A stretch of 64,000 nucleotides of DNA, taken from positions 1 to 64,000 of the forward strand of contig JAKSNP010000002.1 in the NCBI GenBank assembly GCA_024399655.1. The letters run 5' to 3'. Made by a program: the position numbers and the translations under genes. A model generated the notes under the pieces. The model saw only the letters and a list, made by a program, of their open reading frames with translations, ran no database searches and had not been told where the DNA came from. Source of the DNA: Paludibacteraceae bacterium. Lineage in GTDB: Bacteria > Bacteroidota > Bacteroidia > Bacteroidales > Paludibacteraceae. This document shows positions 1 through 64,000 of this stretch, piece by piece (the stretch's first letter is position 1; the number at the start of each line of letters is the position of its first letter).

Positions 1-35
1 GAAGAATGGAATCTAAAAGAATAATTTTATTGAAA

Positions 36-165
36 TGAAATGCGATTGGGATTATCCCCTGTATGCGTGAAATACACCGATTCACGGCTTAATGTTACCA
101 TCAACCTGAACCTTTTCTATGGAAAGATTTGGATATGTCATTTTTTTTCAGTACCTTTGCAGCCG
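36..165 (+). repeat. Promoter-region repeat, copy 1
   Basis: This 130-bp stretch recurs at 2555-2684 with 5 mismatches by direct comparison (at 47, 57, 150, 154 and 163). It ends just past the -7 element, so the whole upstream control region of the first lipoprotein gene is duplicated while the coding sequences that follow differ. Confidence 0.95.
128..159 (+). promoter_or_regulatory. Promoter of the first lipoprotein gene
   Basis: TTTG at 128-131, a 20-nt spacer, then TACCTTTG at 152-159. This matches the Bacteroides-type -33/-7 consensus. The start codon lies about 55 nt downstream. Confidence 0.85.
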
Positions 166-213
166 TAATAAATCGGCTGCAAACAATATTAACCCTAAAA
201 AATTATTTTTTTT

Positions 214-1356
214 ATGAGAAAACTTTTTCTTTTTGCTATTGCCGGTTTAGTAATCGGTTGTAGCAGCCAGATGAGGGAAAATGAGCCCGAGGTCCTGAAC
301 AAAAAGACTGAACAAGAAGTGCAGTATCGTAGAAATTCATCTAGAGACATTATTGATGTTGAAAGTTTTATAGAACACAATATCAATATGTTTGGAAATG
401 ATGTACGTGTCTTTGAAAATTACACCTCTCTTTATAACGAATTAAATTATATTCAGGGTTTAGATTATGTCGCCTTGAGACAATGGCAATCATATAATCA
501 AATAAATAGCCCAATAATTAATTCAATTATAATCCATGACTCCGTCCTGGATATTGTTGCTCAGACTTATGGTTTTCATTTAGAAAATTTGTTCAGTTAT
601 ATAGAAGATACTGTTAATGATCAAACTCAAGAACAAATTGATTTAGAAGATCTTATATTTAATGACTATGATTCAATAATGTCTCGCGATTTTGCTGACT
701 ATGTTCTTACTAGCTACGATGAGGATGGAAATGAATATTTATCTCCCTTAGGGGCTTTAAATGAACAAATATTTTGTAATAATCTGAATTTATTTGTTGT
801 AGCGGGTAATGTTCATAAATATCTTACAGATGGAGATTTTATATGTCCATACGATTTATATCCTGATTTAGCATCTTTCACATCAATTGAAGAAATCGAT
901 GCATATATTAATGCAAACTATCTGTCTGAATATGTCGCTTATAACTCAATTTTTACCCTGCCTGATACTCGAAAGCATAAAACTTTTATGAGCAATTCTG
1001 ATAACTCAAATCAATATCGTCTTAAAGTGGAATTTCAATTATCGCCCTATGATATTTTATTTATTCCATGCTTTGCAGTAGATATGAAAGCCACAAATTA
1101 CAAAAAGACGAGCAATGGTAGTTATCGTTCTTTTACAAGTTGGACTAAAATCTATGCTAAAGTAACAATTTGTTGTCCTCATGAGATATTGTATACAACC
1201 ACTTTTAATACCGGCTGGTCTTTAATGAGCGGAAATTATCCGTATTGTCATCTTCACTATGATGGTTGTGGTTGCCCATTTGATGAAATTTCTAAAATAG
1301 AAATTAAGGCTCGAAATAGAAAAGGTGAAACTATCGATGAAGAAAAAGAATATTAA
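214..1356 (+). CDS. Hypothetical lipoprotein, 380 aa
   Basis: Function not recognised. The N-terminus is a lipoprotein signal: Met-Arg-Lys, a hydrophobic stretch (LFLFAIAGLVIG), then Cys-16 followed by Ser-Ser-Gln, so the mature protein is probably lipid-anchored in the envelope. The middle is acidic and rich in Asn, Tyr and Ile. The C-terminal third holds several cysteines, including a CHLHYDGCGC cluster near residues 344-353 that could bind metal or form disulfides. The gene is more AT-rich than the core genes to the right, which suggests an accessory or transferred gene. It starts at the first ATG after the promoter at 128-159 and is followed after 18 nt by another lipoprotein gene, so the two are probably co-transcribed. 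Confidence 0.8.
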   Translation: MRKLFLFAIAGLVIGCSSQMRENEPEVLNKKTEQEVQYRRNSSRDIIDVESFIEHNINMFGNDVRVFENYTSLYNELNYIQGLDYVALRQWQSYNQINSPIINSIIIHDSVLDIVAQTYGFHLENLFSYIEDTVNDQTQEQIDLEDLIFNDYDSIMSRDFADYVLTSYDEDGNEYLSPLGALNEQIFCNNLNLFVVAGNVHKYLTDGDFICPYDLYPDLASFTSIEEIDAYINANYLSEYVAYNSIFTLPDTRKHKTFMSNSDNSNQYRLKVEFQLSPYDILFIPCFAVDMKATNYKKTSNGSYRSFTSWTKIYAKVTICCPHEILYTTTFNTGWSLMSGNYPYCHLHYDGCGCPFDEISKIEIKARNRKGETIDEEKEY

Positions 1357-1374
1357 CAATAAATTTATTACGAT

Positions 1375-1863
1375 ATGAAAACAAGACGATTTTGCTCGGT
1401 ATTCATTGCCCTTTTTGCAGGTTTGATTATGATGTCCTGCCAACATGAAGAACCTTATGATAGCGGTACCTATTTGCTATCCTACCGTCTGGTGAATTCA
1501 ACACCCAATGCGATGACCCTGCATGTATATACATGGACTCGTCATAAACCCAAAGAAACCACTCTGGTGATGCAACCTAATGATACGACCCTCTTGTATC
1601 AAGGCATATTGAAATGGAGTGCGCGAGATTTAAGTCACCTGACAATACCTACCGTGGAAGCAGGTTATAACACCTATATAGAAGCCGGAGATGCCACATG
1701 GATTGACTATCAAGGCAAAACATATATTGTGGATTACCTTGAAGGTTCTTTCTACGATGCCAAAGCTTATGCAGGTACACAAGGAAAGAGTGAACTGATG
1801 TTTGACTACTATTTCACCCTAACAGAAGACTATATCCTCTCATTGCCTATACAGAACCAATAA
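1375..1863 (+). CDS. Hypothetical lipoprotein, 162 aa
   Basis: Function not recognised. A signal peptide with a lipobox (GLIMMSC, Cys at about residue 22) predicts a lipid-anchored envelope protein. The rest looks like a beta-rich domain: alternating hydrophobic and polar residues, no obvious catalytic motif, no transmembrane segment after the signal. It lies 18 nt behind the 380-aa lipoprotein gene and has no separate promoter match, so it is read as the second gene of that operon. Base composition is nearer to the core genes than that of its upstream neighbour. Confidence 0.8.
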   Translation: MKTRRFCSVFIALFAGLIMMSCQHEEPYDSGTYLLSYRLVNSTPNAMTLHVYTWTRHKPKETTLVMQPNDTTLLYQGILKWSARDLSHLTIPTVEAGYNTYIEAGDATWIDYQGKTYIVDYLEGSFYDAKAYAGTQGKSELMFDYYFTLTEDYILSLPIQNQ

Positions 1864-1958
1864 AAGAGTCAACTACATACTCAATGCAGCCCTATTGGCG
1901 GAAGTACAAACCATGTGAATATTATCACAATGTCAAACAATTATAAATTATTACAATT

Positions 1959-2474
1959 ATGAAAAAAAGTATGATTATTATTGCCATTTTAGGAATTATC
2001 ATGGCAATGCCCTCTTGCGGAGGATCCGGTATAGATGTTGATACCAGATTGCTGATTGAAACTAGTGATACAATAGAAGTGGTTGTGCCGGTTGGCGTAT
2101 CAAGGCCAAAGCTAGAGTATGACTATTATATTGATCAAAAAATAAGTTATCAGAAAATAACGGTATGTAAGGATACGGTTATTCATCTAAGATATGCAGC
2201 AAGGGGAATCGGTTCACATTATAAACAGTTGTATTGCGAAGTGCATAGAGTAACTCATCAAGCTGATGTGCGTGCTGCTTTCCGATTTGCAGACCAAACA
2301 TTATTTGACTATAATCCTGCACTTGAAAAAACAATTTTGAAAAGAAGTTTGGATCAATACGGTATCATACTTCCCAAGAATCAAGATATGATTGTTTTGG
2401 ATTTATTATATGACCAGAATTTTAACAAGGAAGAGGAATTGAAATGGCTAGAAGAACAAAATACAAATAAATAG
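1959..2474 (+). CDS. Hypothetical lipoprotein, 171 aa
   Basis: Function not recognised. Positively charged start (MKKS), a hydrophobic run and a lipobox-type cysteine (MAMPSCGGSG, Cys-20) mark a lipoprotein. The mature part has a short beta-rich stretch followed by a charged C-terminus (NKEEELKWLEEQ). It is separated from the previous lipoprotein by 95 nt with no clear -33/-7 pair, so it may be a third member of the same operon. The duplicated promoter region begins 80 nt after its stop codon. Confidence 0.75.
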   Translation: MKKSMIIIAILGIIMAMPSCGGSGIDVDTRLLIETSDTIEVVVPVGVSRPKLEYDYYIDQKISYQKITVCKDTVIHLRYAARGIGSHYKQLYCEVHRVTHQADVRAAFRFADQTLFDYNPALEKTILKRSLDQYGIILPKNQDMIVLDLLYDQNFNKEEELKWLEEQNTNK

Positions 2475-2554
2475 ACCTTCATTCCAATCTGTTTGCTTTA
2501 TGGTAGTTACCTCATCCTCAATTGATAAAGATTGAATAGGTAATTTGATTGATA

Positions 2555-2684
2555 TGAAATGCGATAGGGATTATCTCCTGTATGCGTGAAATACACCGAT
2601 TCACGGCTTAATGTTACCATCAACCTGAACCTTTTCTATGGAAAGATTTGGATATGTCATTTTTTTTCTGTAACTTTGCAGTCG
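2555..2684 (+). repeat. Promoter-region repeat, copy 2
   Basis: Second copy of the 130-bp element at 36-165, in the same orientation and 125/130 identical. It again covers the full -33/-7 promoter. What follows is not a full gene but a degraded coding remnant. Confidence 0.95.
2647..2678 (+). promoter_or_regulatory. Duplicated promoter in front of a gene remnant
   Basis: TTTG at 2647-2650, 20 nt, TAACTTTG at 2671-2678. It keeps the consensus positions of copy 1 despite a C-to-A change inside the -7 element. Confidence 0.75.
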
Positions 2685-2697
2685 AAATAAAAAATAA

Positions 2698-3128
2698 TAC
2701 AAGTATAATAGTCCCAAAAGCAACAGTAGCCTGGGGGGATTTTATATTGACTACGAATATAAAGTTGTAGGCAACAAGTTGGTATGCTACTTTACTCAGG
2801 AGAATATAATAAAAGATGGCCAGTTTGTGCCTTCACTCGCATGCACTTTTGAAAGTGAGTTTGAAATTAAAAGAGATACTCTTGAGATAAAGCACTTCAA
2901 AGTCCGTGAAGATAGGGAGCAGTACGTCGATTTGAAACTTATTAAAAAATAACATCTATATTCCAGACTGCTACGAATGAGGAGATTGTGATGAACGAGG
3001 TGTCATTTACCAATAGCGCCGTGGCATCGTTCGTTTCCGGCAAAGAGATAAACCTGTTGGAAGATACAGAAATTCCAATAGGTGCGGAAGTAAAGTTTGA
3101 AGTAACGACCGAACCTTGTAACGATTAA
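2698..3128 (+). pseudogene. Truncated, frameshifted gene remnant
   Basis: Two coding-like fragments lie behind the duplicated promoter. Fragment 1 (2698-2952) is open without any start codon and reads as a beta-rich protein (GFYIDYEYKVVGNKLVCYF near its start), ending at TAA 2950-2952. Fragment 2 (open from 2946, TAA at 3126-3128) continues in another frame with similar composition (SFTNSAVASFVSGKEINLL). No signal peptide is left. The likeliest reading is a lipoprotein-type gene that lost its 5' end and was frameshifted. A rho-independent terminator follows at 3173, as expected for a former gene. The original function is unknown. Confidence 0.6.
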
Positions 3129-3172
3129 AAATCAGTAATTCACCATCTATTCATCAACGGGTATATAAACAT

Positions 3173-3207
3173 AATCAGCTTCGCTAATGGCGGGGCTGAT
3201 TTTTTTG
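3173..3207 (+). terminator. Rho-independent terminator
   Basis: ATCAGC (3174-3179) pairs with GCTGAT (3195-3200), an inner CGC/GCG adds to the stem, and seven T follow. It closes the transcript of the remnant gene. Confidence 0.8.
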
Positions 3208-3281
3208 CGACCTGAAGCAGGCTATGTGAAATTTATGCATAATTGTTAAATAAGATTGTAATAGTCTAGTAAAGAATGCAC

Positions 3282-3336
3282 AATTGGTGATTTGTTATTG
3301 GTAATTTGTTATTGGTAATTGGTGATTTGTAATTGA
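3282..3336. repeat. Short heptamer repeat tract
   Basis: Consecutive 7-nt words of the form T(T/A/G)ATT(G/T)G, the same type as the longer array at 3492-3659. It directly follows the sequence ATGCACAATTG, which also leads into other intergenic repeats in this window. Confidence 0.8.
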
Positions 3337-3491
3337 GGGAGAACTGAAGGGGCAACGAAAAGAATATGAAAACAAAAATCTTAAAAATCGGCAATTTTTG
3401 AAGGATGGGCATCCTTCTCTAATCCTTCTCTAACCCTTCCCTGAAAGTAGCCAGACGTCAAATCGGGAAAATCTTAAAAATAGAATATTTG

Positions 3492-3659
3492 GGATTGGTG
3501 ATTTGGGATTGGTAATTTGTGATTTGTTATTGGTAATTGGTGATTTGTTATTGGTGATTGGTGATTGGTAATTGGTGATTTGTTATTGGTAATTGGTTAT
3601 TGGTAATTGGTTATTGGTAATTGGTAATTGGTTATTGGTGATTTGTGATTGATGATTGA
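3492..3659. repeat. Array of 24 heptamers, consensus T(T/A/G)ATT(G/T)G
   Basis: The 168-nt stretch divides without gaps into 24 words of 7 nt (GGATTGG, TGATTTG, TTATTGG, TAATTGG and so on). Positions 2 and 6 vary and the rest are nearly fixed. A period of 7 rules out a coding repeat. The sequence CTGAAGGGGCAACGAAAAGA occurs on both sides (about 3346 and 3666). Together with the tract at 3282-3336 this accounts for much of the gene-free stretch 3129-3809. Confidence 0.9.
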
Positions 3660-3707
3660 AAGAGGCTGAAGGGGCAACGAAAAGAAAGGCAAATACACCG
3701 ACAAAAC

Positions 3708-3747
3708 AATCAACCGACTGCAGCAAATTGGCTGAAGCCGGTTGATT
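3708..3747 (-). terminator. Inverted repeat, possible terminator of the DUF4270 gene
   Basis: AATCAACCG (3708-3716) pairs with CGGTTGATT (3739-3747). It lies 60 nt past the stop codon of the leftward gene. The T-tract is weak, so termination is an inference. Confidence 0.45.
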
Positions 3748-3809
3748 TATGCATGGGATATCTATCAAATCCCTAATAAGAGGGGCGTATATACAGAGAA
3801 GAAAGAAAA

Positions 3810-5282
3810 TCAGAGTCTCACATCCGAGAAACCCGAATACACAATCTCTATATTCATCGGATCACCGGGATGTTGGGCACTACGCAATTTGGTGACCGAT
3901 ACATTGCTGCTCTGCTTGATGGACACAATAGTGGTGGCAGAAGAAGAGGAGGAGGTGGAAGAGGAGGAGGTGGTGGTGATATCCACCGGAACCAACAGCA
4001 TATTGAGCGTATCCACCATCTGCGTGGTATCACGCAGGAAATAAGTGAGGATACTATTCATGGAGAAACTATAGAAATGCTCCAAATCTCCGCTTACCGA
4101 ATCGATTTCGCTCTTGATATAGGAATACATGGCCGAGGTGTCGCTCAATACGGGATGATCGCCGAAAAAGCGGTCAAACGCATCTTCTTTCACCAGCAGC
4201 ATACTGGTGGCCGGTGCAGCCCAATCGTTGTCGGCCGTAGCGCCAAGTCCGTAGTTGAGCACTTTGATCCGCAGGTCAGATAGATTGACATAGGGACGGA
4301 GGTCGCTATCGCCGGAATGAAGATTCTTGCGTATATCAGCCACGATATCACGCACGGGTATGCGGACTTTGGTGTAGAGATAGGCGGGACTGACCACGTA
4401 GTTGACCGAATCCTGCTGCAAAAGTTGCTGATAGAAAGCCGTCCTCTCGGCATAATGCAGCCGATTGAGCTGGCGCACTTCGGCATTGGTGTAAAACATC
4501 TTGGTATCCTCCTGCCGGATATATCGGCTGCTTCCTTCCGTTTCGGGATAGAAATAGTGGTAGTGGAGCCCCAAACTGATGTCCAGGATATAAAGGCAGG
4601 CGCTGCTGCCGTAATTGGTGGTGATATACAGTCCCTTGAACGCCTCGAGGAACGCCTGCCGGTCGCTCAAATCACGAATAGCGAACAGTTTTTTGCAGAA
4701 ATCGTCGGTCAGGGGAACCGCGATGGCATTGACATAGGAGGTGGAAGAAGACGACGAATAGGTGGTATCTATATCGCTGCCGGGCAGGATGATCGGGTCG
4801 CGACGAGAAACGCGACTGTTCATCGAGCAGAAACGGCTGATATCGGCATCGCTGGTATAGGTTTCGCCATACTGCAGCATCTCACCGTCCATTTCATAGA
4901 CCGTAATAGCCAAGGGGCTGCGCCCGTCGCCCACATAGGAACGATAGGTGAGGTACAACACGGCCGAATCCACCACCGACGAATCGGGATAGACAAAAGC
5001 GGAGGGAGCCGCAAACTGAGCCAGAATATCGGCGCTGATCGTACCGAAATGCGGGAGGGTGCATTCACCCAACAGGAACGAATCGGGCGTAAAGCATAAG
5101 GGATCCGCCATATAGATGGCAGAGGAGATATCGCGTATGGTATCCGAACAGACAATCACTTCTTCGCCGTCCATCAGCGCAGAAGCTCCGGCGTTATTAA
5201 CATCATCCTTGCACCCCTGCATCAGGAGCATCAGCAAGGAGACCGTTGCAAAAATCCAAATAGGCTTGCGTATCATCAGCAT
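3810..5282 (-). CDS. DUF4270 family lipoprotein
   Basis: A 490-residue exported lipoprotein (hydrophobic leader, then LLMQGC with the lipid-modified Cys at about residue 24). The N-terminal part (SDTIRDISSAIYMADPLCF, then SFLLGECTLPHFGTISADIL) is the characteristic start of DUF4270 proteins, which are widespread in Bacteroidota and have no known function. In many Bacteroidales the gene lies beside the short glycogen synthase gene and panC, as here. Near the C-terminus there is a low-complexity Ser/Thr run (about residues 443-458) of repeated TCC/TCT-type codons. The start overlaps the end of the synthase gene by 80 nt, so translation is probably coupled. The start at 5282 gives a complete signal peptide; a second ATG at 5276 is possible. 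Confidence 0.85.
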   Translation of the reverse strand: MLMIRKPIWIFATVSLLMLLMQGCKDDVNNAGASALMDGEEVIVCSDTIRDISSAIYMADPLCFTPDSFLLGECTLPHFGTISADILAQFAAPSAFVYPDSSVVDSAVLYLTYRSYVGDGRSPLAITVYEMDGEMLQYGETYTSDADISRFCSMNSRVSRRDPIILPGSDIDTTYSSSSSTSYVNAIAVPLTDDFCKKLFAIRDLSDRQAFLEAFKGLYITTNYGSSACLYILDISLGLHYHYFYPETEGSSRYIRQEDTKMFYTNAEVRQLNRLHYAERTAFYQQLLQQDSVNYVVSPAYLYTKVRIPVRDIVADIRKNLHSGDSDLRPYVNLSDLRIKVLNYGLGATADNDWAAPATSMLLVKEDAFDRFFGDHPVLSDTSAMYSYIKSEIDSVSGDLEHFYSFSMNSILTYFLRDTTQMVDTLNMLLVPVDITTTSSSSTSSSSSATTIVSIKQSSNVSVTKLRSAQHPGDPMNIEIVYSGFSDVRL

Positions 5283-6039
5283 GGTATTTCAAAATAGGTT
5301 TGCCGCTCGTTTCGGCATAATTCATCACGCGCTGGTTGACTTTGGGAGCCGACACCACAATGGCATCAGCGTTGTCGATGGCCAGGCGCATCAGTTCTTC
5401 ATAGCCCACTTCAAAGCCCTGCAGCGACCTTACCTTGATAGGCGGCACGCCTTCGATGAGCAGTTTGGAAGAGAACTTGGTGGAAAAGGCTTTCTTGTAT
5501 TCGTTGTCGTCCAACGAGAGAACGACCTTGGTATGCGTAAAGAAAGGAGTGTCGGCATAAGCCGTCTTCAGATAGAGGGGAGCCAAGGCGGCCATCCATC
5601 CAGAGCAGAAGACGATATCGGGGGTCCAACGCAATTTTTTGACCGTTTCGATAGCGCCTCTCACATAGAAGATAGTGCGCTCGTCGTTGTCGCGATATTC
5701 TCCGTTTTCATCTCCAATCCCTTTGCGATGGTGGAAAAAATCATCGTTGTCGGTAAAATAGATCTGGATATGCGCCGACTGGATGCTGGCCACTTTGAGC
5801 AACAGAGGATGGTCGGTGTCTTCGATGATGATATTCATACCGGACAGCCGTATCACCTCGTGGAGCTGGTTGCGTCGCTCGTTGATTTCGCCGAACTTGG
5901 GCATGAAGGTACGGGTTTCATACCCCTTGGCCTGGAACAGCTCGGGCAACTTGCGGTTGAGCATTCGGATGGGCGTCTCTTCAGCCAAATAGGGATATAT
6001 TTCTTGCGAGAGGAACAGGATACGATTTGGCTCTTTCAT
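5203..6039 (-). CDS. Glycogen/starch synthase, catalytic N-domain form (GT5)
   Basis: A 278-residue protein with the N-terminal GT5 Rossmann domain of ADP-glucose-dependent glycogen synthases: an ILFLSQEIYPY start, then RKLPELFQAKGYETRTFMPKFG, and a later segment VFCSGWMAALAPLYLKTAY typical of the acceptor side. It lacks the C-terminal GT-B half that carries the nucleotide-sugar site in GlgA proteins of about 480 residues. Such short forms are common in Bacteroidales next to panC; whether they make glycogen alone is unclear. Its promoter (6153-6184) lies back to back with that of panC. Branching enzyme (22.3 kb) and phosphorylase (45.3 kb) genes occur in the same window. Confidence 0.8.
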   Translation of the reverse strand: MKEPNRILFLSQEIYPYLAEETPIRMLNRKLPELFQAKGYETRTFMPKFGEINERRNQLHEVIRLSGMNIIIEDTDHPLLLKVASIQSAHIQIYFTDNDDFFHHRKGIGDENGEYRDNDERTIFYVRGAIETVKKLRWTPDIVFCSGWMAALAPLYLKTAYADTPFFTHTKVVLSLDDNEYKKAFSTKFSSKLLIEGVPPIKVRSLQGFEVGYEELMRLAIDNADAIVVSAPKVNQRVMNYAETSGKPILKYHADDTQAYLDFCNGLLADAPDAGVQG

Positions 6040-6152
6040 AGGCGTGATTGATTAAAGATGAATTTACAAATTAAGGGAAATTTCGGGTGCAAAAGGGGGA
6101 ATTCATGGCTATAAATTCTACACCGAATTTACCTAAATATTATTTCCCGCTA

Positions 6153-6184
6153 CAAAATTACAAAAAAAAATTGATATTTGCACA
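6153..6184 (-). promoter_or_regulatory. Leftward promoter, synthase and DUF4270 operon
   Basis: On the minus strand: TGTG at 6181-6184 (3 of 4 matches to TTTG), 20 nt, TAATTTTG at 6153-6160. The leader to the start codon at 6039 is about 105 nt. Confidence 0.6.
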
Positions 6185-6199
6185 TTTTTAGCGAAAAAA

Positions 6200-6231
6200 T
6201 TTTCTTTTTTCTGTGATTTTTTGTAATTTTG
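6200..6231 (+). promoter_or_regulatory. panC promoter
   Basis: TAATTTTG at 6224-6231 is a full -7 match. The -33 position holds TTTT rather than TTTG. The start codon follows after 20 nt, giving a very short leader. Confidence 0.65.
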
Positions 6232-6251
6232 CACGATTTTTTACGTTCAAC

Positions 6252-7106
6252 ATGCAAATTATCCGAACCAAACAAGAACTCCTCAAGCAAATTGAGGCTT
6301 GTAAGCAACGCGACCTGACTATCGGTCTGGTACCCACGATGGGAGCCCTCCATGCAGGACATGCCTCGTTGGTGAAACGCTCGGTGAACGACAACCAAGT
6401 AACCATCGTAAGCGTGTTTGTCAACCCCACCCAGTTCAACAACAAAGAGGACCTGGCCAAATATCCCCGCACTCAAGAAGCAGATGCCGAAATGCTGGCC
6501 GAAATAGGAGCCGACTATATGTTCGCCCCCACCCCTGAAGAGATGTACACGGCCGAAGAAATGAACAACACCTTCTCGTTCGACTTTGCCGGACTGGACC
6601 AAGTAATGGAGGGCAAGATGCGTCCGGGCCATTTCAACGGAGTGGTACAGGTGGTGTCACGCCTCTTCTATCTGGTACGCCCCGACCGCGCCTACTTCGG
6701 CGAGAAAGATTTCCAGCAGCTGTGTATCATTCACCACATGGTGGAACGCTCCGCGCTGAAAGACACCTTCGGCAGCCTCAAGATAATCGACTGCCCCATC
6801 GTACGCGAAGAAAGCGGACTGGCCCGCTCGTCACGCAACGCACGCCTGAGCGCCACCGAAAAGAAAACGGCCGTGAATATCAGTCGCGTCCTTTTCGAAT
6901 CGCTTGAATGGGCCAAAACCGGCAGCGTCAGCGAAGTGGAATCCCGCGTGATCGACGAAATCAACGCCGTCAGCGGACTGGAAGTGGAATACTACGAGAT
7001 AGTGGACCGCACCACCCTGCAACCCGCCACCGATTTCCACAACGCAATCGGATGCGTCACCGTATATTGCGGTCCCGTTCGTCTGATCGACAATATCAAA
7101 TACTGA
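6252..7106 (+). CDS. panC: Pantoate--beta-alanine ligase
   Basis: PanC (284 aa) joins pantoate and beta-alanine in an ATP-dependent reaction through a pantoyl-adenylate to give pantothenate, the precursor of coenzyme A; it acts in the cytoplasm. Visible signatures are VPTMGALHAGHASLV (the HIGH-like nucleotide-binding motif), FVNPTQFN, the GEKDFQQL segment and the KMS-like stretch ending in ARSSRNARLS. Length fits the family. ATG 6252 is chosen because it begins the standard MQIIRT start and lies 20 nt behind the -7 element; an upstream in-frame extension would run through the promoter. panB and panD are not in the window. Confidence 0.95.
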   Translation: MQIIRTKQELLKQIEACKQRDLTIGLVPTMGALHAGHASLVKRSVNDNQVTIVSVFVNPTQFNNKEDLAKYPRTQEADAEMLAEIGADYMFAPTPEEMYTAEEMNNTFSFDFAGLDQVMEGKMRPGHFNGVVQVVSRLFYLVRPDRAYFGEKDFQQLCIIHHMVERSALKDTFGSLKIIDCPIVREESGLARSSRNARLSATEKKTAVNISRVLFESLEWAKTGSVSEVESRVIDEINAVSGLEVEYYEIVDRTTLQPATDFHNAIGCVTVYCGPVRLIDNIKY

Positions 7107-7203
7107 TTTCAGAAGAGGCGGAAAGGAGAGACAGCGCCAATCCCAACGGAGGACCGGCCCCTTATATCGCCCGTCGCCGTCAGGCAACCCATAGAGAGGC
7201 ATC

Positions 7204-8133
7204 ATGCTCGTAGCAATCGATCGATACATACCCGGATTGGGCGAGGCGCTTGAGCCATACGCCGACGTACGTCCGCTGACGCCCGAAGAAATCACTTCTG
7301 ATACGGTAGGCGACGCCGACGCGCTCATCATACGCACACGCACACGCTGCAACAGCGCCCTTCTGGAAGGAAGCCGCGTGCAATTCATCGCCACCGCCAC
7401 TATCGGTTACGACCATATTGACACCGACTATTGCGCCAAGCGGCATATCGAATGGACCTCCTGCCCGGGCTGCAACGCAGCGGCCGTATGCGACTATGTG
7501 ACCGAAGCCATCCGAGAGTACATACGCTCAGGCGCACGCCCGCGCAGTATCGGAATATTGGGTGTGGGACATGTAGGTTCGCTGGTGGCCGCAGCGGCAC
7601 GACAGATGGGATTGGAGACATTAGTTTACGACCCGCCGTTGGGTCTGCATGACGATGTGAGCGGAGCGGATATACTCACCCTGCACACGCCCCTCACCCG
7701 CAACGGAGCCTACCCCACTTACCACCTCATCGACCGGGACATGCTCCAGCGTTGCCGCCCCGACGCCCTGATAATCAATGCCGCCAGAGGAGGAGTGGTG
7801 GACGAGCAAGCGCTACTGAACAGCACCCAGCCCTACGTGCTGGACTGCTGGGAGGGAGAACCCGACATCAATCGTGAACTCTGCCTTAACCAACGGGCAT
7901 TTCTCACCTCCTATCATATAGCAGGCTATTCGCTGCAAGGCAAAATCAACGCCTCACAAATGTGTTTGGACGCTTTTTGCGCACATTTTGGTCTGCCCCC
8001 TTGCACAATTAAAAAAAATGTAGTACCTTTGCAGGGCGATTCATCTTCAGGCTGGCTGAAGCGCATAAGCCTGCAATTGAAAGCCGACCCTCAGGCATTT
8101 GAACAACTAAGACAAACATACCGATTAAGATAA
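7204..8133 (+). CDS. pdxB: 4-phosphoerythronate dehydrogenase
   Basis: PdxB oxidises 4-phospho-D-erythronate with NAD in the DXP-dependent route to pyridoxal phosphate. Seen are the substrate-domain start ([11 protein letters not shown]), [15 protein letters not shown], the Rossmann motif [26 protein letters not shown] and the catalytic-His segment TSYHIAGYS. At 309 residues it is shorter than the enterobacterial enzyme (about 380): the C-terminal dimerisation domain is reduced to a short tail. It follows panC after 97 nt. Its last 110 nt carry a promoter for proS, and its TAA overlaps the proS start codon by one base. Confidence 0.9.
8000..8031 (+). promoter_or_regulatory. Promoter inside the pdxB coding sequence, for proS
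   Basis: CTTG at 8000-8003, 20 nt, TACCTTTG at 8024-8031, with an A-rich run just upstream of the -7. Being inside pdxB, it gives proS a leader of about 95 nt and expression independent of pdxB. Confidence 0.65.
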
Positions 8134-9623
8134 TGGCAAATTTTCAGAAACTGACTCCTCGAAGCGAGGACTATTCAAAATGGTACAACGAACTGGTAGT
8201 GAAAGCCGACCTGGCTGAGCAATCCGCCGTACGCGGATGTATGGTGATCAAACCCTACGGCTACGCCATCTGGGAAACCATCCAGCAGGAGTTGGACCGC
8301 CGATTCAAGGAAGAAGGCGTAAAAAACGCCTATTTCCCTCTCCTTATCCCCAAATCATTCCTCAGCCGTGAGGCCGAGCACGTGGAAGGCTTCGCCAAAG
8401 AATGCGCCGTGGTGACTCACCATCGCCTGATGAACGATCCCAACGGCAAAGGCGTTGTGGTGGACCCCAACGCCAAGCTGGAAGAGGAACTGATTATCCG
8501 TCCCACCTCCGAAACCATCATCTGGTCAACCTACAAGAACTGGATTTCAAGTTATCGCGACCTGCCTATCCTGTGCAACCAATGGTGCAACGTGATGCGC
8601 TGGGAAATGCGTACCCGCCTCTTCCTCCGCACCGCCGAATTCCTCTGGCAGGAAGGACACACCGCCCACGCCACCAAGGAAGAAGCCGAGGACTACGCTC
8701 GCACGATGCTGAATGTATATGCCGACTTTGCCGAAAACGTGATGGCTATTCCCGTTATCAAGGGCGTCAAGTCGCCCAACGAACGCTTTGCCGGAGCGCT
8801 CAACACCTACTGTATCGAAGCCATGATGCAGGACGGCAAGGCGCTGCAGGCCGGTACGAGCCACTTCCTGGGGCAGAACTTCGCCAAATCGTTTGACGTG
8901 CAGTTCCTCAGCAAAGAAAACAAATACGAATACGTATGGGCTACCTCGTGGGGAGTATCCACCCGTCTGATGGGTGCGCTGATCATGACCCACTCCGACG
9001 ACAACGGTCTGGTGCTGCCGCCGGCATTGGCTCCTATCCAAGTGGTGATCGTGCCTATCTTCAAAAAACAGGACGACCTCGATCAACTGATGACCCGCAT
9101 CGCTCCGCTGGCCGACCGGCTCAAGCAAATGGGTATCCGCGTGAAAGTGGACACCAGCGACAAAGCCACTCCGGGATTCAAGTTTGCCGACTACGAACTG
9201 AAAGGCGTTCCCGTACGCCTCGCGATGGGCGGACGTGACCTGCAGAACGGCACCATCGAAATCGCCCGACGCGACACGATGAGCAAGGAAACCGTAGCCA
9301 TCGACGGCATTGAAGATATGATCAAGGGGCTGCTCGACGAAATCCAGGCCAACTGCTACAAGAAAGCCCTTGACTACCGCATCGCCCAAACACGCGAATG
9401 CGATTCATACGAAGAATTCAAAGAAGAAATCAAAAAAGGCGGGTTCCTGCTCTGCCACTGGGACGGCACAGCCGAAACGGAAGAGAAAATCAAGGAGGAG
9501 ACCAAAGCCACTATCCGCTGCATACCTCTGGAAGCTCTGCCCGGCTACAAAGAAGAACCCGGCAAATGTATGGTTACCGGCAAACCCTCGGCCAAACGAG
9601 TGGTGTTCGCCATCGCCTATTGA
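8133..9623 (+). CDS. proS: Prolyl-tRNA synthetase, archaeal/eukaryotic-type short form
   Basis: ProS (496 aa) attaches proline to tRNA-Pro. It is the class II short form without the bacterial-type editing insertion: start [19 protein letters not shown], motif 2 region ([32 protein letters not shown]), [15 protein letters not shown] with motif 3 ([12 protein letters not shown]), then an anticodon-binding domain ([10 protein letters not shown] onward) and a C-terminal zinc-type domain ending KRVVFAIAY. This form is usual in Bacteroidota. The start overlaps the pdxB stop. A tRNA-Pro(CGG) gene is also in the window, at 51374. Confidence 0.97.
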
Positions 9624-9671
9624 TATCCCGCATCAATTTACTCCAAACTAAAATAACAAACAACTTGAAAT

Positions 9672-10196
9672 ATGAAAAAAATTGCCTTTTTTATGGCTCT
9701 GGCCCTCGTATTGGGTATGAGCTCCTGCGGTAAGAAAGCCGCCGAGAATGTAAAAACCACCGAAGAAGTGATCGCTCAAGCCGCTGAGCTGGTGGACAGT
9801 GAAGTAACAGTGGAAGGAATCTGCGTAGGCGTATGCAAACATACCGGTCGCAAAGCATTCCTGCAGGACACTGCCGACGGCAACGTGCTGTTTATTGCCG
9901 CAGCTGACGAGATGGAGCCCTTCGCTCAGGAAGCAGTAGGACAAACCATCCGCGTGAAAGGCGTGATGAAAGCTATCATCAACGAGCCCGCCGAAGCCGA
10001 AGAGGTAACGGAAGAAATGCCCGCTGAAGACACCACTGCCGCTGTGGAAGAAGTGAATCCCGCTGTAGCCAATGAAGAAATGATTGTGGAAAAAGAGGAA
10101 TGCCAAATTGAGAATCCCTGCTGCGAGAAAGAGCAGAAAGCCATGAGCGCCAATATCATCTACTACGTAGAGGCTACCTCTTACGAAATTCTATGA
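9672..10196 (+). CDS. Lipoprotein with OB-fold-like domain
   Basis: A 174-residue lipoprotein: leader MKKIAFFMALALVLGMSSC with Cys-19. After it comes a domain with the rhythm of a small OB-fold (VDSEVTVEGICVGVCKHTGRKAFLQDT, then VGQTIRVKGVMKAII), resembling periplasmic tRNA_anti-like/BOF proteins. The next section is strongly acidic (Glu-rich, residues about 110-140), and four cysteines lie near the C-terminus (CQIENPCCEKEQ). The start is 48 nt behind proS, so it is probably in the proS operon. The fold is an inference from pattern and the function is unknown. Confidence 0.7.
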   Translation: MKKIAFFMALALVLGMSSCGKKAAENVKTTEEVIAQAAELVDSEVTVEGICVGVCKHTGRKAFLQDTADGNVLFIAAADEMEPFAQEAVGQTIRVKGVMKAIINEPAEAEEVTEEMPAEDTTAAVEEVNPAVANEEMIVEKEECQIENPCCEKEQKAMSANIIYYVEATSYEIL

Positions 10197-10205
10197 AAGA
10201 CAGAC

Positions 10206-10730
10206 ATGGCTGAACCCCGATTCATACTGATTGCCGAAGAAGGCGAACGCCAATTGGTGGAACGTGCCCTTCCCGGATTGGACTGGCCCGTTGTGGTAAC
10301 CGGCGTGGGCGGCGTGAATATCATCCGATCGCTGCAGCAACTGCCCCGTGAAGCTACAATCATCAATATAGGCTACGCCGGCAGCAGCAATTTTGAGATA
10401 GGAAGTTGGGTGGAAGTGACCGAATCACGGGTAAATCACCCCAATTGCACCTATCCCGAACCCGTATTGCCCTTGACCCCGCTGAGCGAAGTGCTGGCGG
10501 AAATCAACTATACGGACCTGCTGAAGGACGAGACGATGAAGACTCCGATACGCGCGGTGGATTACACCAATTCGGATTTCGTATTGGCTTCCGACTATCG
10601 CGATTGCACGTTTGATATGGAACTGGCCTTTATCATGGCTTTCGGATTCAAGCGTGTTTGCTCCATCAAGTATGTAAGCGACAACCTCTCGTTGCATGCC
10701 TATCACGAAATGACACAAGGCGTCAACTGA
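10206..10730 (+). CDS. Nucleoside phosphorylase-like protein
   Basis: A 174-residue protein resembling the PNP/UDP phosphorylase superfamily (MTA/SAH nucleosidase branch) in compact form: VVTGVGGVNIIRSL, INIGYAGSS and FDMELAFIMAFGF correspond to the phosphate/base-loop glycines and the ME(L/G)A ribose-binding motif, and KYVSDNL matches the usual strand with the catalytic Asp. It is about 50 residues shorter than MtnN, so the substrate is uncertain. It starts 9 nt after the preceding lipoprotein gene and is followed by a strong hairpin, so it ends the proS operon. Confidence 0.7.
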   Translation: MAEPRFILIAEEGERQLVERALPGLDWPVVVTGVGGVNIIRSLQQLPREATIINIGYAGSSNFEIGSWVEVTESRVNHPNCTYPEPVLPLTPLSEVLAEINYTDLLKDETMKTPIRAVDYTNSDFVLASDYRDCTFDMELAFIMAFGFKRVCSIKYVSDNLSLHAYHEMTQGVN

Positions 10731-10752
10731 TCGGACACAGACAGATGACAAC

Positions 10753-10790
10753 AGCGACATCCGCCCCCGTATAAGAAAGCGGATGTCGCT
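10753..10790 (+). terminator. Terminator hairpin after the proS operon
   Basis: AGCGACATCCGC (10753-10764) pairs perfectly over 12 bp with GCGGATGTCGCT (10779-10790). An AT-rich tract follows but no long T-run. Confidence 0.75.
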
Positions 10791-10861
10791 AATTTATATA
10801 GGCAAAGAAGCACTAAAATAAAGTGGCTCATTCTAAAAAATTAATCAATATCTCTCATAAA

Positions 10862-10892
10862 TTTGCATCAATCAAAAAAAACACTATCTTTG
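10862..10892 (+). promoter_or_regulatory. Promoter of the AT-rich four-gene operon
   Basis: TTTG at 10862-10865, 19 nt, TATCTTTG at 10885-10892. The first start codon is at 10960. No other consensus pair was seen before the four closely packed genes. Confidence 0.75.
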
Positions 10893-10959
10893 CAGTCTAT
10901 AAGAAAAATGTTGGAAATACATTCCCCAAATAAGTATTTATAATATAAAATATTTAAAA

Positions 10960-11643
10960 ATGTTACATTTTAAAAAAAACATTTACTTCAGTTTTATTCT
11001 TTTATTATCTGCATGTTCTAATCCATTCTTTCCTTCCTCTCCAAACACATATACATGTGATTGGACAGATTCGGTAAATGCATATTTTTATAATGTTTAT
11101 CTGCAATTGCCATGCGACCATTGCGATATTCCTTTTAATAGTAGTTACCTATCCATGTGGTTTCCTTGCTCTTCTTTTTACGACATTATGTATCGAATAA
11201 AAAATAATCCTGGAGTTAATAATGAGTCTTGTTCTTTTGATTGGTCTGTCACATTATGTAATAAAGAATGTTTAAATAATATGCAGACTAGTAGAATATA
11301 TTTAAATCAAGATAATTTCCAAAATAGACTTTTTAATGGAGATATCTTAGAAACATCACCTATGATACATAATTCCAATATTACACCATATGATTATAAA
11401 CACCAAATTAAATTTCAAATATATAATGTTTATAATGAAGAAACTGATGAATATGGGACATTGACATGGACAAAAAATTGGTTGGCAACATCAAATGATG
11501 CGATGTGGTTGAACTCATATTGGCAATTTATCTGTATAAATAATACAGAATATGATTCCGAACAAACTTATATGAGTTTTAATCCCAATAGGAATTTAGG
11601 ACACAGATATATTTATATTCACAATCATTTTGAATGGAATTAA
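10960..11643 (+). CDS. Hypothetical lipoprotein, 227 aa (operon gene 1)
   Basis: Function not recognised. The leader (YFSFILLLSAC, Cys-20) predicts a lipoprotein. The mature part is rich in Asn, Tyr, Trp and Cys; the paired cysteines (CDHCD near residue 52; CSFDWSVTLCNKEC near 90-103) suggest disulfides outside the cytoplasm. The gene is strongly AT-rich with AT-ending codons, in clear contrast to proS and nadB on either side. Two nucleotides separate its stop codon from the next start. It is the first gene of a tight cluster of four exported proteins. Confidence 0.75.
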   Translation: MLHFKKNIYFSFILLLSACSNPFFPSSPNTYTCDWTDSVNAYFYNVYLQLPCDHCDIPFNSSYLSMWFPCSSFYDIMYRIKNNPGVNNESCSFDWSVTLCNKECLNNMQTSRIYLNQDNFQNRLFNGDILETSPMIHNSNITPYDYKHQIKFQIYNVYNEETDEYGTLTWTKNWLATSNDAMWLNSYWQFICINNTEYDSEQTYMSFNPNRNLGHRYIYIHNHFEWN

Positions 11644-11644
11644 T

Positions 11645-12544
11645 ATGAAAAAAATTATTATTTTTTTCTTTGTTATCATTGTAATTGGATGTCAAAAAAA
11701 TAGCATTCAAAACGATAATAATGCAATTCAACAATTGCCTATAAAGTACAATATTCTTATTGACGCACCATATGATTCAAAATATATAAAGGCATTAACT
11801 GCTAGTAAACTTTTTGGAGAATATACATTTAACGACTGTTCACAAAACCAAGCAGATACAACTATTCGCTCATTCGTATATAATTTTGATGACAATAATT
11901 TTTACGATAATAAAAATAATTTTTATATCCATCTGCACGATAGCATTAGCAAAACTGAGATAGATGGGAAAAAATCATATACTCTCATTCGATATTATAC
12001 ACCATCGTCAACACCATCTGCACACCTAGTCAATTACAATTCAAATAGTTATTCTATTGAATTACAATCGGCTCAACCTATTTATTTGATTCGACCAATT
12101 GGCGGGAGTTGTCAGCGTATTCCATTTTGTTATTATGACAATATGGAAATAGAATGGAATGCTGATATAAACAATCCGAATGGAGTTTTAATATTAGTAG
12201 AATGGACTGGATCAACACTTAATGGCGTTTGTAATACTAATTCAACTATTTTAGGTATTGATTTAGTAGAAGATATAGGAACAACCGTTCTTGATAATGA
12301 AATTTTCAATGATATTCCAGATGAAGCATTAGTGAATCTATGGCTCATTAGAGGAAATATTGTAGAATTTGAACAAAATAATTGCACAAGCATAAACGAT
12401 ATAATAGATTCATTGGCAGTCCACCAAGAAGATTATGTTGATTTTATTAATAACAATCCTGATTTTTTATTAAACCTTTTAGATGTAATCGCTGTTAATG
12501 GTGCGATTGCAGTTCTTCCATTTTATCTCATTCGGGAACTATAA
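11645..12544 (+). CDS. Hypothetical lipoprotein, 299 aa (operon gene 2)
   Basis: Function not recognised. ATG 11645 is chosen because it gives a clean lipoprotein signal (MKKIIIFFFVIIVIGC, Cys-16); an upstream in-frame ATG at 11630 lies inside the previous gene. The mature protein has a beta-rich first part, a central SCQRIPFCYYDNMEIEW stretch, and a more hydrophobic C-terminal end (DFLLNLLDVIAVNGAIAVLP) that could be a helix pair or a membrane-associated segment. The stop codon overlaps the start of the S41 peptidase gene by one base, so translation is coupled. Strongly AT-rich. Confidence 0.75.
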   Translation: MKKIIIFFFVIIVIGCQKNSIQNDNNAIQQLPIKYNILIDAPYDSKYIKALTASKLFGEYTFNDCSQNQADTTIRSFVYNFDDNNFYDNKNNFYIHLHDSISKTEIDGKKSYTLIRYYTPSSTPSAHLVNYNSNSYSIELQSAQPIYLIRPIGGSCQRIPFCYYDNMEIEWNADINNPNGVLILVEWTGSTLNGVCNTNSTILGIDLVEDIGTTVLDNEIFNDIPDEALVNLWLIRGNIVEFEQNNCTSINDIIDSLAVHQEDYVDFINNNPDFLLNLLDVIAVNGAIAVLPFYLIREL

Positions 12545-13617
12545 TGCACCAACTCAAAATATACATATTATTATCGATGCCGGTTATATGTACAATATAT
12601 CCATCTTGCACAAAATTACTGCTTATAGAAGACACTCCCGCTAATAATTTTAGTGTATTTTGGGAAACTATGGATACTAGATATTGTAATTTTGAGGAAC
12701 ACGCATTAGACTGGGATAGTATATTCAATTTATACTGGGATTCTGCTCAAAAAGCACATTCTAATGAAGAACTTATTCCAATATTTGATTCAATTATACA
12801 ATCTGTGGCAGATTATCATCTAAGTATTCATACTCCAAATATAAGCATATACAAACCATTGCCCGTTACATACGATTATCCTCTCATATACGCTACAAAT
12901 ATTACGGGAAGAAACTTTTTTGCGGATTCTCTCATTTTGTATTCACCCAACATTTTAGCCGGACAGCTACAAAAAAGTGCCGATGGCGATATTCAAGCAG
13001 AAAATCAGAACTACGGATATATCCATATCCATTCTTTCGCCAATACTGATGATATTACGTGTTATAAATCCACTTTGCAGGCTATTCAAACGAAGTCTGT
13101 AAAAGGAATAATTGTTGACCTACGAGGAAATAACGGTGGGCAATTAGTGTGTGTTGAAGCATTTGTATCGAATTTCTATTCAGGGAAACGAATCCTTTAT
13201 CAAACATGTAGTCGAGAATCAAAGGATAACCGAACGAAAATGACTCCCTTTCAAGACTATTCCCAATCCGGTGAAAATACAATTCCCGATGATCTTCCGA
13301 TTATTATCATCATCAATGCCGAGGTATATAGTGCAGCCAACATTTGCGCATATATATTAGCCACTTTCCCTAATAGCATGATTATCGGCAGTTCAAGTTC
13401 ATCCGGAGGAGGAACGTCTTCTATTGAACAATTCTTACCTAACGGATGGGTTATGAGCTGTCCAATGGACATGAAATGTTATGTTAATGGTCTATCATGT
13501 GAACTACCTCTAGAACCTGATTACTTGATAGAAGCAAACAACCTAATAAGTGGCAATATTCAATGGAATAGTTGTGTGGAAACGGCAATAGAATTGATAG
13601 ATTCACTTAATGAATAA
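12544..13617 (+). CDS. S41 family peptidase (C-terminal-processing type), exported
   Basis: A 357-residue peptidase of the tail-specific/C-terminal-processing S41 family. Seen are a hydrophobic leader with a possible lipobox (IYPSC, Cys-22), the N-terminal helical region, and the core motifs: GYIHIHSF, then VKGIIVDLRGNNGGQL, then INAEVYSAANI, where the Ser after Tyr is in the nucleophile position of the family, then a Gly/Ser-rich GSSSSSGGGTSS stretch. No clear PDZ domain is visible, which is common in short Bacteroidota S41 proteins. Likely acts in the periplasm or at the outer membrane. It overlaps the next gene by 8 nt. Confidence 0.85.
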   Translation: MHQLKIYILLSMPVICTIYPSCTKLLLIEDTPANNFSVFWETMDTRYCNFEEHALDWDSIFNLYWDSAQKAHSNEELIPIFDSIIQSVADYHLSIHTPNISIYKPLPVTYDYPLIYATNITGRNFFADSLILYSPNILAGQLQKSADGDIQAENQNYGYIHIHSFANTDDITCYKSTLQAIQTKSVKGIIVDLRGNNGGQLVCVEAFVSNFYSGKRILYQTCSRESKDNRTKMTPFQDYSQSGENTIPDDLPIIIIINAEVYSAANICAYILATFPNSMIIGSSSSSGGGTSSIEQFLPNGWVMSCPMDMKCYVNGLSCELPLEPDYLIEANNLISGNIQWNSCVETAIELIDSLNE

Positions 13618-14455
13618 ATATATCCGACATATCCTTCTGTGCGCAATAGGGGCATTCGTTTTACCCAACCTTATTGCTCAGGAACATTATGATATATTTG
13701 ATATATCCTTTGGCGCAAGCACAGGAAGTTTTCAATCCGATTGTTTAGCGCCTGTCGGTTTAGAGTTCACTGCAGGTAATTTCAGCTTTGAATGGAGTGA
13801 AATTCGAACAAAAGGAGAAATAAATGCATGCCTATATGGTCAGTTTGGTATAAATCAAACAGATAAATATAATTACTTCATTAACCTATTCGGAGCTAAA
13901 AGAATTGAACAGAATCAAATACGGGTTAAAGCATCTTGGGTATGGCATCTCACTATTCCTGCCAATCATTGGCACCTTCGAATAGGGCCGGAGTTGACAG
14001 CAGAAGGATTATGGCAATATATGGCACCTGCCAATCATACAAACATTTGGTTTATTCCGTATATGCACCTGTATATGGCAATAGGTCCGACTATCAAAAC
14101 CGATTTTCACTCGCATCGTTTTGGTATTGAATGCCAACTATCATTTCCTATTTGCCTTTTTGGCGTCTTCCCGCAATCAAATAATCTTATTGGAAAAAGC
14201 CATTATGGGCAAACCAGAAGTTACATTATTCAACAAGCAATTCGACCTAATACATTTGCCGGGATATGGAATTATATAAACCCTATATTGGAAACATCTG
14301 TTAGTTACCGAATATACGATTCCCCACCTATGTCGATAGATTTATATATAAAATACACACCTAATTATGTATATTATAATCTAAAAGACAATATTGCTTC
14401 TTATCTTTCCCATAATATATCATTAGGATGCCAATTTGTATTCAATAATCCTTGA
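13610..14455 (+). CDS. Predicted outer-membrane beta-barrel protein, 281 aa
   Basis: The signal peptide (LLCAIGAFVLPNLIAQ, cleavage near residue 23) is followed by alternating hydrophobic/aromatic strands, many with Trp/Tyr girdles (for example FSFEWSEIRTKGEINACLYGQFGI), ending in strand-like ISLGCQFVFNN with an aromatic near the C-terminus. This pattern fits a small outer-membrane barrel; no named family was recognised. It overlaps the S41 peptidase gene by 8 nt and ends the AT-rich operon, so the peptidase and barrel probably work together in the envelope. Confidence 0.65.
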   Translation: MNKYIRHILLCAIGAFVLPNLIAQEHYDIFDISFGASTGSFQSDCLAPVGLEFTAGNFSFEWSEIRTKGEINACLYGQFGINQTDKYNYFINLFGAKRIEQNQIRVKASWVWHLTIPANHWHLRIGPELTAEGLWQYMAPANHTNIWFIPYMHLYMAIGPTIKTDFHSHRFGIECQLSFPICLFGVFPQSNNLIGKSHYGQTRSYIIQQAIRPNTFAGIWNYINPILETSVSYRIYDSPPMSIDLYIKYTPNYVYYNLKDNIASYLSHNISLGCQFVFNNP

Positions 14456-14493
14456 ATCAAAAGATTGGCTCATATTCTTTTCCTCTGCAAACC

Positions 14494-15201
14494 TTATACC
14501 ATTCGGCGGATAGAAGCCAAATGGTGGGTGTATTCGTCGGGCGAGACTTTGATGCCGAATTCATCAATTTCATCACGTCTTACCCACCCCGAGCAATGCA
14601 TCACTTCATGATTGCTCAGCAATATACCCACATGCGAAATATGAGTGCGTGAAGGATCTATATCAGCGTGGTTGAAGAACACCAGATCACCGGCTTCAGC
14701 CTCGGCCAGAGAGGCTACAGGAGTTCCTTGGGTGGCCTGCTCGGAAGCGTTGCGCAAAAGCGATATCCCGCATAATTTGAACACCACCTGAGTAAGTCCC
14801 GAACAGTCGAATCCGAATTGATTCCTGCCGCCCCACAGATAGGGAGCGCCTTCCACTATATCATATACGAGAAGCAGCGTTTCGCGGTTGAGAGGCAAGG
14901 GGTGAGCGATCGTCCTATCACCGTCGAGTACCAAGCCTTTCTCCGTTTCGGTCGACATGCTCAGGCGCGGTGGACGCTTACAGGTATCCGGCCGGGCCGT
15001 CACCATCTTGAAATCCACCCATCCTTCCTGTCCGTCGGCCGTCAAGCGCACTTTATGCCAACGCGCTACCGATTGGAGCCGCACACACCGTTCGCCCCAA
15101 AGCATCTGGGTCAACTGCTCGGCTCCCTCACGCGCTTCCGCCCTTACGGGAACGACGGCCGCGCAAGCCCACATATATTCAGCGGATTCAGGCGTCACCA
15201 T
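14494..15201 (-). CDS. NlpC/P60 (C40) peptidase with SH3 domain
   Basis: A 235-residue protein. Residues about 20-75 look like a bacterial SH3 domain (MLWGERCVRLQSVARWHKVRLTADGQEGWVDF), and the C-terminal half is NlpC/P60: FGFDCSGLTQVVFK holds the catalytic Cys, ISHVGILL the catalytic His. Such enzymes cut gamma-D-Glu-diamino acid bonds in peptidoglycan peptides (YkfC-like). No clear signal peptide is present from this start, so it may act on recycled muropeptides in the cytoplasm. The start codon overlaps the nadB stop by 7 nt. Confidence 0.85.
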   Translation of the reverse strand: MVTPESAEYMWACAAVVPVRAEAREGAEQLTQMLWGERCVRLQSVARWHKVRLTADGQEGWVDFKMVTARPDTCKRPPRLSMSTETEKGLVLDGDRTIAHPLPLNRETLLLVYDIVEGAPYLWGGRNQFGFDCSGLTQVVFKLCGISLLRNASEQATQGTPVASLAEAEAGDLVFFNHADIDPSRTHISHVGILLSNHEVMHCSGWVRRDEIDEFGIKVSPDEYTHHLASIRRMV

Positions 15202-16796
15202 ACTTCGTTCGTATTGAAGTCAGCATGCTTGGGATAATCGATGGTGAAATGGAGACCGCGGCTCTCTTTGCGTTCCAGAGCCTGACGGGTAATGAGATAA
15301 CCCACGTTGATCATGTTGCGCAGTTCGCAAATCTCTTTGGTGGCTTTCACGCGCTTGAAGAGGTTTTCCGTCTCCTCATACAGCAGGTCGAGACGCTCCC
15401 AGGCACGATGCAGACGCAAATCGCTACGCACGATGCCCACATACGTACTCATGATCTGTCCCACTTCTTTCATATCCTGCGATATGAGCACATGCTCTTC
15501 ATTGGTCATTGTTCCTTCGTCGTTCCAATCGGGCACGCGCGTATTGAAATCATAGTTCTCGATCACGCTCAAGCTGTGCTTGGCTGCCGCATCCGCATAC
15601 ACCACCGCCTCAATCAATGAATTGCTGGCCAATCGGTTGCCTCCGTGCAAACCCGTACAGCTGCATTCGCCTACGGCATACAGACGATGTATGCTGCTTT
15701 CGGCATCCAGATTCACCTTGATTCCGCCGCACATATAGTGAGCACAGGGAGCCACCGGTATATATTCACGCGTGATATCTATACCGATACTGAGGCATTT
15801 CTCGTAGATATTGGGGAAATGGCGTTTGGTTTCCTCCGCATTTTTGTGAGTCACATCCAGGCACACATGATCCAGACCGTGGATTTTCATCTCGTTGTCG
15901 ATGGCACGGGCCACTATATCACGAGGCGCCAGACTGAGACGCTCGTCGTATTTCTGCATGAATTCCTCGCCGTTGGGCAGGCGCAACACTCCTCCGTAGC
16001 CGCGCATCGCTTCCGTGATCAGATAGGCGGGATGCGTCTCTCCCGGATGGAAAAGCGCCGTGGGGTGGAATTGCACGAACTCCATATCTTTCACCTGACC
16101 TTTCGCACGATAAACCATCGCTATACCGTCGCCCGTGGCTATATTGGGATTGGTGGTCGTGGCATATACGGCTCCCGTTCCGCCCGTGGCGATCAGGGTG
16201 ACGCGGCTCAGATAAGTGTCGATCTTCTGCGTATCGGGATTGAGAATATAAGCGCCATAGCATTCGATATCCGGCGTGCGGCGCGTAACGCAGATGCCCA
16301 GATGGTGTTGGGTGATGATCTCCACCGCAAAATGATTTTCCAGCACGTCGATAAAGGGATTGTTTCTTACGGCTTCCATCAGGCCACGCTGTATTTCGCG
16401 ACCGGTGTCGTCCGCATGATGAAGTATACGGAATTCGGAGTGACCGCCCTCGCGATGCAGATCGTAAGCGCCGTCAGCCTGCTTGTCGAAATTCACGCCC
16501 CAGTTCACCAGTTCCTCGATCTGCTTGGGGGCGTTGCGCACCACCTGCTCCACCGCCATCGGGTCGCTTATCCAGTCGCCGGCCACCATCGTATCGTGAA
16601 TATGCTTCTCAAAATCGTCCTTCATCAGATCGGTTACACTGGCGATGCCGCCCTGAGCCTTGGCCGTATTGGCCTCATCCAACGTGGTTTTGCAGCACAA
16701 AGCAATCGAATACTTGCCTGCACGGGCCACCTTTAGTGCGAAACTCATACCGGCAACTCCGCCGCCAATAATGAGAAAATCATACTTCTTGGTCAT
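15195..16796 (-). CDS. nadB: L-aspartate oxidase
   Basis: NadB (533 aa) oxidises L-aspartate to iminoaspartate, the first step of de novo NAD synthesis, using FAD. Signatures: N-terminal FAD Rossmann motif ([15 protein letters not shown]), the [11 protein letters not shown] segment, [13 protein letters not shown] and C-terminal [22 protein letters not shown] 16796 is chosen because it directly precedes the dinucleotide-binding motif and lies just behind the promoter at 16820; the upstream in-frame extension would include the promoter. nadA and nadC are not in the window. Overlaps the C40 peptidase gene. Confidence 0.95.
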
Positions 16797-16819
16797 ATCG
16801 TATTTGTTTTTTGCGACTG

Positions 16820-16851
16820 CAAAATTACTCTTTTTTATTGATATGACCAAA
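16820..16851 (-). promoter_or_regulatory. nadB promoter
   Basis: Minus strand: TTTG at 16848-16851, 20 nt, TAATTTTG at 16820-16827. Leader to the ATG is about 20 nt. Confidence 0.8.
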
Positions 16852-16972
16852 TTTTTGAGGCAAAATCACCATAAAATCCGCCAAGCGCGAGGACTCGTCC
16901 TGCTTTCTACGCCTCAGCTCACCTACATCGTAGGATTTATTTTGCATTCAAAACAAGAAAAACGAAGCAAAA

Positions 16973-17004
16973 TTTGCAAGAACCATTTTTTTTTCGTACC
17001 TTTG
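16973..17004 (+). promoter_or_regulatory. parE promoter
   Basis: TTTG at 16973-16976, 20 nt, TACCTTTG at 16997-17004. The start codon is 25 nt downstream. Confidence 0.85.
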
Positions 17005-17028
17005 CACTCGAATTTAATTTGGGTAAAT

Positions 17029-18936
17029 ATGGCAGAAACAACAGACTCAGTTACCAAGATTTCGGTGCAATACGACAACGACAGCATCATCCACTTGGAC
17101 GACCGCGAACATATACGCTTGCGCCCCGGTATGTACATCGGCAAATTGGGTGACGGAACTCACTCGGATGACGGTATATATGTGCTCATCAAAGAAACGG
17201 TGGACAATTCCATCGACGAATTCCGCATGGGCGAAGGCAAGACCATCGAGGTGACTGTTGAAAACGGACACGTTCGCGTACGCGACTACGGACGAGGCAT
17301 TCCTTTGGGCAAAATGGTAGACGCCGTCTCTATCCTCAACACCGGCGGCAAATACGACAGCAAGGCCTTCAAAAAATCGGTGGGCCTCAACGGTGTCGGT
17401 ACCAAAGCCGTCAACGCTCTGAGCATGGACTTCATCGTCCAATCATTCCGTGACGGCGAAACACGACGGGCCGAATTCCACCAGGGTAAACTCATCAAAG
17501 ACACCGGTATCATACCCGCAGCAGCCGAGAAACGCGGCACGCTCATCGAATTCACACCCGACAACAGCAAAGGACTGTTTGAAAACTATCAGTTCCGGGA
17601 CGACTATGTGGAAACGCTCATGCGCAATTACGCCTACCTCAACACCGGACTCACACTGGTATATAACGGCAAGAAATTCACTTCCAAAAACGGACTTTTC
17701 GACCTCTTGACCGAAAACATGACCGCCACACCGCTTTATCCGATCATTCATATCGTAGGCGAAGATATCGAAATAGCACTCACACACACCGACCAGAACA
17801 ACGACGAATACTATTCGTTCGTCAACGGACAGCACACCATTCAGGGAGGTACCCACCAGGCTGCCTACCGTGAAGCCGTAGGACGGACCATCAAGGAGTT
17901 CTTCAACAAGAATCAGGACCTCGCCGACATACGCAACGGCATTGTGGGCGCTATCGCCATCAACGTGGAGGAACCCGTATTCGAAAGCCAGACCAAAGTG
18001 AAACTCGGCAGCAAGGACATGAGTCCGAAAGAAGGAAGCGTAAGCGTCAACAAGTTTATCAACGACTTCGTCAAACAGCAGCTCGACAACTACCTTCACA
18101 AACACCCCGAAATCACCGAGGTGATGCTGCAGAAAATTCAGGAATCCGAAAAGGAACGCAAAGCCATTGCCGGGGTCACCAAAGCCGCACGCGAACGAAG
18201 CAAGAAAAACCTGCTCAACAACCCCAAACTGCGCGACTGTCAGGTCCACTACAACGACCCCAAACCCGTCAAGAGCAGCAAGGACAGCGATGACGACCTG
18301 CGGCAGGAAAGCTGCATCTTCATCACCGAGGGTCTATCCGCATCCGGAAGTATCACCACCAGCCGCGACGTACGCACTCAGGCCGTTTTCTCGCTCAGAG
18401 GTAAACCCCTCAACAGCTACGGACTCAACAAATCCGTCGTGTACGAAAACGAGGAATTCAACTGCCTGCAATCCGCACTCAACATCGAGGACGGACTCGA
18501 CGAACTGAGATACAACAAAGTGATTATCGCCACCGATGCCGATGTGGACGGCATGCACATACGCCTACTCATGCTCACTTTCTTCCTGCAGTTCTTCCCC
18601 GACCTTATCAAGAAAGGGCACGTCTATATCCTCCAAACGCCGCTTTTCCGCGTCAAAAACAAGCAGGAAACGCGCTACTGCTATTCCGAAGAAGAACGGC
18701 TCAAGGCCCTTGCCGAAGTCAAGACGCCCGAAATCACACGATTCAAAGGTCTGGGCGAAATCTCACCCGATGAATTCAAGGGATTTATCGGACAGGGCAT
18801 CCGACTCGACCAGGTCACGCTCCGCAAAGAGGACGCCGTTGCCGACCTGCTGGCCTACTATATGGGCAAAAACACCATGGAACGGCAGAACTTCATTATC
18901 GATAACCTGATTGTTGAGGAGGACGCCGTAGAATGA
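17029..18936 (+). CDS. parE: DNA topoisomerase IV subunit B
   Basis: ATPase subunit (635 aa) of a type IIA topoisomerase. GHKL ATPase motifs are clear: [10 protein letters not shown] (Mg/ATP Asn), [22 protein letters not shown]. The C-terminal half has the TOPRIM Glu (EGLSASGS), KPLNSYG and [15 protein letters not shown] with the DxD pair. It is called ParE rather than GyrB because of its length and the Bacteroidota topo IV style (short, [20 protein letters not shown] start). ATG 17029 follows the promoter by 25 nt; the longer in-frame extension would cross it. No parC is seen next door; a small membrane protein overlaps by 4 nt instead. Confidence 0.9.
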
Positions 18937-19334
18937 TTCCTTTGATTCTTTTCGTAGCTTTGGGACTCACCATCCTCGTCCTTTTCGAGATTCGCGCACG
19001 CAAAGATGCCGGCAACGGTGCCGAACAAACGGAGCCGCAGCCTGCCGACGATTCGGGATGCTGCGGACAGCACCTGGTTTGCGAAAGGGAGACGCTACTG
19101 CAAACCAATGCCGAAATCATCTATTATGATGACGAGGAACTGGACGCCCTGGCAGGCATCCAACCGCAGGATTTCACCGCCGATCAACGGCTCATGATTC
19201 GCGAAATTTTCGAAACTCTACAGGAAAAAGACGTTCCCGGATGGTGCCGCAGCCTGCAGCTGCGCAATATTCAATTGCCCGAAGACGTGAGGGAAGAAGC
19301 CCTTTTGATTGTCAGGGAACGGCGCAAAATGTAG
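18933..19334 (+). CDS. Small membrane-anchored protein, 133 aa
   Basis: Function not recognised. One N-terminal transmembrane helix ([17 protein letters not shown]) and then a soluble acidic domain with a CCGQHLVCE cluster (residues about 43-51), [10 protein letters not shown], and a conserved-looking [21 protein letters not shown] segment. Similar small proteins occur beside topoisomerase genes in Bacteroidales. The ATGA overlap with parE shows translational coupling. Its last 64 nt overlap the end of the convergent CPBP gene. Confidence 0.75.
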
Positions 19335-20170
19335 ATGTCCGCTACGGTCAGCACCAGACTGGTGATACCCAGCCACAGCGTATCGCCGCTTCCTAAAGTG
19401 TCCATCGTTTCCACATCGATGCCGCGGCGGAAGCATACGTAATACATGATCACGGCTACACCGTTGTTGGTGGCGTGCATCAATATCGGGCACCACAGCG
19501 AACCCGTCCACACCAGCACGTAGCCGAATAACGCTCCCATCAGCATACGCGGCACGAAGCCGTAGAATTGGAAATGCACCAGCGAGAAGATGATAGCCGT
19601 CACCCAAACGGCCGCATGAGGCGTTTCCTCAAACAGGCGGTTCTCCCTCCTTCCAGAGAAGAGGTTGAGCATCACGCCGCGGAAAGTGATTTCCTCACCG
19701 ATCGCGGTCAATACGGCCAGCAGACCTATATTGGCCAGCAATCCCCCAATCGTATCCACCTGCATGAAACTGAGCAACAATGCGTTGTTCTGTTCCTCCA
19801 TCTCACGCAGCCACTCCTCTATCGGCTCGAGGAAGGCGGGCAGTTGCAACTGCTGGTTGAGATACCCCAGCAGGTTGATTCCCGGTATCGCGATCACCAT
19901 CAGGGCGAATACCGACAGCATCGTCTGCCAGTTGGACGGACGGTCCAGTTGCAGCCAGGCAGCGGGACGCTGACGGGCTATCCGCGCCAGCAGCCAAGCC
20001 GGTACCAGGAAGATGGCCACGTCCTGAAGCAGTTGAAGCCATTTCATACCCGTCACCGTGTTATGGCCGGGCAGCATCGTCCATACAATCATCGCTACGA
20101 TCACGCAGCCTACTATCAATGCCATCCAGATGCCCACCAGGGCAAAGGCGCTGTATTTGCGGTCTTTCAT
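19271..20170 (-). CDS. CPBP family intramembrane glutamic endopeptidase
   Basis: A 299-residue polytopic membrane protein of the CAAX-protease and bacteriocin-processing (Rce1/Abi) family. Seen are the active-site motif AIGEEITFRGVML (EExxxR) and the two later His-containing helices (FSLVHFQFYGF; HATNNGVAVIMYY), with about seven to eight hydrophobic segments. Members process membrane peptides, but the substrate here is unknown. It overlaps the upstream miaB gene by 4 nt and ends convergently inside the preceding rightward gene. Confidence 0.88.
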   Translation of the reverse strand: MKDRKYSAFALVGIWMALIVGCVIVAMIVWTMLPGHNTVTGMKWLQLLQDVAIFLVPAWLLARIARQRPAAWLQLDRPSNWQTMLSVFALMVIAIPGINLLGYLNQQLQLPAFLEPIEEWLREMEEQNNALLLSFMQVDTIGGLLANIGLLAVLTAIGEEITFRGVMLNLFSGRRENRLFEETPHAAVWVTAIIFSLVHFQFYGFVPRMLMGALFGYVLVWTGSLWCPILMHATNNGVAVIMYYVCFRRGIDVETMDTLGSGDTLWLGITSLVLTVADIYILRRSLTIKRASSLTSSGN

Positions 20171-21501
20171 ACCAGTTTTCCTTTTAGCGTGGCGGCGGAA
20201 GCCTCCTCTATTCTTACGTTTACCAGTTCGCCGATGTGACGCCCTTCACGCGGGAAGACCACCGTCTTGTATTGCGACGTCCTTCCGTACATGTCTTCAG
20301 GACTGCGTTTGCTGTAGCCTTCCACCAGCACTTCCACCGTTTTCCCCACTTCACGCTGGTTGCTCGCCAGCGAAAGCTCGTTCTGCAACGCGATTATCTC
20401 GTTCAGGCGGCGCACTTTCTCCTCCTCCGGGATATTGTCGGGCAGGTGTTTCTGGGCATACGTGCCCGGCCGTTCCGAGTATTTGAACATGAACGCCGTA
20501 TCGAAGCCCACTTCTTTCATCAGGCTCAGCGTGGCGGCATGATCCTCCAATGTCTCGTCGTGGAAGCCGCAGAACACGTCCGTTCCGATAGTGGCGTCGG
20601 GCAGGATGCGGCGGATAGCCGCTATGCGGTCCAGATACCACGCACGGGTGTATTTGCGGTTCATCGATTTCAGTATCTTGTCCGATCCGCTCTGTACGGG
20701 CAGATGGATGAAGCGGCAGATGTTGGGATGCGCGGCTATGGCTTCCAGCGTACGGTCGCTCATGTCTTTGGGATGCGAAGTGGTGAAGCGGATACGCATC
20801 TCGGGCACGGCTTCGGCCACTATGCCCAGCAGCATGGGGAAATCGATCAGGGTTTCCGTCCCGTCAGCTGCCGTCGACGTATAGCGGTACGAGTTCACGT
20901 TCTGCCCCAATAGCGTCACTTCCTTATAGCCTTTTCCGCTCAGGTCCCTCACTTCGGCCAGGATGCTTTCCACGTCCCTGCTGCGTTCGCGCCCGCGGGT
21001 GTAGGGCACTACGCAGTAGGAGCAGAAATTGTTGCAGCCGCGCATGATCGACACGAATCCGGATATCGACTTCCCTATCCGTGCGGGAAGGATATCCCTA
21101 TAGGTCTCCGTGCGGCTCAGTTCCACGTTCACCGCTTTATGCCCCTGCAGGGCTTGGGCCAGCAGATTGGGGATATCGAGATAGGCGTCCGGGCCCGCCA
21201 CGAAATCCACACCTTTTTTTTCCGTCAGTTCAGTGCCCATGCGTTCGGCCATGCAGCCTATCACGCCGATGATCGGATGCATGTTCCGCTTGCGGTTGAG
21301 CGAACGGATCTCTTCCAGCCGGTGACATACGGTCTGTTCCGCTTTGTCACGGATGGAGCAGGTGTTGAGGATGATGATATCGGCTTCGGCGATATCTTCG
21401 GTCAGGATGGAGTCGGTGGTCTGCATGATGGCTGCCACCACTTCCGAATCGGCCACGTTCATCTGGCAGCCGTAAGTCTCGATATAAAATTTCTTTTCCA
21501 A
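20167..21501 (-). CDS. miaB: tRNA-2-methylthio-N6-dimethylallyladenosine synthase
   Basis: MiaB (444 aa) is a radical-SAM methylthiotransferase acting on position 37 of tRNAs. In order: N-terminal UPF0004 domain with cluster-binding cysteines (ETYGCQMNVADSE, LNTCSIRDKA, VIGCMAE), radical SAM motif MRGCNNFCSYCVVPYTRG (CxxxCxxC), and a C-terminal TRAM domain (GKTVEVLVEGYS onward). The start codon is TTG: the frame has no ATG before the first conserved Cys, and the same frame is closed upstream by the nagB stop 30 nt away. This spacing suggests a yhcH-glgB-nagB-miaB-CPBP operon. Confidence 0.95.
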   Translation of the reverse strand: MEKKFYIETYGCQMNVADSEVVAAIMQTTDSILTEDIAEADIIILNTCSIRDKAEQTVCHRLEEIRSLNRKRNMHPIIGVIGCMAERMGTELTEKKGVDFVAGPDAYLDIPNLLAQALQGHKAVNVELSRTETYRDILPARIGKSISGFVSIMRGCNNFCSYCVVPYTRGRERSRDVESILAEVRDLSGKGYKEVTLLGQNVNSYRYTSTAADGTETLIDFPMLLGIVAEAVPEMRIRFTTSHPKDMSDRTLEAIAAHPNICRFIHLPVQSGSDKILKSMNRKYTRAWYLDRIAAIRRILPDATIGTDVFCGFHDETLEDHAATLSLMKEVGFDTAFMFKYSERPGTYAQKHLPDNIPEEEKVRRLNEIIALQNELSLASNQREVGKTVEVLVEGYSKRSPEDMYGRTSQYKTVVFPREGRHIGELVNVRIEEASAATLKGKLV

Positions 21502-21531
21502 TTGCCTATGCGGGATGCGTCCCTTTTTTGA

Positions 21532-22323
21532 TCAGATATTGTTTTTCTCTATGTCCTTGAAGTAGCGGTAGGTGCCCACTTTCAGTTCGTCGCAGGCCAT
21601 ATCGTCACACACGATGATGCCGTGGCGGTGCATCTGCAGCGCGCTTACCGTCCACATGTGCGAGATGCCGCCTTCTATCGCGTGTTGCAGGGCGCGTGCT
21701 TTGTTGTGCCCGTTCACCAGGATCATCACCTCGTCGGCGTCCATCACGGTGCCTACGCCTACGGTCAGTGCCGTCTTGGGCACTTTGTTCACGTCGTTCT
21801 CGAAGAAGCGGCTGTTGGCGATGATCGTATCGGTTGTCAGGTCTTTCACGCGGGTACGCGAACTCAGCGAACTGCCCGGTTCGTTGAAGGCGATATGGCC
21901 GTCAGGACCTATGCCGCCGATAAACAGGTGAATACCGCCGTAGGTCTGGATCTTGGCTTCATAGCGCGCGCATTCGGCTGCCAGGTCGGTAGCGTTGCCG
22001 TTCAGGATATTCACGTTCTCTTTCTTGATGTCGATATGGCTGAAGAAGTTGTTCCACATAAACGAGTGGTAGCTCTCGGGGTGAGATTCGGGAATACCCA
22101 CGTATTCATCCATATTGAAGGTGACCACGTTGCGGAAACTTACTTTTCCCGCCTGGTTCATCTCCACCAGTTTGCGGTACATGCCCAGAGGCGAACTGCC
22201 CGTAGGCAAACCCAGTACGAAAGGATTGCTTTCTTTCGGTTGAAACGCGTTGATGCGGCTCACCACATAGTTGGCGGCCCACTCCGACATACGTTCATAG
22301 TCGTTTTCAATTATTACTCTCAT
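21532..22323 (-). CDS. nagB: Glucosamine-6-phosphate deaminase
   Basis: NagB (263 aa) converts glucosamine-6-phosphate to fructose-6-phosphate and ammonia. Motifs: [27 protein letters not shown] (catalytic Asp/Glu region), [20 protein letters not shown] and the lid-region helices. ATG 22323 (MRVIIENDY) is preferred over an in-frame ATG at 22329 because close relatives begin with this Met. It overlaps the end of glgB by 17 nt, so the two are coupled. Confidence 0.95.
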
Positions 22324-24385
22324 AGTCACATTGCTCCAGTACTACCGCGGAGCGTGCGGGTAAATACAATTTCAGTTGACCTTTCAGGTCGGATTCATAA
22401 CTTGGGTCGGGTTGAGTGAAATGGGCTGTCGTGTCGTCGGTCAACCCGAAACCGCCGAACGACGGATGGTCAGTATTCAGCCGCGTCACGTATTTGCCCG
22501 CAGCCACCGGAATACCGTAATCCGTATATGATTTTTGGCCGTTCCAATTGAATACGGCCACCAGTTTGCCTCTTCTGATCGCTATCACGCCGTCAGCCTG
22601 CTTGTCCCATATCAGTTCGGGGGCATAACGGTTGAGCAGGTTTTTGCCGCGGTCTGACATGCATACGGGCTTCAGCGTCGCTATCATCTCCTTGTCGAAG
22701 CGGTTCAGGTCGGCGTAATAATAGTTGCCGTTGTCCACCAGGCTCCATTGCCGTCTCGCATATCGGTAGCTCCAGCCGTTCCCCTCACGGGGGAAATCGA
22801 TCCATTCGGGATGCCCGAACTCGTTGCCCATGAAATTCAGATAGCCACCCTGCATCGTTATAGCCGTCACCAGACGGATCATCTTGTGAAGCGCTATGGC
22901 GCGGTCCACCACATAAGTGGAATGCCCGTGCTCGAAGTGCCAGTACATATCCTTGTCCGCCAGACGGAAAATGATCGTTTTGTCGCCCACCAGAGCCTGA
23001 TCGTGACTTTCCGCATACGATATCGTCCGCTCGTCTCCGCGACGGTTGGTCAGCTCATAATAGATATGCCCCCCGTGCCAGTCCTCGTCTCTCACTTCCT
23101 TGATATAACGTATCCAGAAATCGGGGATTCCCAGCGATAGGCGATAGTCGAATCCTATTCCGCCCTCTTCCTGTTTCAGGGCTATGCCCGGCATGCCCGA
23201 CATGTCTTCAGCTATCGTCACGGCGCGCGGGTTGAGCTGGTGGATGAGCCGGTTGGCCAGCGTCAGGTAACACAGCGCGTCCACGTCCGTATTGCCATCG
23301 AAATAGGTGTCGTAACTGTCAAAACGCCTGCCCAGGCCGTGGTCCTTGTAGAGCATCGACGTCACGCCGTCAAACCGGAATCCGTCAAATCCGTACGTTT
23401 CCATCCAGTACTTGCAGTTCGACAGCAGGAAATGCAGCACTTCCGTCTTGCCGTAATCGAAGCAGAGGCTGTCCCATGCAGGATGCGTACGCCGCTCGCC
23501 CGCATGAAAATATTGGTACGGCGTGCCGTCCTGTCTCCCCGGCCCTTCTTCCTCGTTTTTCGCCGAATGGCTGTGCACCAGGTCGAGGATTACGGCTATC
23601 CCCCGTCGGTGAGCGTCTTCGATCAGCGCTCTCAGTTCGTCGGGCGTGCCGAATCGGCTCGAGGCGGCGAAGAAATTGGTCACCTGATACCCGAAACTGC
23701 CGTAATACGGATGTTCCTGTATGGCCATCAGCTGCAGGCAGTTGTAGCCCAGCGCGTCCACACGAGGCAGCACCCGGCGCCTGAATTCGTCGTAGGTGGC
23801 TATCCGTTCCTCCTCGCCCGACATGCCTATATGGCATTCGTAGATAAACAGCGCTTCCCCTTTTTTCAGTCCTTTCCATCGCTTCGGCGTGGCGGCGTCC
23901 GTCGTCAGGTCCACCTGAGCGTAAAAGGCGTTAGCCTGCCGGCTGTGGTTCTGCACCACACGCTGAGCGTACGCGGGTATGCGTTCGCCTTCACCTCCGT
24001 TCCATCGGATACACAGCTTGTATAGTTGCCCTTCCTGCAGCCAGTTGGCGGGCCAATGCCCTTCCCATATTCCTTTCCCCGTAGGCCGCAGCCGCCATTC
24101 GTCCCTTTTCTCCCAGCAGTTGGTCTCTCCTATCAGCCATATGTCCGTCGCGTTCGGAGCCCATTCACGCAGCACCCAGCCGTCTTTATCTCGGTGCAGA
24201 CCGAAATAGATATAGCCGTTAGCCCAGTCTTTCAGCTCCGCCCCCCCGGTCAGTTCCTTTTCCTTGCGCTCGGCATAGGCGCAACGCGCCTCCAATACGG
24301 AGGCATACGGCTGCAGATACGGGTCACGACGCACGATCGCAAGCCGTTTCTTACGGGTTCTATGCGGGGAGGTAACGGATTTCAA
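22307..24385 (-). CDS. glgB: 1,4-alpha-glucan branching enzyme (GH13, eukaryotic-like)
   Basis: GlgB (692 aa) makes alpha-1,6 branches in glycogen. It has an N-terminal CBM48-type segment ([22 protein letters not shown]) and a GH13_8-like catalytic barrel: [22 protein letters not shown] with the nucleophile Asp, TIAEDMSG with the acid/base Glu, and [15 protein letters not shown] with the third catalytic Asp. The C-terminal beta domain follows. This eukaryote-like branch is usual in Bacteroidota. The start is TTG at 24385, 5 nt after the yhcH stop; no ATG occurs before the conserved RRDPYLQPY segment. Confidence 0.93.
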
Positions 24386-24390
24386 TCTGC

Positions 24391-24849
24391 TTATTGCTGT
24401 ACGCGGGTCTTGGCGATCAGTTTTTTATGGCTCTTGCCGGGTTCGCCTATGCCGGGCTTGTGGCCGTCGGTCGGGAAAAATACGGCAAAATAACCTTCCG
24501 GAACGGTGAACACCGATACGGGCGAGTCCTTATACAGTTCCATGTCTTTCCCCTCGTCGTATTCCTGCAGCTCGTGCTGGCAGTCCTGCAACGCGCGCCA
24601 ACCCATATCTTCAGGACCGGATAGAGGTACCTGGATGTCGATATAGTCGCGATGAGCTTCCATCGGACAGTCTTTCTCCTGACGGAGTTTGATCTCCTGT
24701 ACGTTGATGAAGAGGTCGTCGCCGTCCAGTTTCACGCGCATCGGAGGATACATTTCCAAGTCGTTGTCGTTGTAGAATTTCATGAACGCTTCCAGCCCCG
24801 GTACACTGTCGTAGTAGAGGTCAGCGTTCTCCAGTTTGTCCAAAATCAT
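24391..24849 (-). CDS. YhcH/YjgK/YiaL family protein (DUF386)
   Basis: A 152-residue single-domain cupin-like protein of the YhcH family, often linked to sialic acid or other sugar catabolism. Family signatures seen are GLEAFMKFYN, AHRDYIDIQVPLSGPEDMGW (the Glu/His metal-site region is present as EAHRDYID) and VPEGYFAVFFPTDGHKPG. It is first in the leftward operon with glgB and nagB, which fits a role in sugar handling. The exact substrate is not shown by the sequence. Confidence 0.88.
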   Translation of the reverse strand: MILDKLENADLYYDSVPGLEAFMKFYNDNDLEMYPPMRVKLDGDDLFINVQEIKLRQEKDCPMEAHRDYIDIQVPLSGPEDMGWRALQDCQHELQEYDEGKDMELYKDSPVSVFTVPEGYFAVFFPTDGHKPGIGEPGKSHKKLIAKTRVQQ

Positions 24850-24875
24850 AATACGCTAATTTATAAATTTGGCTG

Positions 24876-24907
24876 CAAAGATACACTTTTTTTCCGAACT
24901 GAGCAAA
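24876..24907 (-). promoter_or_regulatory. Promoter of the yhcH-glgB-nagB-miaB operon
   Basis: Minus strand: TTTG at 24904-24907, 20 nt, TATCTTTG at 24876-24883. It is back to back with the M13 peptidase promoter, 25 bp away. Confidence 0.85.
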
Positions 24908-24932
24908 AAAATGGAAAATAAACTACATTTTT

Positions 24933-24964
24933 TTTGCGCATTCCAAATTTTTGCACTACCTTTG
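24933..24964 (+). promoter_or_regulatory. Promoter of the M13 peptidase gene
   Basis: TTTG at 24933-24936, 20 nt, TACCTTTG at 24957-24964. The leader is about 70 nt. Confidence 0.85.
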
Positions 24965-25037
24965 CACGCTAGTTTTATGCTCATAGAGCATTTGGGGCGG
25001 ATATTCCTTTTTAATCAACTATAATTATTCACTTTAA

Positions 25038-27059
25038 ATGAAACGTTCATTTTTTACTTTAGCAATTTTTGCCCTTATGGTCACATCTTGCCATCGTCAG
25101 CCCGCGCAAACCACGGGTATCGACCTCTCTAATCTGGACACCGCTGCCGTGGCCCAGAACGATTTCTACCAATTCGCCTGCGGCGGTTGGATGCTCAACA
25201 ACCCCCTGCCCGGCGAATACAGCCGATTCGGCTCCTTCGACAAACTCGCTCTCACCAACCTCGAACAGGTCAACTCACTCATCGAGGAACTCGGCAAAAC
25301 CGAGCACGAGCACGGTACCGTCGCTCAGAAAATCGGTGACCTCTATTCATTGGCTATGGACACCGCTCGACGTGACAAGGAAGGCATTAAGGCCGTACAA
25401 CCCACACTCGACGAAATCGCCGCTATCTCCGACCGCGCTCAACTCTCACAAATGCTCGGCAAAGCCATGGAATACGGTATTTGGGGCATGTACGTTGATG
25501 CAGATGCCATGAATTCGTCCATGAATATACTCAACGAATGCCAGGGCGGTTACGCACTCGGCGAGAAGGAATACTATTTCGATACCGACGAACAGACCAC
25601 CATGATCCGTAACGAATACGTTAAGCACATCGCCCGCATGTTCACCCTCTTCGGCTACGACGACGCTGACGCCAAAGCCGCTACCGTTCTCCGTCTCGAA
25701 ACCCGACTCGCAGGTGCGGCCAAAAACAACGTCGAACTTCGCGACCCCATCGCCAACTACAACAAAATGTCGGTCGACTCGCTCCAGACGCTCGTTCCGC
25801 AAGTCGATTGGAACGCTTTCTTCGCCGCTATGAACATCAATCCCGGCGTCCTCTCTGTCGGACAGGTAGCACATCTCCAGGAAGCCGGCAAAATGCTGGC
25901 TGAGGAGCCCCTCGAGGACCTCAAGACCCTCTTCACTTGGCAGGTGATCGACGGCGCTGCCAGCTATCTCTCCACCGAGATTTATATGGCCAACTTCGAT
26001 TTCTACGGACGTATTCTCTCCGGCAAACAGGAACCCTCTCCCGTTTGGAAACGCAGCGTTCAGGTGGTCAACGGTACCCTCGGCGAAGCCGTCGGCGAAA
26101 TGTACGTGCAGAAATACTTCCCCGAGGAGAACAAACAGCGTATGCTCGACCTCGTGCATAATCTCCAGGCCGCTCTCGGCGAACGTATCCAGGCTACCGA
26201 CTGGATGAGCGATGAAACCAAAGCCAAAGCGCTCGAAAAACTCAACGCCTTCACCATCAAAATCGGCTATCCCGACAAATGGCGCGACTATTCCGACCTC
26301 GATATCGATGCTTCGCTCACTTATTACGAGAACCTCCAACGTGCCGCCAAGTTCGAGCAGGCTTATAGCCTCTCCTATCTCAACCAGCCCGTCGATAAGG
26401 AGAAGTGGTATATGACGCCGCAAACCGTCAATGCTTACTACAACCCCTCCAGCAACGAGATCTGCTTCCCCGCAGGTATTCTCCAATATCCTTTCTTCGA
26501 TATGAATGCCGACGATGCGTTCAACTACGGTGCCATCGGTGTGGTTATCGGACACGAGATGACTCACGGATTCGACGACCAGGGTTGCCAGTTCGATAAG
26601 GACGGTAATATGGTCAACTGGTGGACCGATGAGGACCGTGCACGCTTCCAGGAGCGCACCAAAGTCATGGAGGAATATTTCAATACCATCCAGGTCGCTC
26701 CCGGCGTCTTTGCCAACGGTGCTTTCACTTTGGGTGAGAATATCGCCGACCACGGAGGTCTCCAGGTCAGCTACCTCGCTTTCACCAAAAACGAGGAGGC
26801 CAAGGCTGCCAAGGACCGTCTCGGCGAACGTGACGGATTCACTCCCGCACAGCGTTTCTTCCTGGCTTATGCCAATGTATGGGCTGGCAATATCCGTCCC
26901 GAAGAGATTCTGGTTCGCACCAAGAGCGATCCTCACAGTTTGGGTCGTTGGCGTGTCAACGGAGCGCTGCCTCAGATTGGTGCGTGGTACGAAGCTTGGA
27001 ACGTTACGGAAGAGAGTCCGCTTTACGTTGCTCCCGAAAAACGCGTTCATATCTGGTAA
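25038..27059 (+). CDS. M13 family metallopeptidase (neprilysin/PepO-like), lipoprotein
   Basis: A 673-residue zinc endopeptidase. The leader ends in a lipobox (ALMVTSC, Cys-18), so it is probably lipid-anchored in the periplasm or outer membrane. The N-terminal M13_N domain starts at DFYQFACGGWM. The C-terminal catalytic domain has VIGHEMTHGFDDQG (HExxH) and LGENIADHGGLQ (third zinc ligand Glu and the Asp two helical turns on). It ends with a conserved VRTKSDPHS...RVNGALPQI block and a C-terminal Trp. These enzymes cut peptides below roughly 40 residues. Full length, no defects seen. Confidence 0.95.
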   Translation: MKRSFFTLAIFALMVTSCHRQPAQTTGIDLSNLDTAAVAQNDFYQFACGGWMLNNPLPGEYSRFGSFDKLALTNLEQVNSLIEELGKTEHEHGTVAQKIGDLYSLAMDTARRDKEGIKAVQPTLDEIAAISDRAQLSQMLGKAMEYGIWGMYVDADAMNSSMNILNECQGGYALGEKEYYFDTDEQTTMIRNEYVKHIARMFTLFGYDDADAKAATVLRLETRLAGAAKNNVELRDPIANYNKMSVDSLQTLVPQVDWNAFFAAMNINPGVLSVGQVAHLQEAGKMLAEEPLEDLKTLFTWQVIDGAASYLSTEIYMANFDFYGRILSGKQEPSPVWKRSVQVVNGTLGEAVGEMYVQKYFPEENKQRMLDLVHNLQAALGERIQATDWMSDETKAKALEKLNAFTIKIGYPDKWRDYSDLDIDASLTYYENLQRAAKFEQAYSLSYLNQPVDKEKWYMTPQTVNAYYNPSSNEICFPAGILQYPFFDMNADDAFNYGAIGVVIGHEMTHGFDDQGCQFDKDGNMVNWWTDEDRARFQERTKVMEEYFNTIQVAPGVFANGAFTLGENIADHGGLQVSYLAFTKNEEAKAAKDRLGERDGFTPAQRFFLAYANVWAGNIRPEEILVRTKSDPHSLGRWRVNGALPQIGAWYEAWNVTEESPLYVAPEKRVHIW

Positions 27060-27173
27060 TCCGCGCCGGCAGCCCGCTAAGGTTAATTTAGCCTACCGCT
27101 AAGAATCATTTAGCAGATCGTTTAGGTTAATTTGGCAGGCCCTTTTAGGATAGATATTTATCCTTTCCATATA

Positions 27174-27206
27174 GGTGCATCGTGTTCATCATGATGCACC
27201 TTTTTT
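27174..27206 (+). terminator. Terminator after the M13 peptidase gene
   Basis: GGTGCATCGTG (27174-27184) pairs with CATGATGCACC (27190-27200) over 11 bp with one G-U pair, followed by six T. Confidence 0.85.
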
Positions 27207-27326
27207 ATTTTTATTCCTGTTCCCTTTCCTCTCCCGCTTAGGACAGAATGAAAATATTAACGAAATGTTAAAAGGTAGCGCCATAGTATAGCGACGTATG
27301 CGTGAGAATTGATGGAGAAGTTGATG

Positions 27327-27350
27327 GAGTTGAGAGTTGAGAATTGAGTG
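27327..27350. repeat. GAGTTGA/GAATTGA heptamer tract
   Basis: Consecutive heptamers GAGTTGA, GAGTTGA, GAATTGA, preceded at 27303-27326 by related words such as GAATTGATGGAGAAGTTGA. This is a second heptamer class distinct from the TTATTGG array at 3492. Confidence 0.6.
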
Positions 27351-27518
27351 TGGAGAATGAAAAAGGGGGGAGGATCGGTGTAATAAAAAGAGATAATAAT
27401 TTTTAAGAGATGAGGCAAAAATCACGCATCTCTGTCGGTTGATGGGTGATTTTCGTAATGCGAAAACCGATTCGCCTGAATATGGAATATCTTTTCACCC
27501 ACCAAAATTCCTGTATTA

Positions 27519-27550
27519 TTTGCATATTCCAAAAATTCTTCGTATCTTTG
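27519..27550 (+). promoter_or_regulatory. Promoter of the 42-aa Cys-rich protein gene
   Basis: TTTG at 27519-27522, 20 nt, TATCTTTG at 27543-27550. The first 14 spacer bases (CATATTCCAAAAAT) are repeated in the promoter at 27963-27994. Confidence 0.8.
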
Positions 27551-27613
27551 CAGTCGGTATCAATTTCAGGACCGATGGAAGTCCGCTTAACCCCTGTATT
27601 AATTTTTTAGATT

Positions 27614-27742
27614 ATGAACTGCAAACATTTTGATTTGGACAATTCAGGCAACCGTCTCTGCCTGCTCGGCGGTTTTTGTACAGAACCCGAAAAATGCCCC
27701 CTTCTCGAGCCCGTACCCAAACACGATTCTACCGACAAATAA
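27614..27742 (+). CDS. Small cysteine-rich protein, 42 aa
   Basis: ATG at 27614, TAA at 27740-27742. The 42 residues hold four cysteines plus a His in the pattern C-x-H-FD, then NRLCLLGGFCTEPEKCPLLEP: Cys at positions 3, 16, 22 and 28, His at 5. This looks like a zinc-binding knuckle. A good promoter lies about 65 nt upstream and a terminator-like hairpin follows, so the gene is probably expressed. No signal peptide or membrane segment. No named family recognised. Confidence 0.65.
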   Translation: MNCKHFDLDNSGNRLCLLGGFCTEPEKCPLLEPVPKHDSTDK

Positions 27743-27811
27743 CCCTCACCTTGCATAAAAAACCTTGATTTAATCGGGTGTTTTTGGCATTATGCTGAGA
27801 TTTATGGATAT

Positions 27812-27844
27812 AAAAACTGCCGACACAAATGCCGACAGTTTTTA
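27812..27844 (+). terminator. Terminator-like hairpin (family copy C)
   Basis: AAAAACTG and CAGTTTTT arms enclose a partly paired CCGACACAAATGCCGA core. It is closely related to the hairpins at 30805-30838 and 44048-44076. Confidence 0.6.
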
Positions 27845-27962
27845 TTCTCTTTACACCTGTGGGACGATAAGTATACGTTGCTATTTTTCTTATTGGTCGT
27901 TTATATGATTATACGAAATAATGACAAGTTGTGAGAAAAAATCGCAAATTCATTTACACTTT

Positions 27963-27994
27963 CTTGCATATTCCAAAAATTAGTTGTACCTTTG
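27963..27994 (+). promoter_or_regulatory. Promoter of the 173-aa membrane protein gene
   Basis: CTTG at 27963-27966, 20 nt, TACCTTTG at 27987-27994. A TTG codon at 27984 inside this element could extend the reading frame but cannot be a start on a transcript from here. Confidence 0.8.
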
Positions 27995-28019
27995 CACCGT
28001 AAATTATATCAACAAGAAC

Positions 28020-28541
28020 ATGGAAGATGAACTAAGAGAACATCGCCACGGATCGGGACTTAAATTTATTATCGGACTTCTGATCGGATTGGCTATCGGT
28101 TATTTCATCGGTATAAACGGCTATATCCGCGTTGAGAAAGACGCTCAACCGACCACGCAAGAAGAAGAATGGACGGATGAAGAAGAAGAGGAGGAAGAAG
28201 ATGCCGACCTCACCGGCAACGACCCCAATGCCGTCACCCTCGTATCCTACTCGCACGACTGGATAGATAGAAAGGCGCAGATATCCGTAAAAAACAACAC
28301 CAAATCCACTATCACCTCTATCTCGGGACGAATGATCTACTACAACATGAACGGAACCATGCTCGACTATCGCGACTTTCACATGCCAATCATTATCGCT
28401 CCCGGAATGGCCAAACGCTTCGAACTGGATGGCTATAATCATGAAGAAGATTATGCTTACTACAAAAGTGAGGCAGTACCCACTGATAAAAATAAAAAAT
28501 ATAAAGTGAAATTCGAAGTGTATACCTACACCTATTATTGA
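28020..28541 (+). CDS. Single-pass membrane protein with acidic linker, 173 aa
   Basis: Function not recognised. In order: a short charged N-terminus (MEDELREHRHGSG), one transmembrane helix (LKFIIGLLIGLAIGYFIGI), an acidic low-complexity linker (EEEWTDEEEEEEEDADL) and a C-terminal beta-sandwich-like domain (AQISVKNNTKSTITSISGRMIYYNMNGTML) recalling FxLYD-type extracytoplasmic domains. ATG 28020 is chosen because it lies 25 nt after the -7 element; the longer frame begins within the promoter. The topology suggests the C-terminal domain is periplasmic. Confidence 0.75.
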   Translation: MEDELREHRHGSGLKFIIGLLIGLAIGYFIGINGYIRVEKDAQPTTQEEEWTDEEEEEEEDADLTGNDPNAVTLVSYSHDWIDRKAQISVKNNTKSTITSISGRMIYYNMNGTMLDYRDFHMPIIIAPGMAKRFELDGYNHEEDYAYYKSEAVPTDKNKKYKVKFEVYTYTYY

Positions 28542-28597
28542 TTTATTGAATTATTGACTGATTATCAGAATGCACAACGGGTTATTGGTAATTTGAC

Positions 28598-28903
28598 ATG
28601 ATGATTACGCTACTTGATATATTGCTGCTGAAGTGGGTGGTTGACCCGAACATCTGGGGCATCCTGATTGCCATTTTTGCGATATATATTATTTATCTTG
28701 TCCGTATCAAGATAGCCTGCAATATGGCCAGAAACCGACATCGTTCCCCGTTAGGCTGGGGTCTCTTTTCGTTTTTTATCTCACCCCCGTTGGCGTGGAT
28801 AATCCTGGCTATCTCGGGGAATGATGATGCAGCGGAGAGGAAAATGAAGGAAGAGGAAGGCACTAATGACGTAGACGTAAACGCAGACGCAGACCTTAAT
28901 TAA
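28598..28903 (+). CDS. Small membrane protein, 101 aa, with repeat-derived C-terminus
   Basis: Function not recognised. Hydrophobic segments at about residues 3-11 and 17-33 (ILIAIFAIYIIYLVRI) and 51-69 (WGLFSFFISPPLAWIILAI) flank a basic loop (NMARNRHRSPLG). The last 11 residues (DVDVNADADLN) are encoded by the hexamer repeat GACGTA/AACGCA that continues as a non-coding second copy directly behind the stop codon, so the present C-terminus was probably created by repeat insertion. The start lies within GACATGATG, and ATG 28601 is an equal alternative. It follows the 173-aa membrane protein after 56 nt. Confidence 0.7.
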   Translation: MMITLLDILLLKWVVDPNIWGILIAIFAIYIIYLVRIKIACNMARNRHRSPLGWGLFSFFISPPLAWIILAISGNDDAAERKMKEEEGTNDVDVNADADLN

Positions 28904-28956
28904 TGCACAAATGACGTAAACGCAAACGCAGACGTAGACGTAGACCTTAATTAATG
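28864..28956. repeat. Tandem copies of an ACGTAR/ACGCAR hexamer element
   Basis: Two copies (28865-28905 and 28911-28956) share the layout ATGAC, then 6-nt steps GTAAAC/GTAGAC/GCAGAC, then CTTAATTAATG. Copy 1 encodes the end of the 101-aa protein; copy 2 is non-coding. Short relatives lie at 30190-30220, 30328-30345, 30486-30508 and 43732-43750. Confidence 0.85.
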
Positions 28957-29003
28957 AACTATAAACAATGAACACTATATATTCACTTAATACCCCAAAC
29001 GTT

Positions 29004-30185
29004 ATGAAACAGAAAACTACTCGATTTTTAGGCGTATTGGCGGCTGCGATTTTCGCGCTCGGCATCGCTGAGGCCAATGCTGCCGATTTCACTTACACTT
29101 ATGAAAACGTCACTCTGAGTTATCAGATAGTGGACGCTACCAACCGCTATGTGGCCGTAGTGCCCGGAAGCAGCATCACCGGCAATTATCTAATCATTCC
29201 CGAACAGGTGGAATACAACGGACTGACTTACACCGTGACGGAATTGCATTACGCCGTGATCAGTACCTCCAACCAGCTTTCGTCGATCATGCTGCCCAAT
29301 ACGCTGCGCCTGATTGAACACGAAGCCATCGTACAAACCAACATTACCGGCATAACCGCCCTTACGATTCCGGAGAATGTGGATACGATAGGATATAACG
29401 GTATTAAGTTGAAAGGACTGAAAACCCTGACCTGGAAAGCCCGTAACTGCAAGTTGAATCCCAATTGGATGTATGTATACGACAGTTATGCGCCCGAAGA
29501 GATAGTGTTCGGCAAAGAAGTGAAAAAAGTGCCCGACTATTTCTGCCGCAACAACGGTAATCTCAGTTCGATTGTCGTGCCCGTTAATGTGGACAGCATA
29601 GGCAACTACGCCTTCTTCAGTTGCACCGATCTGAGCAGCGTGGCTCTGGGTGAATCGGTTAAATCCATCGGCGAGTTCGCTTTCTACAACTGCCAGAAAC
29701 TCAACTATATCCTCTGCGCACCCGCCGTTCCGCCCGTAGTGCCCACTCACGCTTTCCACGACGTGCCTCTGGACGCCACTATCGAAGTGCCCTGCAACAC
29801 GATTGCCGCATACGCCGCAGCCAACGAGTGGAAGAATTTCTGGGCATTCGAGGAAACTATCCTGTATAAGGCTATCTGTCGCGTAATGGACGAGGAACAA
29901 GGCTCTGTGGAAGTGGAACAGGACTGCCGCTGCGCCACTTTTACCGCTATGCCGGCTGAAGGATACCGCTTCAAACAATGGAGCAACGGCTCCAAAACCA
30001 ATCCGCTGACCTTGCAATTGAGCGAAAGCGTGGAACTGGTGGCCGAATTTGAAGAAATGCCCGCCGGACTGGAAGAGATATTCAATCTCAACACGCCAAG
30101 CGACGGCAAATTCATCCGCAACGGTCAACTGCTGATCATCCGCAACGGACTTACCTACAACGCTCAAGGCAACCTGGTGAAATAA
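29004..30185 (+). CDS. BspA-like leucine-rich repeat surface protein
   Basis: A 393-residue exported protein. Signal peptide MKQKTTRFLGVLAAAIFALG, probably cut after AEANA. Residues about 55-250 carry BspA/Treponema-type leucine-rich repeats (LSSIVVPVNVDSIGNYAFF, LSSVALGESVKSIGEFAFYN). A block at about 300-365 resembles a bacterial repeat domain (CRCATFTAMPAEGYRFKQWSNG). The end is a short motif, GQLLIIRNGLTYNAQGNLVK, seen in similar form in three other exported proteins here. ATG 29004 gives the signal peptide directly; the ATG at 28968 would add 12 residues. Likely role: surface binding. A strong terminator follows. Confidence 0.85.
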   Translation: MKQKTTRFLGVLAAAIFALGIAEANAADFTYTYENVTLSYQIVDATNRYVAVVPGSSITGNYLIIPEQVEYNGLTYTVTELHYAVISTSNQLSSIMLPNTLRLIEHEAIVQTNITGITALTIPENVDTIGYNGIKLKGLKTLTWKARNCKLNPNWMYVYDSYAPEEIVFGKEVKKVPDYFCRNNGNLSSIVVPVNVDSIGNYAFFSCTDLSSVALGESVKSIGEFAFYNCQKLNYILCAPAVPPVVPTHAFHDVPLDATIEVPCNTIAAYAAANEWKNFWAFEETILYKAICRVMDEEQGSVEVEQDCRCATFTAMPAEGYRFKQWSNGSKTNPLTLQLSESVELVAEFEEMPAGLEEIFNLNTPSDGKFIRNGQLLIIRNGLTYNAQGNLVK

Positions 30186-30244
30186 CAATTAACGTAGACG
30201 CAAACATAGACGTAAACGAGGACGGCCATACGGCATAAAGTAAC

Positions 30245-30281
30245 GGAAAGGACTACCCTGATGGGCGGTCCTTTCTTTTTT
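30245..30281 (+). terminator. Terminator of the leucine-rich repeat gene
   Basis: GAAAGGAC (30246-30253) pairs with GTCCTTTC (30268-30275), with an inner CCC/GGG stem and a T-run after it. Confidence 0.85.
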
Positions 30282-30293
30282 ACTATTATGTAT

Positions 30294-30481
30294 GCCGCGT
30301 TGCGGCGTATTTGACTGATTGTCAAATTAACGTAGACGAGAACTGTGCCGCAAAGCGGCTTGATAGGCGACAGGGTCGCATTATGGTTGGCAAAAGCCAA
30401 ATTATTGTTTCGCAAGCGAAAATTATGGTTGGCAAAAGCCAAAGTATGGGCGCTAAAGCGCATTATGGGCAGCGGATCTGC
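30294..30481. repeat. Mini-hairpin array A, nine hairpins with 7-nt linkers
   Basis: Hairpins (left arm/loop/right arm): GCCGC/gtt/GCGGC 30294; TTTGAC/tgatt/GTCAAA 30310; GCCGC/aaa/GCGGC 30347; GCGAC/agg/GTCGC 30367; TTGGC/aaaa/GCCAA 30387; TTTCG/caag/CGAAA 30408; TTGGC/aaaa/GCCAA 30429; GCGC/taaa/GCGC 30450; GCAGC/gga/TCTGC 30469 (innermost pair lost). From the third hairpin on, the linkers are all 7 nt: TTGATAG, ATTATGG, ATTATTG, ATTATGG, AGTATGG, ATTATGG. Stems differ while pairing and linker are kept. Confidence 0.9.
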
Positions 30482-30738
30482 TACTTGACGAGAGTGAGAA
30501 CGAGAACGGCTATGCAGATAGTTTTGCCTAAGCGGTTCGGGGTTACACACTGGTGTCAGACACCTTTCGTCAGCAGAAACTCCGCTAAGTGGATTAGCCT
30601 TGCTAATCGAAGCGCTATTTATGGCCCCTTTCCGTGAGTTGGTTTTCCCCGTTAATCGGGGACAACCGAGCCATTGTGATATTCCCCGACCCGAGTGAAC
30701 ACAACCTATATTAAACGTGAACGGCCATGCGGCTTAAT

Positions 30739-30834
30739 CAGTGCACAATTGACATTTGTTTGATTTCATCGAAGATTTTGGGGATTAATCATGAAGGGGA
30801 CGACAAAAAAACTGCCGACACAATGCCGGCAGTT
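30739..30834 (+). repeat. 96-bp direct repeat, copy A
   Basis: Matches 43982-44076 with about six substitutions and one indel by direct comparison. Both start CAGTGCACAATTGACA and end in the hairpin CTGCCG-loop-CGGCAG. The copies bracket the adhesin and its regulator. Confidence 0.9.
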
Positions 30835-30838
30835 TTTT
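30805..30838. terminator. Bidirectional terminator of the giant adhesin gene
   Basis: AAAAAACTGCCG (30806-30817) pairs perfectly with CGGCAGTTTTTT (30827-30838). The A- and T-runs make it work in either direction. It lies 19 nt past the adhesin stop codon. Confidence 0.85.
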
Positions 30839-30856
30839 GATCAGACAATTGATTGC

Positions 30857-33800
30857 TTATTGCAATTGTACAGGTGCATTCACTCTGCGTCCGTATATAT
30901 CATACCATTCATCGTTGCGGATGATATATACCTGACCGTCGTATACCACTTTCATGGCCGGAATCTTTTCACCAAACAGGTCGTTCAGACCGGATCCGTT
31001 AACCAACGTGATATGATAGGTTACATCTCCGCACTCGGTGGTTACGGTGTAGGTGTATTCACCGCATTCGGTGCCGACCGGCAATACTTCCACGCCGTCG
31101 ATAACCAAGGGCAGATCGGCTACATCGTAAGTCATGTAGATATCCGGCTCAGAAGCGTCAATCACCGTGAGATACAGCACAAGCGTACTATCGCAACCGT
31201 CGACGGAAGAAGTAACCACTTCGTAGCGTCCGCTTGTGGAGATTCCGATGAAGTGGTCGTCCGTATAGGATTCGCCCTCACAGATTGATACAGTATAACT
31301 GCTGCCGAGTTGAGGCAACTCGGTGACATGATAGTTAACCACGCTGTCGCAGCCCAGAGAGGAGGTATAACTGAAGGTGTAGATGCCGCTCCCGGTGATT
31401 TCCACATCATTCAAGAGGAGCGTATCGTTGTAGCAGAGAATCATATCCACGTCAATCGTATCCTGACTGATCACATCCAGATAGAGTGAGACAATACTGT
31501 CGCAACCCCAAACGGATTGCAGGGTGTCGGTATAAATGCCATTGTTGTACAGACTGTAGCCGTGCCATACCACCGGCAGGCTGCTGCCGCATACGGTCAT
31601 GAAGGTATCCACTTCGGCAACCGGATGGATAGTGAGATGCATAACCACCAGACTGTCGCAGCCCGAAACGGAAGTAAGGATACGTTGTTGCTCAGCAGGT
31701 GTGACACCGATCTGAACATCAGTCAGACTGAAGTTTTCGTCCAGATAATTCTCATGTTCGCATATCATAGCGCTGTATGAATAGGTCTTGACGGTATCCA
31801 CATGCAATAGCAAGGTGAACAGACTGTCGCGTACGGATTGATCATCTGCGGGACGGAAGATTTGGTAACTGTTGTCGCCAACCGTATACATGCCGTAGGA
31901 AATGACGAACGGATCGGCCGGTGTGGACAGATAGCCGTAATAATTGTCGCCGTAGCAGAGAGTGGCTTCGGCAGCAGCCAAGTCGGCGCCGTCCAGAACG
32001 ACATGAGCGATACTCAACGTGTGGTTAGCCTCGAGCGTGTTGGAAGCTTCCTGATAGAAGGCAATCTTCACATTGGGATATCCTGCGTATTCAGACATCA
32101 CAATCGAATAGTGGTATATGGAATCGTAACGCAGACTGTCGTAAACATAGTCACCGGCATTGACGGTGTTGTTGTTCCATTCTTTCAGCACGTTCCAAGT
32201 GGAGCCATTGTCAGAAGAAGCCAGTACCATGAATCGGTCGTCGGCTCCGTAATATTGGAACGCGCCGTATTTGAGCAAATCGAATTGGAGTACCAGCGCT
32301 TCGCCGCTATTGGGCGTGAGATCCAACGAAGGAGTGGCTATCCAGAAATTGTTGCCTGTCCACATGCTAGCTCTGAGGTATGACTCAGAGAAGTAATTAT
32401 CGGCATGAGCAACATTCCAACCACCCGATGCTGGTTGATATTGCGAGCCGGGATAGCTGCCGGAGAAGCGGCTCCAATCTTCAGCTGCATAGGTATCGAA
32501 GTCGGGTTGGAAACGGGTGCCGTACAAAGTACGGAACGATACGCTTTCCCAAACCGGATCTTCGGTGTTTTCGCATAACTGTTGGATATAAGCATAGTAC
32601 AACGTGCCGGGCAAGAGGTTGGTGAACACAAGGACGGAGTCGTTGATCAAGGTATCCATACGGATGATATTGGCCTCGTTCAATACCTTGTCTGTTGACA
32701 GGGCAACCCGAGCGTTGCGTATGCCTTTATCCACATAGGTGAACGACAAAGCGGCTTGCGTGAGGGTGATTTGATCCACCGTCATATTATCCACACCCTG
32801 GCAACCTTCGTCGAATATAGACAACGACACATCGTCGATGTATTCGATATTGTTGTATACATCACTTCCGGACAGGAAGCAGATATAACGGTCGGCAGTA
32901 GGCTGGAAGTCAACCACGAAGGTCTCCCAGAACTTCTCGGGATCATCCGATTCCAAAGCATCAGTTGGTACGGGAGTGCTGACGCAAACGCTTACAGGAG
33001 TGAAGGTGGATATGTCGTAAGGATCGGACATCGTACCTACGGTGATGCTATGCAGATAGTTGGAGCCGGTGTAGCCCACCATATTGCCATGATTGTCACG
33101 CTGACCGGGACGCATCTTGAAGCGCAGGCGAACTGAATCCATCGTGTTGACATCCAAAGCAGGCATCACAGCCCAGGTGGTATCTCCTTCGGGTTTGGAA
33201 GCAATAGTATTGAAGAACAATGCCGAGTTGCCAGATGCAGCGTAATCAGCACCATTGATTAGTGATACTCCACAGAATGTACCTACACTATAGTGGTCGC
33301 CAAGTATCCAGCACGAAGGCATGAAACGTGAATATTTAATTGGATAAACATCTCCGTCTTCGAAGTCGTAATTCACCGGAACGGTAACCAGGCAGAGTGT
33401 AGAGAAGCATGCCACGGTCCATTCAGAACCGCAATCTTTCTGAACACGTACATAATAGTCGGTACCCGGAACAAGGTTATTGAAGGAATAACGAGCTTCG
33501 TTAACAGTGTCGGAAAGCACAGGATCAACAAAGAAGCTGTCGGTGGCCAATTCCACGATAAATTGTCCTCTATGTACCGGATTATTGAGCCATGCAATAT
33601 TGGCTGATGTAGTGAAGATATCGCTTACCTCCAGTCCTTTAACTTCAATGCATGCCGCATCATTGTATTCAATATCAACCGAATCAAGGAAGAAATAAGT
33701 GTAGGGATAATAACTTGAACCGCTTTGCACATAGAATCCGATAGAAATATTCTTACCTGAATATTGAGTGATATCCAATTCCACTTTCATGCCGTCGGCA

Positions 33801-36800
33801 AAGTTCTGATAGTTGTAATCTGCACCTTCTGTACTGAGCCAACTGCGGAGAACATTGTAGTTGTGTCCGCCGTCTTCGGATACCAATACATGGAACGAAT
33901 GGGTGTTGGCATCGCCCTGAACAGGTCCACCTTGATCACTGCAGATTTGAGCATTGAAGCTCAGAGTCATACCAAGACCGTCTTCCAGTTCGGGAATCAC
34001 GATGAAGGGAGTAGTAAGGATACTATTGGTATAATAGTCGGCTAATCTGGCTCGTACCGTAGTACCTGACATGATATTGATCATACTGTCAGGTGCGGCA
34101 TAACTCCAATAGGTACCGGGATTGGTAAGTGCTGTATACGAATCAAGCGAAACGACATTATCAACGAGCATATTAGAACTGCTATATACCGACCAACCGG
34201 CAGAAGGAGCCGTACCAATGGTATAGCTGTCGAAATCGTTCTGATAAGGAGCCGTGCAAGCCGTATGGAATGACATCGGTTCTGACCAAGCGGAAGTTTC
34301 GCCATTAGCGCACAAACTGCGTACATAAACCGTATAAATCATATCACTAAGCAGACCTTCCACATGCAACGAATTGGAATCGGAATAGAACAAAGCGTTA
34401 GGATCAATATTGTCCAACATATATCCGGCCAGATTGCAAACTATCTCGTATCGAGCAGCATTTCCTATCCAAGTGATATCGGCCTTGGTGTTGGTGCATG
34501 TAGCATCCAAATGGGTAGGTTCGATACAATCAGGAGCATACACTACATTGACATCATCAATGAATATGTTGTTATTCTGCGAGAAATCGCTGGCAAAGGC
34601 GATGTATTTGCCTTCCACTCCATAAAGGTTAACATAATATTCCTGCCATAAATCATCCATATTTTCGATGTCCCTAGGATAATCAGCGGTAGCAAGAACG
34701 GGCAAAGTGATAGTCTTTATCAAGCGGAAGGTGGAAGGATCGTCAGGATCGTCCATCGTACCGATATTCAACGAACGGGCGTAACTGGAAGTCTGAGAAT
34801 TATTCACCACAAGACCTAAGTTAGTATTGAGTTGACCATAGATCGCTCTCATCTTGAAACGAACCTGCAGGCTATCCAATGGCACTTGCATTTCAGGCAG
34901 AGCCATGTAAACGGGGTTGGAACTATTGGATGACATATACAGAGCACCAACACCTGACAATGCAAAATTGAAAACATTCAGATCGTTCTGCTCCAATTGC
35001 TCATCGCGGATATACCCGCAATAGACCGTACTGCTGGAATGCTGGCTCCAGCAAGCCGGCATGCTATGCGAACCCTCTAATACGCGGCGGTCGGACGGGT
35101 CATCAAAGTTCTCTACATAGGGTATCATACCCAGGCACTTCGTAGAGAAGGATATAGAATTCCAAGCACCCTTATTATCACCACAATCACTACGTACATA
35201 TACATAATAATCGGTGGTATGTTGCAAACCGGTAAGCGAAACGGAATCCTCGCTGACGGTGAAGTTGCGGACGATATCGCCACTATATTCTTCAATCGAA
35301 TCAGGATTGATAGCAGCGGTAGCCAATACAAACTGATAATCACCGGTGTGTGAACTACTGAAAGTGACAGTAGCAGCAGAGGTGGAAATGTCCTTTGCAG
35401 CCAGATAGCGAATGTCACGGCATTCAGGCAACAGGCTGAAAGTGATATCGTCGATACCTGCATATTCCATACTGCCACCGCCGTATTTGAAGGCTATACG
35501 GGCTATGGAAACTACAGAATCAGGAATAGCCGACAACTCTATCTTCTCGATTGTCCAACCTGTGTTTCTGGGTATACGCTGCATAGCGACAAAGCCGGTT
35601 TCGTCGGTAGGATCGGTGATATAACCCACTTCCAAAGTAACATTGGCATTGGTGCTGGATTCTTTATGGGCGAACTCAATCTGCAGAGTATTGGCCGGAA
35701 TCGTCATTTCGGGCAGAACCGCGTATCCATAAGTATTGGCATCCGCATTGAGGAACAGACTCAATTTGCCGGAATGAACATAATCAGCATATTTATTGAC
35801 GAAGATATAAGGAGGTACACCTTCGTTGGCGTTGATGGTTTCCCAGCAAACCAGGTTGGATTCGTCAGATGTTTTGGCATTAGCTACCGTTATGTTGCAG
35901 GTGTATGTTTCGAATCCGTCAGTCCAGGGCAGTTCGCTGATGCGGCCGCAAGACGTACGGAACGTAGTGTTGGCATCGCAGGTCACCGTGCCGGAGCACA
36001 ATTGATAGAGGCGTACAAAGTATGGCGTCGCCATTTTCAGGCCGGTTATCGTATAGGTAAGTCCTGAAGCCACCGTAGCAGTTTGGTATCCTTGAGTGAA
36101 GGCATTGTCCTCAGCCCATTCAATGACGGTCTGCTTGGATGAATCGCCTTGCCAACTGATGGTAACCTTGTCTGCCTCCACACTATCAACTGTCAGATTG
36201 GATGGATCATCGCAACCTGGAATCACTTTCTTCAGTTTGATATTGGCAATATGTATATCGTTCGTTTTGGTTCGAACAATACCTACGAATGCGAAACGGA
36301 TGGTTTGACCGGCAAATCGTGAGAAGTCCAAAGTAAGGTTGGTACCTGTTTCGGATATCTCGGACATAGGATACAGGGTAGCACCTACGGTATCCGACTG
36401 AGTCCATTCCCAAGTATCGGTTCGGCTCCAACTTTGGCCGTCATCCGTAGATACGGCAATCAGCAAACCATGATTGGCACCAGTAGTAGGAGCGGTTCCT
36501 TTGTTAGCAGCCGTATAGGCAGCATCAAACAACAAAACGATGGAATCACCCGGCTGCGCGGAAGTAAGGTTGATGGATGGCGATACCAACCATCGATTGG
36601 CAAATGCCGTCATCATGTTGTAAGAGATATGGTTGGCGGGCAATCCGTTGTTGGTAGTGTTCACTTTCCAACCACCAGCCTGGCTGGTCAATTGGGTTCC
36701 CTTGAATACTGCTATAGGATCACCCTTCATGGTCTGCCAATCGGAAGGAATAGCGGATACGTTGAACGACTGGCAATAAGGCAGACCGTTGGGAGTGACG

Positions 36801-39800
36801 AATTCTTTTACCACCCATTCGGCATCTTCGCATTCAGCCTGTTTGATGCGGAAATAATAAGCAGTATTGCCGAGCAGGTCAGTAATGGTAAGTGTATTGG
36901 CTGTAAGCGTATCATTATAGAGCAAGGTGGAGAAATCGGCTGTTCGTGACAATTGGGCGATTGAAATTTGCGGTTCGCCACCTACCGTCCAATTTGCGTT
37001 CAAATCAAATCCTTCCAAATTGACAGTCAGGTCAGATATACCGCCGCATTGCGAAGTATAATATGTGTCAATACTGATTGAATCCATGAAAATATGGGTG
37101 CTCGGAGGCCCGGTCTTATCGGTACCGGAAGCAAAGCCCAGATAGATGGTCTGTCCTGCATAGGGTGTCAAATCAATCCGGGCAGTAGTGGCCTGACTTT
37201 GCAAATCATTGTAGTCATAATCGCCGATGCCGCTCTGCCATGAAACCAATTTATGGAACGACTTGCCGTCGGTAGATACCAACACCTTGAAATAGTGGTC
37301 GGTAGACGCAGTCAATGAAGTGGAAGTTGCAGAAGAAGGTACAGCAGAGAGCTTGAAAGTCAATCGATAGCCCATACCCTCTTCAATAGAATCGAAATCT
37401 ATAGTGGGTGATACCAATAGAGCATTATAGGCAGGCAACATGATTTGAGAACGAATACCGTTTCCTTCCATACCTGAAATCGAACTGCTTATCGGTTGTA
37501 CATTCCACCCCATAGCCGTAGAATTAACCGTTTTGTTTGCAATATTGACGCTGTCAGTCACGGTAACACCACGGTAACCTTTCCAAATAATTTGAGGACA
37601 ACCGGTAGCCATAGCGTCGAAAGTCTCCAGATAAGGAACACCTACCGAAGTGATGATTTCAACCGGCATGCTCCATTGTGTCATCAAGTTGGCACAACGG
37701 CTGCGGACATATGCATAATATATCGTATTGGATTGCAGATTATCCAAAGTGCATGAATTGGTATTGACCTGAATATTGGCCATCTGTTGTGCGGCCGACA
37801 ACGTGTCAGGTTGCAGGGTATTGGCAAAGGCCAAAAGTACGTCGTAGGCATCTGCACCTGTATTTTCCCAACTAAGAGAGGCGGAAGAATACGATATATC
37901 TGTCACCTGAATATCCAGAGGTAGTTCACAAGTAACCACACGTTCCACTCTAACATCGTCAATCAGGATATAGGAAGTGGAATCTGCACCGGCATTCGAC
38001 ATGAATACGATGTATTTACCGTAATTGCCGTTGTAATCTCCTTGGTAATCGCTCAGACTGACTGTATATTCGTATGCATCGGCCTTGGTGGCTGCATAGT
38101 TGAGCGACAGAGTGCGGACGATTTCAATAGCAGATAAATCGGTAGGATCGTATACGACACCAACGTACAAACGTCGGTTGTTGGCGTTGTCGGTATTGTT
38201 GAAGGTAGCGGCTCGGAATATAACCTGGTAACTGGAAATGGAATCCACATTCAGTTCGGGAGTGATAGCATAAGCTCCGTCTCTATATACGGCAGTAGGC
38301 GTATTGACCGCTTTTTTGCTCAGTTCCAGATAATTTCCATAGGTATTGACATCACCGACCACACGGTCTGCAATCGACTGCTCTTCCTTGCATCCGTCGG
38401 GAGCAAGGAGGAATCCGGTAATCCAGCAATCCATATCTTCTATTTCGTCAAATGTCTCCGTTCCGAATTCTTCAGGAGTGGCTGTGCAAGTGGTACGGAA
38501 AGTCTGTTGTTTGGTCCAACGTCCGTAGCCGCCCTCGCCGCATACCGCACGTACATATATATAATAGGTAGTGGCGGGCATGATTCGTGAATCATCAATA
38601 ATAGGATTGAGCGAAGCGGTCGTGTCGTTATACACCACAACGGCCTGCACGGCCTCCGTGAGCAAGGAATCCGGATTGACGGGTGAGGAAGTGACCAGCA
38701 ACTGATAAGCCTCAGCACCAACAGACGCATACGACAGGGTGATGCCGTTGGAGGTAGGATTACTCAATACCACCTGACCCAAACCTCCGCAAGTGGGAGC
38801 TGTTTGCAATTGTACATCATCAATATGGAACGGCGTGTACATCACTTGCGAACCCGTTACCGTCTGACCCACCAATTTACGGGCGAATGCAATATATCTG
38901 CCCTGGCCGGCATAGTTGGTGAAAGAGATATAGTAGCGTTCGTAATCGGACGTGGGCAAAATACCGGCAACCGGCACGAAAGTGGATGCATCCGACGGAC
39001 GTGTCATTACACCTACGTACAAACTATCTTGATTCGTGTACAAGGAGGTTGTTTTAGCTACATAGAAATTCAGTTCCAACGTATTGACCGCCTGATTGAC
39101 AGCAGGCAGCGACGCGATTGAAGCATAAGCCGAATTGGCATCCTGTGCGCCGGTACCCCAACTCAAGCAGTTAACGCCGCTATGAGCATAGGATGCGCCC
39201 GTAGTATTGGCCACCACATAAGGATAAGCACCGCTCTCTTTCCATACATTCCAGCACGAAGGCAGATTGTTGGGGGTTTCATCTTCGAATGTGTTGGTAT
39301 AAGGCAGTTCGATTGGAGGACATAAAGTGGTAACGGTAGCATAAGCCCATTCATCTTCCTCACAGGTCTGGCGCACGCGTATATAATATGTAGTGGATGC
39401 GTCCAGTCCGCCGAATACGATGCTGTCGTTGGTTCCGCTTATCGTTTGGATAGTATCTGCGTATTGTGGAGATGATGAGATCTGCGCTTCGGTATGCGTA
39501 TTCGAGCCAATCACATCCCAGGTGACGCAAACGGATGCTTCGTCAGCCGCTGTCTGCAGATTGGCGATGCCGCCGCATTGAGGATCGTATTTAGCCACTT
39601 TGATATCACCTACATGTATATAGTTGGTAGCTCCGACTTTGGTAGATCCGCTGTAAAAAGCCACCTTGATATTCTTGCCACGGAACGGGGTAAGGTCGAC
39701 AGTCACTTTCTGTGCTACAGGGGTCAAACTACGCAAACTGTCGGTAGCAGTTTCATCATTCGACCAAATTCGAGCATTGTTGCGAGTCCAAGTTTGACCT

Positions 39801-41818
39801 TCATCTTCGGAAATCAACACCATAAACCTGTCATCAGCATCTTTAAAGTCAGGAGCGGCTGTATTGGCGGCGGCCTTCGAAGCGGCTACATTACATGTCA
39901 GTCTGGCATACTCGCCCTGTTCAAAATCAAGTTGGATAGTAGGTGAAACAATCCAAAGTTTGTTCATCATACTGAGAGCCGCATACAGATTGTAGGCATG
40001 TTTCATACCATAAGATTCGCCTATAGCTTGTATCGTCCATCCGGAGGTGCCAGCAGATCCGAGTTCGACACCACCAAATACATCTTCAGCCGTTTTCCCA
40101 CCATAGCGTGTCCAACTCTGCCAATCGGTGGTGCTGGTAGGATTATAGGCATAAGGCATTCCGGCATAGGTGGCAAACGAATATACCTCCCAATCATTAT
40201 CAGCGCAATCTTGCTTAATTCGTATATAATAAGTGGTGGCTGATGTCAGCGATTGCAGTACCAGACTGTCGATGCCGGAGGCTACCGTGTAGGATACGGC
40301 ATCCGTATAATCAGCGTTCGGGGATACCTCCACCAATACGGAATTGGTTCCGGCTGACTCCCAACTGACCGTTGCTGTATTCACTCCGGGCACTACCGAT
40401 ATATTGTTCACGCCCATGCAGTTGCCGTCGCAATAATCAACACTAAGATTATCAACAATAAAATACTTATTACCTGTTGAAGCATACGAACGGCAAACCA
40501 ATGCCAATTGAATGACATGGCCGATATAGGGAGTCAAATCCAAACGGACTTTACCGGTAACGCCATTGTATGGTGCCAATGCGTGATACGCATCAGCCGC
40601 GTCACTCCAAACAAAAGTGTTGGCAGCAGTCCACGTCTCACCCGCATCCGTTGAAACCAAGATATCCAACTCGGATTGACCAGTGGTAGAAACCTTGGTC
40701 ACAGCGGTCATGCCGTTAGAAAGTGCCATATCAAATCGCAAATCGACAGCCGAATCGGACGAGACGGACGTCAAATCGATCAGAGGAGTCATTAACCAAT
40801 ACGGATCAAACGAATGGGTCGGCGCTCCGTAAATATAAGCATAGTTTTGTAGAACTACCCACCCTATTGTCGGCATAATATCTTCCAAGGAAGCACTATT
40901 GGCATAAGCTGCATCCAACGAGCCTTGACGATAGAACCAATTAGAGGGTCGGTCGTTTGAAAAATCTTCGCTGAACGGAATAGCAGCCAAGGTGGTGAAG
41001 GAAGCCCCCACCCAATCGGTATATCCGCTGACATAGTCGCTGCAAGCTGAACGCGCGTACACATAATATAAAGTGGACGGCTGCAGACCCGTAACCGTAG
41101 CGGTCAGATCGCTGATATTCTCGGCATGCCATACAGCAGAAGTAAGCTGATACGAACTCCAATCCGTGACGGGCGTAGCGGAAACCACCACATCAAACGT
41201 GTTGTCGAATGAAAGGATATTGATTTCGGCAGAATGAGCACCAGGAACGAAAAACATACCCGTTACACCGGTGCATTGAGAAGAAGACACTATTTTTACA
41301 TCATCCAGCACAACACCACGACCCAGATTTTCGTTAGCCTCAAATGCCAGCTGATAGGTGGCACTGGTGGCTACGATAGGCAATGTGTCCACCTGCCAAT
41401 CCGAAATGACCGCATCATACGTATGAAGCAGATGCCAGGTATCGCTGGAGGAAGAGCGATAATAAACCTTCAACGTATCAAAAGCATCTAGACGATTAGC
41501 CTGAGCATGAGCAAAAATCAATTTGGGCTCATAGGCTGTAGCCAAATCAATTTCAGGCGTAATCAACCGAACGACATAATTTTGTGTCGTTCCTAATTCG
41601 TTACGCAGTACGGCACGTGCAGAACCTCCATACGCTCCCGAAGGATAAGTGAGTTCACCGGACTCGGAAGTCCATTGTGCTTGTGCTGCAGACATGGCCT
41701 GTTGCGACCACGTAGAAGGTATTCCACTCTCAAAACCTTCATCAAAGAGAGCGGTCACCTGAGCTTGCCCTAAGATTGTAAGGACGCTCAACAGCAGTAA
41801 AAGAAGCGATCTTTTCAT
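30857..41818 (-). CDS. Giant modular surface adhesin (cleaved-adhesin/Fn3 repeats), 3653 aa
   Basis: Exported protein with signal peptide MKRSLLLLLLSVLTILGQAQ. I count about 12 modules of the cleaved-adhesin (choice-of-anchor J, MAM-like lectin) type, each starting like PYxxxFD/FE...W and containing phrases such as WLVSPSINL, VLVSTDGG and FAFVGxV, alternating with about 11 Fn3 domains that start near a Cys (CGGISDLTV, CIEVKGLEV) and end WSxPxxFxT. Residues about 3230-3540 hold four to five shorter repeats centred on GCDSxVxLxL. The last 40 residues carry a short sorting-like motif (GQVYIIRNDEWYDIYG). It is probably exposed at the cell surface for binding of host or polymer ligands. It is transcribed leftward from 41914-41945 and faces the regulator gene. 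Confidence 0.9.
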   Translation of the reverse strand: MKRSLLLLLLSVLTILGQAQVTALFDEGFESGIPSTWSQQAMSAAQAQWTSESGELTYPSGAYGGSARAVLRNELGTTQNYVVRLITPEIDLATAYEPKLIFAHAQANRLDAFDTLKVYYRSSSSDTWHLLHTYDAVISDWQVDTLPIVATSATYQLAFEANENLGRGVVLDDVKIVSSSQCTGVTGMFFVPGAHSAEINILSFDNTFDVVVSATPVTDWSSYQLTSAVWHAENISDLTATVTGLQPSTLYYVYARSACSDYVSGYTDWVGASFTTLAAIPFSEDFSNDRPSNWFYRQGSLDAAYANSASLEDIMPTIGWVVLQNYAYIYGAPTHSFDPYWLMTPLIDLTSVSSDSAVDLRFDMALSNGMTAVTKVSTTGQSELDILVSTDAGETWTAANTFVWSDAADAYHALAPYNGVTGKVRLDLTPYIGHVIQLALVCRSYASTGNKYFIVDNLSVDYCDGNCMGVNNISVVPGVNTATVSWESAGTNSVLVEVSPNADYTDAVSYTVASGIDSLVLQSLTSATTYYIRIKQDCADNDWEVYSFATYAGMPYAYNPTSTTDWQSWTRYGGKTAEDVFGGVELGSAGTSGWTIQAIGESYGMKHAYNLYAALSMMNKLWIVSPTIQLDFEQGEYARLTCNVAASKAAANTAAPDFKDADDRFMVLISEDEGQTWTRNNARIWSNDETATDSLRSLTPVAQKVTVDLTPFRGKNIKVAFYSGSTKVGATNYIHVGDIKVAKYDPQCGGIANLQTAADEASVCVTWDVIGSNTHTEAQISSSPQYADTIQTISGTNDSIVFGGLDASTTYYIRVRQTCEEDEWAYATVTTLCPPIELPYTNTFEDETPNNLPSCWNVWKESGAYPYVVANTTGASYAHSGVNCLSWGTGAQDANSAYASIASLPAVNQAVNTLELNFYVAKTTSLYTNQDSLYVGVMTRPSDASTFVPVAGILPTSDYERYYISFTNYAGQGRYIAFARKLVGQTVTGSQVMYTPFHIDDVQLQTAPTCGGLGQVVLSNPTSNGITLSYASVGAEAYQLLVTSSPVNPDSLLTEAVQAVVVYNDTTASLNPIIDDSRIMPATTYYIYVRAVCGEGGYGRWTKQQTFRTTCTATPEEFGTETFDEIEDMDCWITGFLLAPDGCKEEQSIADRVVGDVNTYGNYLELSKKAVNTPTAVYRDGAYAITPELNVDSISSYQVIFRAATFNNTDNANNRRLYVGVVYDPTDLSAIEIVRTLSLNYAATKADAYEYTVSLSDYQGDYNGNYGKYIVFMSNAGADSTSYILIDDVRVERVVTCELPLDIQVTDISYSSASLSWENTGADAYDVLLAFANTLQPDTLSAAQQMANIQVNTNSCTLDNLQSNTIYYAYVRSRCANLMTQWSMPVEIITSVGVPYLETFDAMATGCPQIIWKGYRGVTVTDSVNIANKTVNSTAMGWNVQPISSSISGMEGNGIRSQIMLPAYNALLVSPTIDFDSIEEGMGYRLTFKLSAVPSSATSTSLTASTDHYFKVLVSTDGKSFHKLVSWQSGIGDYDYNDLQSQATTARIDLTPYAGQTIYLGFASGTDKTGPPSTHIFMDSISIDTYYTSQCGGISDLTVNLEGFDLNANWTVGGEPQISIAQLSRTADFSTLLYNDTLTANTLTITDLLGNTAYYFRIKQAECEDAEWVVKEFVTPNGLPYCQSFNVSAIPSDWQTMKGDPIAVFKGTQLTSQAGGWKVNTTNNGLPANHISYNMMTAFANRWLVSPSINLTSAQPGDSIVLLFDAAYTAANKGTAPTTGANHGLLIAVSTDDGQSWSRTDTWEWTQSDTVGATLYPMSEISETGTNLTLDFSRFAGQTIRFAFVGIVRTKTNDIHIANIKLKKVIPGCDDPSNLTVDSVEADKVTISWQGDSSKQTVIEWAEDNAFTQGYQTATVASGLTYTITGLKMATPYFVRLYQLCSGTVTCDANTTFRTSCGRISELPWTDGFETYTCNITVANAKTSDESNLVCWETINANEGVPPYIFVNKYADYVHSGKLSLFLNADANTYGYAVLPEMTIPANTLQIEFAHKESSTNANVTLEVGYITDPTDETGFVAMQRIPRNTGWTIEKIELSAIPDSVVSIARIAFKYGGGSMEYAGIDDITFSLLPECRDIRYLAAKDISTSAATVTFSSSHTGDYQFVLATAAINPDSIEEYSGDIVRNFTVSEDSVSLTGLQHTTDYYVYVRSDCGDNKGAWNSISFSTKCLGMIPYVENFDDPSDRRVLEGSHSMPACWSQHSSSTVYCGYIRDEQLEQNDLNVFNFALSGVGALYMSSNSSNPVYMALPEMQVPLDSLQVRFKMRAIYGQLNTNLGLVVNNSQTSSYARSLNIGTMDDPDDPSTFRLIKTITLPVLATADYPRDIENMDDLWQEYYVNLYGVEGKYIAFASDFSQNNNIFIDDVNVVYAPDCIEPTHLDATCTNTKADITWIGNAARYEIVCNLAGYMLDNIDPNALFYSDSNSLHVEGLLSDMIYTVYVRSLCANGETSAWSEPMSFHTACTAPYQNDFDSYTIGTAPSAGWSVYSSSNMLVDNVVSLDSYTALTNPGTYWSYAAPDSMINIMSGTTVRARLADYYTNSILTTPFIVIPELEDGLGMTLSFNAQICSDQGGPVQGDANTHSFHVLVSEDGGHNYNVLRSWLSTEGADYNYQNFADGMKVELDITQYSGKNISIGFYVQSGSSYYPYTYFFLDSVDIEYNDAACIEVKGLEVSDIFTTSANIAWLNNPVHRGQFIVELATDSFFVDPVLSDTVNEARYSFNNLVPGTDYYVRVQKDCGSEWTVACFSTLCLVTVPVNYDFEDGDVYPIKYSRFMPSCWILGDHYSVGTFCGVSLINGADYAASGNSALFFNTIASKPEGDTTWAVMPALDVNTMDSVRLRFKMRPGQRDNHGNMVGYTGSNYLHSITVGTMSDPYDISTFTPVSVCVSTPVPTDALESDDPEKFWETFVVDFQPTADRYICFLSGSDVYNNIEYIDDVSLSIFDEGCQGVDNMTVDQITLTQAALSFTYVDKGIRNARVALSTDKVLNEANIIRMDTLINDSVLVFTNLLPGTLYYAYIQQLCENTEDPVWESVSFRTLYGTRFQPDFDTYAAEDWSRFSGSYPGSQYQPASGGWNVAHADNYFSESYLRASMWTGNNFWIATPSLDLTPNSGEALVLQFDLLKYGAFQYYGADDRFMVLASSDNGSTWNVLKEWNNNTVNAGDYVYDSLRYDSIYHYSIVMSEYAGYPNVKIAFYQEASNTLEANHTLSIAHVVLDGADLAAAEATLCYGDNYYGYLSTPADPFVISYGMYTVGDNSYQIFRPADDQSVRDSLFTLLLHVDTVKTYSYSAMICEHENYLDENFSLTDVQIGVTPAEQQRILTSVSGCDSLVVMHLTIHPVAEVDTFMTVCGSSLPVVWHGYSLYNNGIYTDTLQSVWGCDSIVSLYLDVISQDTIDVDMILCYNDTLLLNDVEITGSGIYTFSYTSSLGCDSVVNYHVTELPQLGSSYTVSICEGESYTDDHFIGISTSGRYEVVTSSVDGCDSTLVLYLTVIDASEPDIYMTYDVADLPLVIDGVEVLPVGTECGEYTYTVTTECGDVTYHITLVNGSGLNDLFGEKIPAMKVVYDGQVYIIRNDEWYDIYGRRVNAPVQLQ

Positions 41819-41876
41819 GTTGATTGGTGTTTTTGGGATTATTATTGTTGTTTTTTTCGCAAAAATGGTTTCAAAA

Positions 41877-41908
41877 TTTGCCCATGTACAAATATTTTAT
41901 TAATTTTG
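41877..41908 (+). promoter_or_regulatory. Promoter of the TPR/HTH regulator gene
   Basis: TTTG at 41877-41880, 20 nt, TAATTTTG at 41901-41908. Leader about 100 nt. The -7 element is 5 bp from that of the opposing adhesin promoter. Confidence 0.85.
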
Positions 41909-41918
41909 CGGCGCAAAA
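41904..41918. promoter_or_regulatory. Palindrome joining the two -7 elements
   Basis: TTTTGC (41904-41909), GGC, GCAAAA (41913-41918). The arms include parts of both opposing -7 elements. A possible operator; no protein binding is shown. Confidence 0.5.
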
Positions 41919-41945
41919 GTACAAAAAAATAACGAATAGGGCAAA
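41914..41945 (-). promoter_or_regulatory. Promoter of the giant adhesin gene
   Basis: Minus strand: TTTG at 41942-41945, 20 nt, TACTTTTG at 41914-41921. Leader about 90 nt. Confidence 0.85.
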
Positions 41946-42012
41946 TTAAAAACTTATACAACTATATTTGATATTGAAATTCGAGAACTGATAATCAATT
42001 AGTTATAAAATT

Positions 42013-43689
42013 ATGGAGTTATACAACAGGCAAAAAACTTATACAGGTTACCGGCTATTATCAGCAGTACTTATATTGTTGATTATCAGCCAGTTGCAAT
42101 CTTGCAAAGGTTTAATAAATTCGGATAAAAATCCGGAAATCCGCCATGCGGAAGTCCTTCTATACTCAGATATCGACAGCGCCAGCTCCATCATAAGCCA
42201 TATCGATACCGCCTCGTTGGATGAACATGAGTTGATGCAGTGGCAAATGATGAATGAATATATCCGTATCAATTACGAAAAATTGGAAGAAGAATCGCCT
42301 AAATGGGAACAATTGATAGACTATTTCTCTTCTACCGACGATCAACTTCATCTGGCCGAATCCTATTTCATTCAAGGTGAAGGCTACCACTCATTAGGCA
42401 TGTACGCCAAAGCTACCGAAGCATTCAAGCAGACCGAGAATTATACTGCCATCCTGCGAGATTCGCTGTTGTTGGGTCTGCTCTACTATAGATTGGGAAC
42501 TACGGCAGGTAACGAAGCGCTCTATTCGGTGGCGTATGATTATTTCAATCGCGCCTTACCCTATTTCAGCGGCAAACAGGCGCACAAGATGCTGGCTTTA
42601 TGCTACCGGGATCTGGCACGGACCGTGCCCGACAGTGTGGCTGCCAACAAGGAGGAGAAGCTCTTCAATAATGCCATCTACCACGCCACGATTTATGGGG
42701 ATAGTGTCACCTATTATGATATATTGCTCCATCGGGCTATGCACCAGAATGATATCGATACGGCTTACGCTCTTTCATTATGCGTCACATTGGTTGACTC
42801 GCTAAGAGCTTATTCCTATGCTGACGTATGTGCCGAATTTTATCTTGCGATGAGCAACGTGGATGAAGCATCCAAGTATCTCGACATGTATTACACCCAA
42901 ACATTGTATTCTGAATGGGCCAACGAGCGTTACCGTCTGCTTGACGCATGGCGAAAAGCCAAATTGGGCGACAACAATACGGCATTTGACGAACTGAGAC
43001 AACTATACAACGATCTTTACGCCCAACTTGAGGAGAACGGCAGATTACGCGCCTACACCATATCACGCCGGTATGACCTGGAGAAAGAACAAGCCATCAA
43101 CCTCCAGTTGACCAACGAAAAACAGCATGCATGGATTTTGATCGGTGCAGTGGTAGTGATTCTGCTTATTGTAATCATCGTTTTCCTATTGATGATGATG
43201 CACTCACGTAATCGACGGTTGGATGCAGAGAGAAAACAAATGCAGGCTGAAGCACAATCCAAAGTGTTGAACAACGCACTCAAACAACGACGACAATTAT
43301 TGAAACAGAATTTGCTGCAGCGTATCGAAGTTACCAGAAGCCTCTGTGAAGCACGTATGAACAAAAAAGTGAACCTGCCGGCCAATGTGCAGACCCAACT
43401 TTCCACAATCCTTTTTACCGATCCCGAGCAATGGCAAAGATTCAGACTGGAATTTGATGATGCTTACGACGGATTGCTGACACGCATTCATAACAATTAT
43501 CCCCAACTGACGGACAGCGATATACAATATATCGCTTTGAACATCATGCAACTGAAAGTGTCGGATATATGTATCTTATTGGATGTACAACCCCGTACCA
43601 TCTGGACACGAAGGTTGCGCATGAAGATGCGTATCGGGGATGTAAATCTGGATTTGGACCAATGGATAAAACAAATGTCATCCAAATAA
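42013..43689 (+). CDS. Membrane-spanning TPR sensor with C-terminal HTH
   Basis: A 558-residue one-component regulator of a type frequent in Bacteroidota. In order: a leader with a possible lipobox (IISQLQSC, Cys about 31), a helical TPR-like region over residues about 50-350 (HLAESYFIQGEGYHSLGMYAKATEAF), one transmembrane helix (AWILIGAVVVILLIVIIVFLL, about 375-395), a cytoplasmic coiled coil, and a LuxR-like HTH near the end (LTDSDIQYIALNIMQLKVSDI, then VQPRTIWTRRLRMKM). It lies divergent from the giant adhesin gene with facing core promoters, so the adhesin is the likeliest target. The signal it senses is unknown. A mini-hairpin array begins at its stop codon. Confidence 0.85.
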   Translation: MELYNRQKTYTGYRLLSAVLILLIISQLQSCKGLINSDKNPEIRHAEVLLYSDIDSASSIISHIDTASLDEHELMQWQMMNEYIRINYEKLEEESPKWEQLIDYFSSTDDQLHLAESYFIQGEGYHSLGMYAKATEAFKQTENYTAILRDSLLLGLLYYRLGTTAGNEALYSVAYDYFNRALPYFSGKQAHKMLALCYRDLARTVPDSVAANKEEKLFNNAIYHATIYGDSVTYYDILLHRAMHQNDIDTAYALSLCVTLVDSLRAYSYADVCAEFYLAMSNVDEASKYLDMYYTQTLYSEWANERYRLLDAWRKAKLGDNNTAFDELRQLYNDLYAQLEENGRLRAYTISRRYDLEKEQAINLQLTNEKQHAWILIGAVVVILLIVIIVFLLMMMHSRNRRLDAERKQMQAEAQSKVLNNALKQRRQLLKQNLLQRIEVTRSLCEARMNKKVNLPANVQTQLSTILFTDPEQWQRFRLEFDDAYDGLLTRIHNNYPQLTDSDIQYIALNIMQLKVSDICILLDVQPRTIWTRRLRMKMRIGDVNLDLDQWIKQMSSK

Positions 43690-43694
43690 GATGG

Positions 43695-43727
43695 GCGACG
43701 GTGTCGCATTATGGGCAGCGGAGCTGC
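43695..43727. repeat. Mini-hairpin array B, start
   Basis: GCGAC/ggt/GTCGC (43695-43707), linker ATTATGG (43708-43714), GCAGC/gga/GCTGC (43715-43727). The 7 nt before the first arm (AAGATGG) overlap the regulator stop codon. The second hairpin pairs perfectly, unlike its counterpart at 30469. Confidence 0.85.
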
Positions 43728-43981
43728 TATTTAACGTGAACGAGAACGGCTATGCAGCGGAGGAGATAGAAGAATATAGAGAATATAAAACGAATACAAA
43801 GAAAAAAACAATAAAAACCGCAGGTAAATGGTCCTATGGACCGCGTAGAAGTATAATTTATTTTCTTGCTCAAGCAAGCTTGGAAAGAAAATCTCTTATC
43901 CTCCTACTTGATCCGAAAGGAACTTTCGTCTCTTACCTGCCAAAAAACAGGAAAAAGGCTCTCACAAACTTTATTAATGCA

Positions 43982-44076
43982 CAGTGCACAATTGACAAAT
44001 GCTTGATTTCATCGGGGATTTTGGGGATTAATCATGAAGGGGATGACAAAAAACTGCCGACACAATGCCGGCAGTT
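43982..44076 (+). repeat. 96-bp direct repeat, copy B
   Basis: Second copy of the element at 30739-30834, same orientation. Confidence 0.9.
44048..44076. terminator. Terminator-like hairpin without full T-run (family copy B)
   Basis: CTGCCG (44054-44059) pairs with CGGCAG (44069-44074), flanked by A on the left but only TT on the right. It could still stop leftward transcription from the toxin-antitoxin-like operon. Confidence 0.55.
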
Positions 44077-44165
44077 AATATATTTTCAACCCATAAAGGC
44101 GAGAGAAATCCATTGGGGCATCCCTTAGCCATCCTCCGCTATGCTAACGGAATGCTTACGGGAAA

Positions 44166-44366
44166 TCAATTATTCAGTTCGTGCAACAAATCCTCAAGGA
44201 TATAGTCATCACTCATCAAATGAAGACCAGTGGCAGAATTAGTGAGTTGTTTGTAAGTTTCTGATTTATAAAAAATATCAAGCGCCTGCTCCGGACTAAT
44301 GTCAGCTGATGTAGCAAGCAACATGACAATACGTGCCAATTTGCGTTGAAGAACTGAATCTCTCAT
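44166..44366 (-). CDS. DUF3791-like small protein, 66 aa
   Basis: Short helical protein with the pattern ISPEQALDIFYKSETYKQL, then TGLHLMSDDYILEDLLHEL, which I associate with small genes accompanying DUF3990 proteins in Bacteroidota and Firmicutes. No signal peptide. It lies 13 nt behind the DUF3990 gene and is the last gene of a three-gene leftward operon. Likely role by context: antitoxin or modulator of the DUF3990 protein. The family assignment is less certain than for the gene at 44877. Confidence 0.65.
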   Translation of the reverse strand: MRDSVLQRKLARIVMLLATSADISPEQALDIFYKSETYKQLTNSATGLHLMSDDYILEDLLHELNN

Positions 44367-44379
44367 AACTTGATCCCCC

Positions 44380-44880
44380 CTACAAATTTGATTTATATGA
44401 ATTTTGGAAATGGAGGTACTGGTCTATCACTTCTTGATTACGAATACATAATTGGTGATTAACTTTTTTATAACGAAGTTGGCCTAATGCCTGTTCGGCT
44501 GTTATACGTCCATTTTCATAATCCTCAACAGTATCGATGACGTTATCATTTGCAACACCACCCTCGACCATATCATAGAGTTGTTGCATTTTACCCAAGT
44601 GGCGACAATCAACAACGTAATCGAGCCATTCAAGATTATATTCAGCAAACACCTTAATACGATAGCCATCCGCAACAACTTTATCATAATCCAATGTAAA
44701 GACGCTAACAATTGGTTGAAAGTTTGGTCCTTTACGAATGGCTATGGCACGAGACCATTTCTCAGCTTGTTCCGATAGGATAGTAAGATAAAAACCTTGC
44801 CCAAAATCAACCTTTTGACGGCCTTTATCTATTTTTGGTGAGGTTACCTCAATATACGAACCATGATAAAGCGTTATCAT
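44380..44880 (-). CDS. DUF3990 protein, ADP-ribosyltransferase-like
   Basis: A 166-residue protein. MITLYHGSYIEVTSPKI followed by DFGQGFYLTILSEQAEKW is the signature of DUF3990, a family placed in the ADP-ribosyltransferase fold; His in LYHGS and Tyr in GFYLT would be the first two members of an H-Y-x active site. It is encoded between two DUF3791-like genes, the usual arrangement of a suspected toxin-antitoxin unit. ATG 44880 is preferred since it forms an ATGA overlap with the upstream gene; an ATG at 44895 would add five residues. Activity and target are unproven. Confidence 0.75.
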   Translation of the reverse strand: MITLYHGSYIEVTSPKIDKGRQKVDFGQGFYLTILSEQAEKWSRAIAIRKGPNFQPIVSVFTLDYDKVVADGYRIKVFAEYNLEWLDYVVDCRHLGKMQQLYDMVEGGVANDNVIDTVEDYENGRITAEQALGQLRYKKVNHQLCIRNQEVIDQYLHFQNSYKSNL

Positions 44881-45098
44881 TTTGCTGCCTCCCAATTCTT
44901 TAAAGCCTCCACTGTAGTGTCAACCAACCACTCCTTGCTTTGAGTGTGCAATTCCTCATAACAGGGGATTAAATAGTTATGAATAAGCCCCTGCTTGTGT
45001 AGTCGTGCATACATATCACAACCGGAGATGTGCATCTTCTGCGCTCCTCCTTCAATTGCCATGATGACAAGGTGAATATTATTATACTGTGGTGTCAT
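44877..45098 (-). CDS. DUF3791 family protein, 73 aa
   Basis: Small helical protein with the DUF3791 hallmark: MHISGCDMYARLHKQGLIHN, then YLIPCYEELHTQSKEWLVDTT (the YxxLHTQS block). First gene of the operon, directly behind the promoter at 45163-45194, and overlapping the DUF3990 start by 4 nt. Order and size fit an antitoxin-like partner. Confidence 0.8.
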   Translation of the reverse strand: MTPQYNNIHLVIMAIEGGAQKMHISGCDMYARLHKQGLIHNYLIPCYEELHTQSKEWLVDTTVEALKNWEAAK

Positions 45099-45162
45099 TT
45101 ATTCTTCTCTGAAACCGGACACAAAATCAGCGGTTTGGACTTAGCAATGCTTTAACGGACTG

Positions 45163-45194
45163 CAAAGTTATGCAATAATCATGATATATGCAAA
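45163..45194 (-). promoter_or_regulatory. Promoter of the DUF3791/DUF3990 operon
   Basis: Minus strand: TTTG at 45191-45194, 20 nt, TAACTTTG at 45163-45170. Confidence 0.8.
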
Positions 45195-45256
45195 TAAAAC
45201 TTCGGTTTTTCGGAAAAAGCAGGCATTTTTTGGTGTGGTTAACGTAAAAAAATCGC

Positions 45257-47827
45257 TTACGACAACCAACGGACGTAAGCAAAGTCCATACGATGAGGCA
45301 AAAGATCATGTTGGGGGAACATACGCAAGCCGAACTTCATTCCACCGGCATAATCCAACTGATATTCCGTCTCAAAACGCAAAATCGAGCCTTCGGCGTC
45401 AACCAGACGCAAAGGTTGCACTTCATAGAATTTGTCGTTGTTGTGAGTAGAGGTGCGAATAACCACCAACTCCACTCCCAAGCCCTGATCATGCAGGTCG
45501 TGGGTATCGAGCTCGACCGCAATCTTGTATTTCTCGCCCACACCCGGGGTAGTGAAGAAACGGTCGGGACAATCGATGCGATTGACCGTAATGGCGTCCC
45601 AATGCTCCACCATATTCTCTTTCCAAGCAGCCAGTTCGCGTGCGAGATGATAATCACTATCTACAAGCAACGAGTGACGGCGGGCCAGTTTGTTGTAGAA
45701 ACGGTCGAAATAATCGTCCATCATTCGCTTGGTGGTGAATCGCGGCGTAATTTGGGTGACGGACTTCTTGATGGTCTTCACCCATTCGGGACTATAGTTC
45801 TTCTCGTTGCGCGCATAATACATCGGAATGATTTCGGTTTCGAGCATCTGATAGATAGTGGCCGCATCCAGCTGATCCTGGTGAGCCTGATTCTCGTAGG
45901 TACGTTTGTCGGTGAGCGCCCATCCGGCACCGGGAACATATCCTTCGAGCCACCATCCGTCAAGAACGGAGAAATTCAGCACGCCGTTCATCTGAGCCTT
46001 TTCGCCGCTGGTACCGCTGGCTTCCAAGGGCCGTGTGGGGGTATTGAGCCAGATATCCACACCGCTCACCAAACGCTTGGCGAGACGCATATCATAGTTT
46101 TCGAGGAAAATGATTTTGCCCAGGAACTGGGGCATGCGACTGATTTCGATAATGCGTTTGATAAGGCCCTGTCCGCCTCCGTCGGCGGGGTGCGCCTTAC
46201 CGGTGAAGAGGAACTGAACGGGATAGTCGGGGTTGTTGACCAGTTTGTCGAGTCGCTCGAGATCGGTGAAGAGCAGATGAGCACGTTTGTAGGTGGCGAA
46301 ACGACGTCCGAAACCGATGATGAGGTTGTTGGCGTTCATTTCGTTAAGAGCACGTACGATGCGTGCGGGATCGCCCTGGGTCTTCATCCAGTCCTCGCGG
46401 AACTTGGCCTTGATGAAGTCGATGAGCTTGTTTTTGAGCAGCATGCGCGTTGCCCAGATCTCCTCATCGGGGATGTCGTTGTAAGCCGCCCACATATCGA
46501 GATTGCTCTGGTCGTTCCACCATTGCTCGGGGAGGTGGTGCTTGTATACTTTTTTCCATTCGTAGGCAGCCCATGTAGGCATGTGTACGCCGTTGGTGAC
46601 GTAGCCAACATGCAGTTCTTCGGGGAAATAGCCGGGCCATACGGGCGCGAACATCTTGCGTGACACTTCGCCGTGGAGTCGGCTGACGCCGTTGGCTTCC
46701 TGACAAGTGTTAAGGGCAAATACCGACATCGAGAATTTCTCGTTACCGTCCTCGGGATTATGACGTCCCATGCCGATAAGGTCTTTCCATTCAATGCCCA
46801 GGCGTTCGGGGTATTCGGCCATATATTTATAGAAGAGTCCTTCCTCGAAATAGTCGTGTCCGGCAGGAACGGGAGTATGGCAGGTGTAGAGTGCTGAAGA
46901 GCGCACCACTTCCAGAGCCTCGTTGAAATTGAGGTGCTCTTCCTCCACGAGGTCAACCATACGCTGGAGATTGAGCAGTGCAGCATGTCCCTCGTTGCAA
47001 TGATATACATCCGTTTTGATGCCGAGTCGCTTGAGCGCCAGCATACCTCCAATGCCCAGGAGGATCTCCTGCTTGATACGGTTCTCCCAGTCGCCGCCAT
47101 AGAGCTGGTGGGTGATCTGACGGTCCCACTCGGAGTTCATCTCGTTGTCGGTATCAAGGAGATAGAGGTTGATACGTCCCACAGCCACGCGCCAGAGATA
47201 GGCATGTACGGTGCGTCCGGGATAGGGGACATCAATCACCATCGGTTGCCCGTCGGGATTCTTCATCTGGGTGAGGGGAAGTTGGGCGAAGTTCTGCGCC
47301 TCGTAGTTGGCTATCTGCTGTCCTTCGGGCGAGAGGGTCTGTGTGAAATAGCCGTAGCGATAGAGGAAACCGATAGCGGTCATATCGACGTTGCAGTCGC
47401 TGGCCTCCTTGAGGTAGTCGCCCGCCAAGATGCCCAAACCGCCGGAATAGATTTTGAGCACATGGCTCAAGCCGTATTCCATCGAGAAATAGGCTATGCT
47501 GGGTTTGGTCTTGTCCTTGGGAGTATCCATATATTGGCGGAATGCCGTATAGATGCGGTCCAACTGGGTCAAGAACTGCTGATCGTCGCACAGCTCCACC
47601 ATACGCTCGTAGGAGATGATGTTGAGCTGCATGATAGGATTGGAATTGGCCTGATGCCAAGCGTCGAGGTCGATATAGCGGAAGATATCCTTCGCCTCGC
47701 TATTCCAGACCCACCAGAGGTTGTAGGCGATTTCCTGCAATTTCTTGAGGTTCTCGGGGAGGTTGGCATGAACAGTAACCTCACGCCACATCGGTTGATT
47801 AGCATTGCTAACGCGTATCTTTTTCAT
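45257..47827 (-). CDS. glgP: Alpha-glucan (glycogen) phosphorylase
   Basis: GT35 phosphorylase (856 aa) releasing glucose-1-phosphate from glycogen or maltodextrin. N-terminal DUF3417-type region (PENLKKLQEIAYNLWWVWN), central GLSHVLKIYSGGLGILAGDYLK, and the pyridoxal-phosphate block PTRPLEASGTSGEKAQMNGV (Lys in EKAQMNG). This is the alpha-glucan-family form common in Bacteroidota, longer at the N-terminus than the E. coli type GlgP. With glgB and the short synthase it completes a glycogen cycle. Its promoter interleaves with that of the RNase R-like gene. Confidence 0.92.
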   Translation of the reverse strand: MKKIRVSNANQPMWREVTVHANLPENLKKLQEIAYNLWWVWNSEAKDIFRYIDLDAWHQANSNPIMQLNIISYERMVELCDDQQFLTQLDRIYTAFRQYMDTPKDKTKPSIAYFSMEYGLSHVLKIYSGGLGILAGDYLKEASDCNVDMTAIGFLYRYGYFTQTLSPEGQQIANYEAQNFAQLPLTQMKNPDGQPMVIDVPYPGRTVHAYLWRVAVGRINLYLLDTDNEMNSEWDRQITHQLYGGDWENRIKQEILLGIGGMLALKRLGIKTDVYHCNEGHAALLNLQRMVDLVEEEHLNFNEALEVVRSSALYTCHTPVPAGHDYFEEGLFYKYMAEYPERLGIEWKDLIGMGRHNPEDGNEKFSMSVFALNTCQEANGVSRLHGEVSRKMFAPVWPGYFPEELHVGYVTNGVHMPTWAAYEWKKVYKHHLPEQWWNDQSNLDMWAAYNDIPDEEIWATRMLLKNKLIDFIKAKFREDWMKTQGDPARIVRALNEMNANNLIIGFGRRFATYKRAHLLFTDLERLDKLVNNPDYPVQFLFTGKAHPADGGGQGLIKRIIEISRMPQFLGKIIFLENYDMRLAKRLVSGVDIWLNTPTRPLEASGTSGEKAQMNGVLNFSVLDGWWLEGYVPGAGWALTDKRTYENQAHQDQLDAATIYQMLETEIIPMYYARNEKNYSPEWVKTIKKSVTQITPRFTTKRMMDDYFDRFYNKLARRHSLLVDSDYHLARELAAWKENMVEHWDAITVNRIDCPDRFFTTPGVGEKYKIAVELDTHDLHDQGLGVELVVIRTSTHNNDKFYEVQPLRLVDAEGSILRFETEYQLDYAGGMKFGLRMFPQHDLLPHRMDFAYVRWLS

Positions 47828-47871
47828 ATAAGAGATTTATTGATTTCAGGTAAATGACTTAAAAAAGCCTG

Positions 47872-47903
47872 CAAAGGTACAAAAAAATTTGTATATGTGC
47901 AAA
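47872..47903 (-). promoter_or_regulatory. glgP promoter
   Basis: Minus strand: TTTG at 47900-47903, 20 nt, TACCTTTG at 47872-47879. Confidence 0.85.
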
Positions 47904-47919
47904 TTTTTCACTAATTTTG
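47888..47919 (+). promoter_or_regulatory. Promoter of the RNase R-like gene
   Basis: TTTG at 47888-47891, 20 nt, TAATTTTG at 47912-47919. It overlaps the glgP promoter by 16 bp. Confidence 0.8.
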
Positions 47920-47986
47920 CAGGCGAATTATAAGAAGGAGCCGTTGCATAAGAGAGCAGCGCCCGTTAATATTCAAGTTTACCGTT

Positions 47987-49405
47987 ATGCACGCAGATAC
48001 ATTCGTCATCCCCGAATCTGAAGTGTTGCGCCGCCGCGACATGCGTGACGCCTTCACTTTCACCATTGATCCCGCCGAGGCCAAAGACTTTGACGACGCC
48101 ATCAGTTTCATGCCCGCCGAAGACGGGCTCTATCAGGTAGGCGTGCATATTGCGGACGTCACCTATTTCGTGCAGCCGGGCAGCGAGCTCGACCAGCGGG
48201 CATATGATCTGGGCACCAGCACCTATCTGGTGGACCGCGTCATCCCCATGCTGCCCGAAGAACTGAGCAACGGTCTCTGTTCACTCCGTCCGGGCGAGGA
48301 CAAGTTGTGCATGTCGGTGATTTTCACGCTCACGCACGACGCACGCGTGGTGAAATATAAAGTGTGCCGCACGGTAATAAGAAGCGACTTCCGTCTGGCG
48401 TACGAGCAGGCTCAAGCCATCATCATGAACCGCCCCTGCCCCGAAGCCGACTCGCCCCAACTGACAGAAGCCATCAAAGCGCTGCACCTGATGGCCGTCA
48501 TCCTCCGCCGTCAACGTATGGAAGCCGGGGCGCTGGAAATAGAGCAGGAAGAGATAAAATTCAAACTTGACGAACACGGACACCCCGTGGATATATGGTT
48601 TCAGAAACCGATGGAAGCCAACCATCTGATTGAGGAATTCATGCTATTGGCCAACCGCACCGTAGCCACCCATATCGGACGGACCGGCAAAGAGATAATC
48701 TACCGCGTGCACGACAAACCCAACGAGGAAAAACTGGCTTCACTCCGACGGTTCAGCAAACGCATGGGCGACAAACTGCTACCCGAAACCAAAGACATGC
48801 TGACCGTAAGAGCCATGGCAAAAGCCGTGTATTCAACGCACAATATCGGTCACTACGGACTGGCCTTCGACTATTATACCCACTTCACCTCCCCTATCCG
48901 CCGCTACCCCGATATGATGGTACATCGTCTGGTGGCCCAACTCATCCTGGGCGAGCGAGTGAAGAACAAAGGCCTGCAGATTGATGCCGAAGAGGCCTGC
49001 GACCATTGTTCCGCCATGGAGCAGCAAGCCACCCAGAACGAACGAGACAGCATCAAGGAATTCCAGATTCTATGGATGCAGGACCATATAGGTGAGGAAA
49101 GTGACGGCGTGATCACCGGTGTGCAGGAATTCGGCCTCTTTGTCCGGCTGGAAGGCTCACACGCCGAAGGGCTCGTACCGATCCGCACCATCTGTCCCGA
49201 ACAATACCTGCAACTGGACGAACGCAACTACTGTCTGCGTACGCGTCCCGCACCCCGCACGCGACGCGGGCATATCAAAGAGGAAGAAAAAGAATACACC
49301 TTCACTTTGGGCGACCGTGTCCGCGTAAAAATAGTAAGAGCCGACCTTGAACGCCGGCAGATTGATTTTTCACTTATCCTCCCCTCATGCGCATCCGACT
49401 GCTGA
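47987..49405 (+). CDS. RNase R-family exoribonuclease lacking the N-terminal domains
   Basis: A 472-residue protein consisting of the RNB catalytic domain (FTIDPAEAKDFDDAISF with the metal-binding Asp cluster, VGVHIADVTYFV, STYLVDRVIPMLPEELSNGLCSL, HFTSPIRRYPDMMVHRLVA) plus a C-terminal S1 domain (SDGVITGVQEFGLFVRLEGSHAEGLV). Normal RNase R has about 250 further N-terminal residues with HTH and cold-shock domains; here the frame starts just where RNB begins. The gene has its own promoter and only about 160 nt separate it from glgP, so the missing part is not next door. Catalytic residues look intact. RNase II/R-type 3'-5' exonuclease activity is inferred. Confidence 0.85.
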   Translation: MHADTFVIPESEVLRRRDMRDAFTFTIDPAEAKDFDDAISFMPAEDGLYQVGVHIADVTYFVQPGSELDQRAYDLGTSTYLVDRVIPMLPEELSNGLCSLRPGEDKLCMSVIFTLTHDARVVKYKVCRTVIRSDFRLAYEQAQAIIMNRPCPEADSPQLTEAIKALHLMAVILRRQRMEAGALEIEQEEIKFKLDEHGHPVDIWFQKPMEANHLIEEFMLLANRTVATHIGRTGKEIIYRVHDKPNEEKLASLRRFSKRMGDKLLPETKDMLTVRAMAKAVYSTHNIGHYGLAFDYYTHFTSPIRRYPDMMVHRLVAQLILGERVKNKGLQIDAEEACDHCSAMEQQATQNERDSIKEFQILWMQDHIGEESDGVITGVQEFGLFVRLEGSHAEGLVPIRTICPEQYLQLDERNYCLRTRPAPRTRRGHIKEEEKEYTFTLGDRVRVKIVRADLERRQIDFSLILPSCASDC

Positions 49406-50127
49406 TCATATTTCTCCTACTCACCCTGCTCCCTACGGAAGCGGGAGTGGTGGTGTTGCGCAACGGCAAAACCGTTGAGGGCGAAATCCTGCTCCACAAC
49501 GAGGAGGTGATCATCTTGCGTGACCGCTCCGGCGCCCGTTATCAATATCCCGCCGAGGAGGTGGTATCCGTAGGCGAATCACCCGCAGCCGACTCGATTC
49601 CCGCCACAGCCGCAGCCACCAAGAACCAACCCGCAGCCACCACCTCACGCGTGGTGCTCCGGCTCAACCTGAGCGGCGGATTCGCTGCCGTGGGCAACAA
49701 CCTCTATGGCGGCCATATCGGGGGAGAACTAGCCCTCGGATCACGCACTATAAAAGGAAAAAGAATGATGATAGGCGGAAGCATCGGCGTAATTGCCGAC
49801 CTCTATGGCGACAACACCTCCTATATATATATCCCCCTGCAAGCCGCCATTTCCTGCCCCCTCACCCCCAACAGGCACGCCCCCGAAGTAGGTTTGGAAA
49901 TGGGCTATGCCTTCTCGGCATCCCACACCAAAGGAGGAGTGACCGCCGGCGCCCATGTGGCGTGGCGCTACCAGATCAGCCAACGAAGCGCTCTGCTCCT
50001 CGGGCTCAAATTCAGAGTGCGACAAGACCGACTACCACTGAATTTCAATTTGGATGACCTCAACTATACTGCCCGATTGGAACGATGCGTCACCGAAACG
50101 GGATTGAACCTCGTATTGGAATTCTGA
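49387..50127 (+). CDS. Predicted outer-membrane protein with N-terminal SH3-like segment
   Basis: A 246-residue protein with signal peptide MRIRLLIIFLLLTLLPTEAG. A short domain follows (VVLRNGKTVEGEILLHNEEVIILRD, a small beta-barrel-like motif), then an Ala/Pro/Thr linker (about 65-85), then strands typical of a beta-barrel (GGFAAVGNNLYGGHIGGELAL ... GLNLVLEF, ending in Phe). No named family recognised. It overlaps the RNase R-like gene by 19 nt and so shares its transcript. Confidence 0.7.
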   Translation: MRIRLLIIFLLLTLLPTEAGVVVLRNGKTVEGEILLHNEEVIILRDRSGARYQYPAEEVVSVGESPAADSIPATAAATKNQPAATTSRVVLRLNLSGGFAAVGNNLYGGHIGGELALGSRTIKGKRMMIGGSIGVIADLYGDNTSYIYIPLQAAISCPLTPNRHAPEVGLEMGYAFSASHTKGGVTAGAHVAWRYQISQRSALLLGLKFRVRQDRLPLNFNLDDLNYTARLERCVTETGLNLVLEF

Positions 50128-50165
50128 TACCCAGTAAGCCGAAAACAACCTTTTTAATATCCCAT

Positions 50166-50345
50166 ATGCGCAAGGCACCCCGTCAACATAAAGTAACCAT
50201 CTCGCTCAACGATGCCGAAATGAGGGCTCTGGAACGCTATTGTACTCGCTATAAAGTGAGCAACCGCTCACGCCTTATCCGCGAGACATTGATTCGTGCC
50301 ATACTCAAGCAGATGGATCGTGACAATCCAACCTTATTTGACTGA
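50166..50345 (+). CDS. Ribbon-helix-helix (CopG-like) DNA-binding protein, 59 aa
   Basis: KVTISLNDAEMRALERYCTR followed by YKVSNRSRLIRETLIRAIL fits the beta-strand plus two-helix RHH/CopG fold, with the strand residues VTIS expected to contact DNA. ATG 50166 starts directly before the strand; the longer in-frame ORF overlaps the previous gene and has no matching N-terminal domain. It lies 38 nt behind the outer-membrane protein gene and is followed by a terminator. Targets unknown; no toxin gene is adjacent. Confidence 0.8.
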   Translation: MRKAPRQHKVTISLNDAEMRALERYCTRYKVSNRSRLIRETLIRAILKQMDRDNPTLFD

Positions 50346-50353
50346 TTTTTCAT

Positions 50354-50380
50354 AAAAAGCTGCGTATTTTGCAGTTTTTT
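50354..50380 (+). terminator. Terminator after the ribbon-helix-helix gene
   Basis: AAAAAGCTGC (50354-50363) pairs with GCAGTTTTTT (50371-50380) over 10 bp with one G-U pair. Confidence 0.8.
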
Positions 50381-50400
50381 CGCTAAAAACGAGCTTTTTT

Positions 50401-50432
50401 TTTGGTCAGTTCAAAAAAAAGCAGTACCTTTG
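50401..50432 (+). promoter_or_regulatory. Promoter of the AraC regulator gene (near-leaderless)
   Basis: TTTG at 50401-50404, 20 nt, TACCTTTG at 50425-50432. Only 8 nt lie between the -7 element and the ATG. Confidence 0.85.
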
Positions 50433-50440
50433 CAGGCGAT

Positions 50441-51295
50441 ATGGAGGAGGACCAAAAGATACCATTGCTGGATTGCCCGGTAGATTTCCTGATTGGAGAC
50501 GCCAGCGGCAAGATCATGAATGAGTACGGACGTTTCCCATGCAAAATCAAGTGCGGCGTCTATGCATTCATGGTGAAAGGCAGTGCAAAAGCAACGATCA
50601 ACATCACCAAGTATGATTTCCGTCAAAACGATGTTCTCTTGCTTGAGCCGGGCAGTTTTCTGCTTATCCACGAGTTCTCGGAAGACGCATTGGTCTATTA
50701 TATATTGTTTTCTTCTTCGTTCCTGAGCAAACACACCTTCGGATCAAGCATGTCGTTGGATGCCATGCAGTTGCGTAACCCGATTGTGCATATCAGCGAC
50801 GAACAAGGCAAAGTGATCCAATCGATGACCGAAGTGCTGATGCAAGCCTCCAACACCCAACCGTCGATGCTGAATTCGGAGAACATGGTGCATATCTTCA
50901 ACCTGCTCCAAAGTTCGTATTCACGCTTCGCCAAAAGGCAAGACAATTACCTGATTCGTCCTCTGGACCGCAAAACGGCAATATATCAGGAATACACCCG
51001 CTTGGTGCTCAACCACTACACCGAATGGCATCAGGTGTCGCAATACGCCGAAGAGATGCGATTGACCTTGCCTCACCTATGCAGCACCATCAAACAGGTA
51101 TGCAACAAAACGGCCGGTGATCTGATCAACGAAGCTATCTTGACCGATGCCAAGGCCCAATTGAAATTGACGAGCCTGCAGGTGAAAGAAATAGCGATGT
51201 CCTTGGGATTTGAAAATGTGGCGTTCTTCAACCGCTTTTTCAAGATGCACACCAAGATGACGCCGAAAGCGTATCGAGCCATGCGTTGCATGTAA
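50441..51295 (+). CDS. AraC family transcriptional regulator
   Basis: A 284-residue regulator with an N-terminal cupin-like sensor domain (about 10-150; INITKYDFRQNDVLLLEPGS) and a C-terminal pair of HTH motifs: YAEEMRLTLPHLCSTIKQVC and VKEIAMSLGFENVAFFNRFF, followed by the family signature TPKAYRAM. ATG 50441 is chosen because the longer frame begins upstream of the -7 element. It stands alone between the RHH gene terminator and tRNA-Pro, so its targets are not indicated by neighbours. Confidence 0.93.
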   Translation: MEEDQKIPLLDCPVDFLIGDASGKIMNEYGRFPCKIKCGVYAFMVKGSAKATINITKYDFRQNDVLLLEPGSFLLIHEFSEDALVYYILFSSSFLSKHTFGSSMSLDAMQLRNPIVHISDEQGKVIQSMTEVLMQASNTQPSMLNSENMVHIFNLLQSSYSRFAKRQDNYLIRPLDRKTAIYQEYTRLVLNHYTEWHQVSQYAEEMRLTLPHLCSTIKQVCNKTAGDLINEAILTDAKAQLKLTSLQVKEIAMSLGFENVAFFNRFFKMHTKMTPKAYRAMRCM

Positions 51296-51373
51296 GTGCT
51301 TGAGATACAGGAAACGAGCAATAAAAGAAAACAAAGAGCAATAAAGAGCCGGTCCGCTCTATAAAAAGGCTAT

Positions 51374-51449
51374 CGAGAAGTAGCGCAGTTGGTAGCGCAC
51401 CACGTTCGGGACGTGGGGGTCGGGCGTTCGAGTCGCCTCTTCTCGACCA
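51374..51449 (+). tRNA. tRNA-Pro (anticodon CGG)
   Basis: A 76-nt cloverleaf: acceptor stem CGAGAAG/CTTCTCG, D-arm GCGC-loop-GCGC, anticodon stem CCACG/CGTGG with loop TTCGGGA (anticodon CGG), T-arm loop TTCGAGT, and encoded CCA at the end. It reads proline codon CCG. The restriction-modification operon begins about 220 nt further on. Confidence 0.96.
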
Positions 51450-51484
51450 ACGGAGATTTAGAATCATCTGAATCTCCGTTTTTT
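51449..51484 (+). terminator. Terminator of tRNA-Pro
   Basis: AACGGAGATT (51449-51458) pairs perfectly with AATCTCCGTT (51471-51480), followed by four more T. The stem begins on the last base of the tRNA. Confidence 0.88.
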
Positions 51485-51673
51485 AGTCTCATTATCACCA
51501 CAACTCGCTGTTTTTATGGATGTTACAAAAATACTTCGATCGCCCGAGGTGTTCGACAAACATGGTTTTTCTTGTCGTATCGCACTTCTTAGGAGGAGAT
51601 CAAAGTTTGCAATTTCTATAGACTTCTAAAATAGTTAGACTTTTTCTCCATATATTATCTATGAAATTTGGCC

Positions 51674-52858
51674 TTATTTTATTTCAACAAAGTCACTTAG
51701 AGGTAGAATCTTGGCTACATTGGTATATGCGCGTTGATGGAGATTTATAGGCAGATCAAAGCGTATAGGTTTGCTCGGATCAAAGCGAAGCACAGCATAA
51801 TAAGGAGCATGATTAGCGGAGAAGCCACGTTCCTGTAGGTCTTCTGCTGTCCAAATCTGGAAGCCCGTTTTGCTCAACTTAAACAATTGAACATTATCTC
51901 CTCCTTCATGGATGCAAACATATCCTAAACGGTTGAAACCTTCTTTGACCAAAAGTGAACCCTTGCTATCTCCAGCACGCAGGTAGGTCATACCAAGCTC
52001 CATGCAAAGTGGTCTATCCATAGGATGCACATGATTAACCAGCACAGTCACCTCCTGCGGATTTTCGCGCATCTTATCGTAAATCTTCTTACGCATATCG
52101 GGATTTTCCAACTCCTCACGACGACGTTGCGCCAACTGCACAAATCCAGCATCTTGCTCTATGCCAATGTATCTGCGTCCTAGTAAGTTGGCAGCGATAC
52201 CAGTAGTAGCAGAACCGGAGAACGGGTCTAAGATAGTATCTCCTTCATCCGTGGATGCAAGTACGATACGATAGAGCAAACGCAACGGTTTTTGCGTGGG
52301 ATGTTTACCGCAGTTCTTCTCATACATACTTACCGCAGGAATCCGCCATACATCTGTCATCTGACTACCGCCATTGAGTTGCTTCATTAGTTCGTAGTTG
52401 AACTTGTGCGGTTTCTTCTCCGACTTACGCGCCCAAATGATGAGTTCGGTTGAGAAGTTAAAATATCGACAACTAAGATTTGGTGGGGGATCTGATTTCT
52501 GCCAAGTTATAGTATTAAGCACCTTGTAGCCTAATTCTTGAAGACAGCGCATGACGACATGAATATTGTGATGCGTACCGCTTATCCAAATTGAGCCATC
52601 GTCAGTCAGTTTACTGCGGCAAAGCGAAAGCCATTGGCGATTGAACTCGTAAATATACTCTGGAGTTCCACCTTTGTCCCAATCACCTTTATCCACGCAG
52701 ACCTGTTTACCGCTCTGCACGCTAATACCGCCGTTACTGAGGAAGTACGGTGGATCGGCAAAGATAGCCCGAATAGTGTTGTCCCGCAGCTCTGCGATAC
52801 GCTGCATGCAGTCGCCGTGCAGGATGGTAAAATCGTTATTTATAGAATGAAAATCCAT
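51674..52858 (-). CDS. Beta-class DNA methyltransferase (DpnA-like) of the GATC system
   Basis: A 394-residue amino-methyltransferase with motif IV (IFADPPYFLS) in the N-terminal part and motif I (DPFSGSATTG) near residue 240, the order of beta-class N4/N6 methylases. The last 120 residues are an extra domain beyond the usual DpnA length. In DpnII-type systems a second methylase of this kind accompanies the Dam-like one and can act on single-stranded GATC. ATG 52858 overlaps the stop of the preceding gene (TAATG). An earlier in-frame start at 52912 lies inside that gene and is less likely. Confidence 0.85.
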   Translation of the reverse strand: MDFHSINNDFTILHGDCMQRIAELRDNTIRAIFADPPYFLSNGGISVQSGKQVCVDKGDWDKGGTPEYIYEFNRQWLSLCRSKLTDDGSIWISGTHHNIHVVMRCLQELGYKVLNTITWQKSDPPPNLSCRYFNFSTELIIWARKSEKKPHKFNYELMKQLNGGSQMTDVWRIPAVSMYEKNCGKHPTQKPLRLLYRIVLASTDEGDTILDPFSGSATTGIAANLLGRRYIGIEQDAGFVQLAQRRREELENPDMRKKIYDKMRENPQEVTVLVNHVHPMDRPLCMELGMTYLRAGDSKGSLLVKEGFNRLGYVCIHEGGDNVQLFKLSKTGFQIWTAEDLQERGFSANHAPYYAVLRFDPSKPIRFDLPINLHQRAYTNVAKILPLSDFVEIK

Positions 52859-53385
52859 TACTCGATATTTTGGATAGCAATCATTAACATTTCTCGACCA
52901 GTGCCAGCCCAATAGGTTATATCCTGCTCAATAAAGAGCCATCGGAGTAATTTTAGGACTAATTCATAGCTCCATCCTACTTCCGGAAGTCCTTTCACGA
53001 ACTGAGCGGCATCCTCGTACGATGCAACATTGTAGATTCTATCAATAGCCTGGGATAGAGATGCGTATTGCTCTGATGTTAATGCACGCTTCTTCTCTGC
53101 TAACTCTTCTATAATGTCATTATGACTAGGGGCTTTGTCGTTCCCATTATGATAAACGATTACATCTTCAGCAAAAAGAACAAAGTCACATCCTTTGTTC
53201 AAAAAAGTTGGGCGTTCAACATAAATACGCTTACCATTGGACAATGTCTCAACATAATAGCGAACCTTCACACCACAGTCTTCTACTGCATAGGTACATA
53301 GCATAAACTTACGCAATTCCTCTCGACTGCGAATGCCGTCAACATCAAGAAACTTTTCGATATGGTCATCACTTCGTACTGTCAT
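52858..53385 (-). CDS. Hypothetical protein in the restriction-modification operon, 175 aa
   Basis: Function not recognised. It has a short N-terminal helical stretch (HIEKFLDVDGIRSREELRKF), a beta-rich centre (VKVRYYVETLSNGKRIYVERP), and a helical second half ending WLFIEQDITYWAGTGREMLM. No methylase or nuclease motif. It lies 37 nt behind the nuclease gene and overlaps the second methylase by one base, so it belongs to the operon. Known DpnII/MboI operons have three genes; this is a fourth. Possible roles are regulation or complex formation. Confidence 0.75.
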   Translation of the reverse strand: MTVRSDDHIEKFLDVDGIRSREELRKFMLCTYAVEDCGVKVRYYVETLSNGKRIYVERPTFLNKGCDFVLFAEDVIVYHNGNDKAPSHNDIIEELAEKKRALTSEQYASLSQAIDRIYNVASYEDAAQFVKGLPEVGWSYELVLKLLRWLFIEQDITYWAGTGREMLMIAIQNIE

Positions 53386-53422
53386 AATTGAAGTTCTTCA
53401 AATAGTTCGTATCCTGTTGATT

Positions 53423-54394
53423 TTACTTCCTGTTCTGCCGAAATACGTTATCAAGAATTTCGTCTAACATTCCATGCTTCAACATGTAAAAATTTTGGAG
53501 ATATTTGAGGTTATGAAATCCTACATGCAATTGATTGGATGCCTCATTGTCTTTTGCCCAACAATCTTTGCCATCAGTCACCAGCGAGAACTCGATATTA
53601 TTTTGTTTGAGTGCCTCTTGTCGCTGGATGTATGAATTTATAATTTCTTCTGGTTTGGAACCACCCCCATTATAAAAGTTAACTTCAAAATTGATAGCCT
53701 TATGATTCTCCAAATCAGCAACAATAAAGTCAGCCTTGCGATTTGCATAATCATCCAAGATATTGAAACCATACTCTCTTAACGCTTTGAATTGTGTTTG
53801 AGTAAATAGTCTCAATCCTAATCTTTGTGTCGCTTGTTCAAAGATAGGTGTACATGCCAATTCAAAAGCAATTCCACCACGATTCTTTCGACCATTTGAA
53901 TCCATACCAACGAGAACACCGGCAATATAATCTTGAGTGCTTTTCTCTATGACATTCTGGTAAAGATGTTTCAAACCCATACGAACAAAGAAGTCGTAGT
54001 AAAATTGCGCTTGATCATTCGTCAGTGCTTGAATCGAATGAGGAAAACTATAAGTCAAATTGTCTTCTTCATCAATTGCATCTTGAATAATGGTCAATTG
54101 GTCTTTACCCTTAGCCAAATCGTTTCTTTCTTTTTTGGACAGACCAAATAAGAATGGGAATAACAATATAGTTTGGGGAAGTTTTGTGACCAACTTTAGG
54201 TACTGCGATTTGAAAGCCTCGTCGTCTTTTACTCCAATCAGCACATCCAACGCATGAATTTCTATATCGTATTGCTGATAGCCACAGATATTCTCCCAAT
54301 CAACATAATAGTTGAAACCTCTGTTGGTTTGCAGCAGATTAGCAACGAAGATGTTCGTTAATTCATCTGGCGATTTAGTTAAGTATGATTCCAT
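53423..54394 (-). CDS. Type II restriction endonuclease, DpnII/MboI family (predicted GATC)
   Basis: A 323-residue nuclease. The segment DYIAGVLVGMDSNGRKNRGG and the later RKADFIV ... AINFEVNFYNGGGSKPEEI are close to the corresponding blocks of DpnII (DYVTGVEVGMDTNGRKNR; EVNFYSGSGSK). The acidic residues and Glu-Val-Asn in the second block fit a PD-(D/E)xK active site. Predicted to cut at GATC. ATG 54394 is used; a TTG at 54403, 2 nt behind the dam stop, is a possible earlier start. Confidence 0.88.
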   Translation of the reverse strand: MESYLTKSPDELTNIFVANLLQTNRGFNYYVDWENICGYQQYDIEIHALDVLIGVKDDEAFKSQYLKLVTKLPQTILLFPFLFGLSKKERNDLAKGKDQLTIIQDAIDEEDNLTYSFPHSIQALTNDQAQFYYDFFVRMGLKHLYQNVIEKSTQDYIAGVLVGMDSNGRKNRGGIAFELACTPIFEQATQRLGLRLFTQTQFKALREYGFNILDDYANRKADFIVADLENHKAINFEVNFYNGGGSKPEEIINSYIQRQEALKQNNIEFSLVTDGKDCWAKDNEASNQLHVGFHNLKYLQNFYMLKHGMLDEILDNVFRQNRK

Positions 54395-54405
54395 ATTGGC
54401 CAATA

Positions 54406-55296
54406 TTAAGCAGCATCAAAATTTCGTATGAGTAATTCGGTAAGTTTACCACGCTTGCTAGCGTTGGCATTAACATTACGCGAAGCCCATACACGCTCGA
54501 TGTGATACATTAGATATAGGTCTTCAAAGAAACGGTCTTGGTTCTTTGCAAAACAATCCGAATTGCTGAGCATAAATTTATGTCCAGCAGCCTCCACAGC
54601 ATCGCAGAACTCTTTCAATCGAACTTGTGCTGCATCATTAAATGCCTCCTTCACATAATCATTAAAGCTGCTCGTATCGCTAAGTGGACGATATGGAGGG
54701 TCAAAATAAAATAAGGTCTTCGCGCCTGCATGTGCGAGAGTCTGCTGATAGTCACCAGTAAGAATCTCTACACGCTGGAGTAACTCGCTATCTGCATAGA
54801 TAGTTACAGGATCACAGATAGTCGGAGTTTCGTATTTGCCAAATGGAACATTAAACAATCCGGATTTATTTACGCGATATAATCCGTTAAAGCAGGTACG
54901 ATTAAGGAAAAAGAATAATGTCGTATTCTCAATGGGGTCAAGTGTCTTCAGGTTGAAACGCTCACGTTTCATCATATAAAACTCTCGCTTAGCCTCTTCA
55001 TTGGGAAGCGCATAATATTCTGCCTGAATGCGTTGTAGAGAATCTACTAATGCATCAGGATTATTCCTCACAACTTGATAGCAGGTTGTGAGATCAGGAT
55101 TGATGTCATTGATAATTGCACGAGAAATGTTTGGATGCGTCTGCAACATGTGGAAGAGCATAGCTCCACCGCCTACAAAAGGCTCAATGTAAGTGACGTT
55201 CTCCCATCGTGCAAAGTCAGCTGGAAGCAATGCTTCGAGTTGGTCAATGAGTTGGCCTTTACCGCCCACCCATTTGACGAATGGTTTCGCTTTCAT
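54406..55296 (-). CDS. Dam-type adenine methyltransferase (DpnM-like)
   Basis: A 296-residue alpha-class N6-adenine methylase: motif X/I region FVKWVGGKGQLIDQL and YIEPFVGGGAMLFHML, motif IV LFYFDPPYRPLS, and the Dam-type target-recognition stretch between them (LNRTCFNGLYRVNKSGLFNVPFG). Predicted to methylate GATC and protect the host from the DpnII-type nuclease encoded just downstream. First gene of the operon, with its own promoter at 55322. Confidence 0.93.
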   Translation of the reverse strand: MKAKPFVKWVGGKGQLIDQLEALLPADFARWENVTYIEPFVGGGAMLFHMLQTHPNISRAIINDINPDLTTCYQVVRNNPDALVDSLQRIQAEYYALPNEEAKREFYMMKRERFNLKTLDPIENTTLFFFLNRTCFNGLYRVNKSGLFNVPFGKYETPTICDPVTIYADSELLQRVEILTGDYQQTLAHAGAKTLFYFDPPYRPLSDTSSFNDYVKEAFNDAAQVRLKEFCDAVEAAGHKFMLSNSDCFAKNQDRFFEDLYLMYHIERVWASRNVNANASKRGKLTELLIRNFDAA

Positions 55297-55321
55297 TGTA
55301 CAAATATTTAATTTTCGAGTG

Positions 55322-55353
55322 CAAAGGTACTATAAAAAATCGAGATATGCAAA
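55322..55353 (-). promoter_or_regulatory. Promoter of the restriction-modification operon
   Basis: Minus strand: TTTG at 55350-55353, 20 nt, TACCTTTG at 55322-55329. Confidence 0.85.
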
Positions 55354-55570
55354 TTTATTATAAAAATAGGCAATAATACACCTATTAACCCGAATATAAA
55401 ATACACCTTACAGCAATTAACATATGTTTGAAGAAGTTCTCAAAAGTAAATATACCTGACAAATCAGAAGTGTCCGCAGGATGAAAAACAAAGGAATAAC
55501 ACAAATAACATAAATTACTGTAGTACAGGTGTTTATGAATTAAGATTAATGCCGATATATCAAAAAGGAA

Positions 55571-55617
55571 GTCGGGAATTTCCGGGAATTTCCCGCAAGT
55601 TCCTTGAAGTTCCCGAC
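55571..55617. repeat. Inverted repeat of GGAA/TTCC words
   Basis: GTCGGGAA (55571-55578) pairs with TTCCCGAC (55610-55617). The interior is made of further GGGAATTTCCC, AAGTTCC and GAAGTTCCC words that allow several alternative pairings. Confidence 0.7.
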
Positions 55618-56006
55618 CTTCTTAAAAGGAAAAACGACGTGATTTTTCAAAAATAATCTAAAGAACTTAGAAGATTTTGATTGAAACGGATGTGCAGAAG
55701 AGATCGAGCAATGCCGGACAAAGATTTGCTACACCTTTACAAAAGCCCGCTACGAACCCGTTGTAAACCCTTTTTAGAACGAAATCAGTTACAAAATCAA
55801 TAATCGGTTAAAAACTGATAAGTTATGGCAAACCTGTCTTTTATCCAATAATTCAAAGACAACAGAAATATAATACCTATTAGTAGTTTAGTAAGACGGC
55901 TGTCAAGCAAGGTCTATAGGCATAATATTTCCATATCAATTATCTTGCGAAGGTCTATAGGGGACTTCTATAAATCCTCGTTAAAAAATTAATATACATA
56001 CTCGAC

Positions 56007-56044
56007 AAAAAAGGCTTTCACCGTTGTGGGTGAGAGCCTTTTTT
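56007..56044 (-). terminator. Terminator of pepD
   Basis: AAAAAAGGCTTTCACC (56007-56022) pairs with GGTGAGAGCCTTTTTT (56029-56044) with one G-U pair. Strong in both directions. Confidence 0.88.
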
Positions 56045-56066
56045 GTTCGATGAACAAAGGGATTCA

Positions 56067-57509
56067 TCAGAGAGTTTCAAGTACGCGGCAGAGCCATTTC
56101 CAGCAACGACCGGTGGAAGGAATACTCAAGCGTTCTTGAGGCGAATGAACACCATACATTTGCGGACCGATACTCACCATATCGAGATAAGGATATTTCT
56201 CGAGGAAAAGACCGCATTCCAGACCTGCGTGGATAGCCAGAACTTGTGGTTCGGCATCAAACAGATCGCGATATGCTTTCTTGGTAACCTCCATCAAGGG
56301 CGAATGTACATTGGGTTTCCATCCGGGATAACCGTCACCGTGAGTAACTTCATCGCAAGCCAGAGCCAAAGCGCAATGAACCATATTCTTCATATTATGC
56401 TTCTGGCTCTCAACGGACGAGCGTTGGGAAGTATTGATTTCCACGTATCCTTCGCGCATCTTTACGCTGGCCAGATTGGTACTGGTTTCCACCAATCCGG
56501 GCATATCTTTGGACATGGCAAACATACCGTGAGGACAAGCATATAAAGCCTGTATAAGACGAAGGGCCTTATCTTGAGGAATAAACTCCTCAGGCATATC
56601 CGTGCTCTCCAATTGGAGACGTATATCCTGCTCCACATCTTTGATTTCAGCCTCGATATCGGCTACGTATTGATTGAAGAGAATACGGAGTTGCTCCTTG
56701 TAAGCCATAGGAACGCAGAAGACGGCTTCAGCCTCACGTGCAATCGCATTACGCAGATTACCGCCATTGATGGCACTAAGAGCCAAATCGGTATGCTGCA
56801 TCAGGGTATAGAGGAAACGAACGATAATCTTGTTGGCGCAACCGCGACCCTTGTTGATATCGTCACCGGAGTGACCGCCCATCAAACCGCTGACAGCGAT
56901 ACGGGCGGGAAAAGCATCAACTATAGGACAAGCCACGGGCGAATAATGCATTTTGGCCAAAGTGTCGATACCACCTGCACATCCGATAAAAATCTGACCG
57001 TCGTCTTCACTATCCAAGTTGATGAGTTGACGACCGTTAAGATAGCCGTCTTTCAATTGGAACGCTCCGGTAAGACCGGTTTCCTCATCCACGGTGAAGA
57101 GACACTCCAAAGCGGGATGCTTGATGGTGTCGGAAGTGAGTACAGCCAAGCCCATCGCCACGCCAATACCGTCATCTCCACCCAACGTGGTGCCGCGAGC
57201 CTTGAGCCATTCACCATCAACATAGGTATCAATCGGATCTTTGGTAAAATCGTGGGCGCAATCGCTATTCTTTTCGCAAACCATATCCATATGAGCCTGC
57301 AGGATGACACCGGGTTTGTTTTCATAACCGGGAGTAGCGGGTTTACGCATAATTACGTTCATGGCTTCGTCGCGCACGCATTCGATTTGATGAGCGGCGG
57401 CGAAATCCACGAGCCATTGACTGATTTTTTCCTCGTGTTTGCTGGGACGGGGCACTTTGCGAATTTCATCGAAAATCGCAAATACTTCTTTCGGTTCGAT
57501 ATTATTCAT
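56067..57509 (-). CDS. pepD: Aminoacyl-histidine dipeptidase (M20)
   Basis: PepD (480 aa), a cytosolic nonspecific dipeptidase of family M20. Metal-site motifs: ILQAHMDMVCEKNSD (first His and Asp), LGGDDGIGVAM (bridging Asp), TVDEETGLTGA (catalytic Glu pair), INLDSEDDGQ and the C-terminal HAGLECGLFLEKYP (His ligand). Its start overlaps the C69 dipeptidase gene by 8 nt, so both come from one transcript and may form a peptide-degrading pair, one exported and one cytosolic. Confidence 0.95.
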   Translation of the reverse strand: MNNIEPKEVFAIFDEIRKVPRPSKHEEKISQWLVDFAAAHQIECVRDEAMNVIMRKPATPGYENKPGVILQAHMDMVCEKNSDCAHDFTKDPIDTYVDGEWLKARGTTLGGDDGIGVAMGLAVLTSDTIKHPALECLFTVDEETGLTGAFQLKDGYLNGRQLINLDSEDDGQIFIGCAGGIDTLAKMHYSPVACPIVDAFPARIAVSGLMGGHSGDDINKGRGCANKIIVRFLYTLMQHTDLALSAINGGNLRNAIAREAEAVFCVPMAYKEQLRILFNQYVADIEAEIKDVEQDIRLQLESTDMPEEFIPQDKALRLIQALYACPHGMFAMSKDMPGLVETSTNLASVKMREGYVEINTSQRSSVESQKHNMKNMVHCALALACDEVTHGDGYPGWKPNVHSPLMEVTKKAYRDLFDAEPQVLAIHAGLECGLFLEKYPYLDMVSIGPQMYGVHSPQERLSIPSTGRCWKWLCRVLETL

Positions 57510-59178
57510 GTTTTACGGAATTTTTGATCGTATTAAGATATTCAACTGGACAAGCGGGACGGTCGGGATATTCGGTTTCGCCTGTAGCGGTACGTACAAA
57601 CTGTCCGTTCTCCACTTTTTTCTCCTGACCATCAAGGTAGCGAATCATCAAATAGGTGAACAAATCATGCCAATCAGCCGTTACTTTCTCAGCCTGATCG
57701 CAACTATATCGAGTAAGCATTTGACGCGCATCAGCATCCGAAAGCGATGCCACCTTCAAATCCATCGATTCAACGTTAGCGGCAAATTCATCTTCCCATT
57801 TCTGTTGACGCACCTGAATTTCAGGCAACATGGCACTATATTTGGTGTAAGCCCAGTTGGCCACCAAATTGAAAGCCCACCAAGCGCTGGTGGAAGAATA
57901 GGAAAGCATATCGCCGTTACCTTCACGGAAACATTCGGGCACCTCGGTGATGCGGCAGTACATCGGCACATAAACAGAGGTGGCTGCGTCATCCACACCA
58001 AACCAGAAAATACCGCCGGCTTTAGCGCTATCGTAGCCACGCATTTGAGCCACGAACGACCAACCGGTCTGTTGTGTAGCTACAGGACGCGGATACCAGT
58101 ATTGAACGCTATCCAATTCAAATCCGAGACCGCCGAAACGCAATTTGCTATGCCAAGGACCTGCATCCACTCCGTCGGTGATATCAATAGGTGTACCTTG
58201 GTATTGGTCACGCATGGCATCCTGTACGTCGCGTACGCTCACTTTGCGATTGGGTTTGACAAACAAAGGCATGTGTTCACCGGCGTCACGACCATTGGTC
58301 ATTGCAAAAGTCTGACCTGTAGCATAAGCGAAATAACGGTCCATCGATTCGTCGAAGCGACGGAAGAAACTCCATACGCGTGCTTCGCAAGCATAGAGTC
58401 CGGAGAAATCGAAGGGGCAATAAGCAGCCTGAAACGAAAAATCGGCATCAGCCACCGATGAATCGACCAATCCGAACTGACGGGCCACCTTGATGATATC
58501 TTTGTGCCACATCCATTGACCGTCTTTCGACTGCATACGGAAACCGTCTTTCTGCAGTTTGGCCCCTTTTTGCGGGAAAGTGGTGATACGAGCCTGGTTG
58601 GCGTGCGCGCTAATGCAATCATCGGGAACGCGAACGGCTACCCATACGGCACCTTTTGCTCCGCGACCGGTGAGGTCCATAATCCAAACTTCATTGGGGT
58701 CGGCGATAGTGAAACTTTCACCTTCGCTGGCGTAACCGTATTTCTCCACCAACTCCGTAATACACATAAGTGCCTCACGTGCCGTTTTGGAACGCTGCAA
58801 AGCAACATAAATAAGGCTACCGTAATCAATACCTTCACCGAGGGTCCAAACTTTATCCACTCCACCCCAGGTGGTTTCACCGATAGTCACTTGAAATTCG
58901 TTCATATTGCCGACTACCGAGTAGGTGTGAGCCACTTCAGGAATCTGCATCAAAGGGGTACCGCTATCCCAATCGGTAATCTGACGCATATCTCCGGGCT
59001 GATGATCAGCAGCAGGTTGCATGCGCAAAAAGCCGTAAAGCGTGTAACTGTCGGCAGCATACGAAACAATTGTGCTACCGTCAACCGAAGCATTTTTGCC
59101 TACGATAAAGTTGGTACAGGCATCTGCATAAGTGACAGCTGCCAAGCCAAGAAGGAAGGTAAAAAAGATTTTTTTCAT
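57502..59178 (-). CDS. C69 family dipeptidase (dipeptidase A-like), exported
   Basis: A 558-residue Ntn-hydrolase of family C69. The signal peptide (MKKIFFTFLLGLAAVTYADA) is directly followed by CTNFIVGKNASVDGSTIVSY, so Cys becomes the N-terminal nucleophile after cleavage. Further family blocks: VGNMNEFQVTIGETTWGG, ESFTIADPNEVWIMDLTG, SAHANQARITTFP. ATG 59178 is used; the codon before it is GTG. Acts on dipeptides outside the cytoplasm. The promoter at 59214-59245 serves this gene and pepD. Confidence 0.93.
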   Translation of the reverse strand: MKKIFFTFLLGLAAVTYADACTNFIVGKNASVDGSTIVSYAADSYTLYGFLRMQPAADHQPGDMRQITDWDSGTPLMQIPEVAHTYSVVGNMNEFQVTIGETTWGGVDKVWTLGEGIDYGSLIYVALQRSKTAREALMCITELVEKYGYASEGESFTIADPNEVWIMDLTGRGAKGAVWVAVRVPDDCISAHANQARITTFPQKGAKLQKDGFRMQSKDGQWMWHKDIIKVARQFGLVDSSVADADFSFQAAYCPFDFSGLYACEARVWSFFRRFDESMDRYFAYATGQTFAMTNGRDAGEHMPLFVKPNRKVSVRDVQDAMRDQYQGTPIDITDGVDAGPWHSKLRFGGLGFELDSVQYWYPRPVATQQTGWSFVAQMRGYDSAKAGGIFWFGVDDAATSVYVPMYCRITEVPECFREGNGDMLSYSSTSAWWAFNLVANWAYTKYSAMLPEIQVRQQKWEDEFAANVESMDLKVASLSDADARQMLTRYSCDQAEKVTADWHDLFTYLMIRYLDGQEKKVENGQFVRTATGETEYPDRPACPVEYLNTIKNSVKHE

Positions 59179-59213
59179 CACTATATTTGGTTAAAAAATT
59201 AGTATTCCGTGTG

Positions 59214-59245
59214 CAAAGGTACAAAAAATATTCGGATTATGCAAA
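59214..59245 (-). promoter_or_regulatory. Promoter of the C69 dipeptidase-pepD operon
   Basis: Minus strand: TTTG at 59242-59245, 20 nt, TACCTTTG at 59214-59221. Confidence 0.88.
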
Positions 59246-59300
59246 TTTACCTGTAATTTTAGGTGAACACATCCTGAAAAAGAGCCTTATTCAAAAGTCA

Positions 59301-59341
59301 AAAAATCCCGATGAATCCAACAAGAATCGGGCATTCTTCGT
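59301..59341 (-). terminator. Terminator of the M6 peptidase gene
   Basis: On the minus strand CCCGAT...ATCGGG (arms 59307-59312 and 59336-59341) is followed by ATTTTTTG. It lies directly after the gene. Confidence 0.7.
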
Positions 59342-59346
59342 TTTTA

Positions 59347-60960
59347 TCAATAAATACGTTGCCCTAAGATATCGTACACGAAATCGCCCCAACGAACGAG
59401 CACTTTACCTTCACTTAAGAAAAGAACGGGTTTTGAATCAGCGATTTGCTCTTCGTTAGCAGTAGCAGCAGGCAGGAAATGAAGAGAAATCACACCATCC
59501 GTTTCGGCGATATCCTGCAAAGTGAATCCCTCCGGTGCCTCCCAAACGGATTGCGAGGAGGAACCGGGGAAGGGATCTCCGTCGTCGCCTTCACCACCCG
59601 AATAAAGCGAAGTGGTGTTGATATAACTGCCATCTGCCGGAATATAGGTAAAAAGCGGGTTTTCGGGATAATTATTGGGTATATTCTGCTCCCAAAGCTT
59701 AGCATCAAAGGTCACTTGCCAAATCATCATACCGTGTCCCGGCAGGAAAGCGTCCCATCCTTGAAGTTGACGATTTTCAATATAATACTGCTGTTGAGCC
59801 GATGTGGCAGGAGCTACAGCACCCTGGGCATTCAACTGGAAAACATCCTCATAAGCCGTGGTAAGAAGCATCGAATCGGATTGCGGAACACGGGGCGTGA
59901 GCCAACCGAAGAAATAACGATCGAAAGCAGAATAGGAAGGAGGCGTATTTCCGTCGTTGTTGTAGGCACCATGATCCATTACATGCCAATTCTTAGGCGT
60001 ATTGAAATAGGTATGAAAATTTTCGGCATATTCCGTATCGTAGTAGTCGGGCAAACCTAACAGATGGCTGAATTCATGGCAAAAAGTACCGATACCGTCA
60101 TGCTGACGACTGGCATAAGAAATCTCGTTACTGCAAACATAAGCATCAATCACTTTTCCGTCAAGACGCAAAGTATCGTGCTTTAGATAATAGGAAAGCG
60201 AGAGATTGTAGCTATGCGGCCAAACGGTATTGGCAATCGCACTTTCGGCTTCTCCGTAACCAGCGTACAACACATAGACGAAGTCAACAAGACCGTCATG
60301 ATCGTTGTCATACAGGCTGAAATCAACATCCTCATCAGCCAAGGAACATGCTTCAACAATCATTTCCTCCGCCCGCCAATCCTTACCGTATTGAGCGCTA
60401 TTATCGCCATAGTAGGCCATAGGTTGGCTGATCGTATAAGGACCAACCACGTCAAACTGAGGAACATATTGCCCATTTGACTGATCACTGAAAAATTGAC
60501 GAGCCGAACCGGAAGACTGAATATGCAGCTCCTCACCATTGTAGCGATACGAATAATCACGCGTATAGTTCCTTCCGTTGAGCATACTGTCGATTTCTGC
60601 TTGGTCAGTCTTGAACTGCTTGTCGGAAAAATTAATCATGATAACCAAGCCACGCGGAGCCAGATTGATTGCAGTGGACATCGACGGATGGCGATGTGAC
60701 TGCATATTATTATTCCTTTCGGCATTCACCTGAGCCGGCGACAGCTGTACGGATGCCGGAAGCCATGCTCCAGACTCATCCTGCACATATTGAATCCCTG
60801 CAGCATCAACCATTAGCGAATAGGATTCATCCCCCCATTGAAACAGTTGAAGTGTGGAGCCGTCAGATTGCGACATCAAATAGGGAACACGTTTGGCCGG
60901 TACAGCCCAAACAGACAAAAACATTGTTAATAGCAAAGAAACTGAAATAAATTTGCGCAT
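59347..60960 (-). CDS. M6 family metalloprotease (immune inhibitor A-like), exported
   Basis: A 537-residue secreted zinc protease. Signal peptide MRKFISVSLLLTMFLSVWAV, a propeptide-like region, then the M6 catalytic domain: FSLYDNDHDGLVDFVYVLYAG (calcium-site type DNDxDGxxD) and TFCHEFSHLLGLPDYYD (HExxHxxGxxD). The last 30 residues (GKVLVRWGDFVYDILGQRIY) resemble the ends of the other large exported proteins here. ATG 60960 is chosen because the 28-residue upstream extension runs through the promoter. Likely degrades extracellular protein. Confidence 0.92.
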   Translation of the reverse strand: MRKFISVSLLLTMFLSVWAVPAKRVPYLMSQSDGSTLQLFQWGDESYSLMVDAAGIQYVQDESGAWLPASVQLSPAQVNAERNNNMQSHRHPSMSTAINLAPRGLVIMINFSDKQFKTDQAEIDSMLNGRNYTRDYSYRYNGEELHIQSSGSARQFFSDQSNGQYVPQFDVVGPYTISQPMAYYGDNSAQYGKDWRAEEMIVEACSLADEDVDFSLYDNDHDGLVDFVYVLYAGYGEAESAIANTVWPHSYNLSLSYYLKHDTLRLDGKVIDAYVCSNEISYASRQHDGIGTFCHEFSHLLGLPDYYDTEYAENFHTYFNTPKNWHVMDHGAYNNDGNTPPSYSAFDRYFFGWLTPRVPQSDSMLLTTAYEDVFQLNAQGAVAPATSAQQQYYIENRQLQGWDAFLPGHGMMIWQVTFDAKLWEQNIPNNYPENPLFTYIPADGSYINTTSLYSGGEGDDGDPFPGSSSQSVWEAPEGFTLQDIAETDGVISLHFLPAATANEEQIADSKPVLFLSEGKVLVRWGDFVYDILGQRIY

Positions 60961-60990
60961 ATTAGAATCGAATAAAACCAATAACGGGTG

Positions 60991-61022
60991 CAAAGTTACA
61001 AAGAAAAAGGCAAATAACCAAA
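60991..61022 (-). promoter_or_regulatory. Promoter of the M6 peptidase gene
   Basis: Minus strand: TTTG at 61019-61022, 20 nt, TAACTTTG at 60991-60998. Leader about 25 nt. Confidence 0.85.
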
Positions 61023-61044
61023 TTAGCGGAGATATATTATGCAA

Positions 61045-61280
61045 ATTTTATGTTTTGCCTGTGAAAATAGGGAAATATATACCTATCGGCAATAAAAAAT
61101 GATTGAATCTACGAGCATCTTATATCTAACAAGAGCGAACAAATAACCAGCCTGGAAGAAGTCTTAAACCATTCGGTGACGTTAGGTTTATCTTACGTTT
61201 ATGTTACGTTTAGGTCTCGACAAAGACAGGTGGAAAAAATCATGTATTTTTTACTGAACCGACATGTGAACGGTTATCTA
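61045..61280. other. Gene-free spacer upstream of the M6 gene promoter
   Basis: AT-rich spacer between the M6 promoter and the next terminator. The only structure seen is a run of TTACGTTTA-type words near 61180-61216 (GACGTTAGGTTTATCTTACG and following). No coding region supported. Confidence 0.5.
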
Positions 61281-61311
61281 AAAAATGGCACCTCGCCAAA
61301 CACGAGGTGCC
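61281..61311 (-). terminator. Terminator of the large exported protein gene
   Basis: GGCACCTCG (61287-61295) pairs with CGAGGTGCC (61303-61311). On the minus strand the stem is followed by ATTTTTTAG. Confidence 0.85.
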
Positions 61312-61356
61312 AAAATCAGAGAACCCGATCAAATCAATCGGATGAAGAAGATCGGA

Positions 61357-64000
61357 TTAACGGAGTGTATTTCCCAATACATCGTAAGCCTGACCGTTGA
61401 CCGTGATTACGATACGGTTGTCGATGATGTGTTTGGTAACGACACCCTTTTCGCCAGCCGTTTCATCCAAAGCGGACAGACCGGGGATTTCCTCACGAGC
61501 ATACCAAACACCGTTGTAATAATAAGGTTTGCCGGCCACCCATTGAGTTTCGGGAGTGACATCCGTTCCGTTATTGAATTCAACATTGGTGTAGATATCC
61601 AGGATATCGCAAGCCAGCACTTGGAAGTCGTTGATGGTTTCGTCAACAGGCGTCATTTCAACACCTGGATAAGCAGAATTGCAATAGTTAACAGAATCCT
61701 TTTCGTACCAAGCATAAGCATTAACGGTATTCCAATTTTCGGTATTGACGAAATAGATGGTGATATGCTCGGGCACATGTTCATGATATTTACCTACCAA
61801 TTGAGCAGCTACGATAGTTTTGTAGTAAATATTGTATTGGAAGTTGACGGTATCGTATTTCTCGAAAGTCTGGTCGCAATAAATATCTTCGATAGCGAAG
61901 AACTGTTCGTGTCCATCCGTTTCACCAACGGTATTGATATAAGCTCCGTCGCCATAGAAAACAGCCACGCCGTCCCATTGGCCGGTTGCATACCCGGAAG
62001 TGCCGATAAACTCGGTCATAGCGGTCCATTCGATAATTCCTTCGTCATTCATCGTTCCGACGAAGTAGTTGGTTTTTTCGCTGGAAAGAACAAAATGATA
62101 GAAGTGATTGTCTTTGCAAAGTATACCACCTTCAACAGTAATAATTCCGTTTTGATCGCGTGTTACCGTAACCGTTTCGGCAGAGAAACCAAAAGCAGAA
62201 GTGAAAGGTGTATAATTGAGTCGGACGCTGCAATCAGTGGGACTAACTTCAGCATTGAAGACACCGAGAGTATCTGCAGTAGCAATAGCGATATCAACCT
62301 GATAGTCGTTGTTCATAGCCGAATAATACATCATATTATCATAGGTGGAATAACGAATAGTCAAGTCTTTAGCCGCAATTTCAATAGTATCTTCAGCTAC
62401 AGGATCAAGATAAGTAAGCATCACATGATAGCAATGTCGCGCGTAAGTGCGGAGATAAGCCTCAGCGGTGTAGCCGCCTTCGATAGCATTCACCTGAACC
62501 ATTGCGTCGGCTATTTGAGGATTATTTCCCTGTTGAACCTTAATCTCAGTGGCGGGTTGATAAATGGTTCGAGTGGACCAATAGAAAGTAGTGGGCTCTA
62601 TATTGCCAGTGAGAGCGAGATTGAAACTGGTACCATCCAGAGCATCGGGTTCGGAGGAGAAACGGAAATAATATTCCATTTGCTCAAGATCGGCTTTCAG
62701 ATTGTAGTTGATGGTATCAAGCATGACAGGGCAAGGAGTTTGCTCGTATACGATGCGGTAAGTCTTGTTGTTCTGGTCGATAGCCAAAACGGTGTATTTA
62801 TCATTTTGGTCGGGCCAAATCTGTTCACGATTCAGACGAACGAAAGTCCACTGCAGCGAGTTGAAGTCGGGATCATAACCGCCGGTACGATAATCGGTAG
62901 TCATATCCAACAGATCGTAGTTGGTATAGAGATTCGGTCCGGTAATATCACAAATGAGTCCGAACTTGGCTTGCCAACGGTTGGGGAAAGTGCCACAATT
63001 GAAATTGAGACACCAAACACCGTCACCATTTACATTTTCGTAATTGCCGGTGAATTCGGTGCAAGTGAGGTCGTAGTCATAATATTTCTCCTGCAAGGAA
63101 ACATAGCATGATTGGTAAGCAAGGTCGTAAGAAATCTGGATACTATCCTTAGCCCAAATAGGATCACCGTAGGTTCCGTATGCATTTCTAATACTGAAAC
63201 CGATAGCTCCTTCATCTTCAGCAACAGCGTTGAACCAAATGGAATCAGCAGCGGCCAAACGGAACTCAATCATTTTACCGTTGCCATAAGTGGGATTATG
63301 CATCAAACGCCAAGTAGCACCGTTGCCATCCCAATCATATTTTGCATAGTAAGGAGATTCCTGAGAGGAAACATGGACAAAATATTTGGTATTGTTCTTG
63401 CAGAGCAGAGAAGCATCCAAAATGATATTATTTTGAGCGTCACGTGTCACAACAATCGAATCAAACTGATAGATACCAATGCTCTCATAAGTTCCTGCTG
63501 GAGAAAGGTTGCAGTTGCTCAGAATAATATCATTTCCTTTCCAAACACCGAATGTATCGGCAGAATTGATGGCGAAATTGAAAGTGAAATCTTCACCTTG
63601 CCATGCAAATACAATGGTTCCGTAGTTTTGAACCTTCATATCGAAGCCGCTGATAGTAACGGAGTCAGCAGCATAAGGACGCGAATAGGAAAGCGGGAAA
63701 GCATAGCAATGACCATCCGTACGAGATACATAAGCCATACCGGTAAAACCATTAACAGTTCCGGTAAGAGTTACATTAGCATCATACATATGATGATCCC
63801 AATCATTAGGAACGTTGATGGAAGAGGAACTTGCATAAACAGTACCATCAGTCCAGGAATAATTGACTACATCACCATTTTCAGGAAGAGCGGCAGTCAA
63901 TACCAAAGAGCAATAAACATTGTTCCAATCCGTTTCCAACGGACTAATAACTGCACATCCGTTATAATCAAACGAGCAATCGTAGTCAACAGCAGATTGC
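61357..64000 (-). CDS. Large exported protein with duplicated domains, 5' end outside window
   Basis: Partial: the frame stays open to the window edge, so the real start lies beyond 64000 (the apparent start near 63939 is only a TTG codon). Two or more copies of a beta-rich domain are visible, for example SIVVTRDAQNNIILDASLLC followed by KYFVHVSS, and VTVTRDQNGIITVEGGILC followed by HFVLSS. No catalytic motif recognised. The end, NRIVITVNGQAYDVLGNTLR, resembles the C-termini of the M6 protease, the giant adhesin and the leucine-rich protein. Probably secreted or surface-attached; function unknown. Confidence 0.75.
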   Translation of the reverse strand, partial: QSAVDYDCSFDYNGCAVISPLETDWNNVYCSLVLTAALPENGDVVNYSWTDGTVYASSSSINVPNDWDHHMYDANVTLTGTVNGFTGMAYVSRTDGHCYAFPLSYSRPYAADSVTISGFDMKVQNYGTIVFAWQGEDFTFNFAINSADTFGVWKGNDIILSNCNLSPAGTYESIGIYQFDSIVVTRDAQNNIILDASLLCKNNTKYFVHVSSQESPYYAKYDWDGNGATWRLMHNPTYGNGKMIEFRLAAADSIWFNAVAEDEGAIGFSIRNAYGTYGDPIWAKDSIQISYDLAYQSCYVSLQEKYYDYDLTCTEFTGNYENVNGDGVWCLNFNCGTFPNRWQAKFGLICDITGPNLYTNYDLLDMTTDYRTGGYDPDFNSLQWTFVRLNREQIWPDQNDKYTVLAIDQNNKTYRIVYEQTPCPVMLDTINYNLKADLEQMEYYFRFSSEPDALDGTSFNLALTGNIEPTTFYWSTRTIYQPATEIKVQQGNNPQIADAMVQVNAIEGGYTAEAYLRTYARHCYHVMLTYLDPVAEDTIEIAAKDLTIRYSTYDNMMYYSAMNNDYQVDIAIATADTLGVFNAEVSPTDCSVRLNYTPFTSAFGFSAETVTVTRDQNGIITVEGGILCKDNHFYHFVLSSEKTNYFVGTMNDEGIIEWTAMTEFIGTSGYATGQWDGVAVFYGDGAYINTVGETDGHEQFFAIEDIYCDQTFEKYDTVNFQYNIYYKTIVAAQLVGKYHEHVPEHITIYFVNTENWNTVNAYAWYEKDSVNYCNSAYPGVEMTPVDETINDFQVLACDILDIYTNVEFNNGTDVTPETQWVAGKPYYYNGVWYAREEIPGLSALDETAGEKGVVTKHIIDNRIVITVNGQAYDVLGNTLR

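Follow-up and report, generated by a model that had tools for sequence, protein, structure and literature searches.

Arrays of short hairpins with varying stems on a constant 7-nt linker in a Paludibacteraceae genome and in other species

Introduction

REPs, as the available descriptions present them, are short intergenic palindromes, often found downstream of genes, that occur in groups and are plausibly transcribed; they form families by sequence, carry an unpaired GTAG/CGTC tag and usually exceed 100 copies per genome (PMC3733652, PMC2817692). Heptanucleotide direct repeats, such as TAACTGA, are described from Beggiatoaceae, cyanobacteria and some Bacteroidetes (PMC4679880). Sponge mitochondrial hairpin elements are reported as tandem elements, thought to be mobile and present also in genes, whose stems are conserved while their loops vary (PMC2800124), and the Allomyces double-hairpin elements are mentioned as further mitochondrial repetitive hairpin-forming elements (PMC7218506). 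According to one account, template switching can create perfect stems in a single event and restore pairing, with priming at the loop, although its role as a source of short perfect stems is treated there as not yet settled (PMC8794818); PMC7202029 is a further source on the template-switch correction of quasi-palindromes. Finally, d(GCGAAGC) is described as an extraordinarily stable DNA mini-hairpin (PMC4686876).

The DNA analysed here, referred to as the window, is the whole stretch of 64,000 nt at positions 1 to 64,000 of contig JAKSNP010000002.1, from a Paludibacteraceae assembly of 1.41 Mb that is 75% complete (the source genome, G000). Most of its named relatives by PepO are MAGs assigned to the Paludibacteraceae or the Bacteroidales, and many of these come from ruminants, from which the host is likely a gut-dwelling member of the Paludibacteraceae.

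Results

The hairpin chain in the window

Nine consecutive hairpins lie at positions 30294-30481 of the window, as the original prediction described, and from the third onwards they form a regular chain. The elements and the neighbouring genes are as follows.

28968..30185, plus strand, neighbour gene, BspA-type leucine-rich repeat protein of 405 aa (Pfam LRR_5)
30294..30306, H1, GCCGC stem with a 3-nt loop, a perfect 5-bp palindrome
30309..30327, H2, ATTTGAC stem (7 bp) with a 5-nt loop
30347..30359, H3, GCCGC stem, opening the regular chain
30360..30366, linker H3-H4, TTGATAG, the most divergent linker
30367..30379, H4, GCGAC stem
30380..30386, linker H4-H5, ATTATGG
30387..30400, H5, TTGGC stem
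30401..30407, linker H5-H6, ATTATTG
30408..30421, H6, TTTCGC stem
30422..30428, linker H6-H7, ATTATGG
30429..30442, H7, TTGGC stem, the same as H5
30443..30449, linker H7-H8, AGTATGG
30450..30461, H8, GCGC stem
30462..30468, linker H8-H9, ATTATGG
30469..30481, H9, GCAG stem with one broken pair (GCAGCGGATCTGC); the intact form GCAGCGGAGCTGC stands at 43715-43727
30857..41818, minus strand, convergent neighbour gene encoding a protein of 3,653 aa that has fn3 and MAM domains (Pfam)

Start-to-start distances from H3 to H9 are 20, 20, 21, 21, 21 and 19 nt, in agreement with the predicted period of 19-21 nt. The constant 7-nt spacing that had been claimed holds for all six gaps from H3 to H9; it does not extend to H1-H2 (2 nt) or H2-H3 (19 nt), both of which fall outside the rule. 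Three of the six linkers are exactly ATTATGG, as its description as the usual linker implied. The stems had been called nearly all self-complementary, which is borne out by H9 being the sole hairpin of this array with a broken pair. They had also been called unrelated: their sequence does vary, but H5 and H7 are identical and the GCCGC stem is common to H1 and H3.

Chance was assessed with chains of perfect hairpins with arms of at least 5 nt, loops of 2-6 nt and gaps of exactly 7 nt. The longest such chain in the intergenic region 30186-30856 has six members, whereas the longest in 5,000 first-order Markov shuffles of that region has two, so the shuffling check proposed with the prediction upholds it. 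When gaps were relaxed to 5-9 nt, the shuffles reached a maximum of three, in 9 of 5,000. In 1.43 Mb comprising the window and the loci of relatives, the same 5-9-nt gaps gave 14 other chains (13 of three hairpins and one of four), and a Markov control of the same size gave one chain of three. Real DNA thus exceeds Markov controls generally, and no other chain in the 1.43 Mb comes near six.

The array lies in the intergenic region 30186-30856 between the two convergent neighbour genes. A 96-nt stretch at 30739-30834 recurs at 43982-44076 with 93% identity, following both the main array and a two-hairpin copy listed below; it ends in a GC-rich hairpin after an A run and looks terminator-like by eye. 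A scan for promoters and terminators returned two promoter-like sites (shuffle mean 1.5) and three terminator-like sites, all three of them hairpins of the array. An Rfam search of the window and of loci L214 and L171 gave no family at gathering score except one tRNA.

Other repeats were seen nearby. A second dispersed repeat adjoins the array at 30540-30690, with further copies in the source genome at C13:94593-94692, C3:48317, C7:205717 and C3:49136; its hairpins differ by paired changes (GGATTAGCCTTGCTAATC in the window, GGATTGGCTCTGCCAATC in C13), its C13 copy lies inside a 538-aa ORF that we take to be ComEC-like, and pieces of it occur in other genomes of the genus. Degenerate AACGWG words ending in GGCTATGCAG or similar stand in the window at 30499-30515, 30714-30730 and 43730-43757, and at C10:117991 and C7:205797, close to several of the places named here; they resemble the GTGAAC terminal words of genome G069. 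A further dispersed intergenic repeat of the source genome consists of words such as CGTTTAGCTCTC and CGTTTAGGTCTC, common to 7-9 intergenic regions.

Recurrence in the source genome

The reading of the source genome covered 815 kb. Its intergenic regions were scanned for chains without any linker sequence being given, the gaps set at exactly 7 nt and the arms at 4 nt or more; this linker-blind scan found four chains of three or more hairpins against a shuffle mean of 0.7. Only two chains held five or more hairpins, namely the window array and C13:89322-89415. They have a common linker, CNATNAT on one strand, and the stems of the C13 array are mostly other, with only GCCGC (inside TGCCGC) also in the window array. 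Five places of the source genome carry the common linker, the other three being listed here.

43695..43727 of the window, two-hairpin copy, GCGACGGTGTCGC-ATTATGG-GCAGCGGAGCTGC
C11:1851-1924, array with the same linker
C13:93967, decayed array with the same linker, added by a model built on the source-genome arrays only (R1)

The five places together have 16 linkers with a recognisable hairpin on either side; in five of the seven columns, 14-16 of the 16 are identical. The C11 array and the two-hairpin copy have GCGAC and GCAGC stems like those of H4 and H9, and GCGAC, GCAGC and GCCGC recur in several arrays of this genome. The 7-mer flank search used an ORF mask of 150 aa; a mask of 100 aa missed the window array, which spurious ORFs span.

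An exact search for ATTATGG-N10..17-ATTATGG matched 30 of 61 genomes, the source genome giving 0 against 1 in its reversed control. Most of the matches listed proved to be either tandem repeats, as in G052, G010 and G040, or single places; in G057 a GCCG/CGGC palindrome lies between the linkers by eye.

Variable-stem arrays in other species

Model R1, applied to 178 genomes of the genus, matched 10 at an E value of 0.3 or better. Its best place outside the source genome was G069:C20:67262 (E 0.009), with four perfect hairpins on GATARTG. A second model built on the arrays of both the source genome and G069 (R2) matched seven of the 178 genomes at the same threshold; the matches in the source genome, G069 and G111 are arrays and those in the other four are not. 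On 393 Bacteroidales genomes, which include the source genome and some of the genus, R2 reached an E value of 0.05 or better only in the source genome. These counts are lower bounds, because shorter-stem strings on GAAAATG in G101 and G118, seen by eye, were missed by both models and because searches over 40 genomes used stricter filters. Weak R1/R2 matches that were read and found not to be arrays came from G027, G019, G044 (two places), G048, G022, G017, G018 and G012; from G186, G094, G184, G074, G177, G133 and G140; and from G161, G019 again, G197 and G132, the set read leaving out G053 and G039.

A linker-free scan of G069 found five arrays in 274 kb, the longest with eight hairpins on CACTATC, against none in five replicate shuffles. 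The same scan of 67 kb of G111 found one array on CACTTTC and one AT-rich chain of three. In 394 kb of G193, the closest species by PepO, there was only one unrelated chain of three and a one-hairpin tandem (L318 515-611) in which TACGGGAGCCGTA stands four times, followed by TACGGTAGCCGTA, with 8-nt gaps. The array-bearing species are, as PepO identities to the source genome indicate (G193 84%, G111 75%, G069 71%), not its closest kin. Aligning orthologous loci, as had been suggested, did not succeed: no recognisable orthologue of the array locus appeared among 74 PepO loci, many of them short.

The arrays are a repeat class recurring across the source genome and other species, which removes the uniqueness that had been named as a possible refutation. 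The central claim was of stems that keep their pairing but not their sequence, joined by a linker that is kept; this design is found again at several loci and in further species. What has to be narrowed is the constancy of the linker, which differs between species, the variable-stem arrays of G069 and G111 having linkers other than ATTATGG. The stems are also less unrelated than had been claimed: GCAGCTCCGCTGC is present in arrays of the source genome and of G111, and GCGACTCTGTCGC in the C11 array and in G120. Judged by these sequences, the stem repertoire is partly common to arrays and even to species, and the linker changes from species to species.

Arrays of 7-nt mini-hairpins

On the strand of the neighbouring gene, and by eye, the G069 arrays begin at or just after the stop codon with hairpins of 13-15 nt on GATARTG. 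Their second half consists of the 7-nt words GCGAAGC or GTGAAAC on linkers such as CACTATC and CAATATC, which are complementary to those of the first half, and they end in a word such as GTGAGCGTAGCGAAC, followed by the next start codon. The mini-hairpin d(GCGAAGC) is thus one of the two mini-hairpin words of these related arrays. Words of the GCGAAGC/GTGAAAC type are not tandem in the DNA of the source genome.

The pattern GYGAARC-N7-GYGAARC was searched in 358 genomes of the family and matched 127, many at chance level. Matches against the reversed control were 33 to 0 in G069, 14 to 1 in G735, 10 to 1 in G651, 9 to 1 in G005, 6 to 0 in G183 and 5 to 0 in both G120 and G126, among others; the places read in sequence exclude G735 and G651. 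The linkers differ by species (ATCAAAC and AAATAAC in G005, ATACAAC in G120, TTATAAC in G183) and vary also between places within G101, G111, G120 and G183. Around mini-hairpin places in other species, 333 kb scanned without a linker returned three chains, each with three hairpins and none a variable-stem array.

Two side observations concern individual places. The arrays at G120 L296 9661-9710 and G183 L299 6080-6161 (minus strand) have a terminal GTGAAC that, by eye, is possibly the GTG start of the next gene. At G005 L293 9553-9988 there is a tandem of about 108 nt made of GTGGCAAAGCCAC, GCTTCGC and GTGAAACATCAAACGCGAAGC words.

Mini arrays also occur within genes. The ClpB gene of G101 holds four words (three GCGAAGC and one GCGGAGC) at a site of extra length: among the 120 homologues listed (7,998 scored), 96 are 10 residues shorter there than the G101 protein, 21 share its long form, two show a second long form and the remaining one is different. 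A near-identical mini array lies in frame at L306 9965-9985 (G103), L303 9533-9553 (G101) and L307 9837-9857 (G111), in a gene that reads as a putative TonB-dependent receptor. Being nearly identical in three species, this array is probably old.

These in-gene arrays bear on the possibility that the arrays are a mobile palindromic family, in which a structure-reading enzyme, a single-strand transposase or similar, would insert units of hairpin plus linker. The dispersal of copies at unlinked sites, the stems common to arrays and species, the extra length of G101 ClpB at its mini array and the similar words in which the G069 arrays end are all consistent with it. No flanks common to all arrays of the source genome were seen, however, and the Y1_Tnp domain (PF01797), the one enzyme family searched for and present in G111, G193 and G140, was not found in the source genome (75% complete) or in G069 (92% complete). 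We regard this explanation as improbable.

Pairing, loops and decay of the stems

In the portion of G069 DNA that was read, segments of 10-18 nt between GATRNTG linkers numbered 17 in arrays and five elsewhere. Sixteen of the 17 are perfect palindromes of 5-6 bp, the seventeenth being the terminal word, against none of the five outside arrays. In words of the form G-x-GAA-y-C, x and y are Watson-Crick partners in 32 of 33 G069 words that have a neighbour 14 nt away and in 142 of 554 lone words; in eight other species the figures are 50 of 52 and 170 of 591, counts in which the words at G111:C3:14837 enter twice (L257 and L307 overlap) and for which most places in the other species had come from a pattern that fixes Y and R beforehand. 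Two founder words, rather than many changes, could lie behind this pairing of the mini-hairpins. All three non-Watson-Crick minis among 85 are T.G.

In the source genome, 102 of 108 pairs are Watson-Crick across 21 hairpins, a set of our own choosing that omits H1 and H2, then the short GCTGCACAGC and the strongly decayed GCATGCTCCGTTGC of C13, as well as the compound GCAGC hairpin of C11. The six non-Watson-Crick pairs are uncompensated, with no G.U on one strand and one on the other. Loops in the arrays of the source genome, G069 and G111 are of 2-4 nt and 91-100% purine on one strand in all three, and of the 34 hairpins listed 32 are closed by a C-G pair.

In the two-hairpin model, all ten stem positions vary on both sides and pairing stays at 94-100%. 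No models were built on alignments A1 and A3, in which MAFFT had shifted hairpins; A4 is A3 without three of its eight rows, for the same fault, and A2 omits the 15-nt C13 hairpin. A2 and A4 consist of rows that overlap in their hairpins and had been picked as hairpins, so that their pairing counts are not independent tests; the linker-blind scan and the linker-bounded and word counts are less biased.

These results bear on a further account, in which a single ancestral unit was tandemly duplicated in the ordinary way and its copies then drifted, any remaining pairing being due to chance. Identical units do exist, as in H5 and H7 and in the C13 array of G069, a two-unit tandem in which GTGGC and GTAGCC alternate. 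Drift would nonetheless break pairs before changing both arms, and here both sides change at every modelled stem position with pairing kept and the linker unchanged; we consider this account very unlikely.

Strand, gene context and RNA folding

The six arrays of G069 and G111 lie between co-directional genes and have the purine-loop strand as the sense strand in all six cases, two of the G069 assignments resting on the discarding of an overlapping opposite ORF. Mini arrays are strand-biased as well: 14 of 16 intergenic rows have the same sense as the gene downstream, and 9 of 10 places within ORFs have that of the ORF itself; this count omits a row in a 289-aa ORF taken as spurious, counts one double-listed place once, and includes at least three in-ORF places that are orthologous (G101, G103, G111). 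Such a bias speaks for RNA, and a plain DNA mechanism does not predict it.

The arrays could accordingly act as RNA elements, cotranscribed strings of hairpins that would hold the conserved 7-nt linker open to a protein or a small RNA, or would protect or separate the messages of neighbouring genes. In favour of this, the window array, when folded as its CCAUAAU strand, gives a clean chain with the six 7-nt linkers unpaired (z -3.72, none of 200 shuffles as low), and the six G069 and G111 arrays fold at z values of -1.35 to -6.12 on the purine-loop strand, with -1.16 to -4.24 on the other (60 shuffles each). The T.G pair in all three exceptional minis is one that a folded RNA would also allow. 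Orientation in the source genome argues the other way, because at its two co-directional places, C13:89322 and C13:93967, the sense strand is the opposite one and the other three places read as convergent (the neighbour assignment at 43695 resting on the discarding of spurious ORFs). On its plus strand the window array folds unremarkably (z -1.57, with 16 of 200 shuffles folding at least as well), and the C13 array shows no clean chain (z -2.22 and -1.24). The decayed pairs of the source genome have no excess of G.U, mini arrays also lie within coding genes, and the two TAnnTTTG words in 30186-30856 are both without an upstream TTG. The complementary half-array linkers of G069, moreover, mean that single-strandedness is not required. 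On balance, an RNA role is possible but rather unlikely.

Discussion

Our preferred reading, held tentatively and at somewhat less than even confidence, is that the window array is a copy of a dispersed repeat class, likely of the Paludibacteraceae, in which slippage over the linker and the keeping of palindromes by template switching are the likely processes. The repeated linker would provide homology over which units are gained or lost, and the nascent strand would snap back on a small stable loop and copy one arm onto the other. Such fold-back copying would make a new or altered stem perfect regardless of its sequence, the linker would be copied by descent only, and the stems, being afterwards under little selection, would decay.

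A DNA-level generator of this kind would explain the perfect yet varied stems, the constancy of the linker, the decay without G.U, the occurrence within genes and the fact that the arrays of the source genome and those of G069 do not keep to one orientation. Precedents for it are template switching as a maker of perfect stems (PMC8794818) and the stability of the d(GCGAAGC) mini-hairpin (PMC4686876). The absence of G.U compensation in decayed stems speaks for it, and the GTGGC/GTAGCC alternation in G069 is the outcome expected of slippage. It leaves unexplained the strand bias of the mini arrays and the stems common to arrays and species, which suggest the copying of a repertoire, and the asymmetry of 5' bases predicted by intrastrand switching is not clear in the 20 listed stems (G 38, C 37, T 21, A 11). 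Also against it, G193, although nearest by PepO, has in 394 kb only the same-stem tandem and the unrelated chain of three. A broader and more speculative view, which we consider doubtful, is that palindromy, more than sequence, would be the inherited trait, with hairpins written by fold-back between lineage-specific heptamer tags and spreading between and into genes.

Compensatory change is usually taken as proof of functional RNA. A repeat class whose stems pair perfectly and in which no functional RNA is evident would lend itself to testing template switching as a source of perfect stems. Since these short arrays recur within a genome and vary between species, a comparison of strains could show whether both arms of a stem change at once. 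The related arrays also add in-frame sequence to conserved genes such as ClpB.

A literature search, with most subscription journals outside its coverage, found no bacterial repeat class of this design, in keeping with the original prediction, which knew of no named class of this kind. The likeness to REPs and BIMEs is that both are short palindromes lying in groups between genes. They differ in that REP palindromes are conserved, whereas the stems here vary inside one array, though some recur, and the constant part is a 7-nt linker that changes from species to species. REPs usually exceed 100 copies, in contrast to five places in the source genome and five arrays in G069. The GTAG/CGTC foot tag is absent, the unpaired constants being CNATAAT in the source genome, CACTATC in G069 and CACTTTC in G111, and GTAG in G069 occurs as part of stems. 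The Y1 (RAYT) transposase that accompanies REPs and BIMEs was, as noted, not found in the 75% complete source genome or the 92% complete G069. Relative to the sponge mitochondrial elements the pattern is the opposite, with variable stems and loops that retain their character. Further relatives are known from cyanobacteria, namely their short tandem repeats and their small dispersed repeats. The heptanucleotide direct repeats, as described, share with the present arrays a 7-nt word, a mainly intergenic location and a patchy distribution (PMC4679880); the heptamers here are not contiguous, since between one and the next there is a palindrome of 12-15 nt or a mini-hairpin of 7 nt. Template-switch correction resembles the present case in keeping pairing whatever the sequence, but that literature, in the parts available to us, deals with single stems and RNA genes, whereas the hairpins described here stand in arrays on a constant heptamer.
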